Below are positions 1 through 64,000 of a DNA stretch of 64,000 bases, one piece after another (position 1 is the first letter of the stretch; every line of letters begins with the position of its first letter). This DNA is from a virus: positions 1-64,000 of IMG/VR virus record IMGVR_UViG_3300048672_000851; one strand, given 5' to 3'. The translations under genes were made by a program, and so were the position numbers. The notes beneath the pieces are model-generated. The model was given only the letters and a program-made list of their open reading frames with translations, was not told where the DNA came from and did no database searches.

Positions 1-539
1 TAGTTAATTAATACTTGAGCGTAACTGTGTGGCAAATCAAGTTCTTGATTGAGTACATCAACACCAGTTTTCTCTAAACGTGGGTGTAATGATCTGTAAA
101 TAATAGAAATTCGTGCATCCTGTACTGGATAAGGAATTTGCAGTGTATTTAGTGCAGGAGTGAACAACGAATCTGTATCTGTCATGTCATTCAATGGAAC
201 AGGTAAACCGATTTCATTATAAACTTCTTCCACTTTGACAAGTAAATTATCAAATGGATCTGCCAAATCATCTAAATACTTTACTGGTTCAGTAGAACTT
301 GTGTTTGATTCAGCAAATGCTTTGTCTAATTTATAAAGTGTACGTGTACTTTGCTGTGTTAACAGTACTTCACGAATACGGAGAGGATAACGAGTGTAAA
401 TGTCAGTCAATGCAGAGTTAATGTAAGTAATTACTTTCTCATAATTAAATGGTGTAATCCCTTCTGCATCATTATGACCTAAGTTAGCTGAATTTAGCTC
501 ACTTAAGTTTAGTTCATCAATTAAGTCTTTCAGTAACAT
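1..539 (-). CDS. Neck/head-tail adaptor-like virion protein (N4 gp67-like), C-terminus off the window
   Basis: The reading frame opens with ATG at 539 (minus strand) behind an AGAAGGAGCA ribosome binding site and stays open to the window edge, about 179 codons. The N-terminus (MLLKDLIDELNLSELNSANL, then an NYEKVITYINSALTDIYTRYP stretch) has the helical look of phage adaptor or tail-tube-A-like proteins, which typically begin with a segment indexing how many short chains pack at the neck. Its position directly downstream of the large terminase matches N4 gp67, a virion protein. The role is inferred from synteny and general fold; I see no catalytic motif. An inverted repeat spans its leader. 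Confidence 0.6.
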   Translation of the reverse strand, partial: MLLKDLIDELNLSELNSANLGHNDAEGITPFNYEKVITYINSALTDIYTRYPLRIREVLLTQQSTRTLYKLDKAFAESNTSSTEPVKYLDDLADPFDNLLVKVEEVYNEIGLPVPLNDMTDTDSLFTPALNTLQIPYPVQDARISIIYRSLHPRLEKTGVDVLNQELDLPHSYAQVLIN

Positions 540-540
540 G

Positions 541-580
541 TTGGCTGCTCCTTCTAGTATTCCCAGTATAGAGCAGCCAA
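541..580 (-). promoter_or_regulatory. Inverted repeat enclosing the leader of the gp67-like gene
   Basis: TTGGCTGCTC (541-550) and GAGCAGCCAA (571-580) form a perfect 10-bp stem with a 20-nt loop. On the minus-strand mRNA the 3' arm carries the end of the ribosome binding site and touches the ATG of the gp67-like gene. There is no U-run, so it is not an ordinary terminator. It could hide the start codon or be an RNA-processing site between the terminase and neck genes. Confidence 0.6.
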
Positions 581-585
581 CCACC

Positions 586-2190
586 TCAAACAAGATAACT
601 ATTTAAAGAGTAGCCATCATCAGAGTCATCTTCATCAGACTCAAATACACCACCGCCAACGTGTTTTAAGTTCCCAGCTTCTTCAGAAGGATAAAATACG
701 TTTAGTAATGCTAATTGTGAAATTGTATCAATAAAATCATCATGCTTAGATTTAAATGAATCCTTAGAAGCAAGAGTTAATTCATTCATACACTCTTTCA
801 TTTCAACACTTTCTCTTAGTTCTTCTGGCCAATACATCTTACCTGCTTTGAACCAAGGAACTACAACGTTAAACCGCTGCATTTTATCTGTTGCTGGTCT
901 AATTCCCGGTGCATTACTGTTATTGCTTGAAGCCAAGTTAAAGAATACATTCCGTTCAACCATTTCTTTATTGAGCCAAGGAACAAAACCACCTTGTTGA
1001 CCCGTAACTTCAACACCAACAGATAATGGATTGTACATTGATACAAATCTGAATAATGCATCAACGTTTTTATCCATAGTATGACGAGCACAAATACCAT
1101 CAACCCAGAACCAGTAACCTTTATTATTAACAGCCCACACAGAAATCACACTAAAGTCAGCAGAGTTCTTAGCAGATGTTGCAAAGTCAGTAGTAATGTA
1201 GAAGTTGTACTTGGATTTATTCTTGAGTAATGTATTTCTTTCATACCAACGAATATCTGCATCAGTAATTAAGCGGTCATCAGAACTCATAATACGTAAC
1301 ATTAACTCTTGGTTAAATGAAGCAATCTCACCAGTTTGCATAGCAAGGTCATACTTCTCTTTAACGAACTCATACGTAAAACGGTCTGGCCAACTACCTC
1401 TGAATTCTTCTTTAGTACAAGGGAAGTGATCACAAACAGGAAATACGTTACTGTTCCATGCACCAGAACTAATTGCTTTATACAGTGGATCACGCTGGTT
1501 AAACGGTGTACCTGACCAGATGATCTTACTTGACTTAGGATGTAATGCGTAAGACACAGCTTTATATACTGTATCTTCAATAGATTTAATAACTGTTTCT
1601 GAACGTGCGTCTTCATCACTTACTAAGTCATCGAGTAATGCTATTGTAGGACGAGTACCCATTTCTTTAGCACCGCGAACACCAGTCTTAGCACCATAAC
1701 CTTTTGCAATAGTTGTTTTGTTATCTATGTTGGTAAACTCCCAACGGATATCAGTAAACCTTGCAGTAGGTACAAACTTCTGTAAGAAATCAGAATTCTC
1801 CCAACGGAACTCTAAGTTCTTACGCATGTTCTTTACACCGTTCTCAATACTATCCGATACATACAACAATAAGCTTGTATCATCAATGTAAGGTAACTCA
1901 TTGTACGTTGCGATATAAAGAATTAAATATTCACCAAATAGTGTAGTCTTTGCAGCACCACGATGAACCATGTTAGCTAATACCTTACTCGGTGTAGCTA
2001 ATTTATCTAACATCTTATAATGCAGGATAGGTGTTAAGTTTTCTTCACCATCACTACCGTTCACCAACTTAATAAAGCTAACAAACTTTAATGCAAACTC
2101 AGTAGGAACATAACTTAGATCATCAGCATAACTAACTTCATTAAGATATTCTTCTACTGTTTTCTTTGTAATGCTCTTAAGAGTTTCCAT
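586..2190 (-). CDS. Terminase large subunit (N4 gp68-like)
   Basis: This 534-residue protein is the DNA-packaging motor. The ATPase half has a variant P-loop near residue 75-83 (VHRGAAKTT) and a Walker B of the form IALLDDLVSDED near residue 185-196. The nuclease half has YITTDFATSAKNSADFSVI and, close to the C-terminus, KHDDFIDTISQLAL, which supplies the acidic residues of an RNase H-like fold. Length fits the family. It overlaps the upstream gp69-like gene by 14 nt, so the two are probably translated together. It should cut concatemeric DNA and pump it through the portal. Confidence 0.93.
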   Translation of the reverse strand: METLKSITKKTVEEYLNEVSYADDLSYVPTEFALKFVSFIKLVNGSDGEENLTPILHYKMLDKLATPSKVLANMVHRGAAKTTLFGEYLILYIATYNELPYIDDTSLLLYVSDSIENGVKNMRKNLEFRWENSDFLQKFVPTARFTDIRWEFTNIDNKTTIAKGYGAKTGVRGAKEMGTRPTIALLDDLVSDEDARSETVIKSIEDTVYKAVSYALHPKSSKIIWSGTPFNQRDPLYKAISSGAWNSNVFPVCDHFPCTKEEFRGSWPDRFTYEFVKEKYDLAMQTGEIASFNQELMLRIMSSDDRLITDADIRWYERNTLLKNKSKYNFYITTDFATSAKNSADFSVISVWAVNNKGYWFWVDGICARHTMDKNVDALFRFVSMYNPLSVGVEVTGQQGGFVPWLNKEMVERNVFFNLASSNNSNAPGIRPATDKMQRFNVVVPWFKAGKMYWPEELRESVEMKECMNELTLASKDSFKSKHDDFIDTISQLALLNVFYPSEEAGNLKHVGGGVFESDEDDSDDGYSLNSYLV

Positions 2191-2923
2191 TATCCACCTC
2201 GATTACTTCACCATCAATAATCAATCTGGATTCAGCTACATCTTTAGCACTTTGCAAACCTAAACTAATATTCTGTCTTTGTATTGCAGCTAACTCTGCT
2301 GTAGCAGCACGTAACTCTTGAATCATTGAACCTTGTGATTGGCCAATGTTTAATTCAATCTTCGTATCTTTCGGTGGAGCCAAATGAGATAACAATTTAT
2401 CCGCTGCTTCAACTGCTACCTTAGCACTTGTATTTGGATCTGCCATAATTAAAGCAAGCTTATTAATTGCTTCTTGCCTTAAATCATTATTAACAATATG
2501 CAGTGGTACAATACTTTGTTCTGTAATACGAACAACCAACTCATTCTTCGCATAAGCACTTGTATAAGCACTAATCTCTTTAGCTGATTTATTCGCTGCA
2601 ACTAATCTTTGGTATCTATCTGGAAATGTCTTTGCATAAGCCAGTTCATTTGTATCACCCAAAGCTCTGCAAGTAACAAACTGCACTGCATGAACATAAT
2701 CATTAATCTTAAACTTACCACCTGTAAGTACAGAAGTATAAGTAACTAGATTATTGCGATATTCTTCAGCGTATTCATCACTACTCAGAATATTATTCAC
2801 TGTATCAACAATATCTTGTGTAACCCTTACATTCACATTCTTAGGTACACAATGCTTTAACTGATCCAATGTCATTAAATTATTATTCGTTGCAATAACA
2901 TCAGTTGATCCAGTATCACTCAT
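2177..2923 (-). CDS. gp69-like protein, candidate small terminase subunit
   Basis: A 248-residue mostly helical protein immediately upstream of the large terminase, overlapping it by 14 nt. The central part (VTCRALGDTNELAYAKTFPD and following KSAKEISAYTSAYAKNELV) suggests a helical DNA-recognition region, and the C-terminal half has a run of Ala/Leu-rich helices. Synteny matches N4 gp69. Small terminase function is an inference from position; the sequence shows no diagnostic motif. It overlaps the RepL-like gene upstream by 8 nt, so all three form one late transcription unit. Confidence 0.6.
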   Translation of the reverse strand: MSDTGSTDVIATNNNLMTLDQLKHCVPKNVNVRVTQDIVDTVNNILSSDEYAEEYRNNLVTYTSVLTGGKFKINDYVHAVQFVTCRALGDTNELAYAKTFPDRYQRLVAANKSAKEISAYTSAYAKNELVVRITEQSIVPLHIVNNDLRQEAINKLALIMADPNTSAKVAVEAADKLLSHLAPPKDTKIELNIGQSQGSMIQELRAATAELAAIQRQNISLGLQSAKDVAESRLIIDGEVIEVDNGNS

Positions 2924-3344
2924 TATCTTTTACCTCTTGATTCACAGCGTAATCCCAATGCTCTTTACATGCTTGGTAGTTATTAAAGTTAGGTAATATA
3001 AAATCTGGGTTAATAAGAAACACACTCTTATCAATCCTTACTACCAACTTCTTATCTTTTAATTCTTTATAGCCCCTTGCACCCCTCTGCTTCTCTGCAC
3101 TACTAAGATTCTTCAACTCCATCTTCACAACATTATTATTATAATCTCGTTGCGCAATTAAATTCCAAATCAACCAATGTGCAGACACGCTTAATTCCAT
3201 CATTATGTGTGCTGTCTTCTTCACTTCATCTTCATTGTACATAGTCATTCCTAATGCAATAAACTTATGCTTAGTTTTATACTTTTTCCTTTCACTTACA
3301 ACCACTTCCTTATCGTCACTTACCTTAACTGTAATCTCGGCCAT
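2916..3344 (-). CDS. Winged-helix RepL-like protein, copy 1
   Basis: I place the start at ATG 3344 (MAEITVKVSDDKE) because it follows a CGAGGTAGGT ribosome binding site, and the longer frame would translate a palindromic operator-like repeat. The 142-residue product ends in a winged helix: a recognition-helix stretch (SSAEKQRGARGYKELKDKKL), then a wing and the signature INPDFILP. The same layout, ending in INPRLILG, recurs in the product of 35857-36288, so the two are paralogs. The pattern resembles the C-terminus of plasmid RepL replication initiators, where YMxNP closes the wing. A role in replication initiation or in autoregulation is inferred. Confidence 0.65.
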   Translation of the reverse strand: MAEITVKVSDDKEVVVSERKKYKTKHKFIALGMTMYNEDEVKKTAHIMMELSVSAHWLIWNLIAQRDYNNNVVKMELKNLSSAEKQRGARGYKELKDKKLVVRIDKSVFLINPDFILPNFNNYQACKEHWDYAVNQEVKDNE

Positions 3345-3354
3345 ACCTACCTCG

Positions 3355-3404
3355 AAAATACTGAGGGTATTTTTACACCCTTCCAAAAATACTGTGGGTA
3401 TTTT
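3355..3404. promoter_or_regulatory. Two palindromes 31 bp apart upstream of RepL-like copy 1
   Basis: AAAATAC-TGAGG-GTATTTT (3355-3373) and AAAATAC-TGTGG-GTATTTT (3386-3404) are the same palindrome repeated with a 31-bp period, about three helical turns. The proximal copy lies 10 bp from the ATG of the RepL-like gene. The layout suits two dimers of a winged-helix protein bound on one face of DNA, as operators or iterons. The second RepL-like gene has a palindrome pair with the same 31-bp period but another sequence. Confidence 0.6.
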
Positions 3405-3427
3405 ACACTCGACTTAACCTATTGAAA
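3399..3427 (-). promoter_or_regulatory. Possible sigma70-type late promoter
   Basis: On the minus strand TTTTCA, a 17-nt spacer and TAAAAT make a reasonable host promoter reading toward the RepL-like, gp69-like and terminase genes. N4 late genes are known to use host RNA polymerase. The -10 overlaps the distal palindrome, so a protein bound there would compete with polymerase. The -35 match is poor, so this is tentative. Confidence 0.3.
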
Positions 3428-3489
3428 AATAAAAGGTTTTTTCCATATATATACATATATATCGCTGGATTTCTCATTTTTACTCTTAT

Positions 3490-3574
3490 GCTTCACACTC
3501 GGACAGTCGTTCTTCCGTCTATTGGCTCCGCTATCGCTACGCCAAGACACGAACTTACTTTCCTCGTGTGAAGC
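3490..3574. repeat. GC-rich nested inverted repeat
   Basis: A 9-bp outer arm (3490-3498 / 3566-3574) encloses a 5-bp inner arm (3522-3526 / 3541-3545). Base composition is far richer in G+C than the flanks. A comparable GC-rich inverted repeat cluster precedes the other RepL-like gene at 35.5-35.7 kb. Confidence 0.55.
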
Positions 3575-3630
3575 TAACACCCGATAGTTATCGTGTAACA
3601 GGATGCATTATAGGAGCTATTAGAAGTAAC

Positions 3631-3725
3631 TACAAAATGTATTTTCTATAGGTAATTTTTAAAATTTTTTATAGGGAAATTAAGGAGATACAAAACGTAT
3701 TGCTTAAGGTAAATTTTGAAATTTT
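3631..3725. repeat. Imperfect direct repeats, about 37 nt each
   Basis: 3631-3668 and 3689-3725 align as TACAAAAYGTATT, a short variable part, then GGTAAWTTTTKAAATTTT. They are offset by 58 nt in a non-coding AT-rich stretch just upstream of the first early promoter. They may be origin or terminus repeats or relics of a duplicated leader. Confidence 0.5.
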
Positions 3726-3825
3726 AGTATGAGTGCATTACTTGATCACTCAAAGAGAAAAACCGACTATCCCCCCCCATATCAAATATGAATTTGAACT
3801 TTTCCCTTCTACAAAATAACAACCT

Positions 3826-3843
3826 TGCACACATACGTGTGTA
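3826..3843 (+). promoter_or_regulatory. Early promoter hairpin 1 (vRNAP-type candidate)
   Basis: CACAC-ATAC-GTGTG, extended by a wobble and a T-A pair, is followed by TAATAGGAT and leads to the gene at 3894. There is no T-run after the stem. N4 vRNAP reads promoters that extrude a short hairpin; N4 uses a 3-nt loop, whereas this family has ATAC or ATTC tetraloops closed by C-G pairs. Confidence 0.6.
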
Positions 3844-3893
3844 ATAGGATGTAACGTGCATCCAATCATTAATAACCTTATAAGGAATCTACC

Positions 3894-4124
3894 ATGTCTA
3901 ATACAACTCAAGCTCAAGCAAAGACCAAAGGACCAATCGGTATGATCATGTCAGCTATTGCACGTATGTTTGGTGCTGTAGCTCACACTGCTGGTACTGT
4001 TGAAAAGGCAGCAGCATTAGCCAACATCTACATGGCTAATCAAGTTAAGCTAACTCTGTCTGAAAACAATTTAGACAAATCAAATCTTGATGAAAATCAA
4101 GCCACAATGGACTCTCTGCTGTAA
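3894..4124 (+). CDS. Small early protein with amphipathic helix
   Basis: A 76-residue product of the first early cassette, starting at ATG 3894 after a TAAGGAATC ribosome binding site. It has a short hydrophobic/Ala-rich stretch (GMIMSAIARMFGAVAHTAGT, residues about 16-35) that could lie on or in the membrane, then a polar C-terminus. I do not recognise the family. It is flanked by hairpin promoter 1 and a strong terminator, so it is a stand-alone transcription unit made early in infection, a typical setting for host-takeover peptides. Confidence 0.75.
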   Translation: MSNTTQAQAKTKGPIGMIMSAIARMFGAVAHTAGTVEKAAALANIYMANQVKLTLSENNLDKSNLDENQATMDSLL

Positions 4125-4132
4125 GCACCTTA

Positions 4133-4159
4133 AGCCAACCTTCGGGTTGGCTTTTTTTT
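4133..4159 (+). terminator. Intrinsic terminator after first early gene
   Basis: AGCCAACC-TTCG-GGTTGGCT followed by seven or eight T. Confidence 0.92.
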
Positions 4160-4168
4160 ACCTACGCT

Positions 4169-4222
4169 TTCACCTAAAAGTAAAAGCATTAAGGGCTTCA
4201 CCTAAGAGCATTCACCTAAATA
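4169..4222 (+). repeat. Three TTCACCTAAAAG-type repeats
   Basis: TTCACCTAAAAG (4169-4180), TTCACCTAAGAG (4197-4208) and TTCACCTAAATA (4211-4222) lie between a terminator and the next promoter hairpin. The same motif recurs at 4766-4792 and 6081-6101, always in early spacers. Confidence 0.7.
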
Positions 4223-4284
4223 CCTTAGAGATAGTACGTTAAATACAAAGAGTAACCTAATTTACCATTTAGATTTAACTACAT

Positions 4285-4304
4285 TTACCTGCATACGCAG
4301 GTAA
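4285..4304 (+). promoter_or_regulatory. Early promoter hairpin 2
   Basis: TTACCTGC-ATAC-GCAGGTAA is an 8-bp stem with an ATAC loop, then TAGGAT. The loop and the downstream GTAATAGGAT are identical to hairpin 1 while the stem bases differ, so the fold is conserved rather than the sequence. Confidence 0.65.
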
Positions 4305-4352
4305 TAGGATTGCTAGAAGAATCTAGCTAAATTAATTAATTAGGAGATACAA

Positions 4353-4661
4353 ATGAAATTATTAACTGAATCGAACAACGTGGCGAAATCAAGCAATGGT
4401 GGCGAATACGCCACTGGGTTTAAACTGAATGCATTAATCAATGGTTATTACCAAGTGACCGTTGACAGAGCTTTTCAATCTGATTATGAAGGCTCTTATC
4501 TTCATGATTGGTACATCAGTGCTGACTCTGAAGATTCAGCAGAACAAGTTGTTCTGTCAAACTCACAAGAGTTTGCAAGACAGGTCAACAACCCAGTTGG
4601 GTTGTCGTTTGCTGAATTGCCTTTCGAGGTAAGGCAGTATATCCATAAACTACCAGAGTAA
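4353..4661 (+). CDS. Early protein of unknown function, 102 residues
   Basis: Starts at ATG 4353 behind TTAGGAGATACAA, a strong ribosome binding site. The product is soluble and acidic, with an N-terminal polar segment and a C-terminal FAELPFEVRQYIHKLPE stretch that could be a short interaction motif. No family is recognised. It has its own hairpin promoter and terminator, which marks it as an independent early cassette. Confidence 0.75.
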   Translation: MKLLTESNNVAKSSNGGEYATGFKLNALINGYYQVTVDRAFQSDYEGSYLHDWYISADSEDSAEQVVLSNSQEFARQVNNPVGLSFAELPFEVRQYIHKLPE

Positions 4662-4678
4662 TCTGGTAGTTTTTTTTT
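4649..4678 (+). terminator. Intrinsic terminator
   Basis: ACTACCAGA-GTAA-TCTGGTAGT followed by eight T. The 5' arm overlaps the last codons and stop of the preceding gene. Confidence 0.92.
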
Positions 4679-4765
4679 ATCTATCTAAATAATGCTTGGT
4701 GTCTAGCAACGGACATTTCACTGAAATGTCCTGCCATAGACACCTGCGCTACGAATATTAATTAA

Positions 4766-4792
4766 TCACCTAAAAGATTATTCACCTAAAAG
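4766..4792 (+). repeat. Two CACCTAAAAG repeats
   Basis: TCACCTAAAAG (4766-4776) and TTCACCTAAAAG (4781-4792) precede GCCTTTGCAATAGATAGCAC, a stretch with a relative in the spacer at 6.1 kb. Confidence 0.7.
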
Positions 4793-4833
4793 CCTTTGCA
4801 ATAGATAGCACTGTTTGTAATTAGACATTGTTA

Positions 4834-4849
4834 ACATGCATACGCATGT
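4834..4849 (+). promoter_or_regulatory. Early promoter hairpin 3
   Basis: ACATGC-ATAC-GCATGT followed by AAATGGAA. Same loop and same closing C-G pair as hairpins 1 and 2. Confidence 0.62.
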
Positions 4850-4897
4850 AAATGGAATAGTTTAGATTAGCTAAACTAAAGATAGAGAGGAACTATC

Positions 4898-5110
4898 ATG
4901 CTTTTACAAGATAACTTAGATACTACAGCAGATGTATTTATTTCATTGTTTGGTACTACGATTCAAAATCATAAGTATGTTGCAGCACGCAACGACTTAG
5001 TAGTGCATGAAACAATTCGGTCATTTGGTGGCCGAGTAGATGGCAATAGTGTTCAATTTCCAGATAACAGCACTGTTGTTTGGGAAAGTGAAGATTGGAA
5101 TTATATGTAA
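4898..5110 (+). CDS. Early protein of unknown function, 70 residues
   Basis: Starts at ATG 4898 after GAGAGGAACTATC. The product begins MLLQDNLDTTADVFISLFGT and ends VVWESEDWNYM; the second half looks like a small beta-rich domain. No family is recognised. It sits between promoter hairpin 3 and a weaker terminator. Confidence 0.72.
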   Translation: MLLQDNLDTTADVFISLFGTTIQNHKYVAARNDLVVHETIRSFGGRVDGNSVQFPDNSTVVWESEDWNYM

Positions 5111-5135
5111 GGTAGCCTTGTGCTGCCTTACTTTT
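5108..5135 (+). terminator. Probable terminator, leaky
   Basis: TAAGGTAGC-CTTGT-GCTGCCTTA with one G-T pair, followed by CTTTT. The short U-run suggests read-through into the next three genes, which have no promoter hairpin of their own. Confidence 0.65.
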
Positions 5136-5151
5136 AAATTAGGAGATACAC

Positions 5152-5355
5152 ATGTCTACAGAAAATTGGTTAGTAGTTTCATTCATTTATAACTGTATCC
5201 TGATTGCTTATGTAATCTGGAAACGTCCAGAAATTAAGGTAGGTGAAAAGATTATCTTTATTTGTAAGAAAGATAAGCAATTTCATTATCTACTTTCTGG
5301 ATTGGTAGAAACAGCAATCAGAAGATATGTAGAGGGTAAAAATGGACGGAGTTGA
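5152..5355 (+). CDS. Small membrane protein, 67 residues
   Basis: Starts at ATG 5152 behind TTAGGAGATACAC. Residues about 5-22 (NWLVVSFIYNCILIAYVIW) form one transmembrane segment, followed by a basic cytoplasmic part. It begins a run of three tiny membrane-protein genes with overlapping or touching ends. A membrane-directed early role, such as superinfection exclusion or host inhibition, is possible but not shown. Confidence 0.7.
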   Translation: MSTENWLVVSFIYNCILIAYVIWKRPEIKVGEKIIFICKKDKQFHYLLSGLVETAIRRYVEGKNGRS

Positions 5356-5413
5356 TTTACTTGTTTTAATACTGGTTGCTATTGGAGCAATCATTGCTTG
5401 GAATAAGGAGTAA
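5342..5413 (+). CDS. 23-residue membrane microprotein
   Basis: ATG 5342 lies inside the end of the preceding gene and is preceded by GAGGGTAAA. The predicted peptide MDGVDLLVLILVAIGAIIAW (then NKE) is almost entirely one hydrophobic helix. The next gene starts 3 nt after its stop. The good ribosome binding site and tight fit support expression. Confidence 0.5.
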   Translation: MDGVDLLVLILVAIGAIIAWNKE

Positions 5414-5416
5414 GTA

Positions 5417-5629
5417 ATGAGTAAACGTACAGTACATGCGCTAGGTTATGTAGTGCTTATTCTAATTGGTTTGTTAATTGGCTTAAATAAAGCTATTGAA
5501 CAAAACCATGAAATGTACCTGACTGAATCAGCTTGTGTTAAAGAGCTAGTTGAGTCAGGTGTACCACGTAAAGACATTATTCTTAATGGCTTAGGTGGTT
5601 GTTATGTAAAATCAGACCTGTCTAAGTGA
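5417..5629 (+). CDS. Small membrane-anchored protein, 70 residues
   Basis: Starts at ATG 5417 after AAGGAGTAAGTA. Residues about 8-25 (ALGYVVLILIGLLIGLN) are a transmembrane or signal-anchor helix. The rest would be outside the cytoplasm and carries two cysteines (ESACVKEL and GGCYV) that could form a disulfide. Third gene of the small membrane operon, closed by a terminator overlapping its stop. Confidence 0.72.
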   Translation: MSKRTVHALGYVVLILIGLLIGLNKAIEQNHEMYLTESACVKELVESGVPRKDIILNGLGGCYVKSDLSK

Positions 5630-5640
5630 CAGGTCTTTTA
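5614..5640 (+). terminator. Intrinsic terminator
   Basis: AGACCTGTC-TAAGT-GACAGGTCT followed by TTTTA. The stop codon of the preceding gene is in the loop. Confidence 0.88.
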
Positions 5641-5643
5641 AAA

Positions 5644-5659
5644 ACAGGCATTCGCCTGT
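5644..5659 (+). promoter_or_regulatory. Early promoter hairpin 4
   Basis: ACAGGC-ATTC-GCCTGT followed by AATGGGAA, only 4 nt after a terminator. Loop ATTC instead of ATAC; the same stem and loop recur at hairpin 5. Confidence 0.62.
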
Positions 5660-5713
5660 AATGGGAACAATTCCGTTCCGTTTCAATAATTTAATTAATA
5701 CTGAGGTGATATT

Positions 5714-6037
5714 ATGGGTTTACAACGTGCTTCGGCAGCAAAGAAACCAGCAGGTAAGAAAGGTAACGAAACTCAGCTTGAAAAGGCTGATGCATGGTTA
5801 AAGATGGCTCTGGTTGATAATAACGGTGGTCGTCACAACCTTCGTCGTGATATGGCAGCTTACATTGATCAAGACAAAGTGCTCAAAGCTATGTATCAAC
5901 GTGAGTTAGCAAATCAAGCTGAGTTTGCCAAGATTCAAGAGCAAAATCCTTCATTGGAATATGCTCCGCGTAAGTTCACATTTGAAGCGTGGTTATACAT
6001 TCCGGTTGAGAAACCTGAAGTAGAAATTCCGCTGTAA
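5714..6037 (+). CDS. Early basic protein of unknown function, 107 residues
   Basis: Starts at ATG 5714 after CTGAGGTGATATT. The N-terminus is Lys/Ala-rich (RASAAKKPAGKKGNETQ), then a helical middle and a C-terminal KFTFEAWLYIPVEKPEVE stretch. The basic tail suggests nucleic-acid or acidic-protein contact. Family not recognised. Own hairpin promoter and terminator. Confidence 0.75.
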   Translation: MGLQRASAAKKPAGKKGNETQLEKADAWLKMALVDNNGGRHNLRRDMAAYIDQDKVLKAMYQRELANQAEFAKIQEQNPSLEYAPRKFTFEAWLYIPVEKPEVEIPL

Positions 6038-6044
6038 ACATTTA

Positions 6045-6077
6045 AGCATCTGCCTTCGGGTAGGTGCTTTGTTTTTT
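6045..6077 (+). terminator. Intrinsic terminator
   Basis: AGCATCTGCC-TTCG-GGTAGGTGCT with two wobble pairs, then TTGTTTTTT. Confidence 0.85.
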
Positions 6078-6080
6078 CCA

Positions 6081-6101
6081 TTCACCTATATCACCTAATA
6101 G
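6081..6101 (+). repeat. Two CACCTA-type repeats
   Basis: TTCACCTATA (6081-6090) and TCACCTAATAG (6091-6101) are followed by CTTTTGCAT, paralleling the spacer at 4.77-4.80 kb. Confidence 0.55.
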
Positions 6102-6140
6102 CTTTTGCATCTCTCACCAAACGCTCTGTATTCACGTAAG

Positions 6141-6156
6141 ACAGGCATTCGCCTGT
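6141..6156 (+). promoter_or_regulatory. Early promoter hairpin 5
   Basis: ACAGGC-ATTC-GCCTGT followed by TACTGGTG, upstream of the macro-domain gene. It could also drive RNAP1 and RNAP2 through the terminator at 6684. Confidence 0.6.
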
Positions 6157-6186
6157 TACTGGTGCAGACGTCTAGGAGGAACCGAC

Positions 6187-6699
6187 ATGCATGATTTGAC
6201 TGGCGTAGGTTTGTTTGAAATTGATGTTGATGCTGTGTGCATCAGCACCAATGGCTTTGTTACCAGCAATGGTAACTGTGTGATGGGTCGTGGTTGTGCC
6301 TTTGAAGCAGCCAATCTATTTCCTGATGTACCACGCACGCTAGGAACCATGATACGCAATCATGGAAATATCGTGCAGGTAGTTAAGGTTATTGATGGAT
6401 GCAGCCTTGTGGCCTTTCCTGTAAAGCATACGAGTGGCATTTGCACTGGTGATAACGTTGTGAGCCATGCTCGATTTAAATATCCCAGAGGAACCACTGT
6501 GCCGGGCTTTCATTTGAAGGCCAGTATGAGCTTGATCATAAAGTCAGCCTTCGAGTTAAAGCAACTGGCTGATATGAAAGGCTGGAAGACTGTGGCATTG
6601 CCACGGGTAGGTTGTGGTGCAGGAGAGCTTGATTGGAATGCTGTGAAACCAGTATTGCAATCCATGCTAGATGACCGATTTATAGCCGTTACAAAATAA
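6187..6699 (+). CDS. Macro-domain protein (ADP-ribose binding or hydrolysis)
   Basis: I place the start at ATG 6187, seven bases after a perfect AGGAGG; the longer frame would translate the promoter hairpin. The 170-residue product has macro-domain marks: VDAVCISTNGFVTSNGN near the N-terminus, the GRGCAFEAA loop, and VALPRVGCGAGELDW near residues 138-152, which would hold ADP-ribose. Macro domains bind or remove ADP-ribose from proteins, nucleic acids or small signals. Made early, it may undo host ADP-ribosylation defence or clear a signalling molecule. Codon use is richer in G+C than the neighbours, suggesting separate acquisition. Confidence 0.85.
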   Translation: MHDLTGVGLFEIDVDAVCISTNGFVTSNGNCVMGRGCAFEAANLFPDVPRTLGTMIRNHGNIVQVVKVIDGCSLVAFPVKHTSGICTGDNVVSHARFKYPRGTTVPGFHLKASMSLIIKSAFELKQLADMKGWKTVALPRVGCGAGELDWNAVKPVLQSMLDDRFIAVTK

Positions 6700-6709
6700 C
6701 GGCTTTGTT
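6684..6709 (+). terminator. Terminator overlapping the macro-domain stop codon
   Basis: AGCCGTTA-CAAAA-TAACGGCT then TTGTT. Short U-run; read-through into RNAP1 is likely. Confidence 0.75.
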
Positions 6710-6725
6710 CTAGTGAGAGGAAGCT

Positions 6726-7652
6726 ATGGACATTAAGCGTTTAAAACAAGAAGTGTTAGAAGACATGTACTCTAGAACCAATAACAAATTGAGAATACTC
6801 AAGGAGATAGAAGGTTCAGAAGAACTCTTAGAACACATTGATAAAGTAACGTTAGAGGTTATTAACTGGCTTAAAGAACCAGCTAGTTATACTTCATTAA
6901 ATATCCTTAAAGAACGTATGGTGAAGTATAAGCCAGATGATATTAAGGAACTGATTATCGAGGTGTTTAGCGTGGTTCTGTTTGATAATAGAGCCAAGAC
7001 TATTCAACAGGTAGCTGGTGCTGGCATACCATTCTTTGCTGATACATTTCTACCATTTGATGCTGTGAAAATTACAGCAGAAATAGTGGGTATTATGTGC
7101 TCATTGGATTTAGTTGATGTTATTCCAGCAATGGAAGGACAGACTGAATATACAATGGTGCAAACTGATTATGAATTGACTCAAGATATTATTGATAAGA
7201 TTCATGAAACTAAGTATATGCCACCAATGATTGTGAAACCAAATCATGTAAGAAAGGTTAAAGATAATGCTTATCTAACCTTTAAATCTAACATGATTCT
7301 AGGAGATAAACACAATCAACATGATATGGGTATTAGCTTGGATGTAGTTAACATTCAAAATAGTATCCCATTACGATTAAATGAGTTTGTACTTGGATTA
7401 AGAGAGGAATCCAGCAAACCATTAGATACACCTGAGAAGATTCATAACTTCACACGTATGACTTCTGCTAGTCGGGATGTTTATAACTTGATTATGGAAA
7501 CAGGTAATGTTTTCTACAATACACATGCATTTGATATGCGTGGAAGATTGTATAGTCAAGGTTATTATGTCCATATTCAATCAACTGAATACAAGAAAGC
7601 TCTGATAGATTTCTACTATCAAGAGGTAATTACACACGAAATTGAGGAATAA
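6726..7652 (+). CDS. Early RNA polymerase subunit 1, RNAP1 (N4 gp15-like)
   Basis: A 308-residue protein corresponding to the N-terminal part of a T7-type single-subunit RNA polymerase that is split into two chains in N4-like phages. Near its end is FDMRGRLYSQG, the DxxGR motif that contacts the template and hybrid. It ends 4 nt before RNAP2. RNAP1 and RNAP2 together form the second phage polymerase, which reads the middle genes. The start at ATG 6726 follows GTGAGAGGAAGCT. Confidence 0.92.
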   Translation: MDIKRLKQEVLEDMYSRTNNKLRILKEIEGSEELLEHIDKVTLEVINWLKEPASYTSLNILKERMVKYKPDDIKELIIEVFSVVLFDNRAKTIQQVAGAGIPFFADTFLPFDAVKITAEIVGIMCSLDLVDVIPAMEGQTEYTMVQTDYELTQDIIDKIHETKYMPPMIVKPNHVRKVKDNAYLTFKSNMILGDKHNQHDMGISLDVVNIQNSIPLRLNEFVLGLREESSKPLDTPEKIHNFTRMTSASRDVYNLIMETGNVFYNTHAFDMRGRLYSQGYYVHIQSTEYKKALIDFYYQEVITHEIEE

Positions 7653-7656
7653 AGTG

Positions 7657-8646
7657 ATGCAATTATTTAGCGGTATTGATTACATTAAGATTGCTGTAGC
7701 AAATGCTTATGGTTTAGACCGTGAGAACTGGGATGTACGATTAGATTGGTTTGACCGTCATATCAATCATTTACCAGCTATGATACCTACAGCAAAAGAA
7801 CCAATTAAATATCAGAAGGCATTAAAGGCATTTGATGATGCTTTGAATTACCGTCCTACTGGTTATTTAATGGAATTAGACGCAACTGCGTCTGGTTTAC
7901 AAGTATTTGCTGCATTAACTGGCTGTCATGATACGGCTCGCAATACAAACTTACTACCTAACTACGACAGGCTATGTCCTTACAACAGCACAGCATTAGC
8001 AATGTCTGCGCTAAGTAATAAAACATTTAGCCGAGATGAAGTTAAGAAACCATTAATGACGGTGTTCTATGGGAGTAAAGAACAACCTAAATTAATATTT
8101 GGTGATGGTACAGATGAATTAAATGCTTTCTATGGTGCATTAAACCAAGAGTTTAAAGGTGCAGTAGAAGCATTGGCTGATATTCAAAGCTGTTGGCAAC
8201 CAGACCAAGATTACCATTCATGGACATTACCTGATGGCCATGTTGCTTATGTTCCTGTTCGTGTTGATGAAACCAAAATCATTGAAGTGGATACACTAGG
8301 TGGTTTGAAGTTTACTCAATCTGCAACTGTAGTGGCTCCAAGTGAATCAGGCATATCACTGGCTGCAAATATCGTTCACTCTGTGGATGGTTACGTATGT
8401 CGTGAAATGATTCGTCGTTGCTATGCCGAGAACTTTCGTATTCTAACTGTTCACGATGCATTCTTTGCATCTCCGAATAAGATGAATCGTGTTCGCTTTC
8501 ACTACAAGGAAATCTTGGCCGAGATTGCAGAATCCAATTTGTTATCTGAAATCTTGTCCGAAATCTGTGATGAACCTCTTGAGTTCACAAAGTTTAGTCT
8601 GGATTTAGGTTCTGCTATCCGTGAATCCAACTATGCCCTGTCATAA
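7657..8646 (+). CDS. Early RNA polymerase subunit 2, RNAP2 (N4 gp16-like)
   Basis: The catalytic chain, 329 residues from ATG 7657, which follows TTGAGGAATAAAGTG; GTG 7654 is an alternative. Motif A is MELDATASGLQ near residue 72-82, with the first catalytic Asp. Motif B is KKPLMTVFYGS, with the Lys and the Tyr that selects ribonucleotides. Motif C is LTVHDAFF, with the second catalytic Asp. The 4-nt gap to RNAP1 implies translational coupling, giving equal amounts of the two subunits. Confidence 0.93.
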   Translation: MQLFSGIDYIKIAVANAYGLDRENWDVRLDWFDRHINHLPAMIPTAKEPIKYQKALKAFDDALNYRPTGYLMELDATASGLQVFAALTGCHDTARNTNLLPNYDRLCPYNSTALAMSALSNKTFSRDEVKKPLMTVFYGSKEQPKLIFGDGTDELNAFYGALNQEFKGAVEALADIQSCWQPDQDYHSWTLPDGHVAYVPVRVDETKIIEVDTLGGLKFTQSATVVAPSESGISLAANIVHSVDGYVCREMIRRCYAENFRILTVHDAFFASPNKMNRVRFHYKEILAEIAESNLLSEILSEICDEPLEFTKFSLDLGSAIRESNYALS

Positions 8647-8673
8647 GTAAAGGCAAGTAAACGATTAAAATAT

Positions 8674-8719
8674 GATCAATTCAGTGTGCTCCGCACACTT
8701 GGATTGGTCTATTTTTTTT
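8674..8719 (+). terminator. Long-stem terminator after RNAP2
   Basis: A stem of about 16 bp with one bulge (outer arms 8674-8682 / 8701-8709, inner AGTGTGC-TCC-GCACACT at 8683-8699) is followed by TATTTTTTTT. Confidence 0.85.
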
Positions 8720-8831
8720 CCTAAATGGACTCTAAAGGGGTATAGAAAAAAACCTAAATCCCAAGTCAAACAAAGATAGTGATTTGGCTAAATTCAACCC
8801 AAACACTAACAACTCCCATGAGGAACCCAAA

Positions 8832-9266
8832 ATGTTCGGATCATTCTTTAAAAAAGCTAACCGCACTATTGAAGCGGTAAAGAAATTTGAAAACAAAGAT
8901 CTGGTTGAAGCTACCGTTGCCAGTGCGTTACTGATTGCTGCTGCTGATGGCACTATCGAAGATGAAGAAGTTGCCAAGCTGCAAGAAATCATCGAAGCAT
9001 TACCAGCAATGCAAGGCCACCAAGCAGAAATCGGTAACATTGTTGACCGTTACACCAAACTGCTGAAAGCTGGCTTTATGCTGGGTAAAGTACAACTGAT
9101 GCGTGAAATCAAAGACTGCAAAGGCAGTGAACAAGAATGTGAAGACATTGTTGTTGTTGCACTGACTGTTGCAAGCGCTGATGGTGAAATGGAAGATGCT
9201 GAAGTAGCTGTTCTGAAAGACATCTGCAAAGCATTGAACGTATCTCCAAGCCAATTTGGTTTGTAA
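8832..9266 (+). CDS. TerB-like protein
   Basis: Start at ATG 8832 (MFGSFFKKANRT) after ATGAGGAACCCAAA; the upstream frame is not needed. The 144-residue helical protein has two tandem acidic repeats: VASALLIAAADGTIEDEEVAKLQ near residue 29-51 and VVALTVASADGEMEDAEVAVLK near residue 108-129. This ADGxIxxEE pattern is that of TerB/DUF533 domains, which bind metal ions and associate with stress and tellurite-resistance systems. Its job in phages is not known to me; it may interact with a host TerB/TerC-type stress or defence complex. Confidence 0.78.
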   Translation: MFGSFFKKANRTIEAVKKFENKDLVEATVASALLIAAADGTIEDEEVAKLQEIIEALPAMQGHQAEIGNIVDRYTKLLKAGFMLGKVQLMREIKDCKGSEQECEDIVVVALTVASADGEMEDAEVAVLKDICKALNVSPSQFGL

Positions 9267-9268
9267 TC

Positions 9269-9454
9269 ATGTTACGCGAAGTGCGTTTACTGTTAGCAGC
9301 TTTATTGCTGATCTTGTCAGTGCTGGTTGACTCAACATTGTACATCATGTCATTTGCTACTGACCTTGTGTTTGTAGTGTTGACAGGCTTGGTTCTATGG
9401 CCTATTTTGAAGCCGAACCAAAAAGAATCATCAACCGATGATAAATCCAATTAA
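9269..9454 (+). CDS. Small two-helix membrane protein, 61 residues
   Basis: ATG 9269 lies 2 nt after the TerB-like stop. Hydrophobic stretches at about residues 6-22 (RLLLAALLLILSVLVDS) and 28-46 (SFATDLVFVVLTGLVLW) predict two membrane passes with a charged C-terminal tail. Tight coupling to TerB is notable because host TerB works with the membrane protein TerC. Function not recognised. Confidence 0.7.
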   Translation: MLREVRLLLAALLLILSVLVDSTLYIMSFATDLVFVVLTGLVLWPILKPNQKESSTDDKSN

Positions 9455-9488
9455 CTAGCAGTCAGGCAGGCGGATAGTTCTATTGGCC

Positions 9489-9508
9489 GGAGCTTAGAAA
9501 TAAGCTCC
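9489..9508 (+). promoter_or_regulatory. GNRA-loop hairpin in leader of the next gene
   Basis: GGAGCTTA-GAAA-TAAGCTCC, a perfect 8-bp stem capped by a GAAA tetraloop, 20 nt upstream of ATG 9529. No U-run. It may stabilise or regulate the leader. Confidence 0.5.
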
Positions 9509-9528
9509 ACTCATTAAAAGGGAATACG

Positions 9529-9732
9529 ATGTTACACAAATTAGTAAATCGTGTTCTTAGCTTATTTGGATACTCACTAAAACCTTACACGTTTTATGAA
9601 GCTGGGTATTTAATAGAGGTGTTGCAAAGTATTCACAAACCTTGCAACGAATATCAACCTACATGCAGTGAAATGCCTTTTACTGCATCTGATATTGAAC
9701 TAATTACGCACGTTGTGGGGATGTGTAAGTAA
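9529..9732 (+). CDS. Small protein of unknown function, 67 residues
   Basis: Starts at ATG 9529 after AAAGGGAATACG. Soluble, with three cysteines (KPCNEYQPTCSEMP and a terminal MCK). No family recognised. It is the last gene before the 1.2-kb non-coding structured region. Confidence 0.65.
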   Translation: MLHKLVNRVLSLFGYSLKPYTFYEAGYLIEVLQSIHKPCNEYQPTCSEMPFTASDIELITHVVGMCK

Positions 9733-10176
9733 TTAGCTCTATTCCGAATTGAGCTAGGATAAGATAAAATTACGCCGCATTCTGCGTTTTATTGTTAGTT
9801 TCTTTTTGAACTAACAAGGGTAAGTGGAGACTAGTTCTCCACTAACTCCATTAAAAAGCTTATTAGTTAAGTTCCCATTTTCTCTTGGGTTCCTCAGCTT
9901 AGTTAGTAAGCTTTTTAATGGGGTTTGGTTTCTCCATATTAAAATGGTGTGCTAGTAAATAATGCTAATCCATGCTTTATCGTAAGATAAAGAAGCCGAA
10001 GCTTAGGGAATTTTCATTTATTCACTTAAGACGTTGAAAGGTCGGTAATAATTATTTACAGATTAAGATAGCTACCTCCTTGGTTATGCTTAATCCGTTG
10101 GTTACTACGCTAGTGTAACTAAACTGGATGTAGTGGTTGTGTTTATGGCTTGCAACTAGGGGTAAGCACAATCACT

Positions 10177-10314
10177 CAGTTTATTAGCTTGGTGTTTCGA
10201 CATTTTGATTAAATAAACGTATGTGCTCATAACTCATAAAGGTTGTTTAGTTAACTTGTTCCGCCAATACTGGTCGGTTATGGGTCTGGTAGAAACACCA
10301 AGACTAATGAGCTG
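10177..10314 (+). repeat. ncRNA module 1 (long stem)
   Basis: The 5' arm 10177-10198 pairs with 10292-10314 in 22 bp, including 11 perfect pairs (CTTGGTGTTTC with GAAACACCAAG), two wobbles and one bulge. The stem starts with AGTTTATT, as in modules 2 and 3. Confidence 0.7.
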
Positions 10315-10490
10315 GTAACTCAGAGTGGGTATTAAGGGAATCCCACAATTCGTCAATGTTTGCGATGATAGTTGCATTTAAATATAAATGCTAACGATGA
10401 TATGTTCCGCGCTGTAGCCTAAGAAACTACTCGCCCAAGATAGTAACTTGGTTTAAAAGATAACTCGAAGTCCATCGTTAACGGACACTT

Positions 10491-10572
10491 AGTTTATTGG
10501 TTTGGTGTTTGGTACCCGACGAAAAGTACACTCGTTGCGGTCGAAGCGGCCAGACACCAAAACCAATAAGCT
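10491..10572 (+). repeat. ncRNA module 2 (long stem)
   Basis: 5' arm 10491-10512 pairs with 10550-10572 in 22 bp with two wobbles and one bulged A. The base is AGTTTATT paired with AATAAGCT. Confidence 0.7.
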
Positions 10573-10654
10573 GATAGCTTAACCGAGCAAATGCTAGAGA
10601 TTATTCTGGCCAACGGTTGTAGGTGACGATGGGTGATATTGGAACCTTCATTTT

Positions 10655-10737
10655 AGTTTATTGAAGTTGGTTTATAGTTGTAAGAGACTTTGCGGCACCC
10701 TCTGCGTAAAAATCCTATAAATCAACTTCAATAAGCT
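10655..10737 (+). repeat. ncRNA module 3 (long stem)
   Basis: 5' arm 10655-10677 pairs with 10715-10737 in 23 continuous pairs with two wobbles. The base is AGTTTATT paired with AATAAGCT, but the distal stem sequence differs from modules 1 and 2. Confidence 0.72.
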
Positions 10738-10966
10738 GAAGGTACAAGTGGTGATTGTACGGAATTTACCTATCGTGTGTGATGAAGCGCCTGTGACCTT
10801 GGTGACAAGGGGATCAGTGACAGGTAGGCGGCCTATAAGCCGGGCAATAACGCCTTAATGTCGTCATCTGGAAAACTCGTAGAATGGCGGTTATATCGCT
10901 ACGAATGAAACACACAAGCCACATAAACTCACCAGTGGCCAGCTTATCTAATCAGAGAATCCAATC

Positions 10967-11272
10967 ATGCTTAATCCCTGTGGCCTTGATAAAGGCACTA
11001 TTAATTATCTACGTAAAATATCTCTATACGGAATGGATAACAGGTATTCAGACTACTTTCAAACAGAAGTAGTTAATTCAACAATTTGTAAGAATATCCA
11101 AATTGATGTTTTAAGAGATAAATCAAATCCTGATAAAATAGTTGTAGTTAAATTAGGTGTTAATTTTAAAGTTTATAAAATAGAACCCTATTTAATCTAT
11201 TCTGTTATAGATGAAATTTTAAAAGAATCCAATCATGGCGCAACTAAGCAAAAATCTTATCCATCAAGTTAA
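10967..11272 (+). CDS. Protein of unknown function, 101 residues
   Basis: ATG 10967 follows GAATCCAATC, and exactly the same leader precedes the next gene's ATG. The product has YGMDNRYSDYFQTEVVNST in the first half and an alternating beta-like stretch (KIVVVKLGVNFKVYKIEP) in the middle. No family recognised. It overlaps the next gene by 38 nt. First gene after the candidate giant RNA. Confidence 0.65.
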   Translation: MLNPCGLDKGTINYLRKISLYGMDNRYSDYFQTEVVNSTICKNIQIDVLRDKSNPDKIVVVKLGVNFKVYKIEPYLIYSVIDEILKESNHGATKQKSYPSS

Positions 11273-11633
11273 AAGAGGATTACCTCTATTTATGGATGAT
11301 GAAGCCAATAGACTTCTTAAAGTTAATGTACTTAAGGATTTCCAAAAAGGTGATGTTATCTATGCCCTTAATAACGGCACTGGATTAATTCAACCAATTG
11401 TCTTTATGCATTACACACATACTTGTGTTTGTTTTAAACATGACATTAAAGACAAAGACAGAGCCAAGTATTTTGCTTACAAGCAATACAGATTTTTTCC
11501 AACTTTAGAAAAAGCAAAAGTTGGTAGAATCTTCTGGTTAAACCAAGAGAAATTAAGATTAGTTACTAAACTAAATTTAATTAATACTGAATTAGCTTCT
11601 TTAATGGGAGAATTAAATGGAACTCCAGATTGA
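11235..11633 (+). CDS. Protein of unknown function, 132 residues
   Basis: Starts at ATG 11235 after the GAATCCAATC leader. Contains a small beta-rich middle (DVIYALNNGTGLIQPIVFMHYTHTCVCF) and a helical, basic C-terminus. No family recognised; two close cysteines (CVC) are present. It overlaps the next gene by 17 nt, so this is a translationally coupled run. Confidence 0.68.
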   Translation: MAQLSKNLIHQVKRGLPLFMDDEANRLLKVNVLKDFQKGDVIYALNNGTGLIQPIVFMHYTHTCVCFKHDIKDKDRAKYFAYKQYRFFPTLEKAKVGRIFWLNQEKLRLVTKLNLINTELASLMGELNGTPD

Positions 11634-11823
11634 TGTATCTGATATTCCTCTTTCGTTAAACCAAAAACAAAGACTCATTAATCAAGTCATCGCTGAATTA
11701 AAAATCGAAGCCCATAATAGAAAAGATTACTTATTTAATGAAGGTGATCTTTTCTTTGCTTTAGCTTTTAAGAGTGATCAAGAATTAGTTCGTCTTGCTA
11801 AACTTTGTGGAGTTAAGTTATGA
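11617..11823 (+). CDS. Protein of unknown function, 68 residues
   Basis: ATG 11617 lies inside the preceding gene after TGGGAGAATTAA, a good ribosome binding site. The product is a small helical, mostly acidic protein (MELQIDVSDIPLSLNQKQRL start). Family not recognised. Its stop overlaps the next start by 4 nt. Confidence 0.66.
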   Translation: MELQIDVSDIPLSLNQKQRLINQVIAELKIEAHNRKDYLFNEGDLFFALAFKSDQELVRLAKLCGVKL

Positions 11824-12197
11824 GTAAGTTTTACTTTACAACTAATCGTGACGAAGCCCAACAATTTAGTGAAAACTCTATTGTAGTAGAATGGGATTAC
11901 TCAAGTAGCTGTTATTATCAATTAGATTTGTGGTTTAAGGAAGAAGTGACTAAACCAACAACTCAACAAATGAAACAACTAAATGAAATCACAGGTGGAT
12001 GTTATAACCACCCTGTAATGATTTTAAAAACGGCTGAAGAATTGTTTCCACTCTTAACTAAATTTTTTCCTACAACTGATATTGTTCTTGTTGATTCAAT
12101 GACTGAACGTGGTATCCGTTGTTCAAAAGATATTGCTGCCAAACATTGTATACAAATCCTTAAAGAACGATTAGAAAAAGGTGATTGGTATGTCTGA
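11820..12197 (+). CDS. Protein of unknown function, 125 residues
   Basis: Starts at ATG 11820 in the ATGA overlap with the previous gene. The sequence alternates helix and strand (KFYFTTNRDEAQQFSENSIV start; AEELFPLLTKFFPTTDIVLV in the second half) and looks like a compact single domain. No motif I can name. Coupled to the next gene, whose start lies 8 nt inside this one. Confidence 0.68.
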   Translation: MSKFYFTTNRDEAQQFSENSIVVEWDYSSSCYYQLDLWFKEEVTKPTTQQMKQLNEITGGCYNHPVMILKTAEELFPLLTKFFPTTDIVLVDSMTERGIRCSKDIAAKHCIQILKERLEKGDWYV

Positions 12198-12414
12198 TAC
12201 AACAACTGAAGAACTATTAGGCAATGCAGCTTTAGAAGCCATTGCTTACACCTTACAAGCAAATGATGAATTTGATGCTAACAATGCAATTAATTTCTTA
12301 TCTTCTTGGAATGAAGGTGATTGGGAATTCATTGCTGAGCATTATCCAGATTTTGATTTGCAAACTCCTGCTCAACAATTGTTACGTAAAGAATCTGGCT
12401 TCAACGTATTTTAA
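12190..12414 (+). CDS. Acidic protein of unknown function, 74 residues
   Basis: I use ATG 12190 because AAAAAGGTG lies just upstream; the GTG at 12181 has no such site. The product is strongly acidic and helical (MSDTTTEELLGNAALEAIAY start). Such small acidic phage proteins often mimic DNA or block host factors, but nothing here proves that. Confidence 0.68.
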   Translation: MSDTTTEELLGNAALEAIAYTLQANDEFDANNAINFLSSWNEGDWEFIAEHYPDFDLQTPAQQLLRKESGFNVF

Positions 12415-12423
12415 GGTCTAATC

Positions 12424-12690
12424 ATGGGTAAATACTTTGGTTGGGTCAACAAAGAATGCTATGACTTTAAATATAAACCACTTGGTGATGGTATGTTTAC
12501 CAATGTTTATCTTGGTGAACACTTAATCTGTCAAACTGCAAAAAACCATCGTGGTCGTTTTTGTGTTATTGTCCAAGGTAAAGTAGCTGATAACATTCCA
12601 CGTTTAGTTGAAGGTTTTGCTACTCGTTGGGATGCAATCCAATACGCATTAAAGGTTCATCTTTTAACTGCTGATTACTACAATCGTTAG
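12424..12690 (+). CDS. Basic protein of unknown function, 88 residues
   Basis: Starts at ATG 12424 after TAAGGTCTAATC. The product is basic and aromatic with a probable small beta fold (GMFTNVYLGEHLICQ, then RGRFCVIVQGKVADN) and a C-terminal helix. No family recognised. Its stop is 11 nt before the tRNA. Confidence 0.66.
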   Translation: MGKYFGWVNKECYDFKYKPLGDGMFTNVYLGEHLICQTAKNHRGRFCVIVQGKVADNIPRLVEGFATRWDAIQYALKVHLLTADYYNR

Positions 12691-12701
12691 TCCTTTTCAA
12701 T

Positions 12702-12776
12702 GCGCCTATAGTGTAATGGATAGCACACAATCCTTCTAAGTTTGGAGTAAAGGTTCGATTCCTTTTAGGCGTGCCA
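12702..12776 (+). tRNA. tRNA-Arg (anticodon UCU)
   Basis: A full cloverleaf of 75 nt with encoded CCA. Acceptor GCGCCTA pairs with TAGGCGT (one G-U), the D stem is GTGT/GCAC, the anticodon loop CTTCTAA places TCT at 34-36, and the T arm is AAAGG-TTCGATT-CCTTT. The anticodon stem CAATC/GTTTG has one T-T mismatch, so the gene may be somewhat degenerate. It would read AGA codons, which suit an AT-rich phage. Confidence 0.92.
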
Positions 12777-12791
12777 TATTCAGAGGTAATC

Positions 12792-13001
12792 ATGGAATTT
12801 TTAAATCAAGATCATATCCCTCCAGAATGGGCTAATTACGTTGCGAGAAATAAAGATGGTTTTCTTTATTATTACTCGCATTCACCTAAGCCAACTTCAA
12901 GTGGCTTTACATCTGGTGGTATCAGTGAACGTGTTAATGATACATGCTATAAGCATGAGAATTGGCATCAATCAACAGTTTATTTTGGATTATCTAAATG
13001 A
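12792..13001 (+). CDS. Protein of unknown function, 69 residues
   Basis: ATG 12792 follows CAGAGGTAATC and lies 15 nt after the tRNA; the longer frame would run into the tRNA. The product is rich in aromatic residues and His (YYYSHSPKPTSSGF, CYKHENWH). Family not recognised. It overlaps the next gene by 4 nt. Confidence 0.66.
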   Translation: MEFLNQDHIPPEWANYVARNKDGFLYYYSHSPKPTSSGFTSGGISERVNDTCYKHENWHQSTVYFGLSK

Positions 13002-13756
13002 GCTATGTTAAATCAATGATTTATTCAGAAAAAACAGTAAGCTTAGCTGGTGCTTATTTGTTTAATTTGTATAGTCGTGAAGAAGGTAAAAAACTACTTT
13101 ACAAACTTAAGTACAATTTTGTATTTAATCCAGCATTAGCTTGTCCTCCTTCGCGTATTCCTTATCGTGGTGAAAACGACGAGTTCAAACAAGTTTATTT
13201 AGGTTACTATACTAAAGTATCAAATGAACAAGAAAAATCTCTTTTTTCTGCTTTGGTTCGTTTAATGATTTATAACTTAGTTGCTTACAACACTAAGTTT
13301 GAAATCTTCCCAATTCATACTTATTATAAAGGTGAATCTATTAGTTTGGTTAATATACCTCAGTATATGAAAACCACGTTCAATCAAACATTTCACCTTT
13401 TAGACCAAGAAGTAACTGACTTACCAGCATCTAAAGAAACCTTAGATGTATCTGGTTCAGTTAGTTTAAGTGAAATGAAACCCAAATTTGTTACTATCTT
13501 CAAAAAGGAAACTACCATGTCAGAATTACAAACCAAATACGCAAATGTTCCTCATGCTACCGTTGAATTGATTCACGGAATTCCAGTAGAAAACTACAAA
13601 GAACAAGAGTTAGTTGATTTGATCAACAAAGCTCAACATGAACTTGAACAAGCTAAGAAATTAGCTGATGTAAGCACTCGCATGAAAAACAAATGCGAAC
13701 GTCTGGAAACAAACATCAAAGTGTACATCGAAGCTCTGGATAAGTTACCAGAGTAA
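12998..13756 (+). CDS. Protein of unknown function with possible internal start, 252 residues
   Basis: The N-terminal 170 residues form an unrecognised soluble domain. The C-terminal 79 residues are different: helical and coiled-coil-like (KAQHELEQAKKLADVSTRMK), and preceded by an in-frame ATG at 13518 with AAAAAGGAAACTACC just upstream. The gene may therefore make both a full-length protein and a 79-residue C-terminal protein, or may be a fusion of two once separate genes. No homolog recognised. Confidence 0.68.
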   Translation: MSYVKSMIYSEKTVSLAGAYLFNLYSREEGKKLLYKLKYNFVFNPALACPPSRIPYRGENDEFKQVYLGYYTKVSNEQEKSLFSALVRLMIYNLVAYNTKFEIFPIHTYYKGESISLVNIPQYMKTTFNQTFHLLDQEVTDLPASKETLDVSGSVSLSEMKPKFVTIFKKETTMSELQTKYANVPHATVELIHGIPVENYKEQELVDLINKAQHELEQAKKLADVSTRMKNKCERLETNIKVYIEALDKLPE

Positions 13757-13891
13757 CCTTTTGTCCTAGGGAGCGAGTAACTACATTAAGCATAAGTTAT
13801 GCATTGTTACTTGGATAGGGAGTATCTCCCATCCTCTCCCTCTTTTATTCCTGCACAAAGCCAGTTAGTTAATTCTAACTGGTTTTTTTTT
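13757..13891 (+). ncRNA. Structured intergenic segment, possible small RNA or 3' UTR
   Basis: Three hairpins stand in a row: GTAAC...GTTAC enclosing GCATA-AGT-TATGC (about 13778-13814), GGATAGGGAG-TAT-CTCCCATCC with one bulge, and the terminator at 13861-13891. No frame fits. It could be a short stable RNA released from the 3' end of the upstream message. Confidence 0.4.
13861..13891 (+). terminator. Intrinsic terminator
   Basis: CCAGTTAG-TTAATT-CTAACTGG followed by nine T. Confidence 0.92.
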
Positions 13892-13904
13892 AGCTGAGGT
13901 TTAT

Positions 13905-14213
13905 GTGTCTGATGAACCAAAAGTAGTTACCATTGATATTTTACAAGATTACAGAAACCAGAACATTGTTACTTTAAGAGAAAAAATGTTTGCTGAGTTA
14001 GCTACTTTTGGCAATAGTAAAACTAAGTTAAACATAAGTGATTACGTAGTTAGGTCTAAAAGAACCAATAAAGACTTTAGGTTAACTGTTAGCCAAACAA
14101 TAGATTTAATTCAGTTAGCTTTAGATTTATCTGAAAGTGTTTTATTTGAAGACAATGAAAACACAACTGAATTAGCTTCACAAATTCTAGAAAAAATTAA
14201 GGATTCACAATGA
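13905..14213 (+). CDS. Protein of unknown function, 102 residues, GTG start
   Basis: The only start matching the frame and the CTGAGGTTTAT ribosome binding site is GTG 13905. The product is acidic, largely helical, with a DFRLTVSQTIDLIQLALDLS stretch. No family recognised. Overlaps the next gene by 4 nt. Confidence 0.66.
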   Translation: MSDEPKVVTIDILQDYRNQNIVTLREKMFAELATFGNSKTKLNISDYVVRSKRTNKDFRLTVSQTIDLIQLALDLSESVLFEDNENTTELASQILEKIKDSQ

Positions 14214-14818
14214 ATACTGGTTTTATTAATGGTTATCGTTGGGGTATTGAGTATCCGACGAATGGTAAGAAGCCGGATTTGGCGAATGATGTTTTAGTAG
14301 ACGTTAAATGTAAAAAGGGTAGCGGCGAATGGCAGGGCTGGACAGATATGACGGTTGCAGATACCGCATGGACAGAAGCACAAAATTATATCTCAGCTAC
14401 AAGTTTTAAGATTATCGACGAACGCTACAAACCATCAGATACGAGCTATTTAGACGCGCCAAATGTCAAGGAATCCTTGATGGATGAGTGGTACGACTAC
14501 GACAACCAAAAAGCGATTGCGTTGCCTAAGGCTGGTGAGTATTGCCAAGTTTATTTAAACGGTTGGTATAACTGCTACATCGTCGGGCTTGATGATTTAG
14601 GTGGTTGCGTGTTCAGAAAAGATGGGGAGTATATGCAGCGAATTACGGATGATTCATTCCGCCCGCTTGACCACAACCGCAAATCTGAAGCAGAGAAAAA
14701 GCGGGTTGTTGATGCTGCCATGTCAATAGTTGTTGATGCGCATATGTTAGAGGACATTCTTGGTTCTTTATACGACGCAGGCTATTTGAGACTGCCAGAT
14801 ACAGATAAAGGGGAATAA
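14210..14818 (+). CDS. Phage protein of unknown function, 202 residues, foreign codon use
   Basis: N-terminus MNTGFINGYRWGIEYPTNGK continues into a DVLVDVKCKKGSGEWQGW segment that looks like a small beta domain repeated around residues 100-150 (GEYCQVYLNGWYNCYIVGLD). Codons are richer in G and C than in the flanking genes (gcg, cgc, gacgcg), so it was probably acquired recently from another phage. I cannot name a function. Confidence 0.72.
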   Translation: MNTGFINGYRWGIEYPTNGKKPDLANDVLVDVKCKKGSGEWQGWTDMTVADTAWTEAQNYISATSFKIIDERYKPSDTSYLDAPNVKESLMDEWYDYDNQKAIALPKAGEYCQVYLNGWYNCYIVGLDDLGGCVFRKDGEYMQRITDDSFRPLDHNRKSEAEKKRVVDAAMSIVVDAHMLEDILGSLYDAGYLRLPDTDKGE

Positions 14819-14829
14819 ATCCCCTTTGC

Positions 14830-14979
14830 TTATTCTGTAGTAGGTTCTTCAATCATAACTTCTAGCATTTTAGTACCATGTTTTTGAAACTCATAAAACC
14901 AATACTTTAATGCCATTAGTTCAACTGTATTCTCAGGTGCTACTACCATTGTGCCATCTGGTTTAAATTGAAGTACCAT
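14830..14979 (-). CDS. Small acidic protein, 49 residues
   Basis: A minus-strand frame starting at ATG 14979, 2 nt beyond the stop of the virion-like gene upstream of it. Sequence MVLQFKPDGTMVVAPENTVE leads to a helical, acidic end (MLEVMIEEPTTE). The ribosome binding site is weak, so translation would rely on coupling to the preceding gene. Confidence 0.5.
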   Translation of the reverse strand: MVLQFKPDGTMVVAPENTVELMALKYWFYEFQKHGTKMLEVMIEEPTTE

Positions 14980-14981
14980 AG

Positions 14982-15698
14982 CTAAACACTCACATTAGTA
15001 GGATTAGCAGTTTGTTGAGTACCAACACCTGTTGATCCTACTACAACACTACTGTTAGTTGCTCTCGCAATCTGACCAACACCACCTAACAAATTATTCA
15101 ATTGCCATTGAAGATACTGCATCTGTTGTTGTTGCTGTGATTGCTGTTGGTTCATACCAATAGTAATTGTGTTAGTGTTTACGATTTCACGATTAATACT
15201 ACGTTGTTCACTTTCACGTAGTTGTGCAACAGTTAATTGTTGCTCTAAATCAGCAATACGATTACTTGTAATTAAAGCTCGTGTTGCTTGTCCATCAGCA
15301 TAGATTGCTTGTTGAACAACAGTACTTTGTCTATCAACATTAGTATCTACTGTACCAATTTCACGACTTAAACTTGCTGCTAAATTAGCTTGAGCCAATG
15401 CAAATGCATTTTGATTTTGCATGATGTTTTGAGTACTAGCATTAATGTTTTGGTTCACTGTAGCAGTTGCACCAGCTAATGCTAATTGTACTTGTGCTTC
15501 ATTAAATGGTATTGACGCTTTAATATCACCTAATGTTTGCTGGTTAATTGTTTCATTAGTAACAACATTATCTTGGTTTCCAAATAAACCAACACGACCA
15601 AGTAATAAACCTAATAACAATCCACCACCTAAACCACCGTCCATACCACCACCAGAACCAAGACGACCAACAATATCACCTTCAGTAAAAGTTGCCAT
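14982..15698 (-). CDS. Probable virion protein, Gly-rich then coiled-coil, inverted among middle genes
   Basis: Start at ATG 15698 (MATFTEGD), which has ATGGAGTTAATC upstream. The 238-residue product has a glycine-rich hydrophobic stretch (GGGMDGGLGGGLLLGLLLGR, residues about 16-35), then a long Gln/Asn/Ala-rich helix with a QQQSQQQQQMQYLQWQ segment. The only leftward gene, with its small partner, inside 38 kb of rightward genes. Late genes are leftward here, so it is probably expressed late. Several N4-like phages carry a virion gene in this position, but the assignment is by synteny from memory. Confidence 0.6.
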   Translation of the reverse strand: MATFTEGDIVGRLGSGGGMDGGLGGGLLLGLLLGRVGLFGNQDNVVTNETINQQTLGDIKASIPFNEAQVQLALAGATATVNQNINASTQNIMQNQNAFALAQANLAASLSREIGTVDTNVDRQSTVVQQAIYADGQATRALITSNRIADLEQQLTVAQLRESEQRSINREIVNTNTITIGMNQQQSQQQQQMQYLQWQLNNLLGGVGQIARATNSSVVVGSTGVGTQQTANPTNVSV

Positions 15699-15776
15699 GA
15701 TTAACTCCATTAATTAGCGCAACACGCGCATGTAAGTTATAGTCTGATTTCACTTCTACATATCAGGCCAACTAAA

Positions 15777-15959
15777 ATGTCACAGCATTACGTTACTAAA
15801 GACGGTTTATGCTCGTACTGTGGTTCTCGATTAACTCAATGTCCTATTTGTCTTGAATGGTTCTTATCTAAAAGTAAAAACCATTTAATCTGTACCAGTC
15901 GGTGCAGGACTAGAAAACATAGGAATAAAATTAACAACTTAGTGGATAAACAAACATGA
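15777..15959 (+). CDS. Small zinc-ribbon protein
   Basis: A 60-residue protein with paired cysteines CSYCGSRLTQCPIC and a second cluster ending ICTSRCRTRKHRNK. The arrangement suggests one or two zinc sites and a basic tail, like small zinc-finger proteins with an ICSxxCRxRxxR tail. It probably binds nucleic acid. It overlaps the next gene by 4 nt. Confidence 0.66.
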   Translation: MSQHYVTKDGLCSYCGSRLTQCPICLEWFLSKSKNHLICTSRCRTRKHRNKINNLVDKQT

Positions 15960-16330
15960 AAGATTTTAAAAAGTTAGATATGCAACAGCATGTGCGAGTT
16001 AAATTGCAAACCAATACACATTTAGATAAACCATTAGTTATTGGTGATCCACCAAACTTACTTAATGCCCAATGTGCTAATTGGACTGATGTTGTTGTGG
16101 TTGATGGTAAAGCTTATGACAAAGAAGCTGTAGCTCGTTTATTGATGCAGCTTAGTTTAGCTAAAACTAAAAATGAAATTCTTATTGATGCTTTAGATGG
16201 TGCAGCTAAAACAGTTGGCTTCTTGTCTTATCATCTTCGTGGCAGAGTTGCAGAAGAAGCTTTACTTGATATGGCTGCTAAAGCAGACGAATGGGCTAGT
16301 GTTGTAAAATCAGCTTCAGCACAGGAGTAA
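15956..16330 (+). CDS. Protein of unknown function, 124 residues
   Basis: A mixed protein with a KAYDKEAVARLLMQLSLAKT helix near the middle and an Ala-rich C-terminus (RVAEEALLDMAAKADEWASV). No family recognised. Starts in the ATGA overlap after the zinc-ribbon gene and ends 3 nt before the next. Confidence 0.66.
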   Translation: MKDFKKLDMQQHVRVKLQTNTHLDKPLVIGDPPNLLNAQCANWTDVVVVDGKAYDKEAVARLLMQLSLAKTKNEILIDALDGAAKTVGFLSYHLRGRVAEEALLDMAAKADEWASVVKSASAQE

Positions 16331-16333
16331 ATC

Positions 16334-16813
16334 ATGGAACAACATAAACAAATTCAAATGTATATTGGTTTTGAAGAAGGTGGATGCCAAGATATAGCCA
16401 CGATAAAACTAGAAGGCTTCAGCCTAGTCGCAAACAACGAACTAGAAGCACTTAAAGCCGAGCGCGATGCGTTGGTGGCTCAGGTTGAGATTCTTAAAAA
16501 CGCTGGCAATGAAGTCTATGATGAGCTTCAGCAGTGGGCTTTGACTGAAAGTCATAAGGAAACTGATAAAGCATTCCGCTTGTGGCTTAAAGCTAGAAAG
16601 CAATCACCGCAACAACACCTCGCCGAAATCCGCGCTGATGCGTCTGTCAGCGGCTACTACCAAGGTTTTAAAGATGGTCTTGTGATTGAATGTCCACGAC
16701 CAGATGGCACAAATACTGCGTCTCCTATCAATTATCAGCAAGTGGCTATTGAGAATGCAGCTCGAATGAGAACCAGCCAATACGCCGCCAAAGTGCGCCA
16801 AGGCGGCCAGTGA
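16334..16813 (+). CDS. Coiled-coil prophage-type protein, 159 residues
   Basis: A coiled-coil segment (NELEALKAERDALVAQVE, residues about 35-52) is followed by QQHLAEIRADASVSGYYQGF and a terminal QYAAKVRQGGQ. This modular layout is common in proteins of unknown role from temperate phages, and the QQHLAEIRA/YAAKVRQGG endings remind me of Acinetobacter prophage proteins. That is the main hint of host in the window. Codon use becomes richer in G+C in the second half. Confidence 0.66.
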   Translation: MEQHKQIQMYIGFEEGGCQDIATIKLEGFSLVANNELEALKAERDALVAQVEILKNAGNEVYDELQQWALTESHKETDKAFRLWLKARKQSPQQHLAEIRADASVSGYYQGFKDGLVIECPRPDGTNTASPINYQQVAIENAARMRTSQYAAKVRQGGQ

Positions 16814-17010
16814 TGCTTAATTACCATCAAGCATTAGGTCGTGCATTTCACGAACTTCAATCAACTTTTATTAAATTATTAAGAAGACATTCTTTATCTT
16901 TTATTGAAAAAATTGCTGGAGTTAAGTGCGGTGAAAATTTATTGCTTGTAGATATTCTTCAAGCTCAAAGAAAATTAAACAACTACTTTAAAAGAGAACT
17001 GTCTAAATGA
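16813..17010 (+). CDS. Protein of unknown function, 65 residues
   Basis: Starts at ATG 16813, sharing the TGATG overlap with the previous stop. Basic, helical product (MLNYHQALGRAFHELQSTFI start, ending KLNNYFKRELSK). No family recognised. Confidence 0.62.
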   Translation: MLNYHQALGRAFHELQSTFIKLLRRHSLSFIEKIAGVKCGENLLLVDILQAQRKLNNYFKRELSK

Positions 17011-17234
17011 ACGGTATGTTAATAGCTTCCACTATTCAAATTGTTCCTTATAAGATTTATGGATTAACCATGTATGCTGTAGAAGGTTTATCTATGAATT
17101 CTTATGAAGACTTTCAATTAGTTCAATTAAAATGGTTTTACAATAGTAATCTTGCTGTTAAGTACGTAGAACGTCATATGCAATTTTACAATATTGTACA
17201 AGACCGTGAAATCAACCAACGTTTAAGGAATTAA
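17007..17234 (+). CDS. Protein of unknown function, 75 residues
   Basis: ATG 17007 overlaps the preceding stop by 4 nt. Aromatic-rich, starting MNGMLIASTIQIVPYKIYGL and ending QDREINQRLRN. No family recognised; part of the coupled run 15.8-18.1 kb. Confidence 0.62.
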   Translation: MNGMLIASTIQIVPYKIYGLTMYAVEGLSMNSYEDFQLVQLKWFYNSNLAVKYVERHMQFYNIVQDREINQRLRN

Positions 17235-17238
17235 TATA

Positions 17239-17364
17239 ATGACAAATATCTACACAAACAATCCAAAAGGTTTCTTACAAACACAACGTACATTAGTTTC
17301 ATTGTGTGTTGAATTAGCAATCATTCAAATGCGTAATGAAAGCTGGAAACGTCCGTTAGTTTAA
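17239..17364 (+). CDS. 41-residue protein of unknown function
   Basis: ATG 17239 follows TTAAGGAATTAATATA, a good ribosome binding site. The peptide is MTNIYTNNPKGFLQTQRTLV, then SLCVELAIIQMRNESWKRPLV. It fills the gap between two coupled genes, supporting expression. Confidence 0.5.
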   Translation: MTNIYTNNPKGFLQTQRTLVSLCVELAIIQMRNESWKRPLV

Positions 17365-17376
17365 AAGGTCAATCTT

Positions 17377-17625
17377 ATGTTGAACCAGCAAGACTTGAAA
17401 GAAATTGAAATCCAAGAAAACATTAAGCTAATCAACATGCAGTGGCATCTAGTTAAAAGTAATACTGCTGGCTTAATGTTTGTATGTCCTGTTATTGGTG
17501 GTTGGTTAGTTAAAGAAGTTCAGAATGTAATTACACCTACTGAGCGAAGTAGCTTTAACACAGGCTATAGCTACACATCTTCAATGGTGTTTGTTCCTGA
17601 TCCAAATCATGAATGGTTCTACTAG
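17377..17625 (+). CDS. Protein of unknown function, 82 residues
   Basis: Starts at ATG 17377 after AAAAGGTCAATCTT. An N-terminal helix is followed by a beta-like GLMFVCPVIGGWLVKEVQNV part and a disordered Ser/Tyr stretch. No family recognised. Its stop is 1 nt before the next start. Confidence 0.64.
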   Translation: MLNQQDLKEIEIQENIKLINMQWHLVKSNTAGLMFVCPVIGGWLVKEVQNVITPTERSSFNTGYSYTSSMVFVPDPNHEWFY

Positions 17626-17626
17626 T

Positions 17627-18130
17627 ATGAATAACAGACCAGTAATCATTGAGCTTATTGAAAAAGGCTACAACAACGCTGAAATCAAATCAGCTACCCA
17701 TTGTACTTTACGATACATTCGTAATATCCGGTCAGAGTACAATGACAGTTCGCCCATTCCCAAGCTATCCCGTCATAAGGCACCTGCTGAAAATACCCTA
17801 GCCAGAAAAGCCTATGACATGATCAAAGCTAACCCCTTGCTAACAGACAGGGAAATCGCAGATGCTACTGGGATGACTCGTGCAAGCGTATACTGCACCC
17901 GTAGACGGTACTTTGGTATGGTCAACATCAAGCTCAATACCTACCATATTGAGTACGGTACCAACAGTAAAAAAGGTGCTGCCTTAGTCCAAGCAGCCAC
18001 ACAAAAAGAAGCAGAACACAAGCTAGTCAATGCTTTGTCCTTACCCTTATGGGCAGTAGACAAAGTGTCTATGCTTCGTACATTGCCTGCTGTGATGCAA
18101 TTACAGCATACCGACAGTTACCATTTCTGA
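17627..18130 (+). CDS. Putative DNA-binding regulator with two helix-turn-helix units
   Basis: Start at ATG 17627, just past the previous stop. Residues about 5-32 (VIIELIEKGYNNAEIKSATH, then a recognition helix) look like a resolvase-type helix-turn-helix. Residues about 60-90 (MIKANPLLTDREIADATGMT followed by RASVYCTRRRY) look like a second, winged one. The C-terminus has no motif. Codon use is markedly richer in G+C than the flanks. A role in middle transcription is plausible but unproven. Confidence 0.62.
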   Translation: MNNRPVIIELIEKGYNNAEIKSATHCTLRYIRNIRSEYNDSSPIPKLSRHKAPAENTLARKAYDMIKANPLLTDREIADATGMTRASVYCTRRRYFGMVNIKLNTYHIEYGTNSKKGAALVQAATQKEAEHKLVNALSLPLWAVDKVSMLRTLPAVMQLQHTDSYHF

Positions 18131-18138
18131 GGTGTTTT

Positions 18139-18633
18139 ATGAACAAAAGTCCGTTTATTCAAAAAGAACTAGAAATACTACATACTCGACTTCATCAAAT
18201 TGATGAAAACACTTTTATAGATAGCATGTTGCAGATTATCCGCAATGCTACTGGAAAAGTGTACTCACTTCATGTTGATGTAGAAGAAAAGAAAGAAACC
18301 AAACATCCGGTTACTGCTCAAGACTTCTTAGAAGCCATTGCAAAAGTACAAAGTAATCGTGGTGCAGAGTATGAAGAACAAAGTAAAGAAGAACGTAGCT
18401 TTGCTAAGGTTGCTGCTTCATACAATGCTATTCGTGACACTAATTTAGCTGGTTCAGATATTGCTTTGATCCAAGCACAATTAAAGTTCGTTCGCCAATA
18501 CTCTAATCCTGAACGTATTCACCATGATTCATTGTTAGATGCTCCAAGCTACACTGTCTTATGGTCAAGTGAACTCATGGCTGAAGCAGCGGAGAAACAA
18601 CAATGTCTGAAAACAAACCCTTCTTCCGAATAG
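18139..18633 (+). CDS. DUF6378-like (MazG-type helical) protein
   Basis: Start at ATG 18139 after CTGAGGTGTTTT. The C-terminal half carries the family pattern: SNRGAEYEEQSKEERSFAKV near residue 72-91, SDIALIQAQLKFVRQYSNPE near residue 110-129, and HHDSLLDAPSYTVLWSSEL near residue 132-150. This is the layout of small phage all-alpha proteins related to MazG-like NTP pyrophosphohydrolases. The usual EExxE is not fully evident, so catalysis is uncertain. Nucleotide-pool control would fit with dUTPase and ThyX in the same phage. Confidence 0.62.
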   Translation: MNKSPFIQKELEILHTRLHQIDENTFIDSMLQIIRNATGKVYSLHVDVEEKKETKHPVTAQDFLEAIAKVQSNRGAEYEEQSKEERSFAKVAASYNAIRDTNLAGSDIALIQAQLKFVRQYSNPERIHHDSLLDAPSYTVLWSSELMAEAAEKQQCLKTNPSSE

Positions 18634-18785
18634 AAGAAAAAGATAAGTTTTTTCCTTATCTCAAAATTATGGCTGGTGACAAAGAAATCACGTATACCGA
18701 ACTGGTTCATGCTGCTAATGTCATGCGTGACAAGTTAGCTGGGTTCGGTATTCGAGTTGACTTCACTAAAAAGGATAAACAATGA
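18603..18785 (+). CDS. Protein of unknown function, 60 residues
   Basis: ATG 18603 lies in the end of the preceding gene after GCGGAGAAACA. The product is a small charged helical protein (EITYTELVHAANVMRDKLAG). No family recognised. Overlaps the next gene by 4 nt. Confidence 0.62.
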   Translation: MSENKPFFRIEEKDKFFPYLKIMAGDKEITYTELVHAANVMRDKLAGFGIRVDFTKKDKQ

Positions 18786-19123
18786 CTCCTGAACAGTTTC
18801 AAGAAATGACCGATAAAATGACTGTAGAAGAATTCAAAGAATACTGTGTAACGAATAAAATTTCGTTCATTTTATCTTACGCTTCTGATTCAGATATTAA
18901 TAAAGCTGCTGCTTGTAGCTTCTTTATTAACAGTAAAAACGAAGGAAATCTTCAACACGCTATGTCTAAAGAAGCTGCCAGAATCTCAGCAGCTAGTATG
19001 TGTATTAGTAAAAATTTAAAAGATCAAGAACTAATTGCCTTAGTTCAATTTTTAGGTGAATTGGATTTTCAAAAAGCCTATTTACCTAATGAAGAAGAAG
19101 AAACACCGAAATACTTAAATTAG
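18782..19123 (+). CDS. Protein of unknown function, 113 residues
   Basis: Starts MTPEQFQEMTDKMTVEEFKE and continues as an all-helical Ala/Ser-rich protein with an acidic tail (NEEEETPKYLN). No family recognised. End of a coupled run; a GCTCCGC hairpin follows. Confidence 0.66.
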   Translation: MTPEQFQEMTDKMTVEEFKEYCVTNKISFILSYASDSDINKAAACSFFINSKNEGNLQHAMSKEAARISAASMCISKNLKDQELIALVQFLGELDFQKAYLPNEEEETPKYLN

Positions 19124-19143
19124 GTTACAATATGTTTGACATT

Positions 19144-19158
19144 GTACGCTCCGCGTAC
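19144..19158 (+). promoter_or_regulatory. TCC-triloop hairpin
   Basis: GTACGC-TCC-GCGTAC, 6 bp, no U-run, 52 nt upstream of the small gene at 19210. The GC-TCC-GC core is the non-template form of the hairpin in N4 vRNAP promoters as I remember it. Confidence 0.4.
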
Positions 19159-19209
19159 TAATATTGATTAAAGGCTGTTAATTAGCCCTTATCAATAACG
19201 AGGTGTAAC

Positions 19210-19326
19210 ATGGATTATGAATTTCTGAATGATGTTGAAGAAACATCTGAAGTAACTCAAGATAATTCCGACCTGTATACCTTCACTATCGAAGGTGACA
19301 AAGTTGAAACTATCTTTGAAGTTTAA
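19210..19326 (+). CDS. 38-residue acidic protein
   Basis: ATG 19210 follows ACGAGGTGTAAC, a strong ribosome binding site. The peptide MDYEFLNDVEETSEVTQDNS, then DLYTFTIEGDKVETIFEV, is highly acidic. It has a hairpin upstream and a strong terminator downstream, so it is an independent unit. A DNA-mimic or host-inhibitor role is possible. Confidence 0.62.
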   Translation: MDYEFLNDVEETSEVTQDNSDLYTFTIEGDKVETIFEV

Positions 19327-19343
19327 CTACCAAACGCTGGTCT

Positions 19344-19375
19344 AAAAGCCCTGACTAGTTCAGGGCTTTTTATTT
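19344..19375 (+). terminator. Intrinsic terminator
   Basis: AAAAGCCCTGA (19344-19354) and TCAGGGCTTTT (19360-19370) with loop CTAGT, then TATTTT. Confidence 0.92.
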
Positions 19376-19401
19376 TGTAGTACCTAAATCAAAGAACTCC
19401 T

Positions 19402-19548
19402 ATGAACGAATTTTTACTTAATAACCCGTGGGTTATCCTAGCTGCTATGGTATTAGCTGGTGCAGCTACTATTATGGCCGCTACTTTAGCAGTCTTTTGG
19501 TTTGGTTATTTAATTACCTATCCATTTCGCACAAAAGACTATCGCTGA
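19402..19548 (+). CDS. 48-residue single-pass membrane protein
   Basis: ATG 19402 follows AAAGAACTCCT. Residues about 9-35 (PWVILAAMVLAGAATIMAAT and onward) form a long hydrophobic helix, and the tail is basic (TKDYR). Unknown function. Confidence 0.58.
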   Translation: MNEFLLNNPWVILAAMVLAGAATIMAATLAVFWFGYLITYPFRTKDYR

Positions 19549-19693
19549 ATACAATCCGTATTTCAATTAAATTACAATCTCAATGACAAACACTTATTTA
19601 GTCTGGTAGCATTACTAGGCCAGACATGGCGTTTTCCCTGTGAGGTTGTGTGTTTACACAAAAGGCTATTCAAATTGAATAGCCTTATTTTTA
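19549..19693 (+). ncRNA. Structured intergenic segment ending in a terminator, possible small RNA
   Basis: No gene. It has GTCTGG...CCAGAC with a 13-nt loop, TTGTGT-GTTT-ACACAA, and a terminator AAGGCTATTC-AAATT-GAATAGCCTT followed by ATTTTT. Three stems ending in a terminator is the shape of a small regulatory RNA. Its 5' end is unknown. Confidence 0.35.
19661..19693 (+). terminator. Intrinsic terminator
   Basis: AAGGCTATTC (19662-19671), loop AAATT, GAATAGCCTT, then ATTTTTAT. Confidence 0.88.
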
Positions 19694-19705
19694 TCGGAAA
19701 CACTA

Positions 19706-19888
19706 ATGGCTTACTCACTTATAGTTGTCTTATTTATTGGTTCCACTCCTGTTCTCTATGAACAACCCAAATCCACTAAAGAACAATGTCTACTTGAAGC
19801 CAAACAAGTTAAACGTACATTCAGACAACTTAAGTTTGTGTTTCCTAACTTATTTGTTCAATCAGCCTACTGCATGGAGATCAAATGA
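19706..19888 (+). CDS. Small exported or membrane-tethered protein, 60 residues
   Basis: MAYSLIVVLFIGSTPVLYEQ at the N-terminus resembles an uncleaved signal peptide; two cysteines (EQCLLEA and AYCMEIK) could form a disulfide in the periplasm. Overlaps the next gene by 4 nt. I recall similar tiny proteins in other phages but cannot name the family. Confidence 0.62.
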   Translation: MAYSLIVVLFIGSTPVLYEQPKSTKEQCLLEAKQVKRTFRQLKFVFPNLFVQSAYCMEIK

Positions 19889-20301
19889 ATAAACTTGAAA
19901 AAGGATCTGAGTATGAAATTACAGCTATTATGTTGTTTCCTACTCCAACTCCTAGTTGCAATGTCATTGAAGTAAGTACATCAAAATACACAGTAACAGA
20001 AATGATTAACCCACTTACTTCTGTATACCAACTGGTTTCAGAATGGGGAACTGTTACTGAACGAACTGTATTTGTGTTTGATCCAAAATACTTCAAAAGT
20101 ATCTCTAAAAGCCTTTGTGGTTGTTCTTTCTATGTTCCAGAAGAACATAAGCAAGAGTTTATCAAACTAGTTTATGATTTACTGAAATCTAATAAAATGG
20201 ATTTAATTAAATCTGTTACTGAACAACTCAATGCAGTTAAAAACAACTACAAAGAGTTCTGTAAGAAAAACCCAGAGGAATTATCTATCTATGACCTCTA
20301 A
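19885..20301 (+). CDS. Protein of unknown function, 138 residues
   Basis: N-terminal beta-rich part (SEYEITAIMLFPTPTPSCNV, TVTERTVFVFDPKYF) followed by a helical half. No family recognised. It overlaps both neighbours and belongs to a coupled set ending with the dUTPase. Confidence 0.66.
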   Translation: MNKLEKGSEYEITAIMLFPTPTPSCNVIEVSTSKYTVTEMINPLTSVYQLVSEWGTVTERTVFVFDPKYFKSISKSLCGCSFYVPEEHKQEFIKLVYDLLKSNKMDLIKSVTEQLNAVKNNYKEFCKKNPEELSIYDL

Positions 20302-20863
20302 GCCAACAATCATTGTTAAAAAAGCTGAACGTAATACTCAAGCCATGTACAATAAGTGGTGGGAAGAAAAGGCTTTAGTTTTCTTTAGCAATATTAATAC
20401 AGTACCTATGCTTATGCATCTCGGTACTGCATTAACCTATCCTGACTCTAAGGTAAGAGAGCAGTCAATTAATAACGGTGTATTTCCATACCGTATTTAC
20501 ATTGGTTCTACTTTTAGCGAAGATGGACAGGATTATTTCAATTACCAAGAGTTAACTACAGTACCTAAACACTTAACTTATAACCAATTCAAAGATTTGG
20601 TTAAAGATAAACTTCGTGCTTCAGGTGTTGCTTTAGGTAACAAGTTAATCAACCAATTTCACATTGTCATTCCATTAGGTTATGAGTTAACTGAAGAATA
20701 CTTAGGTAAGCTTCTTAATGAATACCGAGTATGGACACCACTAGGAAACATGATCCATGAGTCAACTACACTTCCAACTGTTATCCAAAACATTATCGCC
20801 AGCACAGTTAACCACTATGTTGCAACTTCAACACGAAACCAACTGCGCTCTAATCGACCCTAA
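20291..20863 (+). CDS. Protein of unknown function, 190 residues
   Basis: I use ATG 20291 (MTSKPTIIVKKAERNTQAMY), overlapping the previous gene by 11 nt; the longer frame has no ribosome binding site. The product has a KWWEEKALVFFSNINTVPML stretch and mixed secondary structure. Its end overlaps the dUTPase start. Function unknown. Confidence 0.64.
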   Translation: MTSKPTIIVKKAERNTQAMYNKWWEEKALVFFSNINTVPMLMHLGTALTYPDSKVREQSINNGVFPYRIYIGSTFSEDGQDYFNYQELTTVPKHLTYNQFKDLVKDKLRASGVALGNKLINQFHIVIPLGYELTEEYLGKLLNEYRVWTPLGNMIHESTTLPTVIQNIIASTVNHYVATSTRNQLRSNRP

Positions 20864-21533
20864 CTATTTAATCACTCGTGATGAAAAAGTAGACTTCCTG
20901 CTTGCAGCAGAACAAGAAGCTTCTGAAGCTATTGATCACTTGGATTGGAAATGGTGGGCTAAAAACCCAGCACCATTAGACTTGTGCCAATTACAATTGG
21001 AATTCATTGATGTAATTCACTTTGCATTATCTCAATGTATGATTGATGGTCATAACTTTATTTTAAGTCGTGGTTCAACTAACGTTGATGAAGTCTTCAA
21101 AGTATTTGAAGAAAAAGTTGCTACACTAATTACATCTCAATTTGGCAACGAAATGACTCAACGAATTACAGAAGATGTAGGCATTGACTCATTTGACACA
21201 ACGATTATTTCAATGCTTCGTCAGATGAAAGTATGTTGTTTAGATTACCAAGCTGCACCTTTGTTGATAAATGCTTTGATTGCCTGTCATATCACTGGCA
21301 TGACACCAGAAGACGTTTACACTACCTATGTCAAAAAGGCTGTGTTAAACCGCTTCCGTCGAGCCAATGGTTACAAAGAAGGCACCTACAACAAGCTGTG
21401 GTCTGGTCTTGAAGATAACGTGTATTTGGACACCGTAGCTTCTACGATTGATCCTAATGACCCCAACTACGTGAATAGCCTGTATTCTCAACTGACTATG
21501 GAATACGCTGCTCACAACCAACAACAACACTAA
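20757..21533 (+). CDS. Dimeric dUTPase (all-alpha NTP pyrophosphatase)
   Basis: It hydrolyses dUTP to dUMP, keeping uracil out of phage DNA and feeding thymidylate synthesis. The family signature is EASEAIDHLDWKWWAKNPAP, with the metal-binding Glu residues, then ELQLEFIDVIHFALSQ-type EFIDVIHF, and LNRFRRANGYKEGTYNKLW with the terminal GLEDN. I use ATG 20757, which follows CTAGGAAACATGATCC; ATG 20817 (MLQLQHETN) is the alternative and would reduce the overlap with the previous gene. ThyX at 33.4 kb would use the dUMP. Confidence 0.85.
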   Translation: MSQLHFQLLSKTLSPAQLTTMLQLQHETNCALIDPNYLITRDEKVDFLLAAEQEASEAIDHLDWKWWAKNPAPLDLCQLQLEFIDVIHFALSQCMIDGHNFILSRGSTNVDEVFKVFEEKVATLITSQFGNEMTQRITEDVGIDSFDTTIISMLRQMKVCCLDYQAAPLLINALIACHITGMTPEDVYTTYVKKAVLNRFRRANGYKEGTYNKLWSGLEDNVYLDTVASTIDPNDPNYVNSLYSQLTMEYAAHNQQQH

Positions 21534-21536
21534 TGT

Positions 21537-21566
21537 ATAGGGGGGCTTAGGCTCCCCTATTTTTTA
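21537..21566 (+). terminator. Intrinsic terminator after dUTPase
   Basis: ATAGGGGGGC and GCTCCCCTAT pair over 10 bp with one G-T, then TTTTTT. Confidence 0.88.
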
Positions 21567-21575
21567 GGGAATTTT

Positions 21576-21917
21576 ATGATCCTCTACCAAGACAACACCC
21601 CTATTCCTGTAACCGTTAAATCTCCCTCTTCATTCGGCTTTGTACGGCTCTATCACTCATTCTCTGGCAAGTATATTGCTACCCTACCTGCTCGCTTTGT
21701 ACGTCAAAAGGTAGGCTCTATTACGTACAATGACCACGTTTATCGCTGGATGGATTACAACGGTTCTGTTATTGAAAAAGACGGTACGATTTACATTATC
21801 GGACCCCATCATTACGCATTCTATCTCTGCCCTAAAAATACTTGGAAAGAAAGTGCTACTTTCACAAACGAACAATTAAAAATCCAAGCTAGAGAAGACC
21901 GCAAAAATAGAAAGTAA
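21576..21917 (+). CDS. Protein of unknown function, 113 residues
   Basis: ATG 21576 follows TTAGGGAATTTT. Beta-rich (VTVKSPSSFGFVRLYHSFSG, HVYRWMDYNGSVIEKDGTIY) with a basic C-terminus (AREDRKNRK). Codons are richer in C and G (ccc, ctc, cgg) than in neighbours. Family not recognised. Confidence 0.66.
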   Translation: MILYQDNTPIPVTVKSPSSFGFVRLYHSFSGKYIATLPARFVRQKVGSITYNDHVYRWMDYNGSVIEKDGTIYIIGPHHYAFYLCPKNTWKESATFTNEQLKIQAREDRKNRK

Positions 21918-21930
21918 GCTCCGCTTACTT
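21912..21930 (+). promoter_or_regulatory. TCC-triloop hairpin
   Basis: AAGTAAGC-TCC-GCTTACTT, a perfect 8-bp stem overlapping the stop of the previous gene and followed by TTCTG. It could be a weak terminator or an N4-type promoter hairpin for the gene at 21947. Confidence 0.45.
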
Positions 21931-21946
21931 TTCTGAGATAATAATT

Positions 21947-22126
21947 ATGAAAGATTTACTTTTTGCTTATATTGAGCTTAATTCCGTTTTGGATTACACC
22001 CACACAGATAAATACGTTGAAGTTAGAGAATTGATTATTCAATTTAATCAGGATATGTCCACTAACTTTGATCCAGACAATACTACCTTGGAATACCTGT
22101 CTTATGATCACTCCTTTAGATCTTGA
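21947..22126 (+). CDS. Acidic protein of unknown function, 59 residues
   Basis: ATG 21947 opens a frame MKDLLFAYIELNSVLDYTHT running to TGA 22126. It overlaps the next gene start by 23 nt. Soluble, acidic, no family recognised. Confidence 0.55.
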   Translation: MKDLLFAYIELNSVLDYTHTDKYVEVRELIIQFNQDMSTNFDPDNTTLEYLSYDHSFRS

Positions 22127-22460
22127 TCAAGTTACCTTTCTTGCTTCTATTCAATGTCCAGTTGTACTTAAATTAAATCAGTTTCAAGATTTAATTGACA
22201 TCTACAAAGCCAAAAATCTTATCAAGATTGATGTTAAAAAAACTGTAGAAAACAAAGTTACTTCTTATCTTGCTTTAGGTGATATTCAATTCTGCTTTGA
22301 AGAAGAATCACAGTTATTGGGTAAAACAAAAATCCATACCATTAAAGCTACAGAGTATCTAATAGGAAACTATGTTGATGCTATTAAATCTGAATTAGCT
22401 TATTTGGGTTACAAAGAAGAAAGACTTCAAATCTCAGGGGATGACTTGTTTGATGATTGA
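22104..22460 (+). CDS. Protein of unknown function, 118 residues
   Basis: I use ATG 22104 (MITPLDLDQVTFLASIQCPV); the upstream TTG has no support. The rest alternates helix and strand and ends in an acidic SGDDLFDD, similar in feel to an SSB-type tail. Function unknown. Upstream neighbour of the paralog array. Confidence 0.62.
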   Translation: MITPLDLDQVTFLASIQCPVVLKLNQFQDLIDIYKAKNLIKIDVKKTVENKVTSYLALGDIQFCFEEESQLLGKTKIHTIKATEYLIGNYVDAIKSELAYLGYKEERLQISGDDLFDD

Positions 22461-22470
22461 GGCTTAAATT

Positions 22471-22863
22471 ATGTCTATAGGTGAATATAACTACACTCTT
22501 GTTAAGATGTTTCCTGAGATTTACTGGATTAATGAAAAATCCAGAATCAAATTTAATTCACAAGAAGAAGTAATAGATTTTCTTGCTGCTTATATCTTAG
22601 ATTGTGGCTATAACAATCAATCCGTTTATATTAAGTTTTATGAAAGATACTTAATATATTTTAGATCTTCACTTGGGTATATTCCTGTGTTTTTGTTAAA
22701 AGAACACTCTAAAATTAAAACAAGTAGTTTCTCTGACTTTATTGCTTTAACACTACCTTCAATTAATACTTTTAGTTGTGAAGAAATAAGACATCTTATA
22801 GCTGAAAAAATAAAAGAAAAAGATCGAGCGTTATTTGATTACCTTTTAAGTAGAGGAAATTAA
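22471..22863 (+). CDS. FPxxYW paralog family, member 1
   Basis: A 130-residue protein starting with a Tyr-rich helix and MFPEIYWINEKSRIKF, the family signature of this array. The middle has a PVFLLKE stretch and the C-terminus EIRHLIAEKIKEKDRALFDY. The same signature stands near the N-terminus of the products at 22864, 23226 and 24003 and, weakly, 24418. Function is unknown. Tandem divergence suggests several versions of one activity. Confidence 0.68.
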   Translation: MSIGEYNYTLVKMFPEIYWINEKSRIKFNSQEEVIDFLAAYILDCGYNNQSVYIKFYERYLIYFRSSLGYIPVFLLKEHSKIKTSSFSDFIALTLPSINTFSCEEIRHLIAEKIKEKDRALFDYLLSRGN

Positions 22864-23226
22864 ATGTCACACAGTTACTATCAACTCACTAAAATGTTTC
22901 CTGATGTTTATTGGAAAGATGGTAAACCAACTATCCCATTTATTTCTGATACAGAATTAGTAGATTTTTTAGTTGAATATGTCCTAGATAACTATGAAGA
23001 AGATTCCGGTATTTATATTTCCAAAAATGAATTGCTATCAAAATACAAAAACACAGGAAACACAAAATTTAATTGTGTCTGGAATGGGCGTACAGCAATA
23101 AACGGTTTTCTTATAGAACTAGGACTCAATAACCCAGTTTTTCTTAGAAAAAGCGCAGCAAATCGAATAAAAGAGTTAAATCCAGTAGTACATGAAATAC
23201 TTTCTATTAGAGAGAAAACAACATAA
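22864..23226 (+). CDS. FPxxYW paralog family, member 2
   Basis: Starts directly after the stop of member 1. N-terminus SYYQLTKMFPDVYWKDGKPT, then ELVDFLVEYVLDN; the middle has NPVFLRKSAANRIKE. 120 residues. Overlaps member 3 by 1 nt, so translation is coupled. Confidence 0.68.
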   Translation: MSHSYYQLTKMFPDVYWKDGKPTIPFISDTELVDFLVEYVLDNYEEDSGIYISKNELLSKYKNTGNTKFNCVWNGRTAINGFLIELGLNNPVFLRKSAANRIKELNPVVHEILSIREKTT

Positions 23227-23660
23227 TGACACCTAAACAGTTTTATCAAGCTTCTTGTTTATTTCCAGATATTTACTGGCCTAATGGTAGACCTATAGTT
23301 CAATTTGATAAAAAATCAGAAGTAGGTGAGTTTGTTATTCTTTATTTAAAGGATTGCTATTTAGTAGACACATGGGTAGCTATAGAAGAACTAGCTTCAA
23401 AAAGAAGTTTTTCTATTTATCGAATGTCAGGTACTCATCTTTTACGCAAACAATTGCCTGTGTTCCTGCAAAGCGATAACGGTTATTTCAGTAACTTAAT
23501 TACAGCACTGCTTTCAAATAAAAACATAGATCCAGAAGAAGTTAAAGAAAGTATAGCTATTGATTTAAGAAACAACCACCCAGAAATCTTTAATGTATTA
23601 CATGAAAGATATATATCTATAATGTTAAAGAGTGACAATAAACATGGTTATGGAATCTAA
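23226..23660 (+). CDS. FPxxYW paralog family, member 3
   Basis: MTPKQFYQASCLFPDIYWPN is nearly the same as the start of member 4, so these two are the closest pair. The middle has KQLPVFLQS and the end PEIFNVLHERYISIM. 144 residues. Confidence 0.68.
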   Translation: MTPKQFYQASCLFPDIYWPNGRPIVQFDKKSEVGEFVILYLKDCYLVDTWVAIEELASKRSFSIYRMSGTHLLRKQLPVFLQSDNGYFSNLITALLSNKNIDPEEVKESIAIDLRNNHPEIFNVLHERYISIMLKSDNKHGYGI

Positions 23661-24003
23661 TCAAGAAATCATTGATAACTTGTATTTTGTATATAAGTTA
23701 ACTAATGATCCAAAGTGTATTGATATTCCAATAGATTTCCCTAAACGCTTTACTGAAGATGAAATGTTTAGTTTTATTAAGCTGCTTGGTATAGCGGGTA
23801 TGGTAGCGCGTAGAATATCTAAAGCTAAACACTTTACCAATACACTTTATCAATTTAACGATAAGTTTAATTTTCAATATCGAGTACAAAATAGTAAATC
23901 TCTTGTTAGCTTTTTAAGTGATAACAATACCGCTGACTTAGATGACAACTACTTAACTGTAAGCGATTCTCTTGTTGAATACTTCTTTAAGGGTAAAGTG
24001 TAA
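23644..24003 (+). CDS. Protein inserted within the paralog array, 119 residues
   Basis: I use ATG 23644 (MVMESNQEIIDNLYFVYKLT); an upstream GTG is possible. It lacks the FPxxYW signature and separates members 3 and 4, the closest pair. It contains FTEDEMFSFIKLLGIAGMVA. It may be an unrelated gene that moved into the array or a member diverged past recognition. Confidence 0.6.
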   Translation: MVMESNQEIIDNLYFVYKLTNDPKCIDIPIDFPKRFTEDEMFSFIKLLGIAGMVARRISKAKHFTNTLYQFNDKFNFQYRVQNSKSLVSFLSDNNTADLDDNYLTVSDSLVEYFFKGKV

Positions 24004-24452
24004 TGTCTCCTGAGCAATTCTATAAAGCTTCATGCTTATTTCCTGAAATCTATTGGCCAAGCGGTGTACCTATAGTTACGTATGAGCATATGGATGATGT
24101 TCTTGAATTCATGTGTTTATATGTATTGGATTACGGTCAATTAGATCAATCCATTCAAATAAAAACAACTATAGGAAGTGATAAAGTTCATCCTTATGTT
24201 TTTAGAACAAGAAAAGCTTTTAATAAACATGAGTTTTTAGAGCCAGCTTTTATACGGATGAATAAAGCATTAAGTGCATCTTTAATGTACAGTACTATGG
24301 AATTCAATCAGTTGATTTTAAAATTGTACCAACCCAAATCTATAGAAGATGCAGATTACCTCTCCACCTCTAAGTACAGATTAGCTAAATTAATTCAAGA
24401 AAGGGACAGAAACTTATATGACACCCTTGTTGATAGATACTTATTTTCCTAA
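24003..24452 (+). CDS. FPxxYW paralog family, member 4
   Basis: MSPEQFYKASCLFPEIYWPS, then VLEFMCLYVLDYGQLDQSI; the middle has FLEPAFIRM and the end KLIQERDRNLYDTLVDRYLFS, paralleling member 1. 149 residues. Overlaps the previous gene by 1 nt. Confidence 0.68.
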   Translation: MSPEQFYKASCLFPEIYWPSGVPIVTYEHMDDVLEFMCLYVLDYGQLDQSIQIKTTIGSDKVHPYVFRTRKAFNKHEFLEPAFIRMNKALSASLMYSTMEFNQLILKLYQPKSIEDADYLSTSKYRLAKLIQERDRNLYDTLVDRYLFS

Positions 24453-24861
24453 CTTTGCTTGGTTAAGGAAATTTCATCCAGAAGTGTATGGATTCAATGT
24501 AGTATCTTTTGAGTTATCTCCTGATGATGCTTCCAGAATGATAATTGATTTCATAGTAGAGAAGCTTGAAAATAGTTTAACTGTTGTAATTGCACTATCA
24601 GAAGACGGAAAAAAAGTTATTTCTGCGGAGGTGTACAACGGTATAGTTAAACTTGGTTCAATAAATTATATCTTTGCAAGATTTATTTACACTGAATTTC
24701 CAAAACCACATAGTTTTTTATTTGATGTAGAAAAGGTTAGGAAATTGGTTTTAATTAGTCTTCGTACTGACCCTAGAACAAAAGATCATCCATATATAAC
24801 TTACCAAGAATACCCTAAACCTTTTTCTACATACGTATTAGGCGACTTCCATGACAAATGA
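24418..24861 (+). CDS. FPxxYW paralog family, divergent member 5
   Basis: Starts 35 nt inside member 4. FHPEVYGFNVVSFELSPDDA stands where the signature would be and is followed by RMIIDFIVEKLENSLTVVI, matching the family's second helix. Membership is likely but weaker. 147 residues. Confidence 0.55.
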   Translation: MTPLLIDTYFPNFAWLRKFHPEVYGFNVVSFELSPDDASRMIIDFIVEKLENSLTVVIALSEDGKKVISAEVYNGIVKLGSINYIFARFIYTEFPKPHSFLFDVEKVRKLVLISLRTDPRTKDHPYITYQEYPKPFSTYVLGDFHDK

Positions 24862-25174
24862 AGAATTAGAACAAGAGATAGAACATATTAAAATGCTCCT
24901 GTCTCTCAATGTTCCCATTGTGTTTGATCCAGTAAATAAAATTTATGATGCTCTTGCAGCAGCTACTTTATTTGCAGCAATACAAGCTGCAAAATTAGAC
25001 AATAAAAACATTATTGTTGGGTTCAACACAGAAAAAACAGTTAATTATGTTTTTGCTCGTAATTTAACTCTTAATGAATTCACTAACAAATTAAACGTAA
25101 ATTTAAAGGTCACTACAGATGAACTACGCAGAACTACTGTATCGGATTATATTGTCGATGTTGACCTCGGTTGA
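24851..25174 (+). CDS. Protein of unknown function, 107 residues
   Basis: Helical N-terminus (MTNEELEQEIEHIKMLLSLN), an Ala-rich helix (YDALAAATLFAAIQAAKL), then a short beta part. No family recognised. Overlaps both neighbours. Confidence 0.62.
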   Translation: MTNEELEQEIEHIKMLLSLNVPIVFDPVNKIYDALAAATLFAAIQAAKLDNKNIIVGFNTEKTVNYVFARNLTLNEFTNKLNVNLKVTTDELRRTTVSDYIVDVDLG

Positions 25175-25334
25175 GGTCTTGTTAGTTACAGATAGTAACT
25201 TACTCGCTTATTTTACTTTAGGCTTCTTGGCTTTTTATGCGTCTATTGATTTAATCATAGTGCCGTATGAGGCATACCTTTATTCATTGGAATTGGATGA
25301 CTATGAAGATGACGTACAAAGATACAATAAGTGA
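25119..25334 (+). CDS. Small membrane protein, 71 residues
   Basis: Overlaps the preceding gene by 56 nt in another frame. Residues about 8-26 and 30-50 (SNLLAYFTLGFLAFYASIDL) are hydrophobic, suggesting two membrane passes, and the C-terminus is acidic (LELDDYEDDVQRYNK). The large overlap lowers confidence. Confidence 0.5.
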   Translation: MNYAELLYRIILSMLTSVEVLLVTDSNLLAYFTLGFLAFYASIDLIIVPYEAYLYSLELDDYEDDVQRYNK

Positions 25335-25521
25335 AATTCAAGTAGCAAAAAATAGAACAGTTGTTTATCAACTACTTTCTAAAGCAGGTATTGAAGCTGG
25401 TGGTATTGGTAATTCTATTTCTCGTTTAATTAGCAAAGCAGTAAGAGATAAAGATTATCAATTAGGTGTTCTATTAAGAACAGCTAAAGCCAGATTAGAC
25501 CAATTGGAGAACATCCAATGA
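25303..25521 (+). CDS. Basic helical protein, 72 residues
   Basis: Start at ATG 25303 (MKMTYKDTISEIQVAKNRTV) or ATG 25309. A small basic helical protein with GIGNSISRLISKAVRDKDYQ. Function unknown. Overlaps the next gene by 4 nt. Confidence 0.58.
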   Translation: MKMTYKDTISEIQVAKNRTVVYQLLSKAGIEAGGIGNSISRLISKAVRDKDYQLGVLLRTAKARLDQLENIQ

Positions 25522-25706
25522 CAAAATCAATGCTATCAAATATGAGTGTGGATGAATTAGCTAAACAAATTTTAGGTAATAAAGATCCCACATTCGATTA
25601 CAAAACTGCTGCTGAAATCCTTGCTGCTAAAACCCAAATCCTTTCATTCCATTACAAACAGCTAGAACATGACGTACAAGTTTTAGCTTCTAATACCAAT
25701 CGTTAA
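25518..25706 (+). CDS. Helical protein of unknown function, 62 residues
   Basis: MTKSMLSNMSVDELAKQILG, then DYKTAAEILAAKTQILSFHY. All-helical. No family recognised. Last small gene before the MoxR operon. Confidence 0.6.
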   Translation: MTKSMLSNMSVDELAKQILGNKDPTFDYKTAAEILAAKTQILSFHYKQLEHDVQVLASNTNR

Positions 25707-25713
25707 ATAAACA

Positions 25714-25732
25714 GGGTCGGCTCCGCCGACTC
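25714..25732 (+). promoter_or_regulatory. TCC-triloop hairpin upstream of the MoxR operon
   Basis: GTCGGC-TCC-GCCGAC (25716-25730), extended to 8 bp with one wobble, 27 nt upstream of ATG 25759. No U-run. Same GC-TCC-GC core as at 8689, 19149 and 21919. Confidence 0.45.
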
Positions 25733-25758
25733 TTATAAACATCCCAAAGGAAAACACC

Positions 25759-26949
25759 ATGTCTAGTATTAACTTTGATTTAAATTATGATCAGTGCAAA
25801 GAACAAGTAAAAATGGTTCTTAAAGCTGGTTTGGTTCCAATGATTGAATCAGCGCCGGGAATCGGTAAATCTTCAATGATGCGTGAAATCGCTGAAGAAC
25901 TGGATTTATTCCTGATTGACGAACGTATCTCTACTCGTGAACCGTCAGATATGACTGGTTACGTGTTACCTACAGACAGCGTGGATTTAAACGGTAATCC
26001 ATTCAAACAAATCCAAACTGCCCCTCTGGACATTTGGCCACTGGAACACACTCCATTACCAATCAACCCAAAAACAGGCCAACCATATAAAGGCTGGTTG
26101 ATCTTCTTGGATGAATTACGTTCAGCTACTCCTGCTGCACAAGCTGCCTGTTACCGTGTCCTGTTAGACCGTGAAATCGGCAACAAGAAGCTGCATAAGC
26201 GTGTTCTGTTGGCTGCTGCATCTAACCGTATGGAAGACAACGCTGTTGTTCATGACGCTGGTACAGCAATGCAATCACGTTTGACTTGGTTGGGTTTACG
26301 TTCAGATTTAGACATCTGGATCAACAACGTAGCTATTGGCCGTAGTCTGGATGCTCGTGTAACTGCTTTCGTACAGTGGAAAGGCATTCAAGCACTGAAC
26401 AACTTCAACCCAGATCACCAAGAAAAAACATTCACTTGTGAACGTACTTGGGAAATGGCCAGCAAGATTTTGAAGAAAAACTTCCCACAAGTCGGCCCGA
26501 TTCCTAACGAGTATGCTGCTGTATTCGTAGGTACAATCGGTCAAAGCATGGCTTTGGAATTCATCGCATTCACTCAAATTTACTCTAATTTAGTGACATT
26601 TGATGATATTGTACAAAACCCATTAGGTGTAGCAGTTGACGTTAACCGTCCTGACATTATGTTTGCTACCGTGTCTAACATTCAAAGTAATTTGAATGCA
26701 AGCAACATGGGTACTGCGCTTGATCCAGTAATGAAATTCATTAACCGCGTTGGTATTGAATTCCAAGCACTTGTTGTACAACACATTTTACGTACTGACC
26801 CTATGGTTGCACGTACAAACAATGAAGTTGTTACTTGGATTAGCCAGAAACAAACTTTCTTGAACAATAAACGTGCTCAGGTACAGGCAATTCCAATGCC
26901 ACCACAACCATCAACACAAGATGATGACGATGCCCCTGATGCACCGTGA
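25759..26949 (+). CDS. MoxR-type AAA+ ATPase (N4 gp24-like)
   Basis: 396 residues. Walker A is SAPGIGKSSM near residue 31-40 and Walker B is GWLIFLDELRSA near residue 112-123, followed by the sensor region (VLLAAASNRMED). MoxR ATPases remodel partner proteins carrying von Willebrand-type domains; the partner is the next gene, 8 nt downstream. The pair is conserved in N4-like phages. Its substrate in infection is not known to me. Strong ribosome binding site AAAGGAAAACACC. Confidence 0.9.
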   Translation: MSSINFDLNYDQCKEQVKMVLKAGLVPMIESAPGIGKSSMMREIAEELDLFLIDERISTREPSDMTGYVLPTDSVDLNGNPFKQIQTAPLDIWPLEHTPLPINPKTGQPYKGWLIFLDELRSATPAAQAACYRVLLDREIGNKKLHKRVLLAAASNRMEDNAVVHDAGTAMQSRLTWLGLRSDLDIWINNVAIGRSLDARVTAFVQWKGIQALNNFNPDHQEKTFTCERTWEMASKILKKNFPQVGPIPNEYAAVFVGTIGQSMALEFIAFTQIYSNLVTFDDIVQNPLGVAVDVNRPDIMFATVSNIQSNLNASNMGTALDPVMKFINRVGIEFQALVVQHILRTDPMVARTNNEVVTWISQKQTFLNNKRAQVQAIPMPPQPSTQDDDDAPDAP

Positions 26950-26957
26950 GGTGAACC

Positions 26958-28097
26958 ATGTCTAAAACAACAATGGACTTAGCTGCACAAGCTTGGGATC
27001 AAACAAAATTCTTCTTTGCGACGGACACTAAATCAGTGTTCGTCTCAACGATTTTGTTTAACATGAATTTCTTTTGGGAACCAAAAATCCCAACTGCATG
27101 TACCAATGGCTTAGATTTATACGTTAATCCAGACTTTCTATTAAGTCTTCAACCGGATGAACGTGTATTCTTAGCAGCACATGAAGTATGGCATGTAGCC
27201 TTCAATCATGTTACTCGACTGGAAACCAGAAATCCTTATTGCTGGAACAGAGCAGCAGACCATGCAATTAACTTAATGTTAAAGCAGCAAGGTTATGCTG
27301 TTCCAGCATTTGCATTGTGTGATCAACAGTTCACTGGTATGCAAGCGGAAGATATTTATGAGATCTTAATTCTTGATCCAGAAAATAGTAAGCCGTTTGA
27401 CCACAGTGACATGCAATACCAAAACCCAAATACGAATCCAGCTAATGTACAGCAAATCAATAACACAATTTTGAAAGCTAGTACTGCTGCTTCGTTAAAA
27501 GGTCAAGGTGGAACAGTCCCAAGCACCATTACATCTACAATCCAAGAAATCATTACACCAGTAATTAACTGGAAAGTGTTGTTTCAACGATTTGTGCAAA
27601 TGGTAGCTAAGGTTGATTACTCATTCAAAAAGTACAACAGACGTTACTTCCCTCATGCAATTTTACCTACTTTGTCAGGTGAAAAAGTTAAAGAAATGGT
27701 TGTAGCTTATGATTCATCTGGTTCAGTATCAGATGATGACTTAAGAGCATTCTTGGGTCAAACCAACAAAGCAAGAACCATTCTACAACCTGAGAAAACA
27801 ACAATGTTAATGTTTGACACTAGTGTCCGTGACGTTAAGGTGTTTCCTCAGAATAAACCAGCGAAGTATGTAGACTTTACTGGCAGAGGTGGTACTGACC
27901 CTAGTTGTGTTTTTGAATACCTCAAAGAAAACAACATCAATCCAGTGTGTTTAGCAATCTTTAGTGATATGGATTTTCAACCATTGGATATTTCATTCAG
28001 ACCAAAATACCCCGTATTGTGGGTTAGTTATAAAGCTTACGGCAAACCAGAAGTTAACTTCGGCCAACTTGTGATTATGCCAGAGGAAAAAAAATGA
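26958..28097 (+). CDS. DUF2201-like metallopeptidase/VWA protein (N4 gp25-like)
   Basis: 379 residues. The N-terminal part has HEVWH (residues 75-79), a complete HExxH zinc motif, in AAHEVWHVAFNHVTR. The C-terminal part has a MIDAS-like VVAYDSSGSVSDDDLRAFLG near residue 249-268. This is the arrangement of DUF2201, a putative metallopeptidase with a VWA-like domain that partners MoxR. It overlaps the helicase gene by 4 nt. Activity is predicted from the intact motif only. Confidence 0.87.
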   Translation: MSKTTMDLAAQAWDQTKFFFATDTKSVFVSTILFNMNFFWEPKIPTACTNGLDLYVNPDFLLSLQPDERVFLAAHEVWHVAFNHVTRLETRNPYCWNRAADHAINLMLKQQGYAVPAFALCDQQFTGMQAEDIYEILILDPENSKPFDHSDMQYQNPNTNPANVQQINNTILKASTAASLKGQGGTVPSTITSTIQEIITPVINWKVLFQRFVQMVAKVDYSFKKYNRRYFPHAILPTLSGEKVKEMVVAYDSSGSVSDDDLRAFLGQTNKARTILQPEKTTMLMFDTSVRDVKVFPQNKPAKYVDFTGRGGTDPSCVFEYLKENNINPVCLAIFSDMDFQPLDISFRPKYPVLWVSYKAYGKPEVNFGQLVIMPEEKK

Positions 28098-29401
28098 CAC
28101 TAGTTCTTACCGCAGACCAGCAAAACTTAGTGCAAGAGTTTGAAAAATTCTTGTTAGACCCCGTAAGAAAACGTTTTATTATTAACGGTAAGCCCGGCTG
28201 TGGTAAGACTACTATTCTTCCGATTCTCGAAGAAAGAGCACATGATTTAACCCAGTTTCTGAATAAGTTACTGGGTGAAAATCAACGCATTGCCGTTCAA
28301 TACACAGCTACAACCAATAAAGCTGTAGAAGCCCTGTCTGAAAAGATTCCTGATCCAGCAAATGAAATCTGCACAATCCATTCCTTCTTAGGTTTGATTG
28401 TACGTGATGACTATGCTACTGGTACTTCCAAATTAGTTAAAACCAACAATTACAAAGTACATAGTAATGTACTGTTATTCATTGATGAAATGTCAATGGC
28501 TAATACAGAGTTATTAACTATCATTGATCAATCAACAATTGACTCAAAAGTTGTATTCATTCTTGATCAAAACCAAATTCTCCCAGTATTTGAGAACAGT
28601 ATTCCATTACTGTCTCGTTATCAAGTTGACGTAAACCTAACTCAAATTGTACGTCAAAAGCAATTGTCTTGTGGCTCTATTCATCCAATTGCTAAGTTAA
28701 CTGAAGACCTATGGAATACAGTTAACAACAAAGAAGATTTACCTGATTTAATGCAGTATGTTGATAATCAACACATCTTTCATTTAAAAGGTGCAGCATT
28801 AAAATCAGCAATGGAAACTGAGTTTGATAAACCAGACTCAGAACATAACTGCCGTATCTTGGCTTGGACTAACAAGAAAGTTAACCAATACAATGCATTT
28901 ATTCGTAAATACAAAGGTAAGCCAGTTGAAATTGAGAAAGGCGAATTCCTCATTGCAAATGAAGCAGTAACTAGTAACGATGTAACTATCATCTCTAACC
29001 AAGAAGAAGTTTACATTACTAGTGCCACTGAAGTCTTAACAGATGACTTAGGTATTCAATTCCAAAAGCTATCTGCTAGAACAAAAAGAGGCACTTACCT
29101 CGTAAAACGTGCCTTAGACCAAGATCATCTCAATAAGTGGATTAACTACTATGCCAAACTAAAAGACTGGCCTAAGTATTTTCAACTTAAAAAAGATTAC
29201 TCAGATTTACGTATGGTTTATTCAAGTACCGTGCATAAATCACAAGGGAGTACATACGAAGCTGTATTTCTAGATTTAAGTGATATTTGTTCCAATAACA
29301 AATTGGAAGAAGTAAGACGACTAATCTTGGTTGGTTCATCAAGACCAACACAACGTTTGTACTTAACAGGTGAAATCCCTAAAAAGTATTTAAAGGTGTA
29401 A
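28094..29401 (+). CDS. SF1 DNA helicase, Dda/RecD-like
   Basis: 435 residues. Walker A is NGKPGCGKTT at residues 31-40, motif II VLLFIDEMSM, motif III-like VVFILDQNQI, motif V VHKSQGSTYEAVFLDL and motif VI LVGSSRPTQRLYLTG. This matches Dda/RecD2-type 5'-3' helicases and the N4 gp37 position. It should unwind DNA or strip proteins at the fork, just upstream of the DNA polymerase. Confidence 0.88.
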   Translation: MTLVLTADQQNLVQEFEKFLLDPVRKRFIINGKPGCGKTTILPILEERAHDLTQFLNKLLGENQRIAVQYTATTNKAVEALSEKIPDPANEICTIHSFLGLIVRDDYATGTSKLVKTNNYKVHSNVLLFIDEMSMANTELLTIIDQSTIDSKVVFILDQNQILPVFENSIPLLSRYQVDVNLTQIVRQKQLSCGSIHPIAKLTEDLWNTVNNKEDLPDLMQYVDNQHIFHLKGAALKSAMETEFDKPDSEHNCRILAWTNKKVNQYNAFIRKYKGKPVEIEKGEFLIANEAVTSNDVTIISNQEEVYITSATEVLTDDLGIQFQKLSARTKRGTYLVKRALDQDHLNKWINYYAKLKDWPKYFQLKKDYSDLRMVYSSTVHKSQGSTYEAVFLDLSDICSNNKLEEVRRLILVGSSRPTQRLYLTGEIPKKYLKV

Positions 29402-29402
29402 C

Positions 29403-30050
29403 ATGTCAGTCAAACTAGATTCTATTCTTTGGTATGACGCAAATGCATCAGAGCAACTATCATGCCAATCTGGTGTTATGCTTTATGTAATGGAGTACAT
29501 TAAAAAGCTAGTACGTCCTACAGTTCAGCGATTTGATTTTAGAGTATCAACTGGTTTGTCATTTCATTTTGTTGAATATAACGGTTCATACTACAACGTA
29601 TCTGGAATACATGACTATTATTTTATTTCTAAACATGATTACACTATTTTAGTGTCAAGAAAAGATTCTTGTTCTAGTTCATCTTCTATAGTCAGAATGC
29701 TGTCTGATAAAGACTTTTGGGTTTTACCTTATTCAGAATTAAATCAAGAAGCTAGAAATCTCTTTTTAAAGATTAAAGAGTTAATTGATTTATCTGAAAA
29801 TCTGTATTCTTACTTATGCAGAATAGTGAATCTCTTTAAGAATCAAAATCCAAAGGAAATGCACTACAGGATCAGACAATTAAACTTCCAGCCTGTCATT
29901 CCTTTCAATCTGCCGTATGCTAGTGAAACATTTTCAGAGCAGTTAACCCAACAAGAAATTGAAAAGTTCAACACCCACAAAAAGTTCTTTTTTACTTCTT
30001 CAGAAGAAAATAAACTTGCTCAGGAAATGCTCATTTACCAGCTAATCTGA
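29403..30050 (+). CDS. Protein of unknown function, 215 residues
   Basis: Starts 1 nt after the helicase stop. An N-terminal beta-rich region (GLSFHFVEYNGSYYNVSGIH) includes a serine run (DSCSSSSSIVR), followed by a helical region. No family recognised. Position between helicase and polymerase suggests a replication accessory role or an inserted gene. Confidence 0.66.
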   Translation: MSVKLDSILWYDANASEQLSCQSGVMLYVMEYIKKLVRPTVQRFDFRVSTGLSFHFVEYNGSYYNVSGIHDYYFISKHDYTILVSRKDSCSSSSSIVRMLSDKDFWVLPYSELNQEARNLFLKIKELIDLSENLYSYLCRIVNLFKNQNPKEMHYRIRQLNFQPVIPFNLPYASETFSEQLTQQEIEKFNTHKKFFFTSSEENKLAQEMLIYQLI

Positions 30051-30060
30051 TGGAGAACAA

Positions 30061-31890
30061 ATGTACCACTTAACCTTTCAGGAAACCTCCGAAAACATAC
30101 CTTACAAGCTTGCAGTGGTACTCCCCTACCCTGCCATCCAGCAGAAAAAGAATGTCGAAGAAGCCTACTGTAAGCCGTTTGGAATAGACCCTAAGGAAGT
30201 GATTTTCTTCGGGTTTATTACTCCCGCCAACGGTAAACAGATGCCAGCAAAAGAGGCCAAAGATGCTGCGGCAAATGTTATGGCAGCCTGTGAACACCTT
30301 GGCATTAAGACCATCTATATCGCTGAAACATCCATCTTTAAAGCTGCTTCAGGGGTTAAGAAGGCTACCCCTTACCTTGGTATTCCCACGCCCTGTAAGG
30401 ACGATACAAAGCCCTTTACACTGGTCTATGGCATTAACCATCAACGGCTATTCTATGATCCAAGTCTTAAAATGGAATTGGAACGAGGCTTTAACATTGC
30501 CTACTCAATTGCCGATGGCCGTAACTACGAAGTCATTCCACCGGATTTAAGAAAAAAAGTAGTTATTGTTGATGATTACTTTGAGATCCAATCAAAATTA
30601 ATTGAATTACTTTCCGAACCCAAGTTATCTCTTGATGCTGAAACATTCAGTTTGAAGTTTTATGAAGCTGGCTTAGGTACGTTTACTTTGTCCCCTTCAG
30701 AAGAATTAGCTTATGCTTTTCCATGCGATGTAATGGAAGAAGATGGACAATCAATTCGTGAAGTTAATATTCCAGTCAGACGTTTATTAAAGACTTTCCT
30801 AGATAATTATCGTGGAACAATGGTTTACCATAATGGTAGCTACGATATGAAAGTTCTTATCTATGTTCTGTACATGGAAGAAAAACTCCACAACTTAAAA
30901 GGTATGTTAACTGGCATAGAAGCCTTAACTACCAAAATGAAGTTTGAAGACACTAAGTTAATTACCTATGTGGCTACAAACAGTACATCAGGCAATGACT
31001 TATCACTTAAACATCAAGCAAGAGAATTTGCAGGTAATTACGGTTTAGGTGATGACATCAAAGACATTCTTAAAATTAAACTAGAAGACCTGTTAATCTA
31101 TAACGGTATTGACGGTTTAAGTACTAATTATGTCTACAACAAACATTGGCCAACAGTTTTATCAGATAATCAAGAATACGTTTATCGTGAAATTCTCCTT
31201 AAATCAGTTAAGTTATTCTTACAAGCAGAACTAACTGGTATTCCTATTTCACTTGAAAAAGTGAAAGAAGTAGAAGAAATTCTTAAACAAGCCAGAAAGG
31301 AACAAACAGATAAGCTTTATGCTAATCCAGCAGTACTTGAATATGTTCCTAAGCTCCAACAAAAGAAAGTTGATCAGCACAATGCTAAGTTAAAAACTAA
31401 GCGTGTTGGTTTAGACTTGTACTCTCATATTACTTATAATCCTGGTTCTGACCAACAAACAGTTGAGTTATTAATTGAACAAGGTCAAATGGTGTATGAA
31501 GATACAACTGATTCTGGAGCACCATCAGTCTCTAAAGATGCATTAATTAAAATTAAAGCACTAAACCAAGATAAACCTATTTATCTAGAAATAGTTGATG
31601 TACTTATTGAATTAAGTCAAATTGACATTCTCTTAGATAACTTCATTGAAGCATTCAAGAATAACTCTGCTTATCGTGAAGGAATGGGTTATTTTTTATT
31701 TGGTTCATTCAACATCGGTGGTACTGTATCTGGTCGATTAAGTTCATCTAAACCAAACTTACAGAATTTACCATCCAAAGGTAACAAGTATGCTTATTTA
31801 ATTAAGTCATGCTTCGTTGCGCCTAAAGCAAGATACATAGTTGACAAGGATAAGTGGCGGAGTATACTGGCTCCTTACAAAGACATTTGA
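30061..31890 (+). CDS. DNA polymerase A-family, N-terminal part (exonuclease and thumb), split gene
   Basis: 609 residues before a stop. The 3'-5' exonuclease motifs are intact: LSLDAETFSLKF (Exo I), MVYHNGSYDMKVLI (Exo II) and IYNGIDGLSTNYVYN (Exo III). The polymerase part reaches TVSGRLSSSKPNLQNLPSKG and LIKSCFVAPK, just before motif A, then enters inserted sequence and stops. The rest lies at 32374-33366 beyond an HNH gene. The first 160 codons use clearly different, G+C-richer codons. Whether two chains assemble or RNA is spliced is unresolved. Confidence 0.88.
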   Translation: MYHLTFQETSENIPYKLAVVLPYPAIQQKKNVEEAYCKPFGIDPKEVIFFGFITPANGKQMPAKEAKDAAANVMAACEHLGIKTIYIAETSIFKAASGVKKATPYLGIPTPCKDDTKPFTLVYGINHQRLFYDPSLKMELERGFNIAYSIADGRNYEVIPPDLRKKVVIVDDYFEIQSKLIELLSEPKLSLDAETFSLKFYEAGLGTFTLSPSEELAYAFPCDVMEEDGQSIREVNIPVRRLLKTFLDNYRGTMVYHNGSYDMKVLIYVLYMEEKLHNLKGMLTGIEALTTKMKFEDTKLITYVATNSTSGNDLSLKHQAREFAGNYGLGDDIKDILKIKLEDLLIYNGIDGLSTNYVYNKHWPTVLSDNQEYVYREILLKSVKLFLQAELTGIPISLEKVKEVEEILKQARKEQTDKLYANPAVLEYVPKLQQKKVDQHNAKLKTKRVGLDLYSHITYNPGSDQQTVELLIEQGQMVYEDTTDSGAPSVSKDALIKIKALNQDKPIYLEIVDVLIELSQIDILLDNFIEAFKNNSAYREGMGYFLFGSFNIGGTVSGRLSSSKPNLQNLPSKGNKYAYLIKSCFVAPKARYIVDKDKWRSILAPYKDI

Positions 31891-31903
31891 GAGGTGCCAG
31901 TAT
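31864..31903 (+). promoter_or_regulatory. Hairpin covering the HNH start codon
   Basis: ATACTGGC (31864-31871) pairs perfectly with GCCAGTAT (31896-31903), which includes the first two bases of the HNH ATG and follows its GAGAGGT site. It could keep the endonuclease silent in long transcripts. Confidence 0.5.
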
Positions 31904-32405
31904 GCAAGAAACTAGTCGTGGAGCAATCACTAAAACAAAGCTGTACCATATCTGGGACAGCATGTATCAACGTTGTTTAAACCCTAATTCGTCCGGCTAC
32001 CATAAATACGGTGCTAAAGGTATCGGTGTTTGCGCTGATTGGCTAGACGCCTATAACTTTATGGGTTGGGCTTTACTTAACGGGTATAGAGATGGTTTAA
32101 CTATAGAACGAGTAGATTTTACTAAAGACTACTCACCACAAAACTGTACTTGGATACCAGCAGAATACCAAGCTCAAAATAGAGGTAAAAGTAGTTTAAA
32201 TACTTCTGGTTTTGTTGGTGTTAATTGGCATAACGAAAAAAAATGCTGGATTGCACGAGTTACAGTTAAGGGTAAAAGAACAGAAATAGGTAAATATGAC
32301 TCTGCTATAGAAGCTCACTTAGCCAGAGGAAAATATTTTAAAGATAACAACTTATTGGATAATTTGAGAACTTATGAATTACAGCACAAAGACATTACTA
32401 TTTGA
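31902..32405 (+). mobile_element. HNH homing endonuclease with AP2 DNA-binding domain, inserted in DNA polymerase
   Basis: 167 residues from ATG 31902 after TTGAGAGGTGCCAGT. The N-terminal half has the HNH-family pattern LYHIWDSMYQRCLNPNSSGY ... GLTIERVDFTKDYSPQNCTW. The C-terminal half is an AP2-type DNA-binding domain (SGFVGVNWHNEKKCWIARVT, then GKYDSAIEAHLARGKYF). Such enzymes cut intron-less alleles and spread their gene. It separates the two polymerase parts exactly before motif A, a highly conserved site, as homing elements usually do. It overlaps the second polymerase part by 32 nt. Confidence 0.88.
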
Positions 32406-33366
32406 ACTGGATGCATTAGTTGAGTCTGATGAAATACATAAACATACCAAAAGAATAACGGAGATAATTAAGCTATTACCAGAACAACTTAGAGATAAAG
32501 TCAAAGAAGCTGTAGTTTATGATGCTGGATGGTTATTTTGTGGCGCAGACTTTGCTTCACTTGAAGATAGAATCTCTGCATTACAAACCAAAGACAAGAA
32601 TAAACTAAAAGTGTACACAGATGGTTATGATGGTCACTGTTTACGTGCGTATGGTTATTTTAGTGAAAACATGCCAGATATAGTTGATACAGTTGATTCT
32701 ATCAACTCCATCAAAAAGTTATACCCTGATGAACGCCAAGACAGCAAAGAACCTACATTCTTATTAACGTATGGTGGTACTTGGCATGGATTGGTTTATA
32801 ACTGTGGCTTTAGTGAACAAAAGGCCAAGTTAATTGAACAGAGATACCATGTTCTTTACAAAGAGTCAGATGAATGGGTAGAAAACCGTATCAAACAAGC
32901 CTGTAAAGACGGCTACGTTGAAGTGGCCTTTGGGCTTAGGGTTCGTACACCCATCCTCAAGCAGACTATTCTGAACACATCCAAGACGCCATACGAAGCC
33001 AAAAAAGAAGCAAGAACCGCTGGTAACGCTTTAGGTCAATCCTACTGTATGCTTAACAACCGCGCTGGTATCGAGGTACAAGAAAAAACCTTAGCATCGG
33101 AGTACGCAATGGACATTTGGCCATCGTGTCATATCCATGATGCTCAGTATTTCTTAGTACGTAACAAGATTGATCCAATTCACTTCTTGAACGAAACTCT
33201 AGTACCAGCAATGGAATGGCAGGATTGGCCTGAAATCCAACACCCGACAGTTAAGTTAGGTGGGGAATTGTCCGTCTTTTACCCATCTTGGAATGATGAA
33301 GTAACTATTCCAAATGGAGCCAGTAAAGATGAAATCAAAGCAATAGCAAAAGGTAACAAACAATGA
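32374..33366 (+). CDS. DNA polymerase A-family, C-terminal part (palm and fingers), split gene
   Basis: 330 residues if translation starts at ATG 32374 inside the HNH gene. Motif A is GWLFCGADFASLEDRI (catalytic Asp near residue 59), motif B SKEPTFLLTYGG, and motif C SCHIHDAQYFLV. The first 48 residues (through LRDKVKEAVVYD) precede motif A and have no counterpart in ordinary polymerases, so they come from the insertion or are intron sequence. It completes the fragment at 30061. Confidence 0.87.
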   Translation: MNYSTKTLLFELDALVESDEIHKHTKRITEIIKLLPEQLRDKVKEAVVYDAGWLFCGADFASLEDRISALQTKDKNKLKVYTDGYDGHCLRAYGYFSENMPDIVDTVDSINSIKKLYPDERQDSKEPTFLLTYGGTWHGLVYNCGFSEQKAKLIEQRYHVLYKESDEWVENRIKQACKDGYVEVAFGLRVRTPILKQTILNTSKTPYEAKKEARTAGNALGQSYCMLNNRAGIEVQEKTLASEYAMDIWPSCHIHDAQYFLVRNKIDPIHFLNETLVPAMEWQDWPEIQHPTVKLGGELSVFYPSWNDEVTIPNGASKDEIKAIAKGNKQ

Positions 33367-34283
33367 TTAGAGTTGTTCCAGTTCAAGCATCACATAACGT
33401 AGTGACTGACACTAAGTTATTTACCATGCTTGCAACTTATCCTCGTGCAGTTCATGCACAACTTCTGACACATCGAGATAAAAGCAAGAATAGTTCATCT
33501 AGTCGTGCTATTCCGGTGTTAACTGAAATTGAAAACATCAAAGCAGATCCTGTTCAAATCTTTTGGACACAAAACCAAAAAGGTATGCAAGGTAAACGTA
33601 TTACAGACCAAAAACTAATTGATGAATTAGATTCTCTGGTTCTGGAACATCGTGAAGATGCGTTTGAATTCGCTAAAAAACTATCTGATAAAGATGGCTA
33701 CAACATCCACAAACAAAACGTAAACCGTTTCCTCGAACCATTCTCAAACATTACAGTATTAATCTCTGCAACTGAATGGGAAAACTTTGATTGGCTTCGT
33801 ATTGATGAAGCTGCTCAAGGTGAAATCGAAGAACTGGCCAAACAATTACGTGATTGCCGAAATGAAATGGTAGCAATGCCAATTTATGAAGGTGAATATC
33901 ACGTACCATTCGTTGACCGTGTACGTGATGAAGATGGTGTTCTGCGCTATTACAGCATGGATGAAGCACATCAAGAACTTGAATTGCAAGATGCAATTGA
34001 TGTAAGTACTTCATGCGCTGCACAAACAAGCTACCGTAAATTAGATGACAGCTTGGAAAAAGCAGCAGATGTGAAAGCCAAACTGACTCAAGGTGATAAG
34101 TTACATGCTTCTCCATTTGAACATGTTGCTACACCAATTCAGCTACCAATTCACAATCTTAAAGATTTACCTTTAAGTTTGTTTATGGAAAAACTACCAA
34201 AAGGTATTACTCACGTATCTCGTGATTTATCTTTATGGTCTGGTAATTATCGTAACTTCATTCAGTATCGTCATTTAATGTAA
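33363..34283 (+). CDS. thyX: Flavin-dependent thymidylate synthase
   Basis: 306 residues. It methylates dUMP to dTMP using folate and FAD. The ThyX motif is present as THRDKSKNSSSSRAIPV near residue 36-52 (usual form RHRxxSxNxxSxR), and the C-terminus has the active-site region HASPFEHVATP and WSGNYRNFIQYRHLM. Overlaps the polymerase C-terminal gene by 4 nt. With the dUTPase at 20.8 kb it gives the phage its own dTTP route. Confidence 0.9.
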   Translation: MIRVVPVQASHNVVTDTKLFTMLATYPRAVHAQLLTHRDKSKNSSSSRAIPVLTEIENIKADPVQIFWTQNQKGMQGKRITDQKLIDELDSLVLEHREDAFEFAKKLSDKDGYNIHKQNVNRFLEPFSNITVLISATEWENFDWLRIDEAAQGEIEELAKQLRDCRNEMVAMPIYEGEYHVPFVDRVRDEDGVLRYYSMDEAHQELELQDAIDVSTSCAAQTSYRKLDDSLEKAADVKAKLTQGDKLHASPFEHVATPIQLPIHNLKDLPLSLFMEKLPKGITHVSRDLSLWSGNYRNFIQYRHLM

Positions 34284-34292
34284 GGTGAAACA

Positions 34293-34721
34293 ATGCAAAA
34301 CTACATTGGAACCAAATTAGTTAAAGCTATGCCAATGACTCGTCAAGAGTACAATGACTTACGCGGTTGGAAAGTACCTGCTAATGAAAATCCTGAAGAT
34401 GATGGTTATTTAGTTGAATACCCTGATTCTGAAGCTAACCATCAAGACTTTGCTGGTTACATTTCATGGTGTCCTAAAAAACAATTTGAAGAAGCAAATA
34501 TTTGCTATTCATATTACAGAAATAAACCTGACTTCGTTAATCGTATGCTAGCTGAGTACGCTCAGTTAACATACCGTATTAATAAACTACATTCATTCTT
34601 GTCTGGTGAAGCTATGCTTTCTACACAAGAAAGAGATTTAATGGTTTGTCAGCTTGCAGCAATGCGAAATTATGCTGATGCATTAAAAGTACGAATTGTT
34701 GCATCAGGAGTTCAGGTCTAA
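34293..34721 (+). CDS. Acb2/Tad1-hairpin-like protein with N-terminal phage domain
   Basis: 142 residues. Residues 1-66 (IGTKLVKAMPMTRQEYNDLR ... GYISWCPKKQFEEA) form a domain common in phage accessory proteins. Residues about 80-140 form a helical hairpin: RMLAEYAQLTYRINKLHSFL ... LSTQERDLMVCQLAAMRNYA, the pattern I associate with the Acb2/Tad1 family. Family members are sponges that sequester cyclic nucleotide or cyclic ADP-ribose alarms of CBASS or Thoeris defence. The assignment is from memory, and ligand specificity cannot be read. Confidence 0.55.
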   Translation: MQNYIGTKLVKAMPMTRQEYNDLRGWKVPANENPEDDGYLVEYPDSEANHQDFAGYISWCPKKQFEEANICYSYYRNKPDFVNRMLAEYAQLTYRINKLHSFLSGEAMLSTQERDLMVCQLAAMRNYADALKVRIVASGVQV

Positions 34722-34999
34722 TGGAAAATCAACATCGTTTAATCAAAGGTTATCGTGAATTAACTCAAGTCGAAATTGATTTGATGAATCGCATCAAAGC
34801 CAAAGGCCGTGAAATGCTTGAACTTCAAAAAGAAGTTCTTGAATACTTGGATAATCAAGTAAAAAACACGGAATGGAGTGCTGAACTTGAACAACATCTT
34901 GAACATACAACACCTAATCGTTGGGCTGCATTAGCTAAAACCGATATGCAAACTGCAACTATGTTTTTAGTTCGAGCAGTGGCACAACCAACTGATTGA
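34721..34999 (+). CDS. Acb2-like small helical protein
   Basis: 92 residues, start sharing 1 nt with the previous stop. NQHRLIKGYRELTQVEIDLM opens it and DMQTATMFLVRAVAQPTD closes it. HRxIxGYRxLTxxEIxLMNxIK with a terminal QxxxMxLxRAxAxP is the pattern I recall for Acb2-type proteins (about 90 residues), which bind cyclic di- and trinucleotides. Two related genes side by side suggest a small anti-defence module. Confidence is moderate, pending a profile search. Confidence 0.55.
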   Translation: MENQHRLIKGYRELTQVEIDLMNRIKAKGREMLELQKEVLEYLDNQVKNTEWSAELEQHLEHTTPNRWAALAKTDMQTATMFLVRAVAQPTD

Positions 35000-35015
35000 T
35001 CCAAGCACAATTAAC

Positions 35016-35040
35016 AAGCCCCTTCATTGGGGCTTTTTTA
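35016..35040 (+). terminator. Intrinsic terminator
   Basis: AAGCCCC-TTCATT-GGGGCTT then TTTTA, closing the polymerase-ThyX-Acb2 transcription unit. Confidence 0.9.
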
Positions 35041-35050
35041 TAGGTGATTT

Positions 35051-35218
35051 ATGAAAAAAGGTGATTACTCTTTAAGTCCAGAAGACTTTAAAGCTAAGTA
35101 CGGTTATCCATTGTTTGATCTATTTCAAGATGAAAATATTTTCAAACACGTAGCTCAACAAAAATTAGCTAAACAACAGGAACAAAAAGATGATTCATGT
35201 AACGGAAAAAGTATGTAA
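35051..35218 (+). CDS. 55-residue protein of unknown function
   Basis: ATG 35051 follows TAGGTGATTT. MKKGDYSLSPEDFKAKYGYP leads to a charged helical tail rich in Lys and Gln. It overlaps the next gene by 29 nt. No family recognised. Confidence 0.55.
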   Translation: MKKGDYSLSPEDFKAKYGYPLFDLFQDENIFKHVAQQKLAKQQEQKDDSCNGKSM

Positions 35219-35534
35219 ATACAAACCTTTTGCTACTTGTGATTCATTAAGTGATTTGCTGGCTTTTGACACAAAAGATGCTTTTACTAAATGTGGTATG
35301 TTTCCAATTTACTTATATGGTAAAAAGAAAGCATTTTACATTACTAATCAATTTGCTGAGTTAATTCAGAGTGTAAATATCTACGGATTACCTAATCCTA
35401 TTAATTTAATACTCAGATATGCTGATGACGGTACATTAGGGTTCCAGTTTCAGTATATTATTGGTGGTTACAAACTCGTTTTGTTATCTCCACAACAGCA
35501 AGTAGAGTTCATTAAGCTCTTTGATTCTCTATAA
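35190..35534 (+). CDS. Protein of unknown function, 114 residues
   Basis: Starts at ATG 35190 after ACAGGAACAAAAAG. Mixed alpha/beta, with AFYITNQFAELIQSVNIYGL and FQFQYIIGGYKLVLLSPQQQ. No family recognised. Last gene before the second GC-rich inverted-repeat cluster. Confidence 0.64.
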   Translation: MIHVTEKVCKYKPFATCDSLSDLLAFDTKDAFTKCGMFPIYLYGKKKAFYITNQFAELIQSVNIYGLPNPINLILRYADDGTLGFQFQYIIGGYKLVLLSPQQQVEFIKLFDSL

Positions 35535-35535
35535 C

Positions 35536-35706
35536 CAAACCTTACGTATACCGCACTCCCTGCGCTCACTGGCGTTCGCTTGGGGCGCTATATACGTAAG
35601 GTTTGTATAGTGACAACGAGAATAGAAAAAGTCTTGAGGACGAGGCCACGCCGAGGACGCTAAGACTTTTGAGATTCGAGTTGGAACGGTGCAAACCTTA
35701 CGTATA
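35536..35706. repeat. Three copies of CAAACCTTACGTATA
   Basis: The 15-mer occurs at 35536-35550 and 35692-35706 in direct orientation and at 35591-35605 inverted, all exact. The first and the inverted copy form a stem around CCGCACTCCCTGCGCTCACT and further GC-rich bases. A third copy is more than a terminator needs. Confidence 0.7.
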
Positions 35707-35756
35707 TATATGGGAGTAGGGGATCAGTATTTACAAGGGTTAGCGGGGAGTTTTAC

Positions 35757-35808
35757 GGAAGAAAATCTTCCTTTTTAAAGCAAAAAAGGAAGAAAATCTT
35801 CCTTTTTT
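35757..35808. promoter_or_regulatory. Two GGAAGA-AAA-TCTTCC palindromes 31 bp apart (also tandem terminators)
   Basis: Copies at 35757-35771 and 35788-35802, each followed by five or six T. They can act as terminators for the upstream genes. The 31-bp period equals that of the palindromes before the other RepL-like gene, so protein binding is an equally good reading. Confidence 0.6.
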
Positions 35809-35856
35809 ACAACTCAGTGATGTATCCTTGAGGTGGCAAAATCAGAAGGTACACAC

Positions 35857-36288
35857 ATGACTAATAGTAATATAGTCCTTGCAGAATTGCAACGGGATGA
35901 AGCCCTTTCTATCACTAAGATCCGTAAACCTGTTGGTTTATATAGCTGCATAGGCGAATCAGGTCGAGCCAAAGGCAAGCAAAACATGAGCGCTTTTTCA
36001 GTATTCAAAACATTCTCTGCTGTGGAATCCCTAGAGTTTTTCACTATGGCTGAACATAGGAACAGACTCACTAATTTAGTTGATGCTTTCTACATATCTG
36101 ACTATTCAGAATCAGAAGTAAAAAGATTCAGACAAGCAACTAAATCTCTCATTGAAAAAGACTGCATCAAACTAGTTTCTAAGAAAGAAAAAATATACAT
36201 GATTAATCCAAGATTAATTCTTGGTTCTTTTGAATGTATGGATGAGTTAATCAAGCAATACCAATCCTTAGACAGCAAGGAAAAATAA
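35857..36288 (+). CDS. Winged-helix RepL-like protein, copy 2
   Basis: Start at ATG 35857 after AGAAGGTACACAC. The 143-residue product ends in SESEVKRFRQATKSLIEKDC, then KKEKIYMINPRLILGSFE, matching the helix-wing-INPxxIL pattern of the product at 2916-3344. YMINP is the form seen in plasmid RepL. The N-terminal half differs from copy 1, so DNA-binding or partner specificity may have diverged. It heads the replication-gene block (nuclease, primase-helicase, SSB), which supports a replication or regulatory role. Confidence 0.68.
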   Translation: MTNSNIVLAELQRDEALSITKIRKPVGLYSCIGESGRAKGKQNMSAFSVFKTFSAVESLEFFTMAEHRNRLTNLVDAFYISDYSESEVKRFRQATKSLIEKDCIKLVSKKEKIYMINPRLILGSFECMDELIKQYQSLDSKEK

Positions 36289-37301
36289 TGAAATACACTA
36301 ACAAAACTAAAATGTCATTACCAATGGCATTATGGTTAGCTACTGAAACCTATGGTGGAAGTAATAACTTCGACAAAAAACAAATCAGCGTAACTACACT
36401 CTTACGTCCTCTTAAACAGTCTATTCTTGGTTTCCATACCAAAGTAACTGAAATTGACGTATTAGGTGTATTGGCTTCTCGCAAAGGTACTGCTGTACAC
36501 GATGCTATTGAGAAAACCCTTAAACAAACCAACATTTATAAAACAATGTTGAATTTGGGTTATTCTGAAGAAGAAGCTGCTGCTATTCGTGTTAACCCTT
36601 CACCAGAAGAACTACGTTTAAATCCAAACATTGTTCCTCTGTATTCTGAAATCCGTACTGATAAATTAGTCGGTGATTGGACAGTTTCAGGTGAATTTGA
36701 CTTAGTGGTTGATGGTGAAGTTCAAGACGTTAAAAATACCAAAGTGTACTCTTACACTAAAGGTAATAACGATGACAAATACATCAAACAGGGTAGTTGT
36801 TATCGTTGGTTAAATCCAACAATCATTACTAAAGACACAATGAAAATCCAATTCATTTTGGATGACTGGTCTTCTGTAATGGCTTTAAATAGCAAAAACT
36901 ATCCACCACATCAGTTAACAGAAAAGACATTTGATTTAATGTCTTATCATGCTACTGATAAGTTTGTACGAGATAAAATTGCAGATATTGAATATTACAT
37001 GCAGTTTGATCCAGATGAAGTAGAAGATCATCTACCACCGTGTACTGACGAAGACTTGTGGCGTTCTGAATCAGAATACAAGTACTACTCTACTATCGGT
37101 GCTATTCGTGCTACTAAAGCTGGATTTGACACTTTAGCTTCTGCAATGCTTTACATGCAGAATGAAAAAGCTGGTAAAGGTGAAGTACGTGAAATTAAAG
37201 GCCAAGTAAAAGGTTGCTTATACTGCAATGGCTTTGCTCGTTGTAAACAGAAGAACCAATACTTATTAGATGGCACTCTCATTCTTAAGGAACCAGTGTA
37301 A
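36288..37301 (+). CDS. PD-(D/E)XK nuclease, RecB/Cas4-like
   Basis: 337 residues. The core is SGEFDLVVDGEVQDVKNTKV near residue 134-153, giving the D...xDxK metal-binding residues, with an upstream GTAVHDAIEK helix that often carries an active-site residue. The C-terminus has KGCLYCNGFARCKQ, three cysteines that may hold an Fe-S cluster or zinc. Probably a 5'-3' exonuclease for recombination or end processing. Overlaps both neighbours by 1 nt. Confidence 0.8.
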   Translation: MKYTNKTKMSLPMALWLATETYGGSNNFDKKQISVTTLLRPLKQSILGFHTKVTEIDVLGVLASRKGTAVHDAIEKTLKQTNIYKTMLNLGYSEEEAAAIRVNPSPEELRLNPNIVPLYSEIRTDKLVGDWTVSGEFDLVVDGEVQDVKNTKVYSYTKGNNDDKYIKQGSCYRWLNPTIITKDTMKIQFILDDWSSVMALNSKNYPPHQLTEKTFDLMSYHATDKFVRDKIADIEYYMQFDPDEVEDHLPPCTDEDLWRSESEYKYYSTIGAIRATKAGFDTLASAMLYMQNEKAGKGEVREIKGQVKGCLYCNGFARCKQKNQYLLDGTLILKEPV

Positions 37302-37801
37302 TGACTTTATTTGACTACTTTATTGTTGGTGTAACTATCTTTGCTTTAATCGTAGATTTCTATTTCTTAAATAAATGGCACAACGATGCTATTAAAGAAA
37401 AAGAACTTTTACGTAAACATCTACACGATTATCGTGAAGAACACAGAAATGTTTTAAGACGTTTCGCTGAGTTAGAAGAAGTAGTAGATATTCACAGAAA
37501 TGTTATTACTTCTCAAGTAAACCAGAAATTTGCTATTTTACATAGCAAAGTTAATGGGATTGAAAAAGTGTTGTCTCCGACAACTGTTGTTGAAAAAGAC
37601 TCTGAATCAAAACCTCATTCAAAAGCTTCCTTTTCACCATTGCAAAAACGTATCATTAAACAGGCTTACCTAAAGGAAATCGCATCAGCAACACCTGATT
37701 TAGATTTCTTGGTTCGTGAACTTAATAAGCAACTTGGATTGAATAAATCTAAGCGTTCGTACCAAGGTTATTGGAGCCAAATTAAACATGAAAGATCTTA
37801 A
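37301..37801 (+). CDS. Membrane-anchored coiled-coil protein, 166 residues
   Basis: Residues about 5-22 (DYFIVGVTIFALIVDFYFLN) form a transmembrane helix; residues 30-90 are a coiled coil (KELLRKHLHDYREEHRNVLR onward). The C-terminus is basic (NKSKRSYQGYWSQIKHERS). A membrane anchor among replication genes could tether replisomes to the membrane. Family not recognised. Overlaps the primase gene by 14 nt. Confidence 0.68.
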   Translation: MTLFDYFIVGVTIFALIVDFYFLNKWHNDAIKEKELLRKHLHDYREEHRNVLRRFAELEEVVDIHRNVITSQVNQKFAILHSKVNGIEKVLSPTTVVEKDSESKPHSKASFSPLQKRIIKQAYLKEIASATPDLDFLVRELNKQLGLNKSKRSYQGYWSQIKHERS

Positions 37802-39956
37802 AACAGTCCCCTATCATCCAATGTCAGAAATGCTGGTGGATGTCTTGTGTAAAAAAACACAACGACTGAACACCCAATTCTTCAGGGTACAGGTAGCCTA
37901 CTTCCTCGGTAAAATGGCTTCTATGATGCGCTGTAGCGTTCAATCGACTACCCGCAACACTATCCCTGTAAACGTCTATGCCATTAACCTAGCGCCTTCT
38001 GGCTCTGGTAAAGGCCATTCGACAAACATCATTGAACGGGAGATTATCAACGGGTTTCGGGATGCTTTCCTGTCTACGGTATTCGAGGAAATCAAGGATA
38101 TTAACCTTGCTACGATTGCCCTAGACCGTCATTCCAAGACGGGGAAAGACCAAGATGCGATCTTAAAGACTCTGCAAGGTGAGTATGTCAATGCGGGGAA
38201 TATGGCCTTCTCATTCGATAGCGCCACTCCTGCTGCAATCAAGCAACTACGCCATAAATTACTATTGGCTGGTGCTGGATCACTCTGTTTAGAGATTGAC
38301 GAAATTGGTTCTAACTTGATTGGTAACACCGATGTTCTGAACACCTTTATGGAGTTGTATGACATTGGAACCATCAAACAAAAGTTAACCAAAAACACCA
38401 ACGATAACACTCGTTCAGAAGAAATTGTAGGTAGTACACCAGCCAATACATTATGGTTCGGTACACCCGCTAAATTAATGGATGGAGCCAAAGTAGAAGA
38501 AACCTTAATGGAATTCTTTGAAACTGGCTTTGCTCGTCGTTGTATGGTGAGTTACACACGTAAAAACGAACGAATGAGAGATATGAGCAGTCAAGATATT
38601 ATTGACATGCTTAATGACCCTCAGTTAGCAGCATCCATTAGTTTACTTCACAATCACTTCACCAGCTTAGCTACTACAAATAACTTCAACAAAGTAATCA
38701 TTGTTCCTAATGATGTTGAAACTTTGCTAGTTGAGTATCATCAAATGTGCGAAAGCATTGCAGATGATATGAAAGAACATGAAGAAATTCGTAAAGCAGA
38801 AATTGCACATCGTTATTTCAAAGTGTTAAAGCTTGCTGGTATCTATGCATTTATTGATGGATCAAACGTAGTATCTGAAGACAACTTGTATGCAGCTATT
38901 CGTTTAGTTGAAGATTGTGGTGAATCATTTAAAGCATTGTTAAGTCGTGATCGAGCTTACGTTAAATTAGCAAAGTACATTGCTGATGTAGGTACTCAAG
39001 TCACTCATGCTGATATGGTTGAAGAATTACCTTTCTTTAAAGGTTCTCAAGCAGCTAAGCAAGAAATGATGACCTTAGCAATCGCATGGGGGTATAAAAA
39101 CAATATCATTATCAAGAAATCATTTGAAAGTGGTATTGAGTTCCTATCTGGTGAATCAATCAAAGAAACTGACATTAGTAAGATGTTAATTGCTTACAGT
39201 CGTGATTTAGTTGATAAGTATAGTCGTGCTGAAGTTAAATTCTTCGGTATGAAAAAGTTTTTGATGAACAATCATCTTCATTTCGTAAACCATGACTTAA
39301 AAGATGGCTATCGTGACGAAGATCACATCATTCCCGGATTCAACATGCTTATTCTGGATGTTGATGGAACTACTACAATCCAAACAGCACAATTGCTGTT
39401 AAAAGACTTGATGCATGTGATTTATACAACTAAATCGCATACACCTACTGACCATCGTTTCAGAATTCTACTTCCAATGAGCCATGTGTTAAAGCTGGAT
39501 TCAAAAGAGTACAAAGAATTCATGGACAACGTGTTTGAATGGTTGCCATTCCAAGTAGACACTCAAACTTCACAACGTTCGCGTAAGTGGAGAACTTGGA
39601 AAGGTGATTACTATGAAAACAAGCATGGTGAGTTGTTTAACGTATTGCCGTTTATTCCTAAAACAGCACAGAACGAAGAACGTAAGAAAGCAATTCTGGA
39701 TACTCAATCTCTGACTAATTTAGAGCGTTGGTTCATTCAGAAGACTGGTAACGGTAATCGTAACGGTCAATTGCTCAAATACGCTTTACTTTGTGTTGAC
39801 CAAGGGTATGATTACCACTCTACTCTGAAAGCTGTTCAACAGCTTAACGAGAAGTTGCAAGATCCAATTTCTGACCAAGAAATCCTGACTACCGTTATGG
39901 TAACTGCTGGTAAACGCATCTCTGAAAACCAAGATAAGGTAAACGATGAACAATAA
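37788..39956 (+). CDS. Primase-helicase, DUF3987-type (N4 gp43-like)
   Basis: 722 residues. The P-loop is NLAPSGSGKGHS near residue 67-78, as in DUF3987 proteins, with Walker B-like SLCLEIDEIGSNL near residue 163-175. The C-terminal part (LILDVDGTTTIQTAQLLLKD ... HRFRILLPMSHVL) looks like a degenerate archaeo-eukaryotic-primase or PriCT-type domain. It should supply unwinding and/or priming. The first 150 codons are strikingly richer in G+C than the rest. Overlaps the next gene by 11 nt. Confidence 0.85.
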   Translation: MKDLKTVPYHPMSEMLVDVLCKKTQRLNTQFFRVQVAYFLGKMASMMRCSVQSTTRNTIPVNVYAINLAPSGSGKGHSTNIIEREIINGFRDAFLSTVFEEIKDINLATIALDRHSKTGKDQDAILKTLQGEYVNAGNMAFSFDSATPAAIKQLRHKLLLAGAGSLCLEIDEIGSNLIGNTDVLNTFMELYDIGTIKQKLTKNTNDNTRSEEIVGSTPANTLWFGTPAKLMDGAKVEETLMEFFETGFARRCMVSYTRKNERMRDMSSQDIIDMLNDPQLAASISLLHNHFTSLATTNNFNKVIIVPNDVETLLVEYHQMCESIADDMKEHEEIRKAEIAHRYFKVLKLAGIYAFIDGSNVVSEDNLYAAIRLVEDCGESFKALLSRDRAYVKLAKYIADVGTQVTHADMVEELPFFKGSQAAKQEMMTLAIAWGYKNNIIIKKSFESGIEFLSGESIKETDISKMLIAYSRDLVDKYSRAEVKFFGMKKFLMNNHLHFVNHDLKDGYRDEDHIIPGFNMLILDVDGTTTIQTAQLLLKDLMHVIYTTKSHTPTDHRFRILLPMSHVLKLDSKEYKEFMDNVFEWLPFQVDTQTSQRSRKWRTWKGDYYENKHGELFNVLPFIPKTAQNEERKKAILDTQSLTNLERWFIQKTGNGNRNGQLLKYALLCVDQGYDYHSTLKAVQQLNEKLQDPISDQEILTTVMVTAGKRISENQDKVNDEQ

Positions 39957-40683
39957 CATTATTCTTGTTAGTGGTTCCTCTGGCACTGGTAAATCCATGT
40001 GTCTTAGGAACTTAGAAGATCCTGAAGGTGTTTTGTATCTAAACTGTGAATCCAATAAAGGCTTGCCCTTCCAACGTGGTTCACTGTTCAAGAGTAAAAC
40101 CATTCAAGATCCATACAAGGTTTACGATTACTTGAACCAAGCTGTTCAACACTCAGGCAAGATTCATACAGTTGCTATTGATACTGTAACTATGCTTATG
40201 GATATGTTTGAATCCAAGTACGTATTAACTTCAGCTAACACTCAAAAAGCTTGGGGCGATTACGCTCAATACTTTATCTCATTAATGCAAGATTTCGTTG
40301 CTGCTATGCCACAACGTGTAATCATGTTAGGACACACTGCTGAAGTTCTTAATGAAGATAAGATTTCTCAAATCGTAGTTAAAGTAAAAGGTTCATTGAT
40401 GAACCGTGGTATTGAAGCTTATTTTTCTAATGTAATTTCAACTAAGCGTATGCCGCTGAAAAAGTTGGAACCATACATGAACAACAATCCGCTTCTTACT
40501 TTATCACCTAAAGAACAAGCTTTAGAGTTCAAACACGTTTTCCAAACCAATTTAACCAAAGATACGATTAATGAGCGTATTCGTGGCCCTGAAGAACCTC
40601 CAATGTGGTCTTTAGAAGAAACGTTCATTAACAACGACATTGAATTAGTCTTACAAAGACTGAAGAAATACTACGCTGTATAA
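39946..40683 (+). CDS. Sak4-like RecA-fold ATPase (N4 gp44-like)
   Basis: 245 residues. Walker A is VSGSSGTGKSMC near residue 8-19; Walker B HTVAIDTVTML near residue 77-87; and PQRVIMLGHTAEVL suits the sensor strand. The AAA_24/Sak4 group comprises small phage RecA-like proteins that promote strand annealing or exchange with their cognate SSB, which is the very next gene. A role in recombination-dependent replication is inferred. Confidence 0.83.
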   Translation: MNNNIILVSGSSGTGKSMCLRNLEDPEGVLYLNCESNKGLPFQRGSLFKSKTIQDPYKVYDYLNQAVQHSGKIHTVAIDTVTMLMDMFESKYVLTSANTQKAWGDYAQYFISLMQDFVAAMPQRVIMLGHTAEVLNEDKISQIVVKVKGSLMNRGIEAYFSNVISTKRMPLKKLEPYMNNNPLLTLSPKEQALEFKHVFQTNLTKDTINERIRGPEEPPMWSLEETFINNDIELVLQRLKKYYAV

Positions 40684-40697
40684 CCGGAGATACAAAC

Positions 40698-41462
40698 ATG
40701 TCTTTACTTAAAAAATCTGCTGCCATTGGTAGCGATGTTAAAAACACGAAAGAACAAGACCGCTTAGGTGGTACTTCTGTCAAAGAAACTGATGTTTACG
40801 CTGCTACTATTGACTCCATGTACATGACCCAAGCTAAGTCAGGTGCAGTTGGTGTAGTACTGAACCTCAATTTCAAAGATGGCTCAAAGTTCTCTGAAAC
40901 TATGTATATCACCAACAAAAACGGTGAAAACACATACAAGAACAAAAGCACTGGTGAACTCGAATTACTTCCGGGTTTACTGATGTTGGATTCTCTGTCT
41001 CAGATGTTAATCGGCAAACCACTTGCTGATAATGATTCTGAAGAACGTAAACTGGACATTTACGATTATGAATCTAAAGCAACTCGTCCTACTGCTGTTG
41101 AATGTTTGGTTGATTTCTTCAAAAAAGAAGTTCAAGTTGCACTTGTCAAAGTACGTGCAAACAAACAAGTCAAAGGTGATGGTGGTTATGTTGATTCTCC
41201 TGATGAACGTTTCTTTAACCGTATCGAAAAGTTCTTCAATGCTGATGGTCAAACCAACACTGAACAGCAAGCCAAAGTTCCAGCTAATTTCATTAACCAA
41301 TGGTTAGAAAAGAACAAAGGCAAATTACGTGATGAATACAAGCAAGTTGCTGGTGTTCAATCAGGTGCTCCTGCTCAACGTAAGCCTATCACTCCACCAG
41401 CCACTCCTGCGGCTGCTGGTGCAGCTTCATCTGATGACGATGATCTGTTTGGTGAAGACTAA
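40698..41462 (+). CDS. Single-stranded DNA-binding protein (N4 gp45-like)
   Basis: 254 residues with a beta-rich core (VYAATIDSMYMTQAKSGAVG ... KFSETMYITNKNGENTY) and a Pro/Ala linker leading to the acidic tail SSDDDDLFGED, the usual handle for replication partners. In N4 the SSB is also the activator that lets host RNA polymerase read late promoters, so this protein may control the leftward genes here. Ribosome binding site CCGGAGATACAAAC. Confidence 0.87.
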   Translation: MSLLKKSAAIGSDVKNTKEQDRLGGTSVKETDVYAATIDSMYMTQAKSGAVGVVLNLNFKDGSKFSETMYITNKNGENTYKNKSTGELELLPGLLMLDSLSQMLIGKPLADNDSEERKLDIYDYESKATRPTAVECLVDFFKKEVQVALVKVRANKQVKGDGGYVDSPDERFFNRIEKFFNADGQTNTEQQAKVPANFINQWLEKNKGKLRDEYKQVAGVQSGAPAQRKPITPPATPAAAGAASSDDDDLFGED

Positions 41463-41464
41463 TA

Positions 41465-41483
41465 GAAGGGGCTGTGCCCCTTC
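41465..41483 (+). promoter_or_regulatory. Triloop hairpin between SSB and resolvase
   Basis: GAAGGGGC-TGT-GCCCCTTC, perfect 8 bp, without a U-run, 13 nt before ATG 41496. It could be a processing site or slow translation of the resolvase. Confidence 0.5.
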
Positions 41484-41495
41484 CTATGAGGTTCT

Positions 41496-42062
41496 ATGAG
41501 CATTATTAAAGTTGTCGGTCTTGATCCATCCATGAATAACTTTGGCATGGTAAAAGCCGATTTAAATTTAGATACTTTGGATCTAACTAACGTTGAACTT
41601 CTTCTTTCACAACCAGTAATTGAAGAAACTAAAACTGTTAGACAAAACTCCAAAGATTTAGAGAAGGCTAAACAGCATTGGGAGAAGCTACAATCGTTTA
41701 TCCCTGCTGAAGCTATTGTGTTCGTAGAAGTGCCAGTAGGAAGCCAATCAGCTAGAGCTATGGCTTCTTATGGTATGTGTATCGGTGTTCTAGGTTGTAT
41801 TTCTAACAATATGATCCAAGTAACACCACTTGAAGTTAAATTAGCTGCTGTTGGATCAAAAACTGCTACCAAAGCAGAAATGATCGAATGGGCAACTAAT
41901 AAATATTTGTCTGCAAAATGGTTGACTACAAAACGTAATGGTGTAATATCTTTTACAGACAAAAACGAGCATTTAGCTGATGCATTAGGTGCAATCCATG
42001 CAGGGCTAAAAACTCAAGAGTTTAAAACCCAACTATCATTCCGAAGGAAAACATCATGTTGA
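41496..42062 (+). CDS. RuvC-like Holliday junction resolvase
   Basis: 188 residues with the RNase H-fold acidic set: VVGLDPSMNNFG (first Asp), VFVEVPVGSQSARAMASYG (Glu), and NEHLADALGAIHAG (terminal Asp). This matches phage RuvC-like resolvases that debranch recombination or replication intermediates before packaging. The start follows ATGAGGTTCT. It overlaps the next gene by 7 nt. Confidence 0.85.
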   Translation: MSIIKVVGLDPSMNNFGMVKADLNLDTLDLTNVELLLSQPVIEETKTVRQNSKDLEKAKQHWEKLQSFIPAEAIVFVEVPVGSQSARAMASYGMCIGVLGCISNNMIQVTPLEVKLAAVGSKTATKAEMIEWATNKYLSAKWLTTKRNGVISFTDKNEHLADALGAIHAGLKTQEFKTQLSFRRKTSC

Positions 42063-42301
42063 AATTATCTTTAGACAAAACCGCTGTTGAAGTTGCTGTT
42101 CGTGCTCACTTGGCTGCCAAATTCCCAGCACTGGTTACTCCAGAAGCAAACATTGCAATCAAAATCGTTGTTGGCAAAGGCGAAGTAACTGGCGTTGACA
42201 TCGCAGTAGGCGAAACTGACGAAGATCTGTCTGCTTTCAATGCACCGAAGCCAGTTGTTAAGCGTGGCGGTCGTAAAGCGAAAGCCGCTGCTGCTGAGTA
42301 A
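42056..42301 (+). CDS. Small protein with basic Ala-rich tail, 81 residues
   Basis: ATG 42056 follows CGAAGGAAAACATC. An alpha/beta core (IAIKIVVGKGEVTGVDIAVG) is followed by VKRGGRKAKAAAAE, a histone-like basic tail. Nucleic-acid binding is likely; family not recognised. Confidence 0.68.
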   Translation: MLKLSLDKTAVEVAVRAHLAAKFPALVTPEANIAIKIVVGKGEVTGVDIAVGETDEDLSAFNAPKPVVKRGGRKAKAAAAE

Positions 42302-42306
42302 TCAGT

Positions 42307-42459
42307 ATGCAACGAATTAAGGCCGCATTTGCGGCCTTTTTTATTGCTATTGCATTTGTAGCTTGGCCTTTGTTCTTAACTGCAACCTGTGTTGGCATTA
42401 TATTTTATGTCATTTACAGATTAATCAGAGAAGAACAAAAGTCAAAAACTGAAGATTAG
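42307..42459 (+). CDS. 50-residue membrane protein containing a terminator-like hairpin
   Basis: ATG 42307 begins 5 nt after the previous stop. MQRIKAAFAAFFIAIAFVAW continues into PLFLTATCVGIIFYVIYRLI, giving one or two membrane helices, and a charged tail (REEQKSKTED). Codons 5-12 are encoded by a terminator-like hairpin, so only read-through transcripts make the protein. The stop lies in the bidirectional terminator against vRNAP. Confidence 0.58.
   Translation: MQRIKAAFAAFFIAIAFVAWPLFLTATCVGIIFYVIYRLIREEQKSKTED
42319..42342 (+). terminator. Terminator-like hairpin inside a coding sequence
   Basis: AAGGCCGC-ATTT-GCGGCCTT followed by TTTT, at codons 5-12 of the small membrane gene. Confidence 0.85.
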
Positions 42460-42478
42460 CGGCTATTTGATAGCCGCT
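42458..42478. terminator. Hairpin at the convergent junction of middle and late genes
   Basis: AGCGGCTA-TTTGA-TAGCCGCT overlaps the last codons of vRNAP on the minus strand and the stop of the small membrane gene on the plus strand. No clear U-run on either side. Confidence 0.65.
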
Positions 42479-45400
42479 AGTGTTAGAGTTTCCCCAATTG
42501 CTGACAAGATAATCTCGATAGCATTAGTTAAACGGTTTAGTAAGTTTTCTAATGTCAGCATTGTATCGTATGGATCTTCAATATCCCCTAAACCATACTG
42601 GCTTACAGCAGAGAACAGTACAGTTAATGGTTTATCAATTGCCAATTTCACTAATACTTTCTGAGCACGTAAAATGTACTTAGTAAAGATCATAAAACCA
42701 ATCTTATTAAACATACTTATTAATGGGTGTGTAGCATAGTCATAGTCTACATAAGTTTCCATTACATCATCTAAGTTTTGTTTATCCTCCATCCCTTCCT
42801 CTTTATTGTGCATATAAAGAGCGTATCTAGCAGTAAAATCACCCATCTGAACCATCTTAAACATTAATTTGTAAAGACGAGTATCATGAGTCATTAAACC
42901 AGTCTTAACCAAATCAGTGATTACATCTGGAACTTTATCAGTTACATTTTTGAACTTATCCATCAATTCAGTAGAGTAACTAAACAAGTCATTCTCAGAA
43001 TCCATGTCTTCTACAACAGTCTGGAATACACCATTCTTAATTAAGAAGTGGACTGGATTAGAATGTACTACTCCTTCCAACTCTAGTTTACGTGATATGG
43101 CTTCCTTACGTTCTTCATCACTTAAATTTTTAGCTTCTAATTGTAAGTTTAACTGGTCAATTTCATGAACCATACGCATATACTGGTTCGTGTAGTTAAA
43201 CCCTTCAATCATTCTGGTAATAGTTTTTACTAAGCTGCCTGTTTTCATAGAAGTCAGCAATACGTTTGACATAATGTTTGCTAAACCAGTAACACCAGAT
43301 TTAACTACAATAATGTCTTTGGCCATACGCAACGCTTCATAAGTCATATCTTCGTAGCGCATAAATTTAGAATTACGAGCTAACTTATCCATTGACTCAG
43401 TAAATGCATTATTAAAACGTTTATGCATAGACTCAGTTAAGTCATTAACTCTCAGTTCTCTAAAACCAAATACATCATTAATGCTTCTGGCTCTGACATA
43501 CATACCTTCTTCACCCCAAGTATCTTTAATAGCTAATTGGGTATCGAAAGGTAATTTATGCCATAGTTCACGCATTTTAGGGTCAGTAGACTGTCTACCA
43601 ATAAACACATACTGTTTAAATTCACCTGCTCTATCTTTATACTTATCAAAATCCTTTTTAAGTGAATTAACAGCTAATCTGTTTAACAGTTTAGTGTTTA
43701 CCTTATCTTTAGAGTGAGCCATTGTAACGCCAATGGTTTCCGCAAATGAAGGTTGTAACTTCAATACATCCACTCTTGTTTTGTGCAGCATTTCATAACG
43801 GTAGTTAACTACTTTACCTTTATCAGTGTACACTGGGTTAGCTACGTTAACTTCCTTAGTAAAGTTACCTTTTAACTGTTCTTCAATTTCACGCATGGCA
43901 TTATCTTTGTAAGTTTTAATATCATTTTTACCAGTAATGAAATTTTGTACTGAACCAGTTCCATTTAAGTTAGCTACATCAATTAAATCAGTACCACTTG
44001 CTGTTTCAGAAGTGAACGACATAACACCAGCATTCAAGGTAGCTAAACCACCTACAGGATCAACCAATACATACATTTCTGTAGAATTAGGATCTAACGG
44101 GTCTTTAGGAATTGGATTTTCATAAACCAACTCTTTACCTTGTGCAACTAGTTGATCAACTTCATCCTGATTATGTGCAAAGATTAAGCTACGTTTAGGA
44201 TGCGTAATATCAGTTACATAACCTTTCTTAGTTTGGGTTTTATTATTACCAAACAAGAATTGATTAGAGTACTGAACAGATTTAGCTTGTAAAGCAACTG
44301 AGCCTTCAAAAGCTTCTCTGTTATTAGCAGCCAATTCACTAAGTTCTTTACGTTTACCAGAAAACTTCAGTGCATAAATAGAAGCCAATTCATCAATGAT
44401 TTTCTCAGCTAGCTTCTTATCACCATTAGTTTTACCAATACCCATTGTAGTTTTCAAACTAGCAATCAAGTAAGCATTGTTAGCAGAACAGTTAATTAAA
44501 TGCTTATCTGTTTGCATATAATGACCTAAACTTGAAGCATGTTCCTTGTAGTAATTAGCAATTTCTGGTTCAAAGTTGTCATCTAATTGTTTTTTCAACT
44601 CAACAATACGAGCATTCAAATTTTTATCTGACTCTATTAATTGAACCAGTTGATCAAATGTGTAATCTCCTTCGCGTACAAACCAACTCAAGTCAGATTT
44701 CATAACACCATAGTACAATGCTTCATCTGTAGCTTTGCTCAAGTTACCTTTAAACAAATCTTGTACTACAAACTTTTTAAGGTTAGTTCTTACGTTAATA
44801 CGCATAGCATCAATGTAACGTTGAGATACCTGACGCAAGTTATGCACTACACTAGTACGTTCATTTCTACCCTGAATTTCACGACCAGCAGCAGCTAAAA
44901 TAGCTTGTTCATCGTGAATCAGTTTACTCATTTGAGTATCAATTACTTCGCTAATAGATTTACTGTTAGCATGACCCAAGTGCATTAAAGATTTAGTCAA
45001 CTTATTCAGAATATAAACAGGGAATCCAGTAACAGTGTTTGGATTAGCGTTGTTAGTTGCAATTGCAACCTTTCTCATAGGTTCTGATGTTAAACTTCTC
45101 TTAATTGCATCTTTAGTTTTGTTATTTAAATCAAACTTACCTTCATAAGAAGAAATTGTATTTAACAAGTTCTTTTCTTGTGTTTGGGTCATTTGCTCCA
45201 TTAACTTCATAGCTTTCTGGTGAGCATTACTACCTTTAGGATTAGTAAAGTAATCTTGAATTACATTCATGTATTCAAAGATTCTACTAACTAACTCAAC
45301 TACAAAGTTACCTGCTTGTATTACAAAACTAGACTTAGCATTAGAAGGAGTAGGTTCATACTTCCTGCCTTTATTAAATGCAGCATTCAATTCTTTATTT

Positions 45401-48400
45401 GTTTCTAAGATACGAATAAAGTTTTGATTAGTTGCAACATGAGCTAAGAATTCAGAGAATCCGTTGTGCTTAGTCTCTTTTTCTTTTACACCTGTAATTG
45501 GGTTAGCCACAATACGAGTGCTTGATTCAGTGTTATAAAACACGTAATCATACATCTTTTGTGCATCTTCAATTTGTTCTTGAGTTGGGTTAGCAATCTT
45601 ATTGCCATTAGCATCAAACTCAATTAAGTCTTCTGGCTTAATGTGTTGACGAGCTAACTCATACAGGAAGCGTAAGCGTTCTGTATGCTTGTTCTTAAAG
45701 TCTACAAACGGTTCTAAGATGTGGTGGATCATCTCATGAGCGAATGTCTCAGCATCGCTCATACCACGCCGCATCAACGCTGGTACAGTCTTAAGCTTCA
45801 ATCGAGCCGTCTTAGTTTCTTCGGAGTAATCACCTCTAGTCCGGTCAGTACCCTTGGCCAATAGGACTGTTACTGGCTCCATGACTTTACCTACCTGCTC
45901 TATAACAGCCTTCAATCGCTCCATATGCTCAGTATTAGTTGGGGTAATATCTTGAGCCTGTAAGTCCTCTAAGGTCTGTAAAGTTTGATCTGTAGTGGTA
46001 AGAATCTTTGATCCAATAGTAGTAAATGTACCCATCTTATCCGCAGACGAACCCAGAGAATTCTTGATTTCTTCCTGAATGTTTAAGTAGTTATCTTGAG
46101 TTGAATCTAACTCAGGTCTATCAATTGCATTCTGCTCATACACGACACCAGATAAACCGTATTGACCAAATGAACCAATTTCGTCTATCAGCTTTTGTTT
46201 TACTTCTTTGTTGTCAATTCCTTTACTTGCTCTTGCATCAATGAGTGTCATTACATACTTAAGACCCTTTAAGCCACTAAAAACAACTTCATTGGTGCCA
46301 TAACCTTCCGACATTTCAAAGACGTTTTCTAAGTAATGCTTAGTCTTAGCATCAGCATTCTTTAAGTAATTAGACACAGCAAAACTAAAATCACTGGCCA
46401 TGTCATAAACACTTTCAGAAATACTGAACTTTTCATTCACTTCTTTAAAGATTTGGTTCATGCGAATAATAGCTGCTTCAGCATCTTTAGGAGCTACTAA
46501 TACAGCATCGTTCAAGTTATAGATGTTAAACTCAGCCATCATTTCACTGATAACAGCAGCATCTAAATTATGGATTAATACTGGAGCTACACCAATCTTG
46601 TTATTACCCCAAAACATTAAGTTATCCATTTCAGGAACAATTGGTGCTGATTTAACTTCACCAACAGTACCATTCTTATTAAACACTAATGGATTTAATG
46701 GATTAAAACTAATTTTACCTATGGTGTTTTTACCAAACAGTAATTCTCTTGGGTTAACTACCACATTCTGTAAACTGATGCCTTTACTATTAGCTGCTGC
46801 TTGCATTACGTTGCCAAAGTAACGAGCTAAGTAACCTTCTTTAAAACCATTGTTTTCTGCAATGTTAGCATCATTAACAAAACCAGACTTCTCCATCCAG
46901 TCTTCTCTATCAGAGTAAACTGGTTCAGAAGCGTAACCTTTGAAAGAAGGAACCATTTCTTTTATGGATTCCATAATTTCTTTGTGTGCTTCTTTAGACA
47001 CATGGTAAATACCTTGGTCTTTAACCTTGTTAAGATACTTACGTACTTCTACATGGTAAATAACACCAAATACTTCATTAATTTTATATACAACGTCGTT
47101 TACTGCACTACGAGCATTATGTAATTCAGGGAATGTCTCTTGCATAGTTGTATTAAGCAAGGAACCATAAGTAAACTGAATTGCAACAGCAAACTTATCA
47201 AATTGCTCTTGTGTGAGCATGAAAGTATTAGCGTGGTTAATGTCAGCTTTTAAATTAACATTCAAAATAGCAGACATATTGCTTAAATAAGCTTTGTATT
47301 GCTTACTGATTTCTGCACGTTCTTGCTGTGTATTTACTTCACTGTACTTGTCTTTAAACTTAGCCAGTTCACTATAGAAATTATCTACAGCTTCAGTAGC
47401 AAAGTTACGTGCAATAGAAGCTCTACCAGCATTGTAGTTCCATGTCATTAAAGGAGATTTAGCGTAGTTACGCCCAGCTTTAGTTACTTTACCTTCAGCA
47501 TCAACTAAATCACCTACTAATGTAGAAATTGCTTTTAGTTTTTCTTTGAACTTGTAATTCTTAGTTAGTTCTAAACTAACAAGGATTTCTTCTTCCTTAG
47601 TACGATTAGGTTTCTTGCTGATTTTATAAATGTCTTTAGCCAGCTTATTAATTTGTAAATCATCGCTAACCATATCATTAAGGTTCTTAGCGATTAACTG
47701 ATAACTATCCATTGCACCTTGGCCATAGTATTCAGCCAAATCACGAAATCCAGACAATACGCCAGTTCTGTTAAGCTGCTCTTTATAATCAGCAGTAATA
47801 CCTCTTACGTATTGAATCAAACTGAAAGCAAAACCGTTAGTTTTACCATCCACTTCTAATGTCAAATCAGAAGTAAATTTACCGTTACTACGTAAGCCTT
47901 GACGATAATTAGCTAATGCTTTTAAGCCAGCTAATAAATGTAGTTTGGTTCCATATTTTTCATTTAGAGCCAAAATAGATTTAATATTTACTACTTCGCC
48001 TTTAGACAAAGTATCGACTTCATCAAGAGCTTTTTGAACCAAATCTGATTCATAAATATCTTTAAACTCTTGTTTAATTCTTTCTGGACTCCATACGTCA
48101 ATCTTGCCATCAAAAGCAGCAACAACAGCATGTACAAAGAAGCCTAAGTTATTTACATCGTATTCTGTTTTCCAGTTAGCATTGCTGACTAACCAACGAT
48201 GCACTTTAGACTGCATAGTATCAATCTTGTTTGCAATACCGTATCGACGGTTAGCATAAGTAACATTTTCCAAGAAGAAAGTTTTTAAACCCATCTTCAT
48301 TAGATTTTTAAATGTTTGGATCTCTTGCTTAATACCATCACCAGCAGCTTCAGCACTTTCTTTAGCAGTAATATGACTCTTTTCAAATTTTACACCATGA

Positions 48401-51400
48401 GTACCAGAAGCTAATTGTTGTTGTTGTAATTCATCCATATTCATGAATACATCTGCAACATCAGCAATAGTGTGTGGTTGTTCATTCTGTCTTTGTAGTT
48501 TATTTACCAAATCAGCAGGCAGTTTTTTATTGCTACGTTTAATTTTATTAGTAGCTTTTACTGGTTTACGATGAACAATAGATTTACTTAAGTCTTCACC
48601 AGCAAATAGACTATCAATTATTTCACCATTAACAGCTAAGCCATTAATTGCAATTTGAGTATCTTCATACAACTCAGAACCCGGTTTAATGCGAATAAAG
48701 TTCACATCATCATTACGTGCTCTGTTTTGTTTGTTCTGGCTTGTTTGGTTGGCTTCTTTAACTAAGTATGAATCCAATGAAACCTTATTTACTTCGAACA
48801 AACCCATTTCAACCATAGTGTAAAGAGCAGCTAAGCCTAAACCAGTTACTAACTTCTCTTTACCAAATTCAATTCCTTCCACAGAAATGCCAATCATATC
48901 AACTACACGTTGACCAATTTCATCAGCATACATATAGACAGGAGTGCCTTTATCGCGTAAAGCCTTAGCTACTACTGCATCTACTGGTTTTTTTTCTTTC
49001 TTCTTCTGAATAAGGTTAATTGTTTTGTCATCATTCAAAATAGAAGTTAAAGTTGAATTGTTATTTAATTCAACTAAAGCAGCATAACCTAGAGCAGTAC
49101 TGATATTTTCATTCAGCACTAAATTACCTTTAGTATCTTCTTCTAAGAACATAGCTAATGGATTTTGAGTTCTGAAGTAATCACTCAGCGTATCTTTACC
49201 TGATTTATCTTTAAAAGATAAAGCAATTTTAGCTGATAATGATTTATTGAACTTATTCACAAAATGAACAGCATAAGAAACATCTTCTAGATGTTCTTCT
49301 TTTATCTTGTTCTCACCTAAAATGTAACGTAATACATGACTATCTTTCTTGAGTTCGTCTTTAATAGTACTCAAGAAATTAGGAATGTTAGTTAGGTTAT
49401 TGCTGATCTTTTTGTTGTTAACCTTAAATGCTGAACCAAGCTTATTCAATGTTTCAAACATCTTGTCAAAAACACCTTCAGGCTTAGTAATACCAGCAAG
49501 TAAATTCTCACTGTTATTTTCTTCTTCAAGAATAGAAGTCAATAATGCTTCAGCACTAGAGTTGTTTAATTCAACTAATGCTTTCTCATGTAATAACTGA
49601 GTTTCACTTGAATAGTTAGATACATCTAAATTAGACAGCAGATTTTTCAATTCTAACTTAGTTTGTCTTACTACTTTAGTATCAATACCACCTTTTAAAT
49701 CACCACTCAGATTTTTATATTCTTTAAGGAATTTAAGAGTATTCACATTCTTTGGTTTCAGTCTTGCTCGTTTAGCTTTTTCTTCTGCTTTAATTTCTTC
49801 TTGTTCAGCAGCAATTTTATCAGCTTTACGCTTGTCTACTCGTGCTTTGATTTCATCAAAGTTAACTTTACCAGCAGTTACAGATTTTAATGTAACTGGG
49901 TCTTGTTCTGGCAAATCTACAGTAGGTTCTTCTTGTGTGTCTTCTACTACAGGAGCAGATTCTACTTTTACTGGCTCTTTGGCCACTATAGATTCTACTT
50001 TAGGTTGTTCAACCACTGGACTTACAGAAGCTTCCATTACTGTGTTGTCTTTAACACCTAGAATACCTGACATATATTTATGAGCAGCATCAATAATTGG
50101 TTTTTCAATTACCAAGTTATTGTACATTTCTCTTTGTTTATCGGATGCTCTGTTAGCATCAATAAAAGACTTAACAGAAGCTAATGTAGAATCTGTTCTG
50201 TTCTTTAGCTTAGTTACACGTTCATAAGTATTCTTAGACCAAGTATCATTCTTCTCAGCTAAACTTGTGTTAAAGCTGTTCATCAAGTCTTTAATGCTAC
50301 GAATTTGCTTAGCTCTCCCAGCATCTTCGTTATTACCTAAAATATCTTTACTTACTTCATTTGTACTTCTTTCATCAAATAAAGATTTGTACTCACGATA
50401 AGCATCAACTGTTTCTTGTACTTGTGCTCTGATATTTTCATCAGGAATTTTGTTAATGTCATCATCAGAGAACGAATCAATACTAGAGCCAAGCTTTCTA
50501 AATAAACCTCCTGCAACTTTATCCATTTCTGGATCATTGCTCTTAAAGTTCTGGAATTGTTTTTTCAGAGTTTCAACACTTAAGTCTGAGTTGTTGAATC
50601 GCAAAACAATGTGTTTTACGTTAGCTACAATGTCATCATAATCAGATTTAGCATTAACTAATTCTTCTTCTAGCTTAGCTTTTTCATCTTCAGAAACAGA
50701 AGCATCCTCTAATTGTTTTTGGATTTCTTCTGTTCTAGTTTCTAAATTTGTTTTAGCTTCTTCACGTAATTCAATTGCAGTAGCAGCTAATTCCTCAAAA
50801 TCTTTTTTCTTTGTGATTTCTCTAGACAATACTGTTTTAGAAGATAAAGCTTGGATTTTATCTTTAATTGGAGCATCCAGTTTTACAATAGCTTCCTTGT
50901 CATTTTTATCTAATAATTCAATGACTTTACTAAATACTTCTGGATTAGCGACTTCTGATTTTTCCTTCTCATAAGCCTTACTTTCAGCACGTTTTTCTAA
51001 CTTGTCTGAAACAGCCCCTAAAGCCTTCTTAGCCATTTGTCCGGCTACTGGGGCTTCGGCTAGGGTAGTAGTTGCACCCGCTGTAATACCGCCTGCCAGA
51101 GCACCATAAGCAGCAGCATCACCAGTGCCTTTATATAGGTCTTGATCAGGATTAGTAGTTACTTGTTCAGCCTTGTTCTGGCCAACAGCACCACCGATAC
51201 TTTCAGCAGCTTCCTGAACACCTTCAGCAAGCGTACTACCAGCCACTTTGCCAGTACTACGAAGAAGACCCTTCTCAGTACCTGTATCAACCAATAGACC
51301 GAAGCCTGAGCCTTCCAGCTTGCCTGTACGAGCTAACTTGGTACTGGCCAATGACACTAAGGCAGAGATTGATCCAGCATTAACAAATGCTCTTTCTGCC

Positions 51401-52683
51401 AGTGCATACTTAGCTTCTTCTTCAGTTAAACCATCGCCAAGTAAATCACGGTATTGTTTGCTTTGTTTTAGCTTTTCAATTTCTGTATTTAAGATTCGTT
51501 CTTTAGCATCAATAGCATTAGATAAACCTTCTTGTGCCATGCTTACAGTTAAGCCTGAACCAGCAGTAATTTTAGCTAACTGCTTCATGCCTTCTTCTGT
51601 TTTAAGGAACTCTTTACTTAATTTAGAAACTTTAGCTGCGCTATATGCACCCGGAGCCAAACTAGATAATAGTGATTCACTAATGGTTCGTTGTAATTCA
51701 ACGGGTGAATCTAATAAGTAAGCACCTGCATCAACAAAGGATTGTAATTGAGCAGCAGTTTTATCTGTCCATTCAATTTTTCCTTTCTCTGCCAAGGCTT
51801 GCAAATATTTCGCGTCTACGTTCGCTTGTCGCTCACTTGACGCTTCATTTGCAAGCCTTGCTGAAGCCAACTGAGAATCTGAACTTAGATTATCATTTAC
51901 AATTTCTTTTGTTTTGCCGAAATCAGGACGTAAGCTAACACCAATTGTACTTTTACCTGCTTTATCTAAAGCTAAGCCTAAATCAATTGGTGCAACTTCA
52001 TCTTTAATTTCTGGAATAAAAGAACCATCTGGTACAGTAATACTTGCACCACTAAAAGGCATTGCTGCAACTTCTACAGCAGCATCTAATGCTTGAACGC
52101 CTAAATCAGCAGCACCATAAGCAACTTGGCCTAAACCAATACCACCTTGAATAGCCACATCTTTGATGTTATCTGCTACTGCTTCAGATGTAGTTCTTCC
52201 ATCAACAATGTTTTGTTCAAACTGTGCTGTAGAGTCAGCATTTAGATATTGATCTAATGTAATGCTTGCTGTCTCTTGAGCTTGCTTATCTAATTCAGCT
52301 TGTGCCAATTTCTGAGCAAGAAGCTGCTCCGGTGGAATAACTTCTACTGGCTTAGGGGTTGGATGTAATTGTTCTTTAACTTTAGCTAAGTGATAACCAA
52401 GCACTGAACCAGAATCAATTTCTTTATTAACCCGCTGTTCTTCTTCATAATCAGCCATCAGTTGATTTGGATTAAACGGTGCAGGTTGATCACGTATTGG
52501 CTGCAATTCAGATTTAGGATTAAGCGTAGGTTTAATCGCATTTTGGAATACAGATTTTTCTGCTAAAGCTTGTTTTTTGACTTCAGAAATAGAAGCTACT
52601 TCAGCTTTCTTTTGCTCGGCTGTCTGAGCCAAGACATTGAACATACTGGTTAATGGGTCATTCTGAGTAGGTTTGTCTGACAT
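42463..52683 (-). CDS. Giant virion RNA polymerase, vRNAP (N4 gp50-like), with zincin motif
   Basis: 3,406 residues from ATG 52683, which follows CTAGGAGAGTGAAAACC; the longer frame adds nothing. It is carried in the virion, injected with the DNA, and transcribes the early genes. T7-type motifs lie in the middle: motif A TLEVDGKTNGFAFSL near residue 1610, motif B RNYAKSPLMTWNYNAG near 1740, and motif C LIHNLDAAVISEMM ... YNLNDAVLVAP near 2050. Farther on, AHEMIHH near residue 2315 is an HExxH zinc-protease motif, and GFSEFLAHVATN about 90 residues later could give the third ligand. N-terminal and C-terminal thirds are helical and probably serve ejection and packing. Length is close to the 3,500 residues of N4 vRNAP. 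Confidence 0.93.
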   Translation of the reverse strand: MSDKPTQNDPLTSMFNVLAQTAEQKKAEVASISEVKKQALAEKSVFQNAIKPTLNPKSELQPIRDQPAPFNPNQLMADYEEEQRVNKEIDSGSVLGYHLAKVKEQLHPTPKPVEVIPPEQLLAQKLAQAELDKQAQETASITLDQYLNADSTAQFEQNIVDGRTTSEAVADNIKDVAIQGGIGLGQVAYGAADLGVQALDAAVEVAAMPFSGASITVPDGSFIPEIKDEVAPIDLGLALDKAGKSTIGVSLRPDFGKTKEIVNDNLSSDSQLASARLANEASSERQANVDAKYLQALAEKGKIEWTDKTAAQLQSFVDAGAYLLDSPVELQRTISESLLSSLAPGAYSAAKVSKLSKEFLKTEEGMKQLAKITAGSGLTVSMAQEGLSNAIDAKERILNTEIEKLKQSKQYRDLLGDGLTEEEAKYALAERAFVNAGSISALVSLASTKLARTGKLEGSGFGLLVDTGTEKGLLRSTGKVAGSTLAEGVQEAAESIGGAVGQNKAEQVTTNPDQDLYKGTGDAAAYGALAGGITAGATTTLAEAPVAGQMAKKALGAVSDKLEKRAESKAYEKEKSEVANPEVFSKVIELLDKNDKEAIVKLDAPIKDKIQALSSKTVLSREITKKKDFEELAATAIELREEAKTNLETRTEEIQKQLEDASVSEDEKAKLEEELVNAKSDYDDIVANVKHIVLRFNNSDLSVETLKKQFQNFKSNDPEMDKVAGGLFRKLGSSIDSFSDDDINKIPDENIRAQVQETVDAYREYKSLFDERSTNEVSKDILGNNEDAGRAKQIRSIKDLMNSFNTSLAEKNDTWSKNTYERVTKLKNRTDSTLASVKSFIDANRASDKQREMYNNLVIEKPIIDAAHKYMSGILGVKDNTVMEASVSPVVEQPKVESIVAKEPVKVESAPVVEDTQEEPTVDLPEQDPVTLKSVTAGKVNFDEIKARVDKRKADKIAAEQEEIKAEEKAKRARLKPKNVNTLKFLKEYKNLSGDLKGGIDTKVVRQTKLELKNLLSNLDVSNYSSETQLLHEKALVELNNSSAEALLTSILEEENNSENLLAGITKPEGVFDKMFETLNKLGSAFKVNNKKISNNLTNIPNFLSTIKDELKKDSHVLRYILGENKIKEEHLEDVSYAVHFVNKFNKSLSAKIALSFKDKSGKDTLSDYFRTQNPLAMFLEEDTKGNLVLNENISTALGYAALVELNNNSTLTSILNDDKTINLIQKKKEKKPVDAVVAKALRDKGTPVYMYADEIGQRVVDMIGISVEGIEFGKEKLVTGLGLAALYTMVEMGLFEVNKVSLDSYLVKEANQTSQNKQNRARNDDVNFIRIKPGSELYEDTQIAINGLAVNGEIIDSLFAGEDLSKSIVHRKPVKATNKIKRSNKKLPADLVNKLQRQNEQPHTIADVADVFMNMDELQQQQLASGTHGVKFEKSHITAKESAEAAGDGIKQEIQTFKNLMKMGLKTFFLENVTYANRRYGIANKIDTMQSKVHRWLVSNANWKTEYDVNNLGFFVHAVVAAFDGKIDVWSPERIKQEFKDIYESDLVQKALDEVDTLSKGEVVNIKSILALNEKYGTKLHLLAGLKALANYRQGLRSNGKFTSDLTLEVDGKTNGFAFSLIQYVRGITADYKEQLNRTGVLSGFRDLAEYYGQGAMDSYQLIAKNLNDMVSDDLQINKLAKDIYKISKKPNRTKEEEILVSLELTKNYKFKEKLKAISTLVGDLVDAEGKVTKAGRNYAKSPLMTWNYNAGRASIARNFATEAVDNFYSELAKFKDKYSEVNTQQERAEISKQYKAYLSNMSAILNVNLKADINHANTFMLTQEQFDKFAVAIQFTYGSLLNTTMQETFPELHNARSAVNDVVYKINEVFGVIYHVEVRKYLNKVKDQGIYHVSKEAHKEIMESIKEMVPSFKGYASEPVYSDREDWMEKSGFVNDANIAENNGFKEGYLARYFGNVMQAAANSKGISLQNVVVNPRELLFGKNTIGKISFNPLNPLVFNKNGTVGEVKSAPIVPEMDNLMFWGNNKIGVAPVLIHNLDAAVISEMMAEFNIYNLNDAVLVAPKDAEAAIIRMNQIFKEVNEKFSISESVYDMASDFSFAVSNYLKNADAKTKHYLENVFEMSEGYGTNEVVFSGLKGLKYVMTLIDARASKGIDNKEVKQKLIDEIGSFGQYGLSGVVYEQNAIDRPELDSTQDNYLNIQEEIKNSLGSSADKMGTFTTIGSKILTTTDQTLQTLEDLQAQDITPTNTEHMERLKAVIEQVGKVMEPVTVLLAKGTDRTRGDYSEETKTARLKLKTVPALMRRGMSDAETFAHEMIHHILEPFVDFKNKHTERLRFLYELARQHIKPEDLIEFDANGNKIANPTQEQIEDAQKMYDYVFYNTESSTRIVANPITGVKEKETKHNGFSEFLAHVATNQNFIRILETNKELNAAFNKGRKYEPTPSNAKSSFVIQAGNFVVELVSRIFEYMNVIQDYFTNPKGSNAHQKAMKLMEQMTQTQEKNLLNTISSYEGKFDLNNKTKDAIKRSLTSEPMRKVAIATNNANPNTVTGFPVYILNKLTKSLMHLGHANSKSISEVIDTQMSKLIHDEQAILAAAGREIQGRNERTSVVHNLRQVSQRYIDAMRINVRTNLKKFVVQDLFKGNLSKATDEALYYGVMKSDLSWFVREGDYTFDQLVQLIESDKNLNARIVELKKQLDDNFEPEIANYYKEHASSLGHYMQTDKHLINCSANNAYLIASLKTTMGIGKTNGDKKLAEKIIDELASIYALKFSGKRKELSELAANNREAFEGSVALQAKSVQYSNQFLFGNNKTQTKKGYVTDITHPKRSLIFAHNQDEVDQLVAQGKELVYENPIPKDPLDPNSTEMYVLVDPVGGLATLNAGVMSFTSETASGTDLIDVANLNGTGSVQNFITGKNDIKTYKDNAMREIEEQLKGNFTKEVNVANPVYTDKGKVVNYRYEMLHKTRVDVLKLQPSFAETIGVTMAHSKDKVNTKLLNRLAVNSLKKDFDKYKDRAGEFKQYVFIGRQSTDPKMRELWHKLPFDTQLAIKDTWGEEGMYVRARSINDVFGFRELRVNDLTESMHKRFNNAFTESMDKLARNSKFMRYEDMTYEALRMAKDIIVVKSGVTGLANIMSNVLLTSMKTGSLVKTITRMIEGFNYTNQYMRMVHEIDQLNLQLEAKNLSDEERKEAISRKLELEGVVHSNPVHFLIKNGVFQTVVEDMDSENDLFSYSTELMDKFKNVTDKVPDVITDLVKTGLMTHDTRLYKLMFKMVQMGDFTARYALYMHNKEEGMEDKQNLDDVMETYVDYDYATHPLISMFNKIGFMIFTKYILRAQKVLVKLAIDKPLTVLFSAVSQYGLGDIEDPYDTMLTLENLLNRLTNAIEIILSAIGETLTLAAIK

Positions 52684-52742
52684 GGTTTTCACTCTCCTAG
52701 ATGATGCATCAAGCATACCCCAAGAGATGATCCAAGAAAAGA

Positions 52743-52766
52743 AAAGCCCCTAAAAATAGGGGCTTT
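52743..52766 (-). terminator. Intrinsic terminator (leftward) before vRNAP
   Basis: On the minus strand AAAGCCCCTA-TTTT-TAGGGGCTTT is followed by TCTTTTC. It sits between the 501-residue protein gene and vRNAP and may limit vRNAP, which is needed in few copies. Confidence 0.85.
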
Positions 52767-52769
52767 GTT

Positions 52770-54275
52770 TTAGTTTGTTTTTCCAGCTTGCTTTATCAGT
52801 TCAAACATAGAAGCATCAGCTTCTATTTGACTTCTGTTGATACTGTTTTCTTCATCAGTCTGAAATTTTTGAAGGGCTTTTTTATCTTGAAGAAGTTTTA
52901 ATTTAGCTTTAATTGCATTATTAATATCTTCGCCTGAAATATCTAAGTTAGGGTTATCAACTCCACTAATCCAAGCACTATCAAATTTATTTTTGCCTGC
53001 TTTAAAAATAATATCGTCAGTAATAACAATATTGTCATTAATAAAAGCTTTTAATCTTTCTGAATCAGTTTTACCTGAATATTTATTTAATACTTGTTGA
53101 TACTCGGTGTCGTTAAGTCCAAACATGTCTTTTACAACACCTGCTTTAACATTGCCTTTGTTATCAACTAAGCTTGCATTAAATAATGCAAGTCCTTCTG
53201 TAGTGGCGGTATTTATGTCTTCCATAATAGAAGAAACGCCATCTTGGGTTAGCTTTTCATCTTTACCTGTCACTTTACTGATAAAATCAGTAACAAAAGT
53301 AGCGTCATTATTAAATGGCTGTCCGGTTACACCATTGTAGACACCAAAAGTAGATTCAACATCTTTAATGCGTTGAGCTTTTTCAGCAACAACTTGGTCT
53401 TTTTCTTTTGTTAATTTAGCAATAACAGCATTATTGCCATTTTGAACTTTTTTAAGATTTTCTTTTTCAGCAAAGTCTATATTACTGCCATCAATACCTT
53501 GCTCAACATTTGCATGAGCCAGTAATGTTTTAAGTTCATTACCTTTAAGTCCACTGTTAATAGCAAAGTTATTAATATCATTGGCAGGAACACCTGCACC
53601 AACCATCTTAGTTACTTCAAGCATCTTGTCTTTTAATAACTGACCTTGATTGTAAGCTTGTTGTTGTTGGTTAAAAGTCGTATTTCTTTGTGCTCTGGCT
53701 TCTGCTTCGTTAGCAAGATTTCTTTTTTGATCCACTAAGCTTTGATACTTATTGGTCATAGCAGCCATTAGCTTACCGCCTTGCTGCATAGTTCCAATTT
53801 TTTGTTGGAGTGCAGGCATATCCTTAAGCATGGTTTCAGGATCAACGTAACTTGCAATCTGTTCTTCTAATGGATCAGCAATTAAATTATCTTTGCGGTT
53901 AACTAATTTTTGATCATAGTCAAATTGAGTATTGAGCCTAGTCATTAAGTTATTTGCTGCACTGTCTCTTGCAGCAATAATTGCTTTTGTATCTACTGCA
54001 TTACCGTATTTCTGTCTTAATCCAGCATCGGTAAGAGAAGCAGTAAAAGCTTTTAATTGATCTAAGTCTTGAATAGAGTTTAATGCATCTAACTCAGCAG
54101 CAGTATTTTGATCTACAGCCTTTTTATAATTAGCTTCGTTAGCATCTTTAATTGGATTAAACGCACTACCTAAGTTTTGAAAAGCTTGGCTCAAACTACT
54201 TGAGCCTTGCTGTAATAATCGTGCTGAATCAGTTAAATCTGGTGCAGCAACGTTTTGCCAAGTAATAGGAGCCAT
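52770..54275 (-). CDS. Internal/ejection-type virion protein, 501 residues
   Basis: A long helical Gln/Asn/Ala-rich protein, starting MAPITWQNVAAPDLTDSARL, with extended coiled-coil-like stretches (KQKRNLANEAEARAQRNTTF-type segment in the middle). No enzyme motif. Its place just upstream of vRNAP and after a small structural gene matches the N4 gp51-gp52 region. Proteins of this type are thought to be packaged and ejected with the DNA. Function is inferred from position and composition. Confidence 0.68.
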   Translation of the reverse strand: MAPITWQNVAAPDLTDSARLLQQGSSSLSQAFQNLGSAFNPIKDANEANYKKAVDQNTAAELDALNSIQDLDQLKAFTASLTDAGLRQKYGNAVDTKAIIAARDSAANNLMTRLNTQFDYDQKLVNRKDNLIADPLEEQIASYVDPETMLKDMPALQQKIGTMQQGGKLMAAMTNKYQSLVDQKRNLANEAEARAQRNTTFNQQQQAYNQGQLLKDKMLEVTKMVGAGVPANDINNFAINSGLKGNELKTLLAHANVEQGIDGSNIDFAEKENLKKVQNGNNAVIAKLTKEKDQVVAEKAQRIKDVESTFGVYNGVTGQPFNNDATFVTDFISKVTGKDEKLTQDGVSSIMEDINTATTEGLALFNASLVDNKGNVKAGVVKDMFGLNDTEYQQVLNKYSGKTDSERLKAFINDNIVITDDIIFKAGKNKFDSAWISGVDNPNLDISGEDINNAIKAKLKLLQDKKALQKFQTDEENSINRSQIEADASMFELIKQAGKTN

Positions 54276-54285
54276 AACTTACCTC

Positions 54286-54657
54286 TTAACCACCAATTGT
54301 TCCTTTAGCTGCCCATTTGTCCATATAGGAACTGGCAGTACCATACTTAGCAGCATTCAAGCGTTCACGGTTAGCAGCCAGATCATTAATCTGTCTGTTA
54401 TACGCTGATGCTTGGTTTGCTAAGTTAACAGCAGACATTTGTTCATTAAAACGTTGCTGTTGCTTGGCCAGCTTCAATTGTTGAATACCAGCCCAACCTT
54501 GCATCAATGCACTACCTGCATTAGCAGCTACAGGCAGAATACCTGCATTACCTTTTGCTGTATTTCCAATCCAATTATCCCAAGACCAGAAACTAGGATC
54601 AGCGGTGGTACTGCCAACCTGATCTGTCGCCCACTTATTAATAGCGTTACTAAACAT
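54286..54657 (-). CDS. Small virion protein, 123 residues
   Basis: MFSNAINKWATDQVGSTTAD, then a Trp-rich stretch (FWSWDNWIGNTAKG), a hydrophobic Gly/Ala helix (GILPVAANAGSALMQGWAGI), and a coiled coil (LKLAKQQQRFNEQMSAVNLA). The layout recalls T7 gp14-like internal virion proteins that insert in the envelope during ejection. Assignment to an ejection role is inference. Confidence 0.62.
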   Translation of the reverse strand: MFSNAINKWATDQVGSTTADPSFWSWDNWIGNTAKGNAGILPVAANAGSALMQGWAGIQQLKLAKQQQRFNEQMSAVNLANQASAYNRQINDLAANRERLNAAKYGTASSYMDKWAAKGTIGG

Positions 54658-54690
54658 ACAAACCCCCTTTAGTTTGTCAATAATATAGCC

Positions 54691-56847
54691 TTAAAACGTT
54701 CCAAAATCACTATTTTTAGGCAACCGAAGCATACGCTCTACGTATGTACTAGGTGCATCTAAACCAAGCACCCCAACGTTCCCTATGTGTGTTAATCGGT
54801 TAAAAAACTCAGTAGGAGTCTCATTTGGGTTAAACTGGAATACGTATCTACGAGACAAAATGTAACTCATATCTGGAGCTATGTTTTTCTGTAGTTCTTT
54901 CAGTTCATCAAACGCTTTCTCATACTCTTTCATTGTTGCTTCGTAAGTGGCAACAGACTCATTGTAATCATCCGTAACTACATTGTTTAGTGCATTCTGA
55001 GCCAGCATTGTTGTTTTAAGTAAGTTCTCAGCCCACTCAGTATTCTTAAATCCATACTCATAAGCAGAGTAAATAGCAGCTAAGATAATTAATATTTCTA
55101 CTGCATCATAACCTAGCAAATCAGCTATTTCTTTAATAGCCAGCTTCATTAACTTAGCAATTATGATCTGCTTAATTGTATCAACAGCCAATTGCTTTAA
55201 AAACTCGTATACGCTCATGCCTTGAGGGTTCATCGAAAACAATGAGATTACTATCATTGTAATTTGAACCAGATTTAAAAAATCCTCTGTTAAATACCAA
55301 GGAATTTCTACTTCGTCCTTAGCGTATACAGTAAGGATTAATGAATCACTAAGTATTCTACTTTGGTCAAATATGCCGATACTTTTAAACAAACCAATAA
55401 TTATTGGAAAATAAATATGGTTTTTACTGCTATCTTGATACTCATTTAAGTAGTATTTAGCTACTACTCCGGGATATGTTTCACCAACCCAGATTAAACC
55501 TCTGATTTCTATTTCTACATAAGAGCCAGTGTTAATTTGCTTACGAACATAGAAAGATGAATCATCAGCTTTAACTAAAAGTGTAAATTCAATAAATGGT
55601 CTTGTTACTATCTCTGTAGTTACTGTGCCAACTTCACCTATAACTCCAGCAATAACTTTCTTTTCAGCATACAAGTATCTCACTGAATGGGCATAGTTGT
55701 TATCTTCACCACCTTTGAGATTAATTATGTTGTATTGATCTTTAAGTAAGAATGTCTGTTCTGGACTATTGTAATTAGCTAAGAAATGTTCCCATGTTGC
55801 TTTAGTTCTGAAGTTATTCACATAAGTAGTCAGATAACCAGCGAATTCAAACAAGTAATCTTTAGTTGCTTGTTGTTCTGTAGCTGGACTAACACCAAAT
55901 CCAACGAAAGCATCATCAATTATTTCTGGATCATTCCCTTGTTCCGTAGACATGATGGCATCAGTAACAGTCTCTAACTTAATACCTAGTAACTTTAATG
56001 CTCTGTATACATCTTTAAAGTTCTCATTTTCTTCATGGTCAATGAGATTTACTTTAGTGTTTCTAATAGATACTGTAGGAATGTATTTGTTAGTTATAGC
56101 TGTATTACCAGCTACTATTTCATCAACAATGTCAGGAACATCTACTTGATCCAATGGCAAATAATAAGCTTCGTCAGTACCATACTCAAATACGACTAAA
56201 CTCTTATTTCTGTCCATCCAACCATTAATATTAATTGGAATGTACGTGTATTCTTGTGTGGTTCCGCCAGTAAAGTGAATAGTTAAGTAAACTTCACAAC
56301 CCCACTCTTTTAATACCACTGTAGTAGGTAAGTCCATCCAAGTAACTTTGCTTACTGAGCCAAGTGCATTTATCTCAGGAGGGTAACTACTTAATTCTTT
56401 AGTAGTGCTATTCCATCCCATAAACTCAGGCATGTAACTCGCCTTTAAGTAATAGAATGGATAAATTCTATCTGTCCAGTAAACTCTGTTATATGTAAGC
56501 CAGTTCTTACCAGATTTATCCCAGAATAGTTTCAATAAGTCTGAATATGGATACACAAAACTTTTAGTGTTGCGCCACAGTACATACTCACCATCTACAG
56601 GTAAGATTTCAGGGAAATCGTATTCAATACTGTTTGTATATGTTTGGTTCTCAGAAATTAAATTGTGATAATTCATAACAGAAGCTTTTAAACCTCTGCT
56701 TAGTGTTTCTTTTAAATTATCAGATAAATTTCTGTTATTAAGTACAGAATCTAAACAAGCATCTCTTAATTCAGTACTTTGATTCTTTAATAGTTTCTGT
56801 GTACTGACACCAACTACTATGACCGTTTCATTGTCTAATCCAAGCAT
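54691..56847 (-). CDS. Large virion protein with C-terminal membrane-like segments, 718 residues
   Basis: The first 500 residues are beta-rich and aromatic (YVLWRNTKSFVYPYSDLLKL, GMVWVGETYPGV-type strands). Residues about 535-620 contain hydrophobic helices (QITMIVISLFSMNPQG; VEILIILAAIYSAYEYG) and an Ile/Lys helix, followed by a coiled coil. The N4 counterpart by order is in the gp53-gp54 interval. It may form part of the internal core or the ejection conduit. No enzymatic motif. Confidence 0.66.
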   Translation of the reverse strand: MLGLDNETVIVVGVSTQKLLKNQSTELRDACLDSVLNNRNLSDNLKETLSRGLKASVMNYHNLISENQTYTNSIEYDFPEILPVDGEYVLWRNTKSFVYPYSDLLKLFWDKSGKNWLTYNRVYWTDRIYPFYYLKASYMPEFMGWNSTTKELSSYPPEINALGSVSKVTWMDLPTTVVLKEWGCEVYLTIHFTGGTTQEYTYIPININGWMDRNKSLVVFEYGTDEAYYLPLDQVDVPDIVDEIVAGNTAITNKYIPTVSIRNTKVNLIDHEENENFKDVYRALKLLGIKLETVTDAIMSTEQGNDPEIIDDAFVGFGVSPATEQQATKDYLFEFAGYLTTYVNNFRTKATWEHFLANYNSPEQTFLLKDQYNIINLKGGEDNNYAHSVRYLYAEKKVIAGVIGEVGTVTTEIVTRPFIEFTLLVKADDSSFYVRKQINTGSYVEIEIRGLIWVGETYPGVVAKYYLNEYQDSSKNHIYFPIIIGLFKSIGIFDQSRILSDSLILTVYAKDEVEIPWYLTEDFLNLVQITMIVISLFSMNPQGMSVYEFLKQLAVDTIKQIIIAKLMKLAIKEIADLLGYDAVEILIILAAIYSAYEYGFKNTEWAENLLKTTMLAQNALNNVVTDDYNESVATYEATMKEYEKAFDELKELQKNIAPDMSYILSRRYVFQFNPNETPTEFFNRLTHIGNVGVLGLDAPSTYVERMLRLPKNSDFGTF

Positions 56848-56855
56848 AAATAAAA

Positions 56856-56875
56856 AAGGACGGTTGCCCGTCCTT
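56856..56875 (-). terminator. Intrinsic terminator (leftward)
   Basis: Minus strand AAGGACGG-GCAA-CCGTCCTT followed by TTTTTATTTATG. Confidence 0.88.
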
Positions 56876-56880
56876 CCCTC

Positions 56881-57546
56881 TTAAGGTGTTGCTGGTGGAG
56901 GTGCCACAGGTGTAGCCCCAATCCCTTGAATCGCTTTAAGGGCAACTACATTGATATTACCATCATGCATCCCTGTATCAAGTGGATCAACGTTAGGGTC
57001 AACAGATTTTTGAATTGACCACACATCAGAAAGTATTTTAAGTAGTTTCTGTTCTGCATCACGCAAGAAACCATCACCTTGACGAGTGTACAATTCTTTC
57101 TGTTTACCAATAATACCTGCTACAGCAACACCATCAATTAAGTCTTTAAACTGAGCTTCTTCAGTCTTCACCTTAGCTTCCAATAACAGTTTTTCTGTAT
57201 TGGTTCGAGCTAGTTGTAATTCTAAAATAGCAATTTCTTTATCTGCTTTAATTAGGTTCTTTTCAACTAACTGTTTTTCTACCAGTGATTTCTGTGTTTC
57301 TGCTTCTACTTGTGCCTTTTGAGCCAAGATTAAAGCAGCCTGATTATTGGCTGCTTCTACAGAAGTTACATACTGAATGCTCTGTGCTAAAACTGTATTC
57401 AAAGAACCAAGATAAATTTCAGCATATTCTTTACTACCAATACGCTTAGCTTGAAACTGCTCATTTAACTGAGCGTAAACTCTTGCCATTAGTACATCGA
57501 ATACGCCTGTACTACCATTTGTGATTTGTTCTACAGTAATAGCCAT
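56881..57546 (-). CDS. Coiled-coil virion protein, 221 residues (N4 gp54-like position)
   Basis: N-terminal helices (GVFDVLMARVYAQLNEQFQA) are followed by a long continuous coiled coil (QKAQVEAETQKSLVEKQLVE onward, residues about 75-130) and a Pro-rich end. Such a protein follows the capsid gene in N4-like phages and is a virion component. Partner and site unknown. Confidence 0.66.
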   Translation of the reverse strand: MAITVEQITNGSTGVFDVLMARVYAQLNEQFQAKRIGSKEYAEIYLGSLNTVLAQSIQYVTSVEAANNQAALILAQKAQVEAETQKSLVEKQLVEKNLIKADKEIAILELQLARTNTEKLLLEAKVKTEEAQFKDLIDGVAVAGIIGKQKELYTRQGDGFLRDAEQKLLKILSDVWSIQKSVDPNVDPLDTGMHDGNINVVALKAIQGIGATPVAPPPATP

Positions 57547-57552
57547 AGTTTA

Positions 57553-58176
57553 TTAACCTACACGAGCACGTTGAGTATGAGCCAGTTGAGCTAATTCTTC
57601 TTTGGTCAATGGTGGCAGAATTTCAATAGCAAATTCATTTACCAAGTAACCTTCACGAACTTCAATGCCCTTTTCTTTCTTCATTTTGAATTGTTGGAAC
57701 TTACGTTCACGCAACATATCAAGGAATACACATTCAACATGTGTTTCAACGTTAAATGGAATTGCACGACGAATAGTACCAACTACATCGTTACCAAAAG
57801 TGAAGATCTCAGCTTCGTATTCAGATTTACTTGGATTCATACAAGTAACACGTACACGAATTAATTTATGTGCTTCTTTACGCTTACGAGCTTTGTAAGC
57901 TGTGTCTGATTCATCTGGATAACGATCCAATGATTTAAATTGTAGTTCCAGTTCTTCACCAGTTTCAGATAATTCTTTACCTGCTTCTTCAACAGTGTTT
58001 AATACTTCTTTGGCTTGGAAATGAGCAATGATAAGTTCTTTTAACTTGGCTTCGCCAGATTTATGATGGAAGTGAATATCTTCGGCATCACAAATGTCTT
58101 TTAATTTTTCTAAACGGTCTTCATCTTCCAGACCTTCTAAAAGTGCATCTAATTTTTCTACTGTGTATTGTGACAT
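57553..58176 (-). CDS. Virion-associated protein with N-terminal HeH/SAP-like helix, 207 residues
   Basis: The N-terminus (EDEDRLEKLKDICDAEDIHF, then GEAKLKELIIAHF) resembles a HeH/LEM or SAP helix-extended-helix module. The C-terminal half is a beta-rich domain (IRVRVTCMNPSKSEYEAEIF; VETHVECVFLDMLRERKFQQ). By order it fits the small gene downstream of the capsid gene in N4. Role unknown; possibly capsid-associated or DNA-binding. Confidence 0.63.
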   Translation of the reverse strand: MSQYTVEKLDALLEGLEDEDRLEKLKDICDAEDIHFHHKSGEAKLKELIIAHFQAKEVLNTVEEAGKELSETGEELELQFKSLDRYPDESDTAYKARKRKEAHKLIRVRVTCMNPSKSEYEAEIFTFGNDVVGTIRRAIPFNVETHVECVFLDMLRERKFQQFKMKKEKGIEVREGYLVNEFAIEILPPLTKEELAQLAHTQRARVG

Positions 58177-58203
58177 GGTTTTTTCCTTATTACTTAGAGA
58201 AAA

Positions 58204-58224
58204 AAGCCCCCATTAAGGGGGCTT
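58204..58224 (-). terminator. Intrinsic terminator (leftward) after capsid gene
   Basis: Minus strand AAGCCCCC-TTAAT-GGGGGCTT followed by TTTTCTC. Confidence 0.9.
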
Positions 58225-58238
58225 AATTTAGTAGTACA

Positions 58239-59663
58239 TTACCACTTGGCAACTGTTTTGCAAAGTGCAATACGTTCTGGACGAGTTACCAGAATACCGT
58301 AGTACCATTTGATTGACATGAAGCCAGATTCACCGTATGGATCTGTGCGGTCAGCAGTTTCTTCGCCCGGTTTTTTGTGGAAGATCTTGAACTTAGTTGA
58401 AGAACCACCAGTTTGGAAACCGATTGTAGTAAACGCATCTGAACCAACAACCAACATTGGGAATACATCGTACTTCTCAGTAACACCGTCAGTAGATGAA
58501 CGGTAGCCAGAGTTAGCTGTTACAGTAGCACCAGCACGCGCCCAGTACATCATTTCTGGAACCACGATTACACGGAAGTCTGCAACTTTACCGATTTCAC
58601 CTTCGGCCAGAGTAGTACCAGCAGCGTAGTGTTCAGCAGCAACCCAAGCAGGTTCACCAAAGTAATCAGTCATCTGTTCCAGCATTGGGATCAATTCAGA
58701 ACCAACGTACATGAAACGAGCATTGTTGATTACTTTGGTATCAATCATACGAGTACCAGTAACCATCTTGGTATCACGAGGACAACGGTTGTTATCCAAG
58801 TCAATAGACAGACGTTTCAAACTTGCGTAAGAAATTACTGAAGGAGTACCTTCACCTGTCATTGTACCGTTTGATGTTGCAGTACCACCATAACGAACTA
58901 CACCAGCAGCGTTCAACAAGTCAATTTGCAATGCATCTTCAGTGATTTCGTTAGCACCTAAGATCATTTCACGGTTAACGTGTTGCAGCAAATCTGCATC
59001 AGTATCGAAATCCAGAGATTCTTGCGTGTATTCGGTGAAGAAACCGAACTTAGCAAAAGTACCTTTCAGTTCACGACGTTTGAAACCAACTCGGTTAACA
59101 CGACCACCGTTTTCAGTCAGTGATGGTAATTTACCAGAGATGTAACCAACGTCTTTAGATGAACCATACAGGTTGCCTGCTACTGGTACAGCAGATTCAG
59201 AATCAACAATGATAATGTTGTACGGAGCAACAATAGCATTGGCTTTAGCAGCAGCGTAGTTAGCGCCCGGAATACCTAATTCTTTGCTCAGAATTAAGAA
59301 AGCTTTAGCTTCAGCTTGAGTTGTTGCTTGTGTTGAGTTTGAACCTTCACCAACAGCATATTTAGTGGTGTACAAACCTTCTTTTACCAGAGAGATCTTG
59401 ATGGTCTTTTCTACAGTAGTAGAAGCACCAGCAGCATCAATACCCATGTCGTTGATGTTGGCATCATCTAACAATGGAATGTATTGATAAACTTTGATCT
59501 CCTTACCCATGTTTTTAGGCATGTTGGTAGTGTCTGCCAATTGAGAGAAGTACTGTTGTTTCTTCGCTTCAATCAGTGCCTTTTTGATCCAGTAAAAGGT
59601 ATTAAACTGTGTGCCAACTGTACTTGGAGTACCGCCAGTTGGGTTATTATACTTCATCGTCAT
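58239..59663 (-). CDS. Major capsid protein (N4 gp56-like)
   Basis: 474 residues from ATG 59663 after AGAAGGAATGAGTT. The N-terminus ([20 protein letters not shown], then [20 protein letters not shown]) matches the N-arm region of N4-group capsid proteins. The body is rich in Gly, Thr and Ala with an [20 protein letters not shown] segment. Codons are more uniform and favour highly used forms (gaa, ggt, aac), as in the most abundant phage protein. It follows portal and scaffold-like genes, the usual order. Its own terminator follows. Confidence 0.87.
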
Positions 59664-59675
59664 AACTCATTCCTT

Positions 59676-60836
59676 CTAATAGCGATTTGCAGAAAGTTTT
59701 TCAAATTCATCATCTGATAAATCCAATGGATTAAAATCAGACTGTTTACTTGTTGTAGTCTTCGCCTTAACTGGTGAAGCTACTTGCTTTTGTTTTCTTA
59801 CTGTCTGTGGATCAACTACATTAGACGGTTTACTTGCTGGTTTAACTACACGTTTTGGAACTACAGTGGCTTGTTGAGCTTGTTGTTCACGTACATGTTG
59901 TTCGTACAGATCGTTGCCTGTCTGGATGTAAGCTTGATAATCACTTACTGAATTACTAATTTGGCCTAACATTCTCCGTCTTTGTACTTCAGCGGATACA
60001 TGTTCAAATAGCGATTTCCCTGTACTATCTGGAACCATGTGATCATGAAGTTGACGTAAAATTTCAGGATTATTGTAAATCTCTCCGCGACTATCATTAT
60101 CCCACTGTTTAGTGACAACTGTGTTTAACTTAGCAAAATGATTACTGTCTTTCAGTTCATTAATTACTTCATCTAATACCACATCATTATCACTTACAGC
60201 TTTAGCTGTTGGAACATACTTATCACCAAGTGATTTATCTAAGTCCAACGGATCTAAATTACTGTCAGCTAATAGTTTAGCTATTGCTTCTGGATTCTTA
60301 TTCTTAACGTCAATCAAGAAAGCAATTTCATTTTCGTCCAAAAGTTTATTTTGTTCAAGTGTTTTAAGCAATTTCATATGGGGTTTAATGCCAGCCATCT
60401 TCTTATGATAATTGGCACCCATTTGAATTAGCTGAATTGCTTCATCAACACTCTTTAGTTTGATTTCACCACCATTAGCTTTAATTGGTGTATTTAAAAT
60501 ACGATCCAATTCACTTTTATGGTTTAATTCTTCTGGCTTAGCTTCAGGTTTACTTTCTTCTGAATCATCACTTTCTTCTTGTTCTTCTGATTCATCAGTA
60601 TTTTGATCATCTTTAGATTCATCTTCAGATGATTCTTCGTCTTCGATTTGTTCGCCTTCTTCGCCAGAATCTTCGTCATCATCTTGATTCTCTTGTTCTT
60701 CTGAACCAGATTCATCTTGATCTTCAGATTCTTCTTCTACTTCGGCTTCAACTTCTTCTTCATTGTCTGTAACTTCTTCTGGTTCAGACATATTCAGAAT
60801 ATCATCATCAGACATTTCTAGAAAATTTTTAGACAT
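59676..60836 (-). CDS. Acidic scaffold-like protein (N4 gp57 position)
   Basis: 386 residues. The first 105 residues are nearly all Glu, Asp, Ser and Gln (e.g. EEVEAEVEEESEDQDESGSE), the middle is helical (ELDRILNTPIKANGGEIKLK onward), and the end is basic (VPKRVVKPASKPSNV; VKAKTTTSKQSDFN). An acidic helical protein between portal and capsid genes with a basic C-terminus is typical of scaffolding proteins, whose C-terminus binds capsid subunits. Scaffold function is inferred. Confidence 0.68.
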   Translation of the reverse strand: MSKNFLEMSDDDILNMSEPEEVTDNEEEVEAEVEEESEDQDESGSEEQENQDDDEDSGEEGEQIEDEESSEDESKDDQNTDESEEQEESDDSEESKPEAKPEELNHKSELDRILNTPIKANGGEIKLKSVDEAIQLIQMGANYHKKMAGIKPHMKLLKTLEQNKLLDENEIAFLIDVKNKNPEAIAKLLADSNLDPLDLDKSLGDKYVPTAKAVSDNDVVLDEVINELKDSNHFAKLNTVVTKQWDNDSRGEIYNNPEILRQLHDHMVPDSTGKSLFEHVSAEVQRRRMLGQISNSVSDYQAYIQTGNDLYEQHVREQQAQQATVVPKRVVKPASKPSNVVDPQTVRKQKQVASPVKAKTTTSKQSDFNPLDLSDDEFEKLSANRY

Positions 60837-60841
60837 GGTTA

Positions 60842-61177
60842 TTATTCCTCTGTTTCCATTTCAGCCTGTGCTTCTTTTAATTGTTTAAGGTAATCGGCTG
60901 CTTCTACTGCGGGTGAATGAATTGAATTTAAATAACGGTGAAATGCAGTTACACCATCAAGAGATTTTTTAATTGATTCTTGAACCAATGGATTTTTTTC
61001 AACATCTTCTCGTGAAGCTGCTTGAAGTAAGTCAGCAGGAAACTTTTTCAAATAACCTTCAAGAACCAACTCTTGAAAATCTGGATTAGCTTTTAAACGA
61101 TCCAGTTTTTCTTTCTGTTTAACTAACAACTCACATTGCTCAATTAATTCATTAAGATCTTCAGTTGTAACTTCCAT
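60842..61177 (-). CDS. Small helical protein between portal and scaffold genes, 111 residues
   Basis: Starts at ATG 61177 after GAGGAAATTACG. All-helical and charged (MEVTTEDLNELIEQCELLVK; ending KQLKEAQAEMETEE). Position matches N4 gp58. Possibly an assembly factor. Confidence 0.63.
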   Translation of the reverse strand: MEVTTEDLNELIEQCELLVKQKEKLDRLKANPDFQELVLEGYLKKFPADLLQAASREDVEKNPLVQESIKKSLDGVTAFHRYLNSIHSPAVEAADYLKQLKEAQAEMETEE

Positions 61178-61194
61178 CGTAATTTCCTCGTGTC

Positions 61195-61216
61195 CTCCCC
61201 CATATTTCAGGGGGAG
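61195..61216 (-). promoter_or_regulatory. Hairpin between portal and gp58-like genes
   Basis: CTCCCCC-ATATTTCA-GGGGGAG, 7 bp, without U-run, in the leader of the gp58-like gene. Confidence 0.55.
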
Positions 61217-61227
61217 ATTTCTGTTAA

Positions 61228-63348
61228 TTACTCTTTTGTAGATTTAGCTTTCGCGCTTTCTTTTAAGAGTGTTTCTTGTGCTTTTACCATACCTTGTTCA
61301 CGAATCTTTTGTAATTCGCGTTCTTGGTTAGTTCCTGTTTCCTCTTGAACATAATTCAAGAGACTTTCATCAGCTTCATTGTTATGCTTGCGAGCTTTAG
61401 CAATTTCAGCCTGAGTTTTACCTTCATTTAATCCAACATTACTTAATGCTGCTTGTGCCTTAGCATTTGCTTCATTAATTTGTGCTCTTAACAACTCAAC
61501 TTCCAATTTAGCTTTCTCAACTGCAATTGGATCTGGTTGTGGATTATATTCTTCAATCTTCTTCGCTAACAATGGCATTTTACGTAATTTAGCAATATCA
61601 CTTAACAACATTTTTGTGATATTGAAATCCATATTGTTACCCATTGTTTGCAGCATGTAGGCTAATTCTTCTGCCTTTTGATTGTCAACTTCTGCTGTTG
61701 AAATAGCTAGTTTTAAATCAAAATTACCTGCTAAATCATCTCTACGTACCTGAACAAAACGATTGTTAGTGATACGTACAGTTTCTTCTTCAGATAACCA
61801 CACTGCATTCATTGCAATGATCTTACGGCCAATAGTCTTAAGTCCTTCTGCCAGTCTCCGTAAGATTTCCAAATCACGTTTACTAGTCGCATCCAACGCA
61901 CTACGAACGCCTGTAGCCGTATTCCCTAAAGCCTGACCACTGATACCACCTGAGAAGGATTTAACCCCTGTCAGCGATTCTGCTTCGCTTTGTTGAAGCT
62001 GGAGCATAGTATAAGCCGACTGAGGAATTTCAGGAAATTTATGTACATGGAACGCTTGTTCTGGGTTAACCCCCGGATTGAATGCGTAGTCATCCCCTTC
62101 CTTGAACCGCTTCAAATTTAACGTATCCAGAATGCCCTTGGCGTAACCAATTTGACCATTGGCACTTCTGGCCATCAAATCGACCATACCCCTTGTAACG
62201 GCTCCTATGATCTTCTGGTTGTCTTCTAACAACTCAGCATCACATTCACCATAGTTTTCTTCAAACACAGGTAAGTATTGTGCAATAGAGAATGGCAGTG
62301 ATTTATCTGGAAACGGGTTTTCTTCCAGCAAAATCATTGTATCGCCCACAAACGTAGCTACGATTGGCTTAGTAATACCAGAACCATCAATATCCCAGTA
62401 ACCCCAATACTCGTAACACACTAACTTCTGTCTTGGCTTATCACTGAAGTTAAATTTCTTATCATTGAAATCAATATCTTCAGCAGCTAAGTAATCAACA
62501 TTGATATTATCTAGTTGATCCAGATTCTTATAATTCTTATTGCTTTTCTTTAAGTCAGACAGAGTAGTTGTGTATTTATAAATTACAAATGATGCTTTAG
62601 ATAAATCACCTTTAGCGGTTGGATCAATCATTACATGTTTGTAATTACACACTTCAATCGTAGGGCAGTTCTTAACTACTCTAGATTTCTTAACCATCTC
62701 TGTTCTAACAAAAGAAGGTACAACTGGAATTTGATTTTCCATTGTTAGTTGTAATGCTTCTTTCCATTCTTTTGGAACAGTAGCTTCAAATTGGTGTGGA
62801 TCACCTTGAGATAATTGTTGAACCATTTCTAATTCTGCTAAGTCATCTGGACTAGCAGCTTGAATGTATTCATAAATATCTTCTTCTTCTTCGTATTCTT
62901 CTTCGGCGTATTCCCAACCTACTTTGCATATTACTGTCCCTGTATTTACAGCAGCACGTACATAGTCATTAATAAACTTAACTTTATTAATTTTAGTATT
63001 GAATTGGTTGTTAATTACTAATTGGTTCTGCTCTGCTGCAAATTGATCATCAGCAGCTACAGGTTCAATGTTGAATAAGTCATCAGTACTTAAGAATGGT
63101 TCAGATAAAGATGCATAACGCCATTCAGCTTGTTTACGAATAAGCCGAGGTGTAATTGATGAACGTCCTTTAATCTTCTTTACAGCAGCAGTGTTGGATA
63201 CATTCAATAAATCCATGTAACCATCAATCTTTCTTACTTGCTCGCTATGAATAGACTGGACTTCAGTTAAGTCTTTCTTTAAATCACTAACTTTAGGTTC
63301 ATTAGACCAGCTAGTTAGCTTTACGATTTCTGGCTTATCTTCAATCAT
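61228..63348 (-). CDS. Portal protein (N4 gp59-like)
   Basis: 706 residues, close to the size of N4 gp59. Portal-type features include the KIKGRSSITPRLIRKQAEWR entry region, a long wing with an acidic loop (YAEEEYEEEEDIYEYIQAAS), the stem-crown region AMNAVWLSEEETVRITNNRF, and a C-terminal coiled coil (VEKAKLELELLRAQINEANA-type). It forms the dodecameric ring through which DNA enters and leaves. Codons at 61.83-62.24 kb are a G+C-rich patch. Confidence 0.88.
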   Translation of the reverse strand: MIEDKPEIVKLTSWSNEPKVSDLKKDLTEVQSIHSEQVRKIDGYMDLLNVSNTAAVKKIKGRSSITPRLIRKQAEWRYASLSEPFLSTDDLFNIEPVAADDQFAAEQNQLVINNQFNTKINKVKFINDYVRAAVNTGTVICKVGWEYAEEEYEEEEDIYEYIQAASPDDLAELEMVQQLSQGDPHQFEATVPKEWKEALQLTMENQIPVVPSFVRTEMVKKSRVVKNCPTIEVCNYKHVMIDPTAKGDLSKASFVIYKYTTTLSDLKKSNKNYKNLDQLDNINVDYLAAEDIDFNDKKFNFSDKPRQKLVCYEYWGYWDIDGSGITKPIVATFVGDTMILLEENPFPDKSLPFSIAQYLPVFEENYGECDAELLEDNQKIIGAVTRGMVDLMARSANGQIGYAKGILDTLNLKRFKEGDDYAFNPGVNPEQAFHVHKFPEIPQSAYTMLQLQQSEAESLTGVKSFSGGISGQALGNTATGVRSALDATSKRDLEILRRLAEGLKTIGRKIIAMNAVWLSEEETVRITNNRFVQVRRDDLAGNFDLKLAISTAEVDNQKAEELAYMLQTMGNNMDFNITKMLLSDIAKLRKMPLLAKKIEEYNPQPDPIAVEKAKLEVELLRAQINEANAKAQAALSNVGLNEGKTQAEIAKARKHNNEADESLLNYVQEETGTNQERELQKIREQGMVKAQETLLKESAKAKSTKE

Positions 63349-63386
63349 AGATGTTCCTTAAAGTGGTCATGTAGCTTAACAGACCA

Positions 63387-63404
63387 AAGGGGCAAAAGCC
63401 CCTT
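63387..63404 (-). terminator. Hairpin, weak terminator
   Basis: AAGGGGC-AAAA-GCCCCTT overlapping the stop of the upstream gene; on the minus strand only three T follow, so it is probably leaky and lets transcripts reach the portal gene. Confidence 0.55.
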
Positions 63405-63729
63405 ATCTTAACCAAATATTAGACATGTTTTCCACAGCAAGAACAAAAGCTTCCTTGAGTTCGGATACCAGAATGTTAGTAGGTACCCCTGATCCAGTAT
63501 CAGCTAAACTCCACTGAATAGTATCTGAGTCAGCTTTACCGGACAACTCGCAAGCTTTAATAGCTCTGGCCATACGGTCTTGTGCTGCTTCATTAGCATC
63601 AAAGTATAAGCCAGATTGAGTAATTACAACCGCTTTTTCCAGTAAGTTCTTACGAGTAGATACAAATAATTCTACTTCTTTTTCTGCTTGGATCTGAGCA
63701 GTAGTTTTAATAGTTTCAGGCTTGAACAT
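63403..63729 (-). CDS. DUF4376-like small protein, 108 residues
   Basis: N-terminal coiled coil (AQIQAEKEVELFVSTRKNLL), then YFDANEAAQDRMARAIKACE, QWSLADTGSGVPTNILVSEL and a terminal VENMSNIWLR. This pattern (residues R..RI, then W-x-x-A/D-N, then ELxEAL) resembles DUF4376, found at the end of tail-fibre or associated genes. It overlaps the upstream gene by 14 nt. Confidence 0.6.
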   Translation of the reverse strand: MFKPETIKTTAQIQAEKEVELFVSTRKNLLEKAVVITQSGLYFDANEAAQDRMARAIKACELSGKADSDTIQWSLADTGSGVPTNILVSELKEAFVLAVENMSNIWLR

Positions 63730-64000
63730 CTACAATCTCCCATTCAATAGGACAAGGAACTTCACCTTGCTCTACTGTAAATTGATAATCAGCAATATTT
63801 AATGATTGTTCTTTTACTGCTTTAGTTGAATCGTATGGGTAGTGTAGATTCAAATGAATTACACCATTAATACGTTTAACTTCACCTACAGCGGGATACG
63901 TAGCTTCAGCTACGCACCCTTCTTCAATTAAACTTAAATCATACTCAGTACCATTATAAGTAATTGTGTCACCATCAACTTCAATTACTGGATAATCTTG
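63716..64000 (-). CDS. Virion or tail-associated protein, N-terminus off the window
   Basis: An open frame enters at the right edge and stops at 63716. The visible 94 residues (beta-rich: VIEVDGDTITYNGTEYDLSL; ATYPAVGEVKRINGVIHLNL) end HYPYDSTKAVKEQSLNIADY...GEVPCPIEWEIVDVQA. The pair with a DUF4376-like partner is common near tail genes. Function not identified. Confidence 0.6.
   Translation of the reverse strand, partial: QDYPVIEVDGDTITYNGTEYDLSLIEEGCVAEATYPAVGEVKRINGVIHLNLHYPYDSTKAVKEQSLNIADYQFTVEQGEVPCPIEWEIVDVQA

Follow-up and report, generated by a model that had tools for sequence, protein, structure and literature searches.

tmRNA is the bacterial ribosome-rescue RNA, which writes a degradation tag onto unfinished proteins. 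Its ring follows the order PK1 - tag - H5 - PK2 - PK3, and known trans-translation requires an alanylated tRNA-like domain together with SmpB. We know of no description of a coding tag ring in GOLLD or ROOL. The various forms of tmRNA have been surveyed (PMC11915505), and two-piece tmRNAs occur in marine phages, including Melnitz (PMC9004378). As cited in PMC12286853, tRNA islands are found close to GOLLD and ROOL, and pull-downs show GOLLD bound to ribosomes.

The RNA described here lies in a window of 64,000 nucleotides, positions 1 to 64,000 of the 77-kb IMG/VR virus record IMGVR_UViG_3300048672_000851. GOLLD and ROOL are the closest to it in size and setting (near or above 1 kb, phage-encoded, ornate, with a tRNA-associated setting in many relatives; PMC12286853), but the window RNA matches neither Rfam model. 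With tmRNA (ssrA; RF00023, RF01849) it shares the succession PK1, resume codon GCN, a frame beginning AND, H5 around the stop, PK2 and PK3, as well as an SsrA-like tag. However, no tRNA-like domain or acceptor stem was found in the phage ring RNA, and the window scores only 14.1 bits with the tmRNA model, against a cut-off of 47 (19.5 against 47 with tmRNA_permuted). The permuted two-piece tmRNA (RF04321; Melnitz, PMC9004378) is likewise phage-borne and has its mRNA-like part as a separate segment, whereas the ring RNA has no upstream acceptor piece over the cut-off, and in its compact members the predicted transcript begins with the ring.

A long gene-free gap and its predicted fold

The last upstream open reading frame ends at 9732 and the next starts at 10967. 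Those within the gap reach at most 47 aa and include no credible gene, which bears out the initial annotation that none fits between 9733 and 10966. The predicted fold of the plus strand of 9735-10966 has an energy of -409.6 kcal/mol, which corresponds to a z of -10.0 relative to 100 dinucleotide-shuffled sequences (-319 +/- 9); at -333.9 kcal/mol the minus strand folds more weakly, and 9755-10950 gives a z of -15.9 (20 shuffles). These predictions support a strongly folded plus-strand RNA encoded by the gap, with the following features:

9755-10950, plus strand: predicted giant RNA as a whole; no open reading frame above 47 aa, fold z -10 to -16, 9757-9763 pairing with 10943-10949
9844-9925, plus strand: 5' long hairpin; z -7.0 for 9800-9930
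10177-10314, plus strand: arm M1, a long helix CAGUUUAUUAG.../...CUAAUGAGCUG with an insert of ~90 nt; z -4.9
10346-10486, plus strand: tmRNA-type mRNA-like ring; match to covariance model R1 at 10348-10496, covariation in the family, window pairs assigned by eye
10346-10350/10370-10374 and 10355-10358/10375-10378, plus strand: ring PK1, pairs by eye
10390-10422, plus strand: tag reading frame, GCT AAC GAT GAT ATG TTC CGC GCT GTA GCC TAA = ANDDMFRAVA*, ten residues
10409-10411/10432-10434 and 10414-10417/10427-10430, plus strand: ring H5, pairs by eye
10435-10439/10447-10451, plus strand: first stem of ring PK2, pairs by eye
10470-10473/10483-10486 and 10461-10464/10477-10480, plus strand: candidate ring PK3, pairs by eye
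10489-10574, plus strand: arm M2, a long helix UUAGUUUAUUGG.../...CCAAUAAGCUGA; z -6.5
10585-10650, plus strand: tRNA-linker motif, GAGCAAAU-hairpin-CAACGGUUGUAGGUGACGAUGGGUGAUAUUGGAACCUUCA; found in 55 IMG/VR stretches, match to model R2 of 71.9 bits
10652-10740, plus strand: arm M3, a long helix UUUAGUUUAUUGAAG.../...CUUCAAUAAGCUGAA; z -8.2
10741-10950, plus strand: 3' region with a GUGA hairpin and a possible GUGUGU/ACACAC closure; no energy support (z 0.04 for 10746-10950)

Several elements proposed in the initial annotation were recovered. The pairing of the two ends can be read directly from the sequence and is also present in the minimum-energy fold; the 15-bp arm placed at 9848/9921 belongs to the 5' hairpin; the GNRA-capped hairpins were found with GUAA (9982, 7 bp) and GUGA (10802, 5 bp) loops; and the stems given as 22-23 bp correspond to three stems of about 22-26 bp. 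The 3' multibranch domain was not upheld, the stability of 10746-10950 being that of shuffled sequences. Concerning the proximity to tRNAs, a tRNA exists, but it is a single tRNA-Arg at 12702, 1.7 kb away, so this point is weak.

A giant multi-hairpin RNA is therefore well supported as proposed. Of the two alternatives given for it, a GOLLD or ROOL or a new RNA, the first was not borne out: a scan of the whole Rfam library (cmscan) matched neither of these models, even at E up to 5, and tRNA is the only family that reaches its cut-off. The RNA is of another kind, with a modular build. Among rejected candidates, manA RNA scored 21.6 bits at 10190-10351 against a gathering threshold of 55.2, with a poor alignment, and a plant-miRNA match was sub-threshold; ARAGORN called no tmRNA in the window.

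The tmRNA-type ring and its tag frame

The initial annotation had missed the tmRNA-like tag frame at 10390-10422, which is more informative than any other feature of the RNA. Relaxed-threshold Rfam hits to tmRNA (10379-10434) and tmRNA_permuted (10272-10422) both point to this frame, and its resume codon is preceded by a UA-containing element (UAUAAAU-GCU...GCC-UAA). With R1, a covariance model trained on the cores of 41 phage loci (alignment A1) with the window and Salmonella phage SSU5 left out, the window ring scores 37.7 bits, at an E-value of 7e-10 in a search of 165 kb and of 3.4e-10 when the whole record is searched, and the SSU5 ring 70.9 bits, the best score on 459 kb of other viral contigs being 15.5 bits. 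Marine phage loci resembling ordinary tmRNAs score 15-30 bits, so that R1 alone cannot separate both kinds; these scores fit common descent. In the window ring, H5 and the first stem of PK2 are maintained by base pairs other than those of its relatives; the second stem of PK2 is weak and not convincing, and PK3 is short and weak.

Across the 41 cores, 27 pairs (second stem of PK1, H5, both stems of PK2 and both of PK3) are 94.5% paired, against at most 50% in slid registers; the pairs were read from the same 41 sequences and this control is biased in their favour, the stronger evidence being the double changes. Double-change cells in these pairs number 117 where 30.5 are expected, a value reached in none of 500 shuffles. 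The first stem of PK1 pairs in most members. The covariation supports the PK1-H5-PK2-PK3 arrangement in the ring family, as judged from aligned sequences. Covariation among homologues was thus recovered for the tag core, but none of the collections searched yielded homologues of the window arms or of the 3' region, and scans with arm and tag patterns for relatives returned coding-region matches or nothing.

Apart from a few exceptions, the tag in 72 loci follows the consensus A, N, D/E, D/E/N/Q, x, F/V/M/Y, L, A/M, V/A, A, stop. Synonymous alternatives occur at most positions, and TAA, TGA and TAG are all used as stops. The synonymous fraction is 0.207 in frame and 0.05-0.11 in the other frames, the in-frame value being reached by 17 of 1000 column permutations. 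This is moderate evidence that the tag evolves as a reading frame, a case strengthened by the exchange of stop codons. Taken together, we consider it very probable that the gap encodes a structured RNA with a tmRNA-type ring, whose centre is derived from the mRNA-like domain of tmRNA or closely mimics it.

Distribution among phages and a second module

BLAST links the tag spot of the window to phage SSU5, in which a gap without annotation contains the frame as ANEDTYLAVA*, and about 110 nt of this stretch recur, unannotated, in Klebsiella phages of 45 kb and about 157 kb. A 190-nt query from a Klebsiella prophage matched 759 INPHARED records. It also matched 690 of the 5426 complete E. coli genomes, where 591 of the 739 places lie on plasmids. 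Coverage of the query reaches 80% or more in 281 of these records and 136 of these genomes, the remainder being partial matches. The annotation beneath these matches is mostly 'none'. Carriers of the core include Felixounavirus, Ackermannviridae, siphoviral phages, P1, SSU5-like phage-plasmids, lambdoid prophages and G7C-like N4-likes, and, among Schitoviridae, IME11 and FSL SP-058. A scan of GTDB with one strict PK2 pattern, which is not a census, returned one Pantoea genome.

In the loci that we opened, the core sits in long gene-free gaps (2.1 kb in IME11, 1.7 kb in Se-J, 1.0 kb between Q and holin in an E. coli prophage) or in tRNA clusters, as in HY02, and in compact loci well below 1 kb the ring stands alone. 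R1 gives 190 bits for IME11, 186 for swi2, 134 for HY02 and 121 for P1, scores that are not independent, all four being among the 41 training rows. The P1 ring, whose predicted tag reads ...ANDDLMMVAA, is placed by R1 at 68889-69070 (AF234172). The annotated 'dicF-like region' of P1 (AF234172 68791-68892) ends right where this ring begins, but it covers mostly upstream sequence, and the ring itself is unannotated. Measured against Rfam 15, annotated records and the open literature, the tag-ring RNA appears to be an undescribed family, unreported by Rfam or gene finders in several hundred phage records; we found no description of a phage tmRNA ring lacking the tRNA domain in the open literature. 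Metagenomic, probably marine, contigs (L006, L007, L012, L022, L030, L044 and others) carry tmRNA-like segments with ANDE..ALAA tags; these are probably tmRNAs of the ordinary kind or in two pieces, as described in PMC9004378.

The arms differ between phages in the tag-core loci compared. Window arms M1, M2 and M3 have a common frame, AGUUUAUU...AAU(A/G)AGCUG, and an arm frame AAGRGCAUU-X-AGUGCUCUU, with an insert X of 28 to 146 nt, occurs near some cores, upstream or downstream. We also observed that such constant-frame arms hold very different inserts, some with perfect T-loops (L016, L032, L046, L048, L066, L187 and others), and that similar inserts are found on either side of the tag core, as if cassettes were exchanged.

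The motif at 10585-10650 is apparently a second undescribed RNA motif, found between the tRNA genes of phage tRNA arrays. Its consensus over the 55 IMG/VR stretches is GCAAAU - hairpin - CAAYGGUUGUARGUGACGAUGGG..AUMGGAACYUUCA, and it is also present in HU1 and XAJ2. In most of these stretches a tRNA lies at most 400 nt away, the next one commonly starting 41-48 nt past the first G of the motif, and one stem pair covaries (A-U, G-C, U-A). The R2 score of the window is not independent, as the window is among the 25 training rows. In the window, arms M2 and M3 occupy the places where tRNAs would stand around the linker. Copies were noted in L126-L180, with two copies in L146, L159, L166 and L174, and also in L002 (2970-3046) and L003 (2950-3043); apart from tRNAs, Rfam matches nothing in L002 and L003 at E up to 0.1. 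Across 49 tag loci nothing significant besides the window matches the linker (best other E 0.12), and in 55 linker loci the best ring score is 15.5 bits and was not counted.

Judged by its RNA polymerase 2, which is 41-44% identical to those of Vibrio phage VBP47 and Alteromonas phage PT15-A5, the phage is Schitoviridae-like (N4-like). Ring and linker are both missing from the RNA-polymerase relatives VBP47, PJN101 and PT15-A5 and from N4, and the one RNA-polymerase relative that the closest-relative search recovered from IMG/VR does not carry the RNA. Since the tested relatives lack both modules, the giant RNA looks like an accessory acquisition. As to neighbouring genes, a macro-domain gene lies 3.6 kb upstream of the window RNA (6160-6699), another directly adjoins the tag core of L057 (after 3340; by eye), and one is annotated as Appr-1-p processing in the Alteromonas relative (L266 1584-2057). 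A TerB-family gene (8784-9266) lies just upstream of the window RNA, and the TerB-like gene tciA of P1 (L184 3847-4272) lies downstream of the P1 ring and tRNAs.

Possible roles of the ring

We propose that the RNA contacts ribosomes via its ring and would feed into the host trans-translation pathway, presenting an alternative SsrA-type tag (AND[E/D]..LAVA or LMAA; RAVA in the window) as a template. The tRNA-like function would be provided in trans by a putative partner, the RNA may simultaneously divert the host tmRNA/SmpB system, and the arms and tRNA-linker motif could be a scaffold, processing sites or exchangeable cargo. We regard this statement as a whole, from the encoded ring RNA to the possible diversion, as evenly balanced; the use of the tag as template, in particular, falls somewhat short of an even chance. 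About as tentatively, many phage families may share a ring lacking the tRNA domain that loads its tag template in trans, in some of them within giant modular RNAs with exchangeable arms. Against this proposal stand the essential part that template use requires, the tRNA-like domain, which was not found; the weak second stem of PK2 and the short PK3 in the window; the only moderate permutation result for coding (17 of 1000); and the nearest polymerase relatives, which have no such RNA.

The same missing domain is what one would expect to see in a competitor. The ring could be a decoy that inhibits or redirects host trans-translation by occupying ribosomes, S1 or further partners of tmRNA in competition with the host molecule, the tag never being made, and the variation of arms between phages might reflect an arms race. 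However, the tag frame is kept as if translated, including synonymous and stop-codon exchange, and we consider a pure decoy rather unlikely.

Alternatively, the RNA could be one part of a split or permuted tmRNA, with the acceptor piece encoded in an arm or at another place in the phage genome and base-paired to the ring once the RNA has been processed. Marine phages do have two-piece tmRNAs (PMC9004378), T-loop hairpins are present in some arms, and several loci reach 19-33 bits with the permuted model. However, T-loop hairpins, present near some cores, are missing from most loci, and every tmRNA model stays sub-cut-off. Neither the 77-kb record nor the records of seven related phages contain a recognisable tRNA-like domain (acceptor stem with G3-U70, D-loop, T-arm, CCA), and RF00023 matches in them fall only on the core, tRNAs and short T-arm stretches, all sub-cut-off; RF04321 gave nothing over cut-off in six records and the window record, and a strict pattern of T-arm then CCACCA found nothing in eight records. 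Moreover, in compact members a predicted sigma-70 promoter (10-11/12) ends 8-13 nt upstream of UUUUCG, the first letters of the ring (Felix O1-like L182 and L233; L113, L186, L199, L205, L219). If these promoters are real, they abut the ring, so a 5' acceptor strand before it would be impossible in these loci. For the window RNA, no convincing sigma-70 promoter was found with the sigma-70 model, sites being no commoner than in shuffles. A split tmRNA is in our view distinctly unlikely. As separate observations, the one tmRNA call by ARAGORN in L186 (tag AKAVRLRKCSFRCGECAG) does not cover the tag of the ring and was set aside, and further T-loop tRNA-like sequences lie downstream of the ring RNA in phage IME11 (L181 2905-3105), with no ARAGORN call.

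Equally improbable is a GOLLD/ROOL-like scaffold or cage, in which the ring would be a ribosome-binding handle only, and arms and linker would carry cargo. Size, phage setting and large helices fit, as do the tRNA islands near GOLLD and ROOL and the GOLLD ribosome pull-down cited in PMC12286853, and the linker motif derives from tRNA arrays; against it are the absence of any Rfam match and the ring that stands alone in compact loci well under 1 kb. Finally, the RNA could be a remnant of mobile RNA genes that is decaying and no longer has a function. This would accord with the divergent window copy, the polymerase relatives without the RNA and the 3' region structured no better than chance, but it is very improbable given the strong folding of the arms, the intact tag frame, the different base pairs that keep H5 and the first stem of PK2, and the covariation across the family.

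Returning to the proposed entry of the ring into trans-translation, its coding tag provides a functional foothold within an otherwise unexplained giant phage RNA, and several hundred phage records, textbook phages included, appear to carry an unreported tmRNA-derived RNA. The link that it suggests between phages and ribosome rescue is testable in laboratory strains, for which ssrA, smpB, clpX and sspB mutants already exist. If such rings do load a tag template in trans, the template and tRNA functions of trans-translation would be separable, both acting in trans, and phages would be modifying the pathway.
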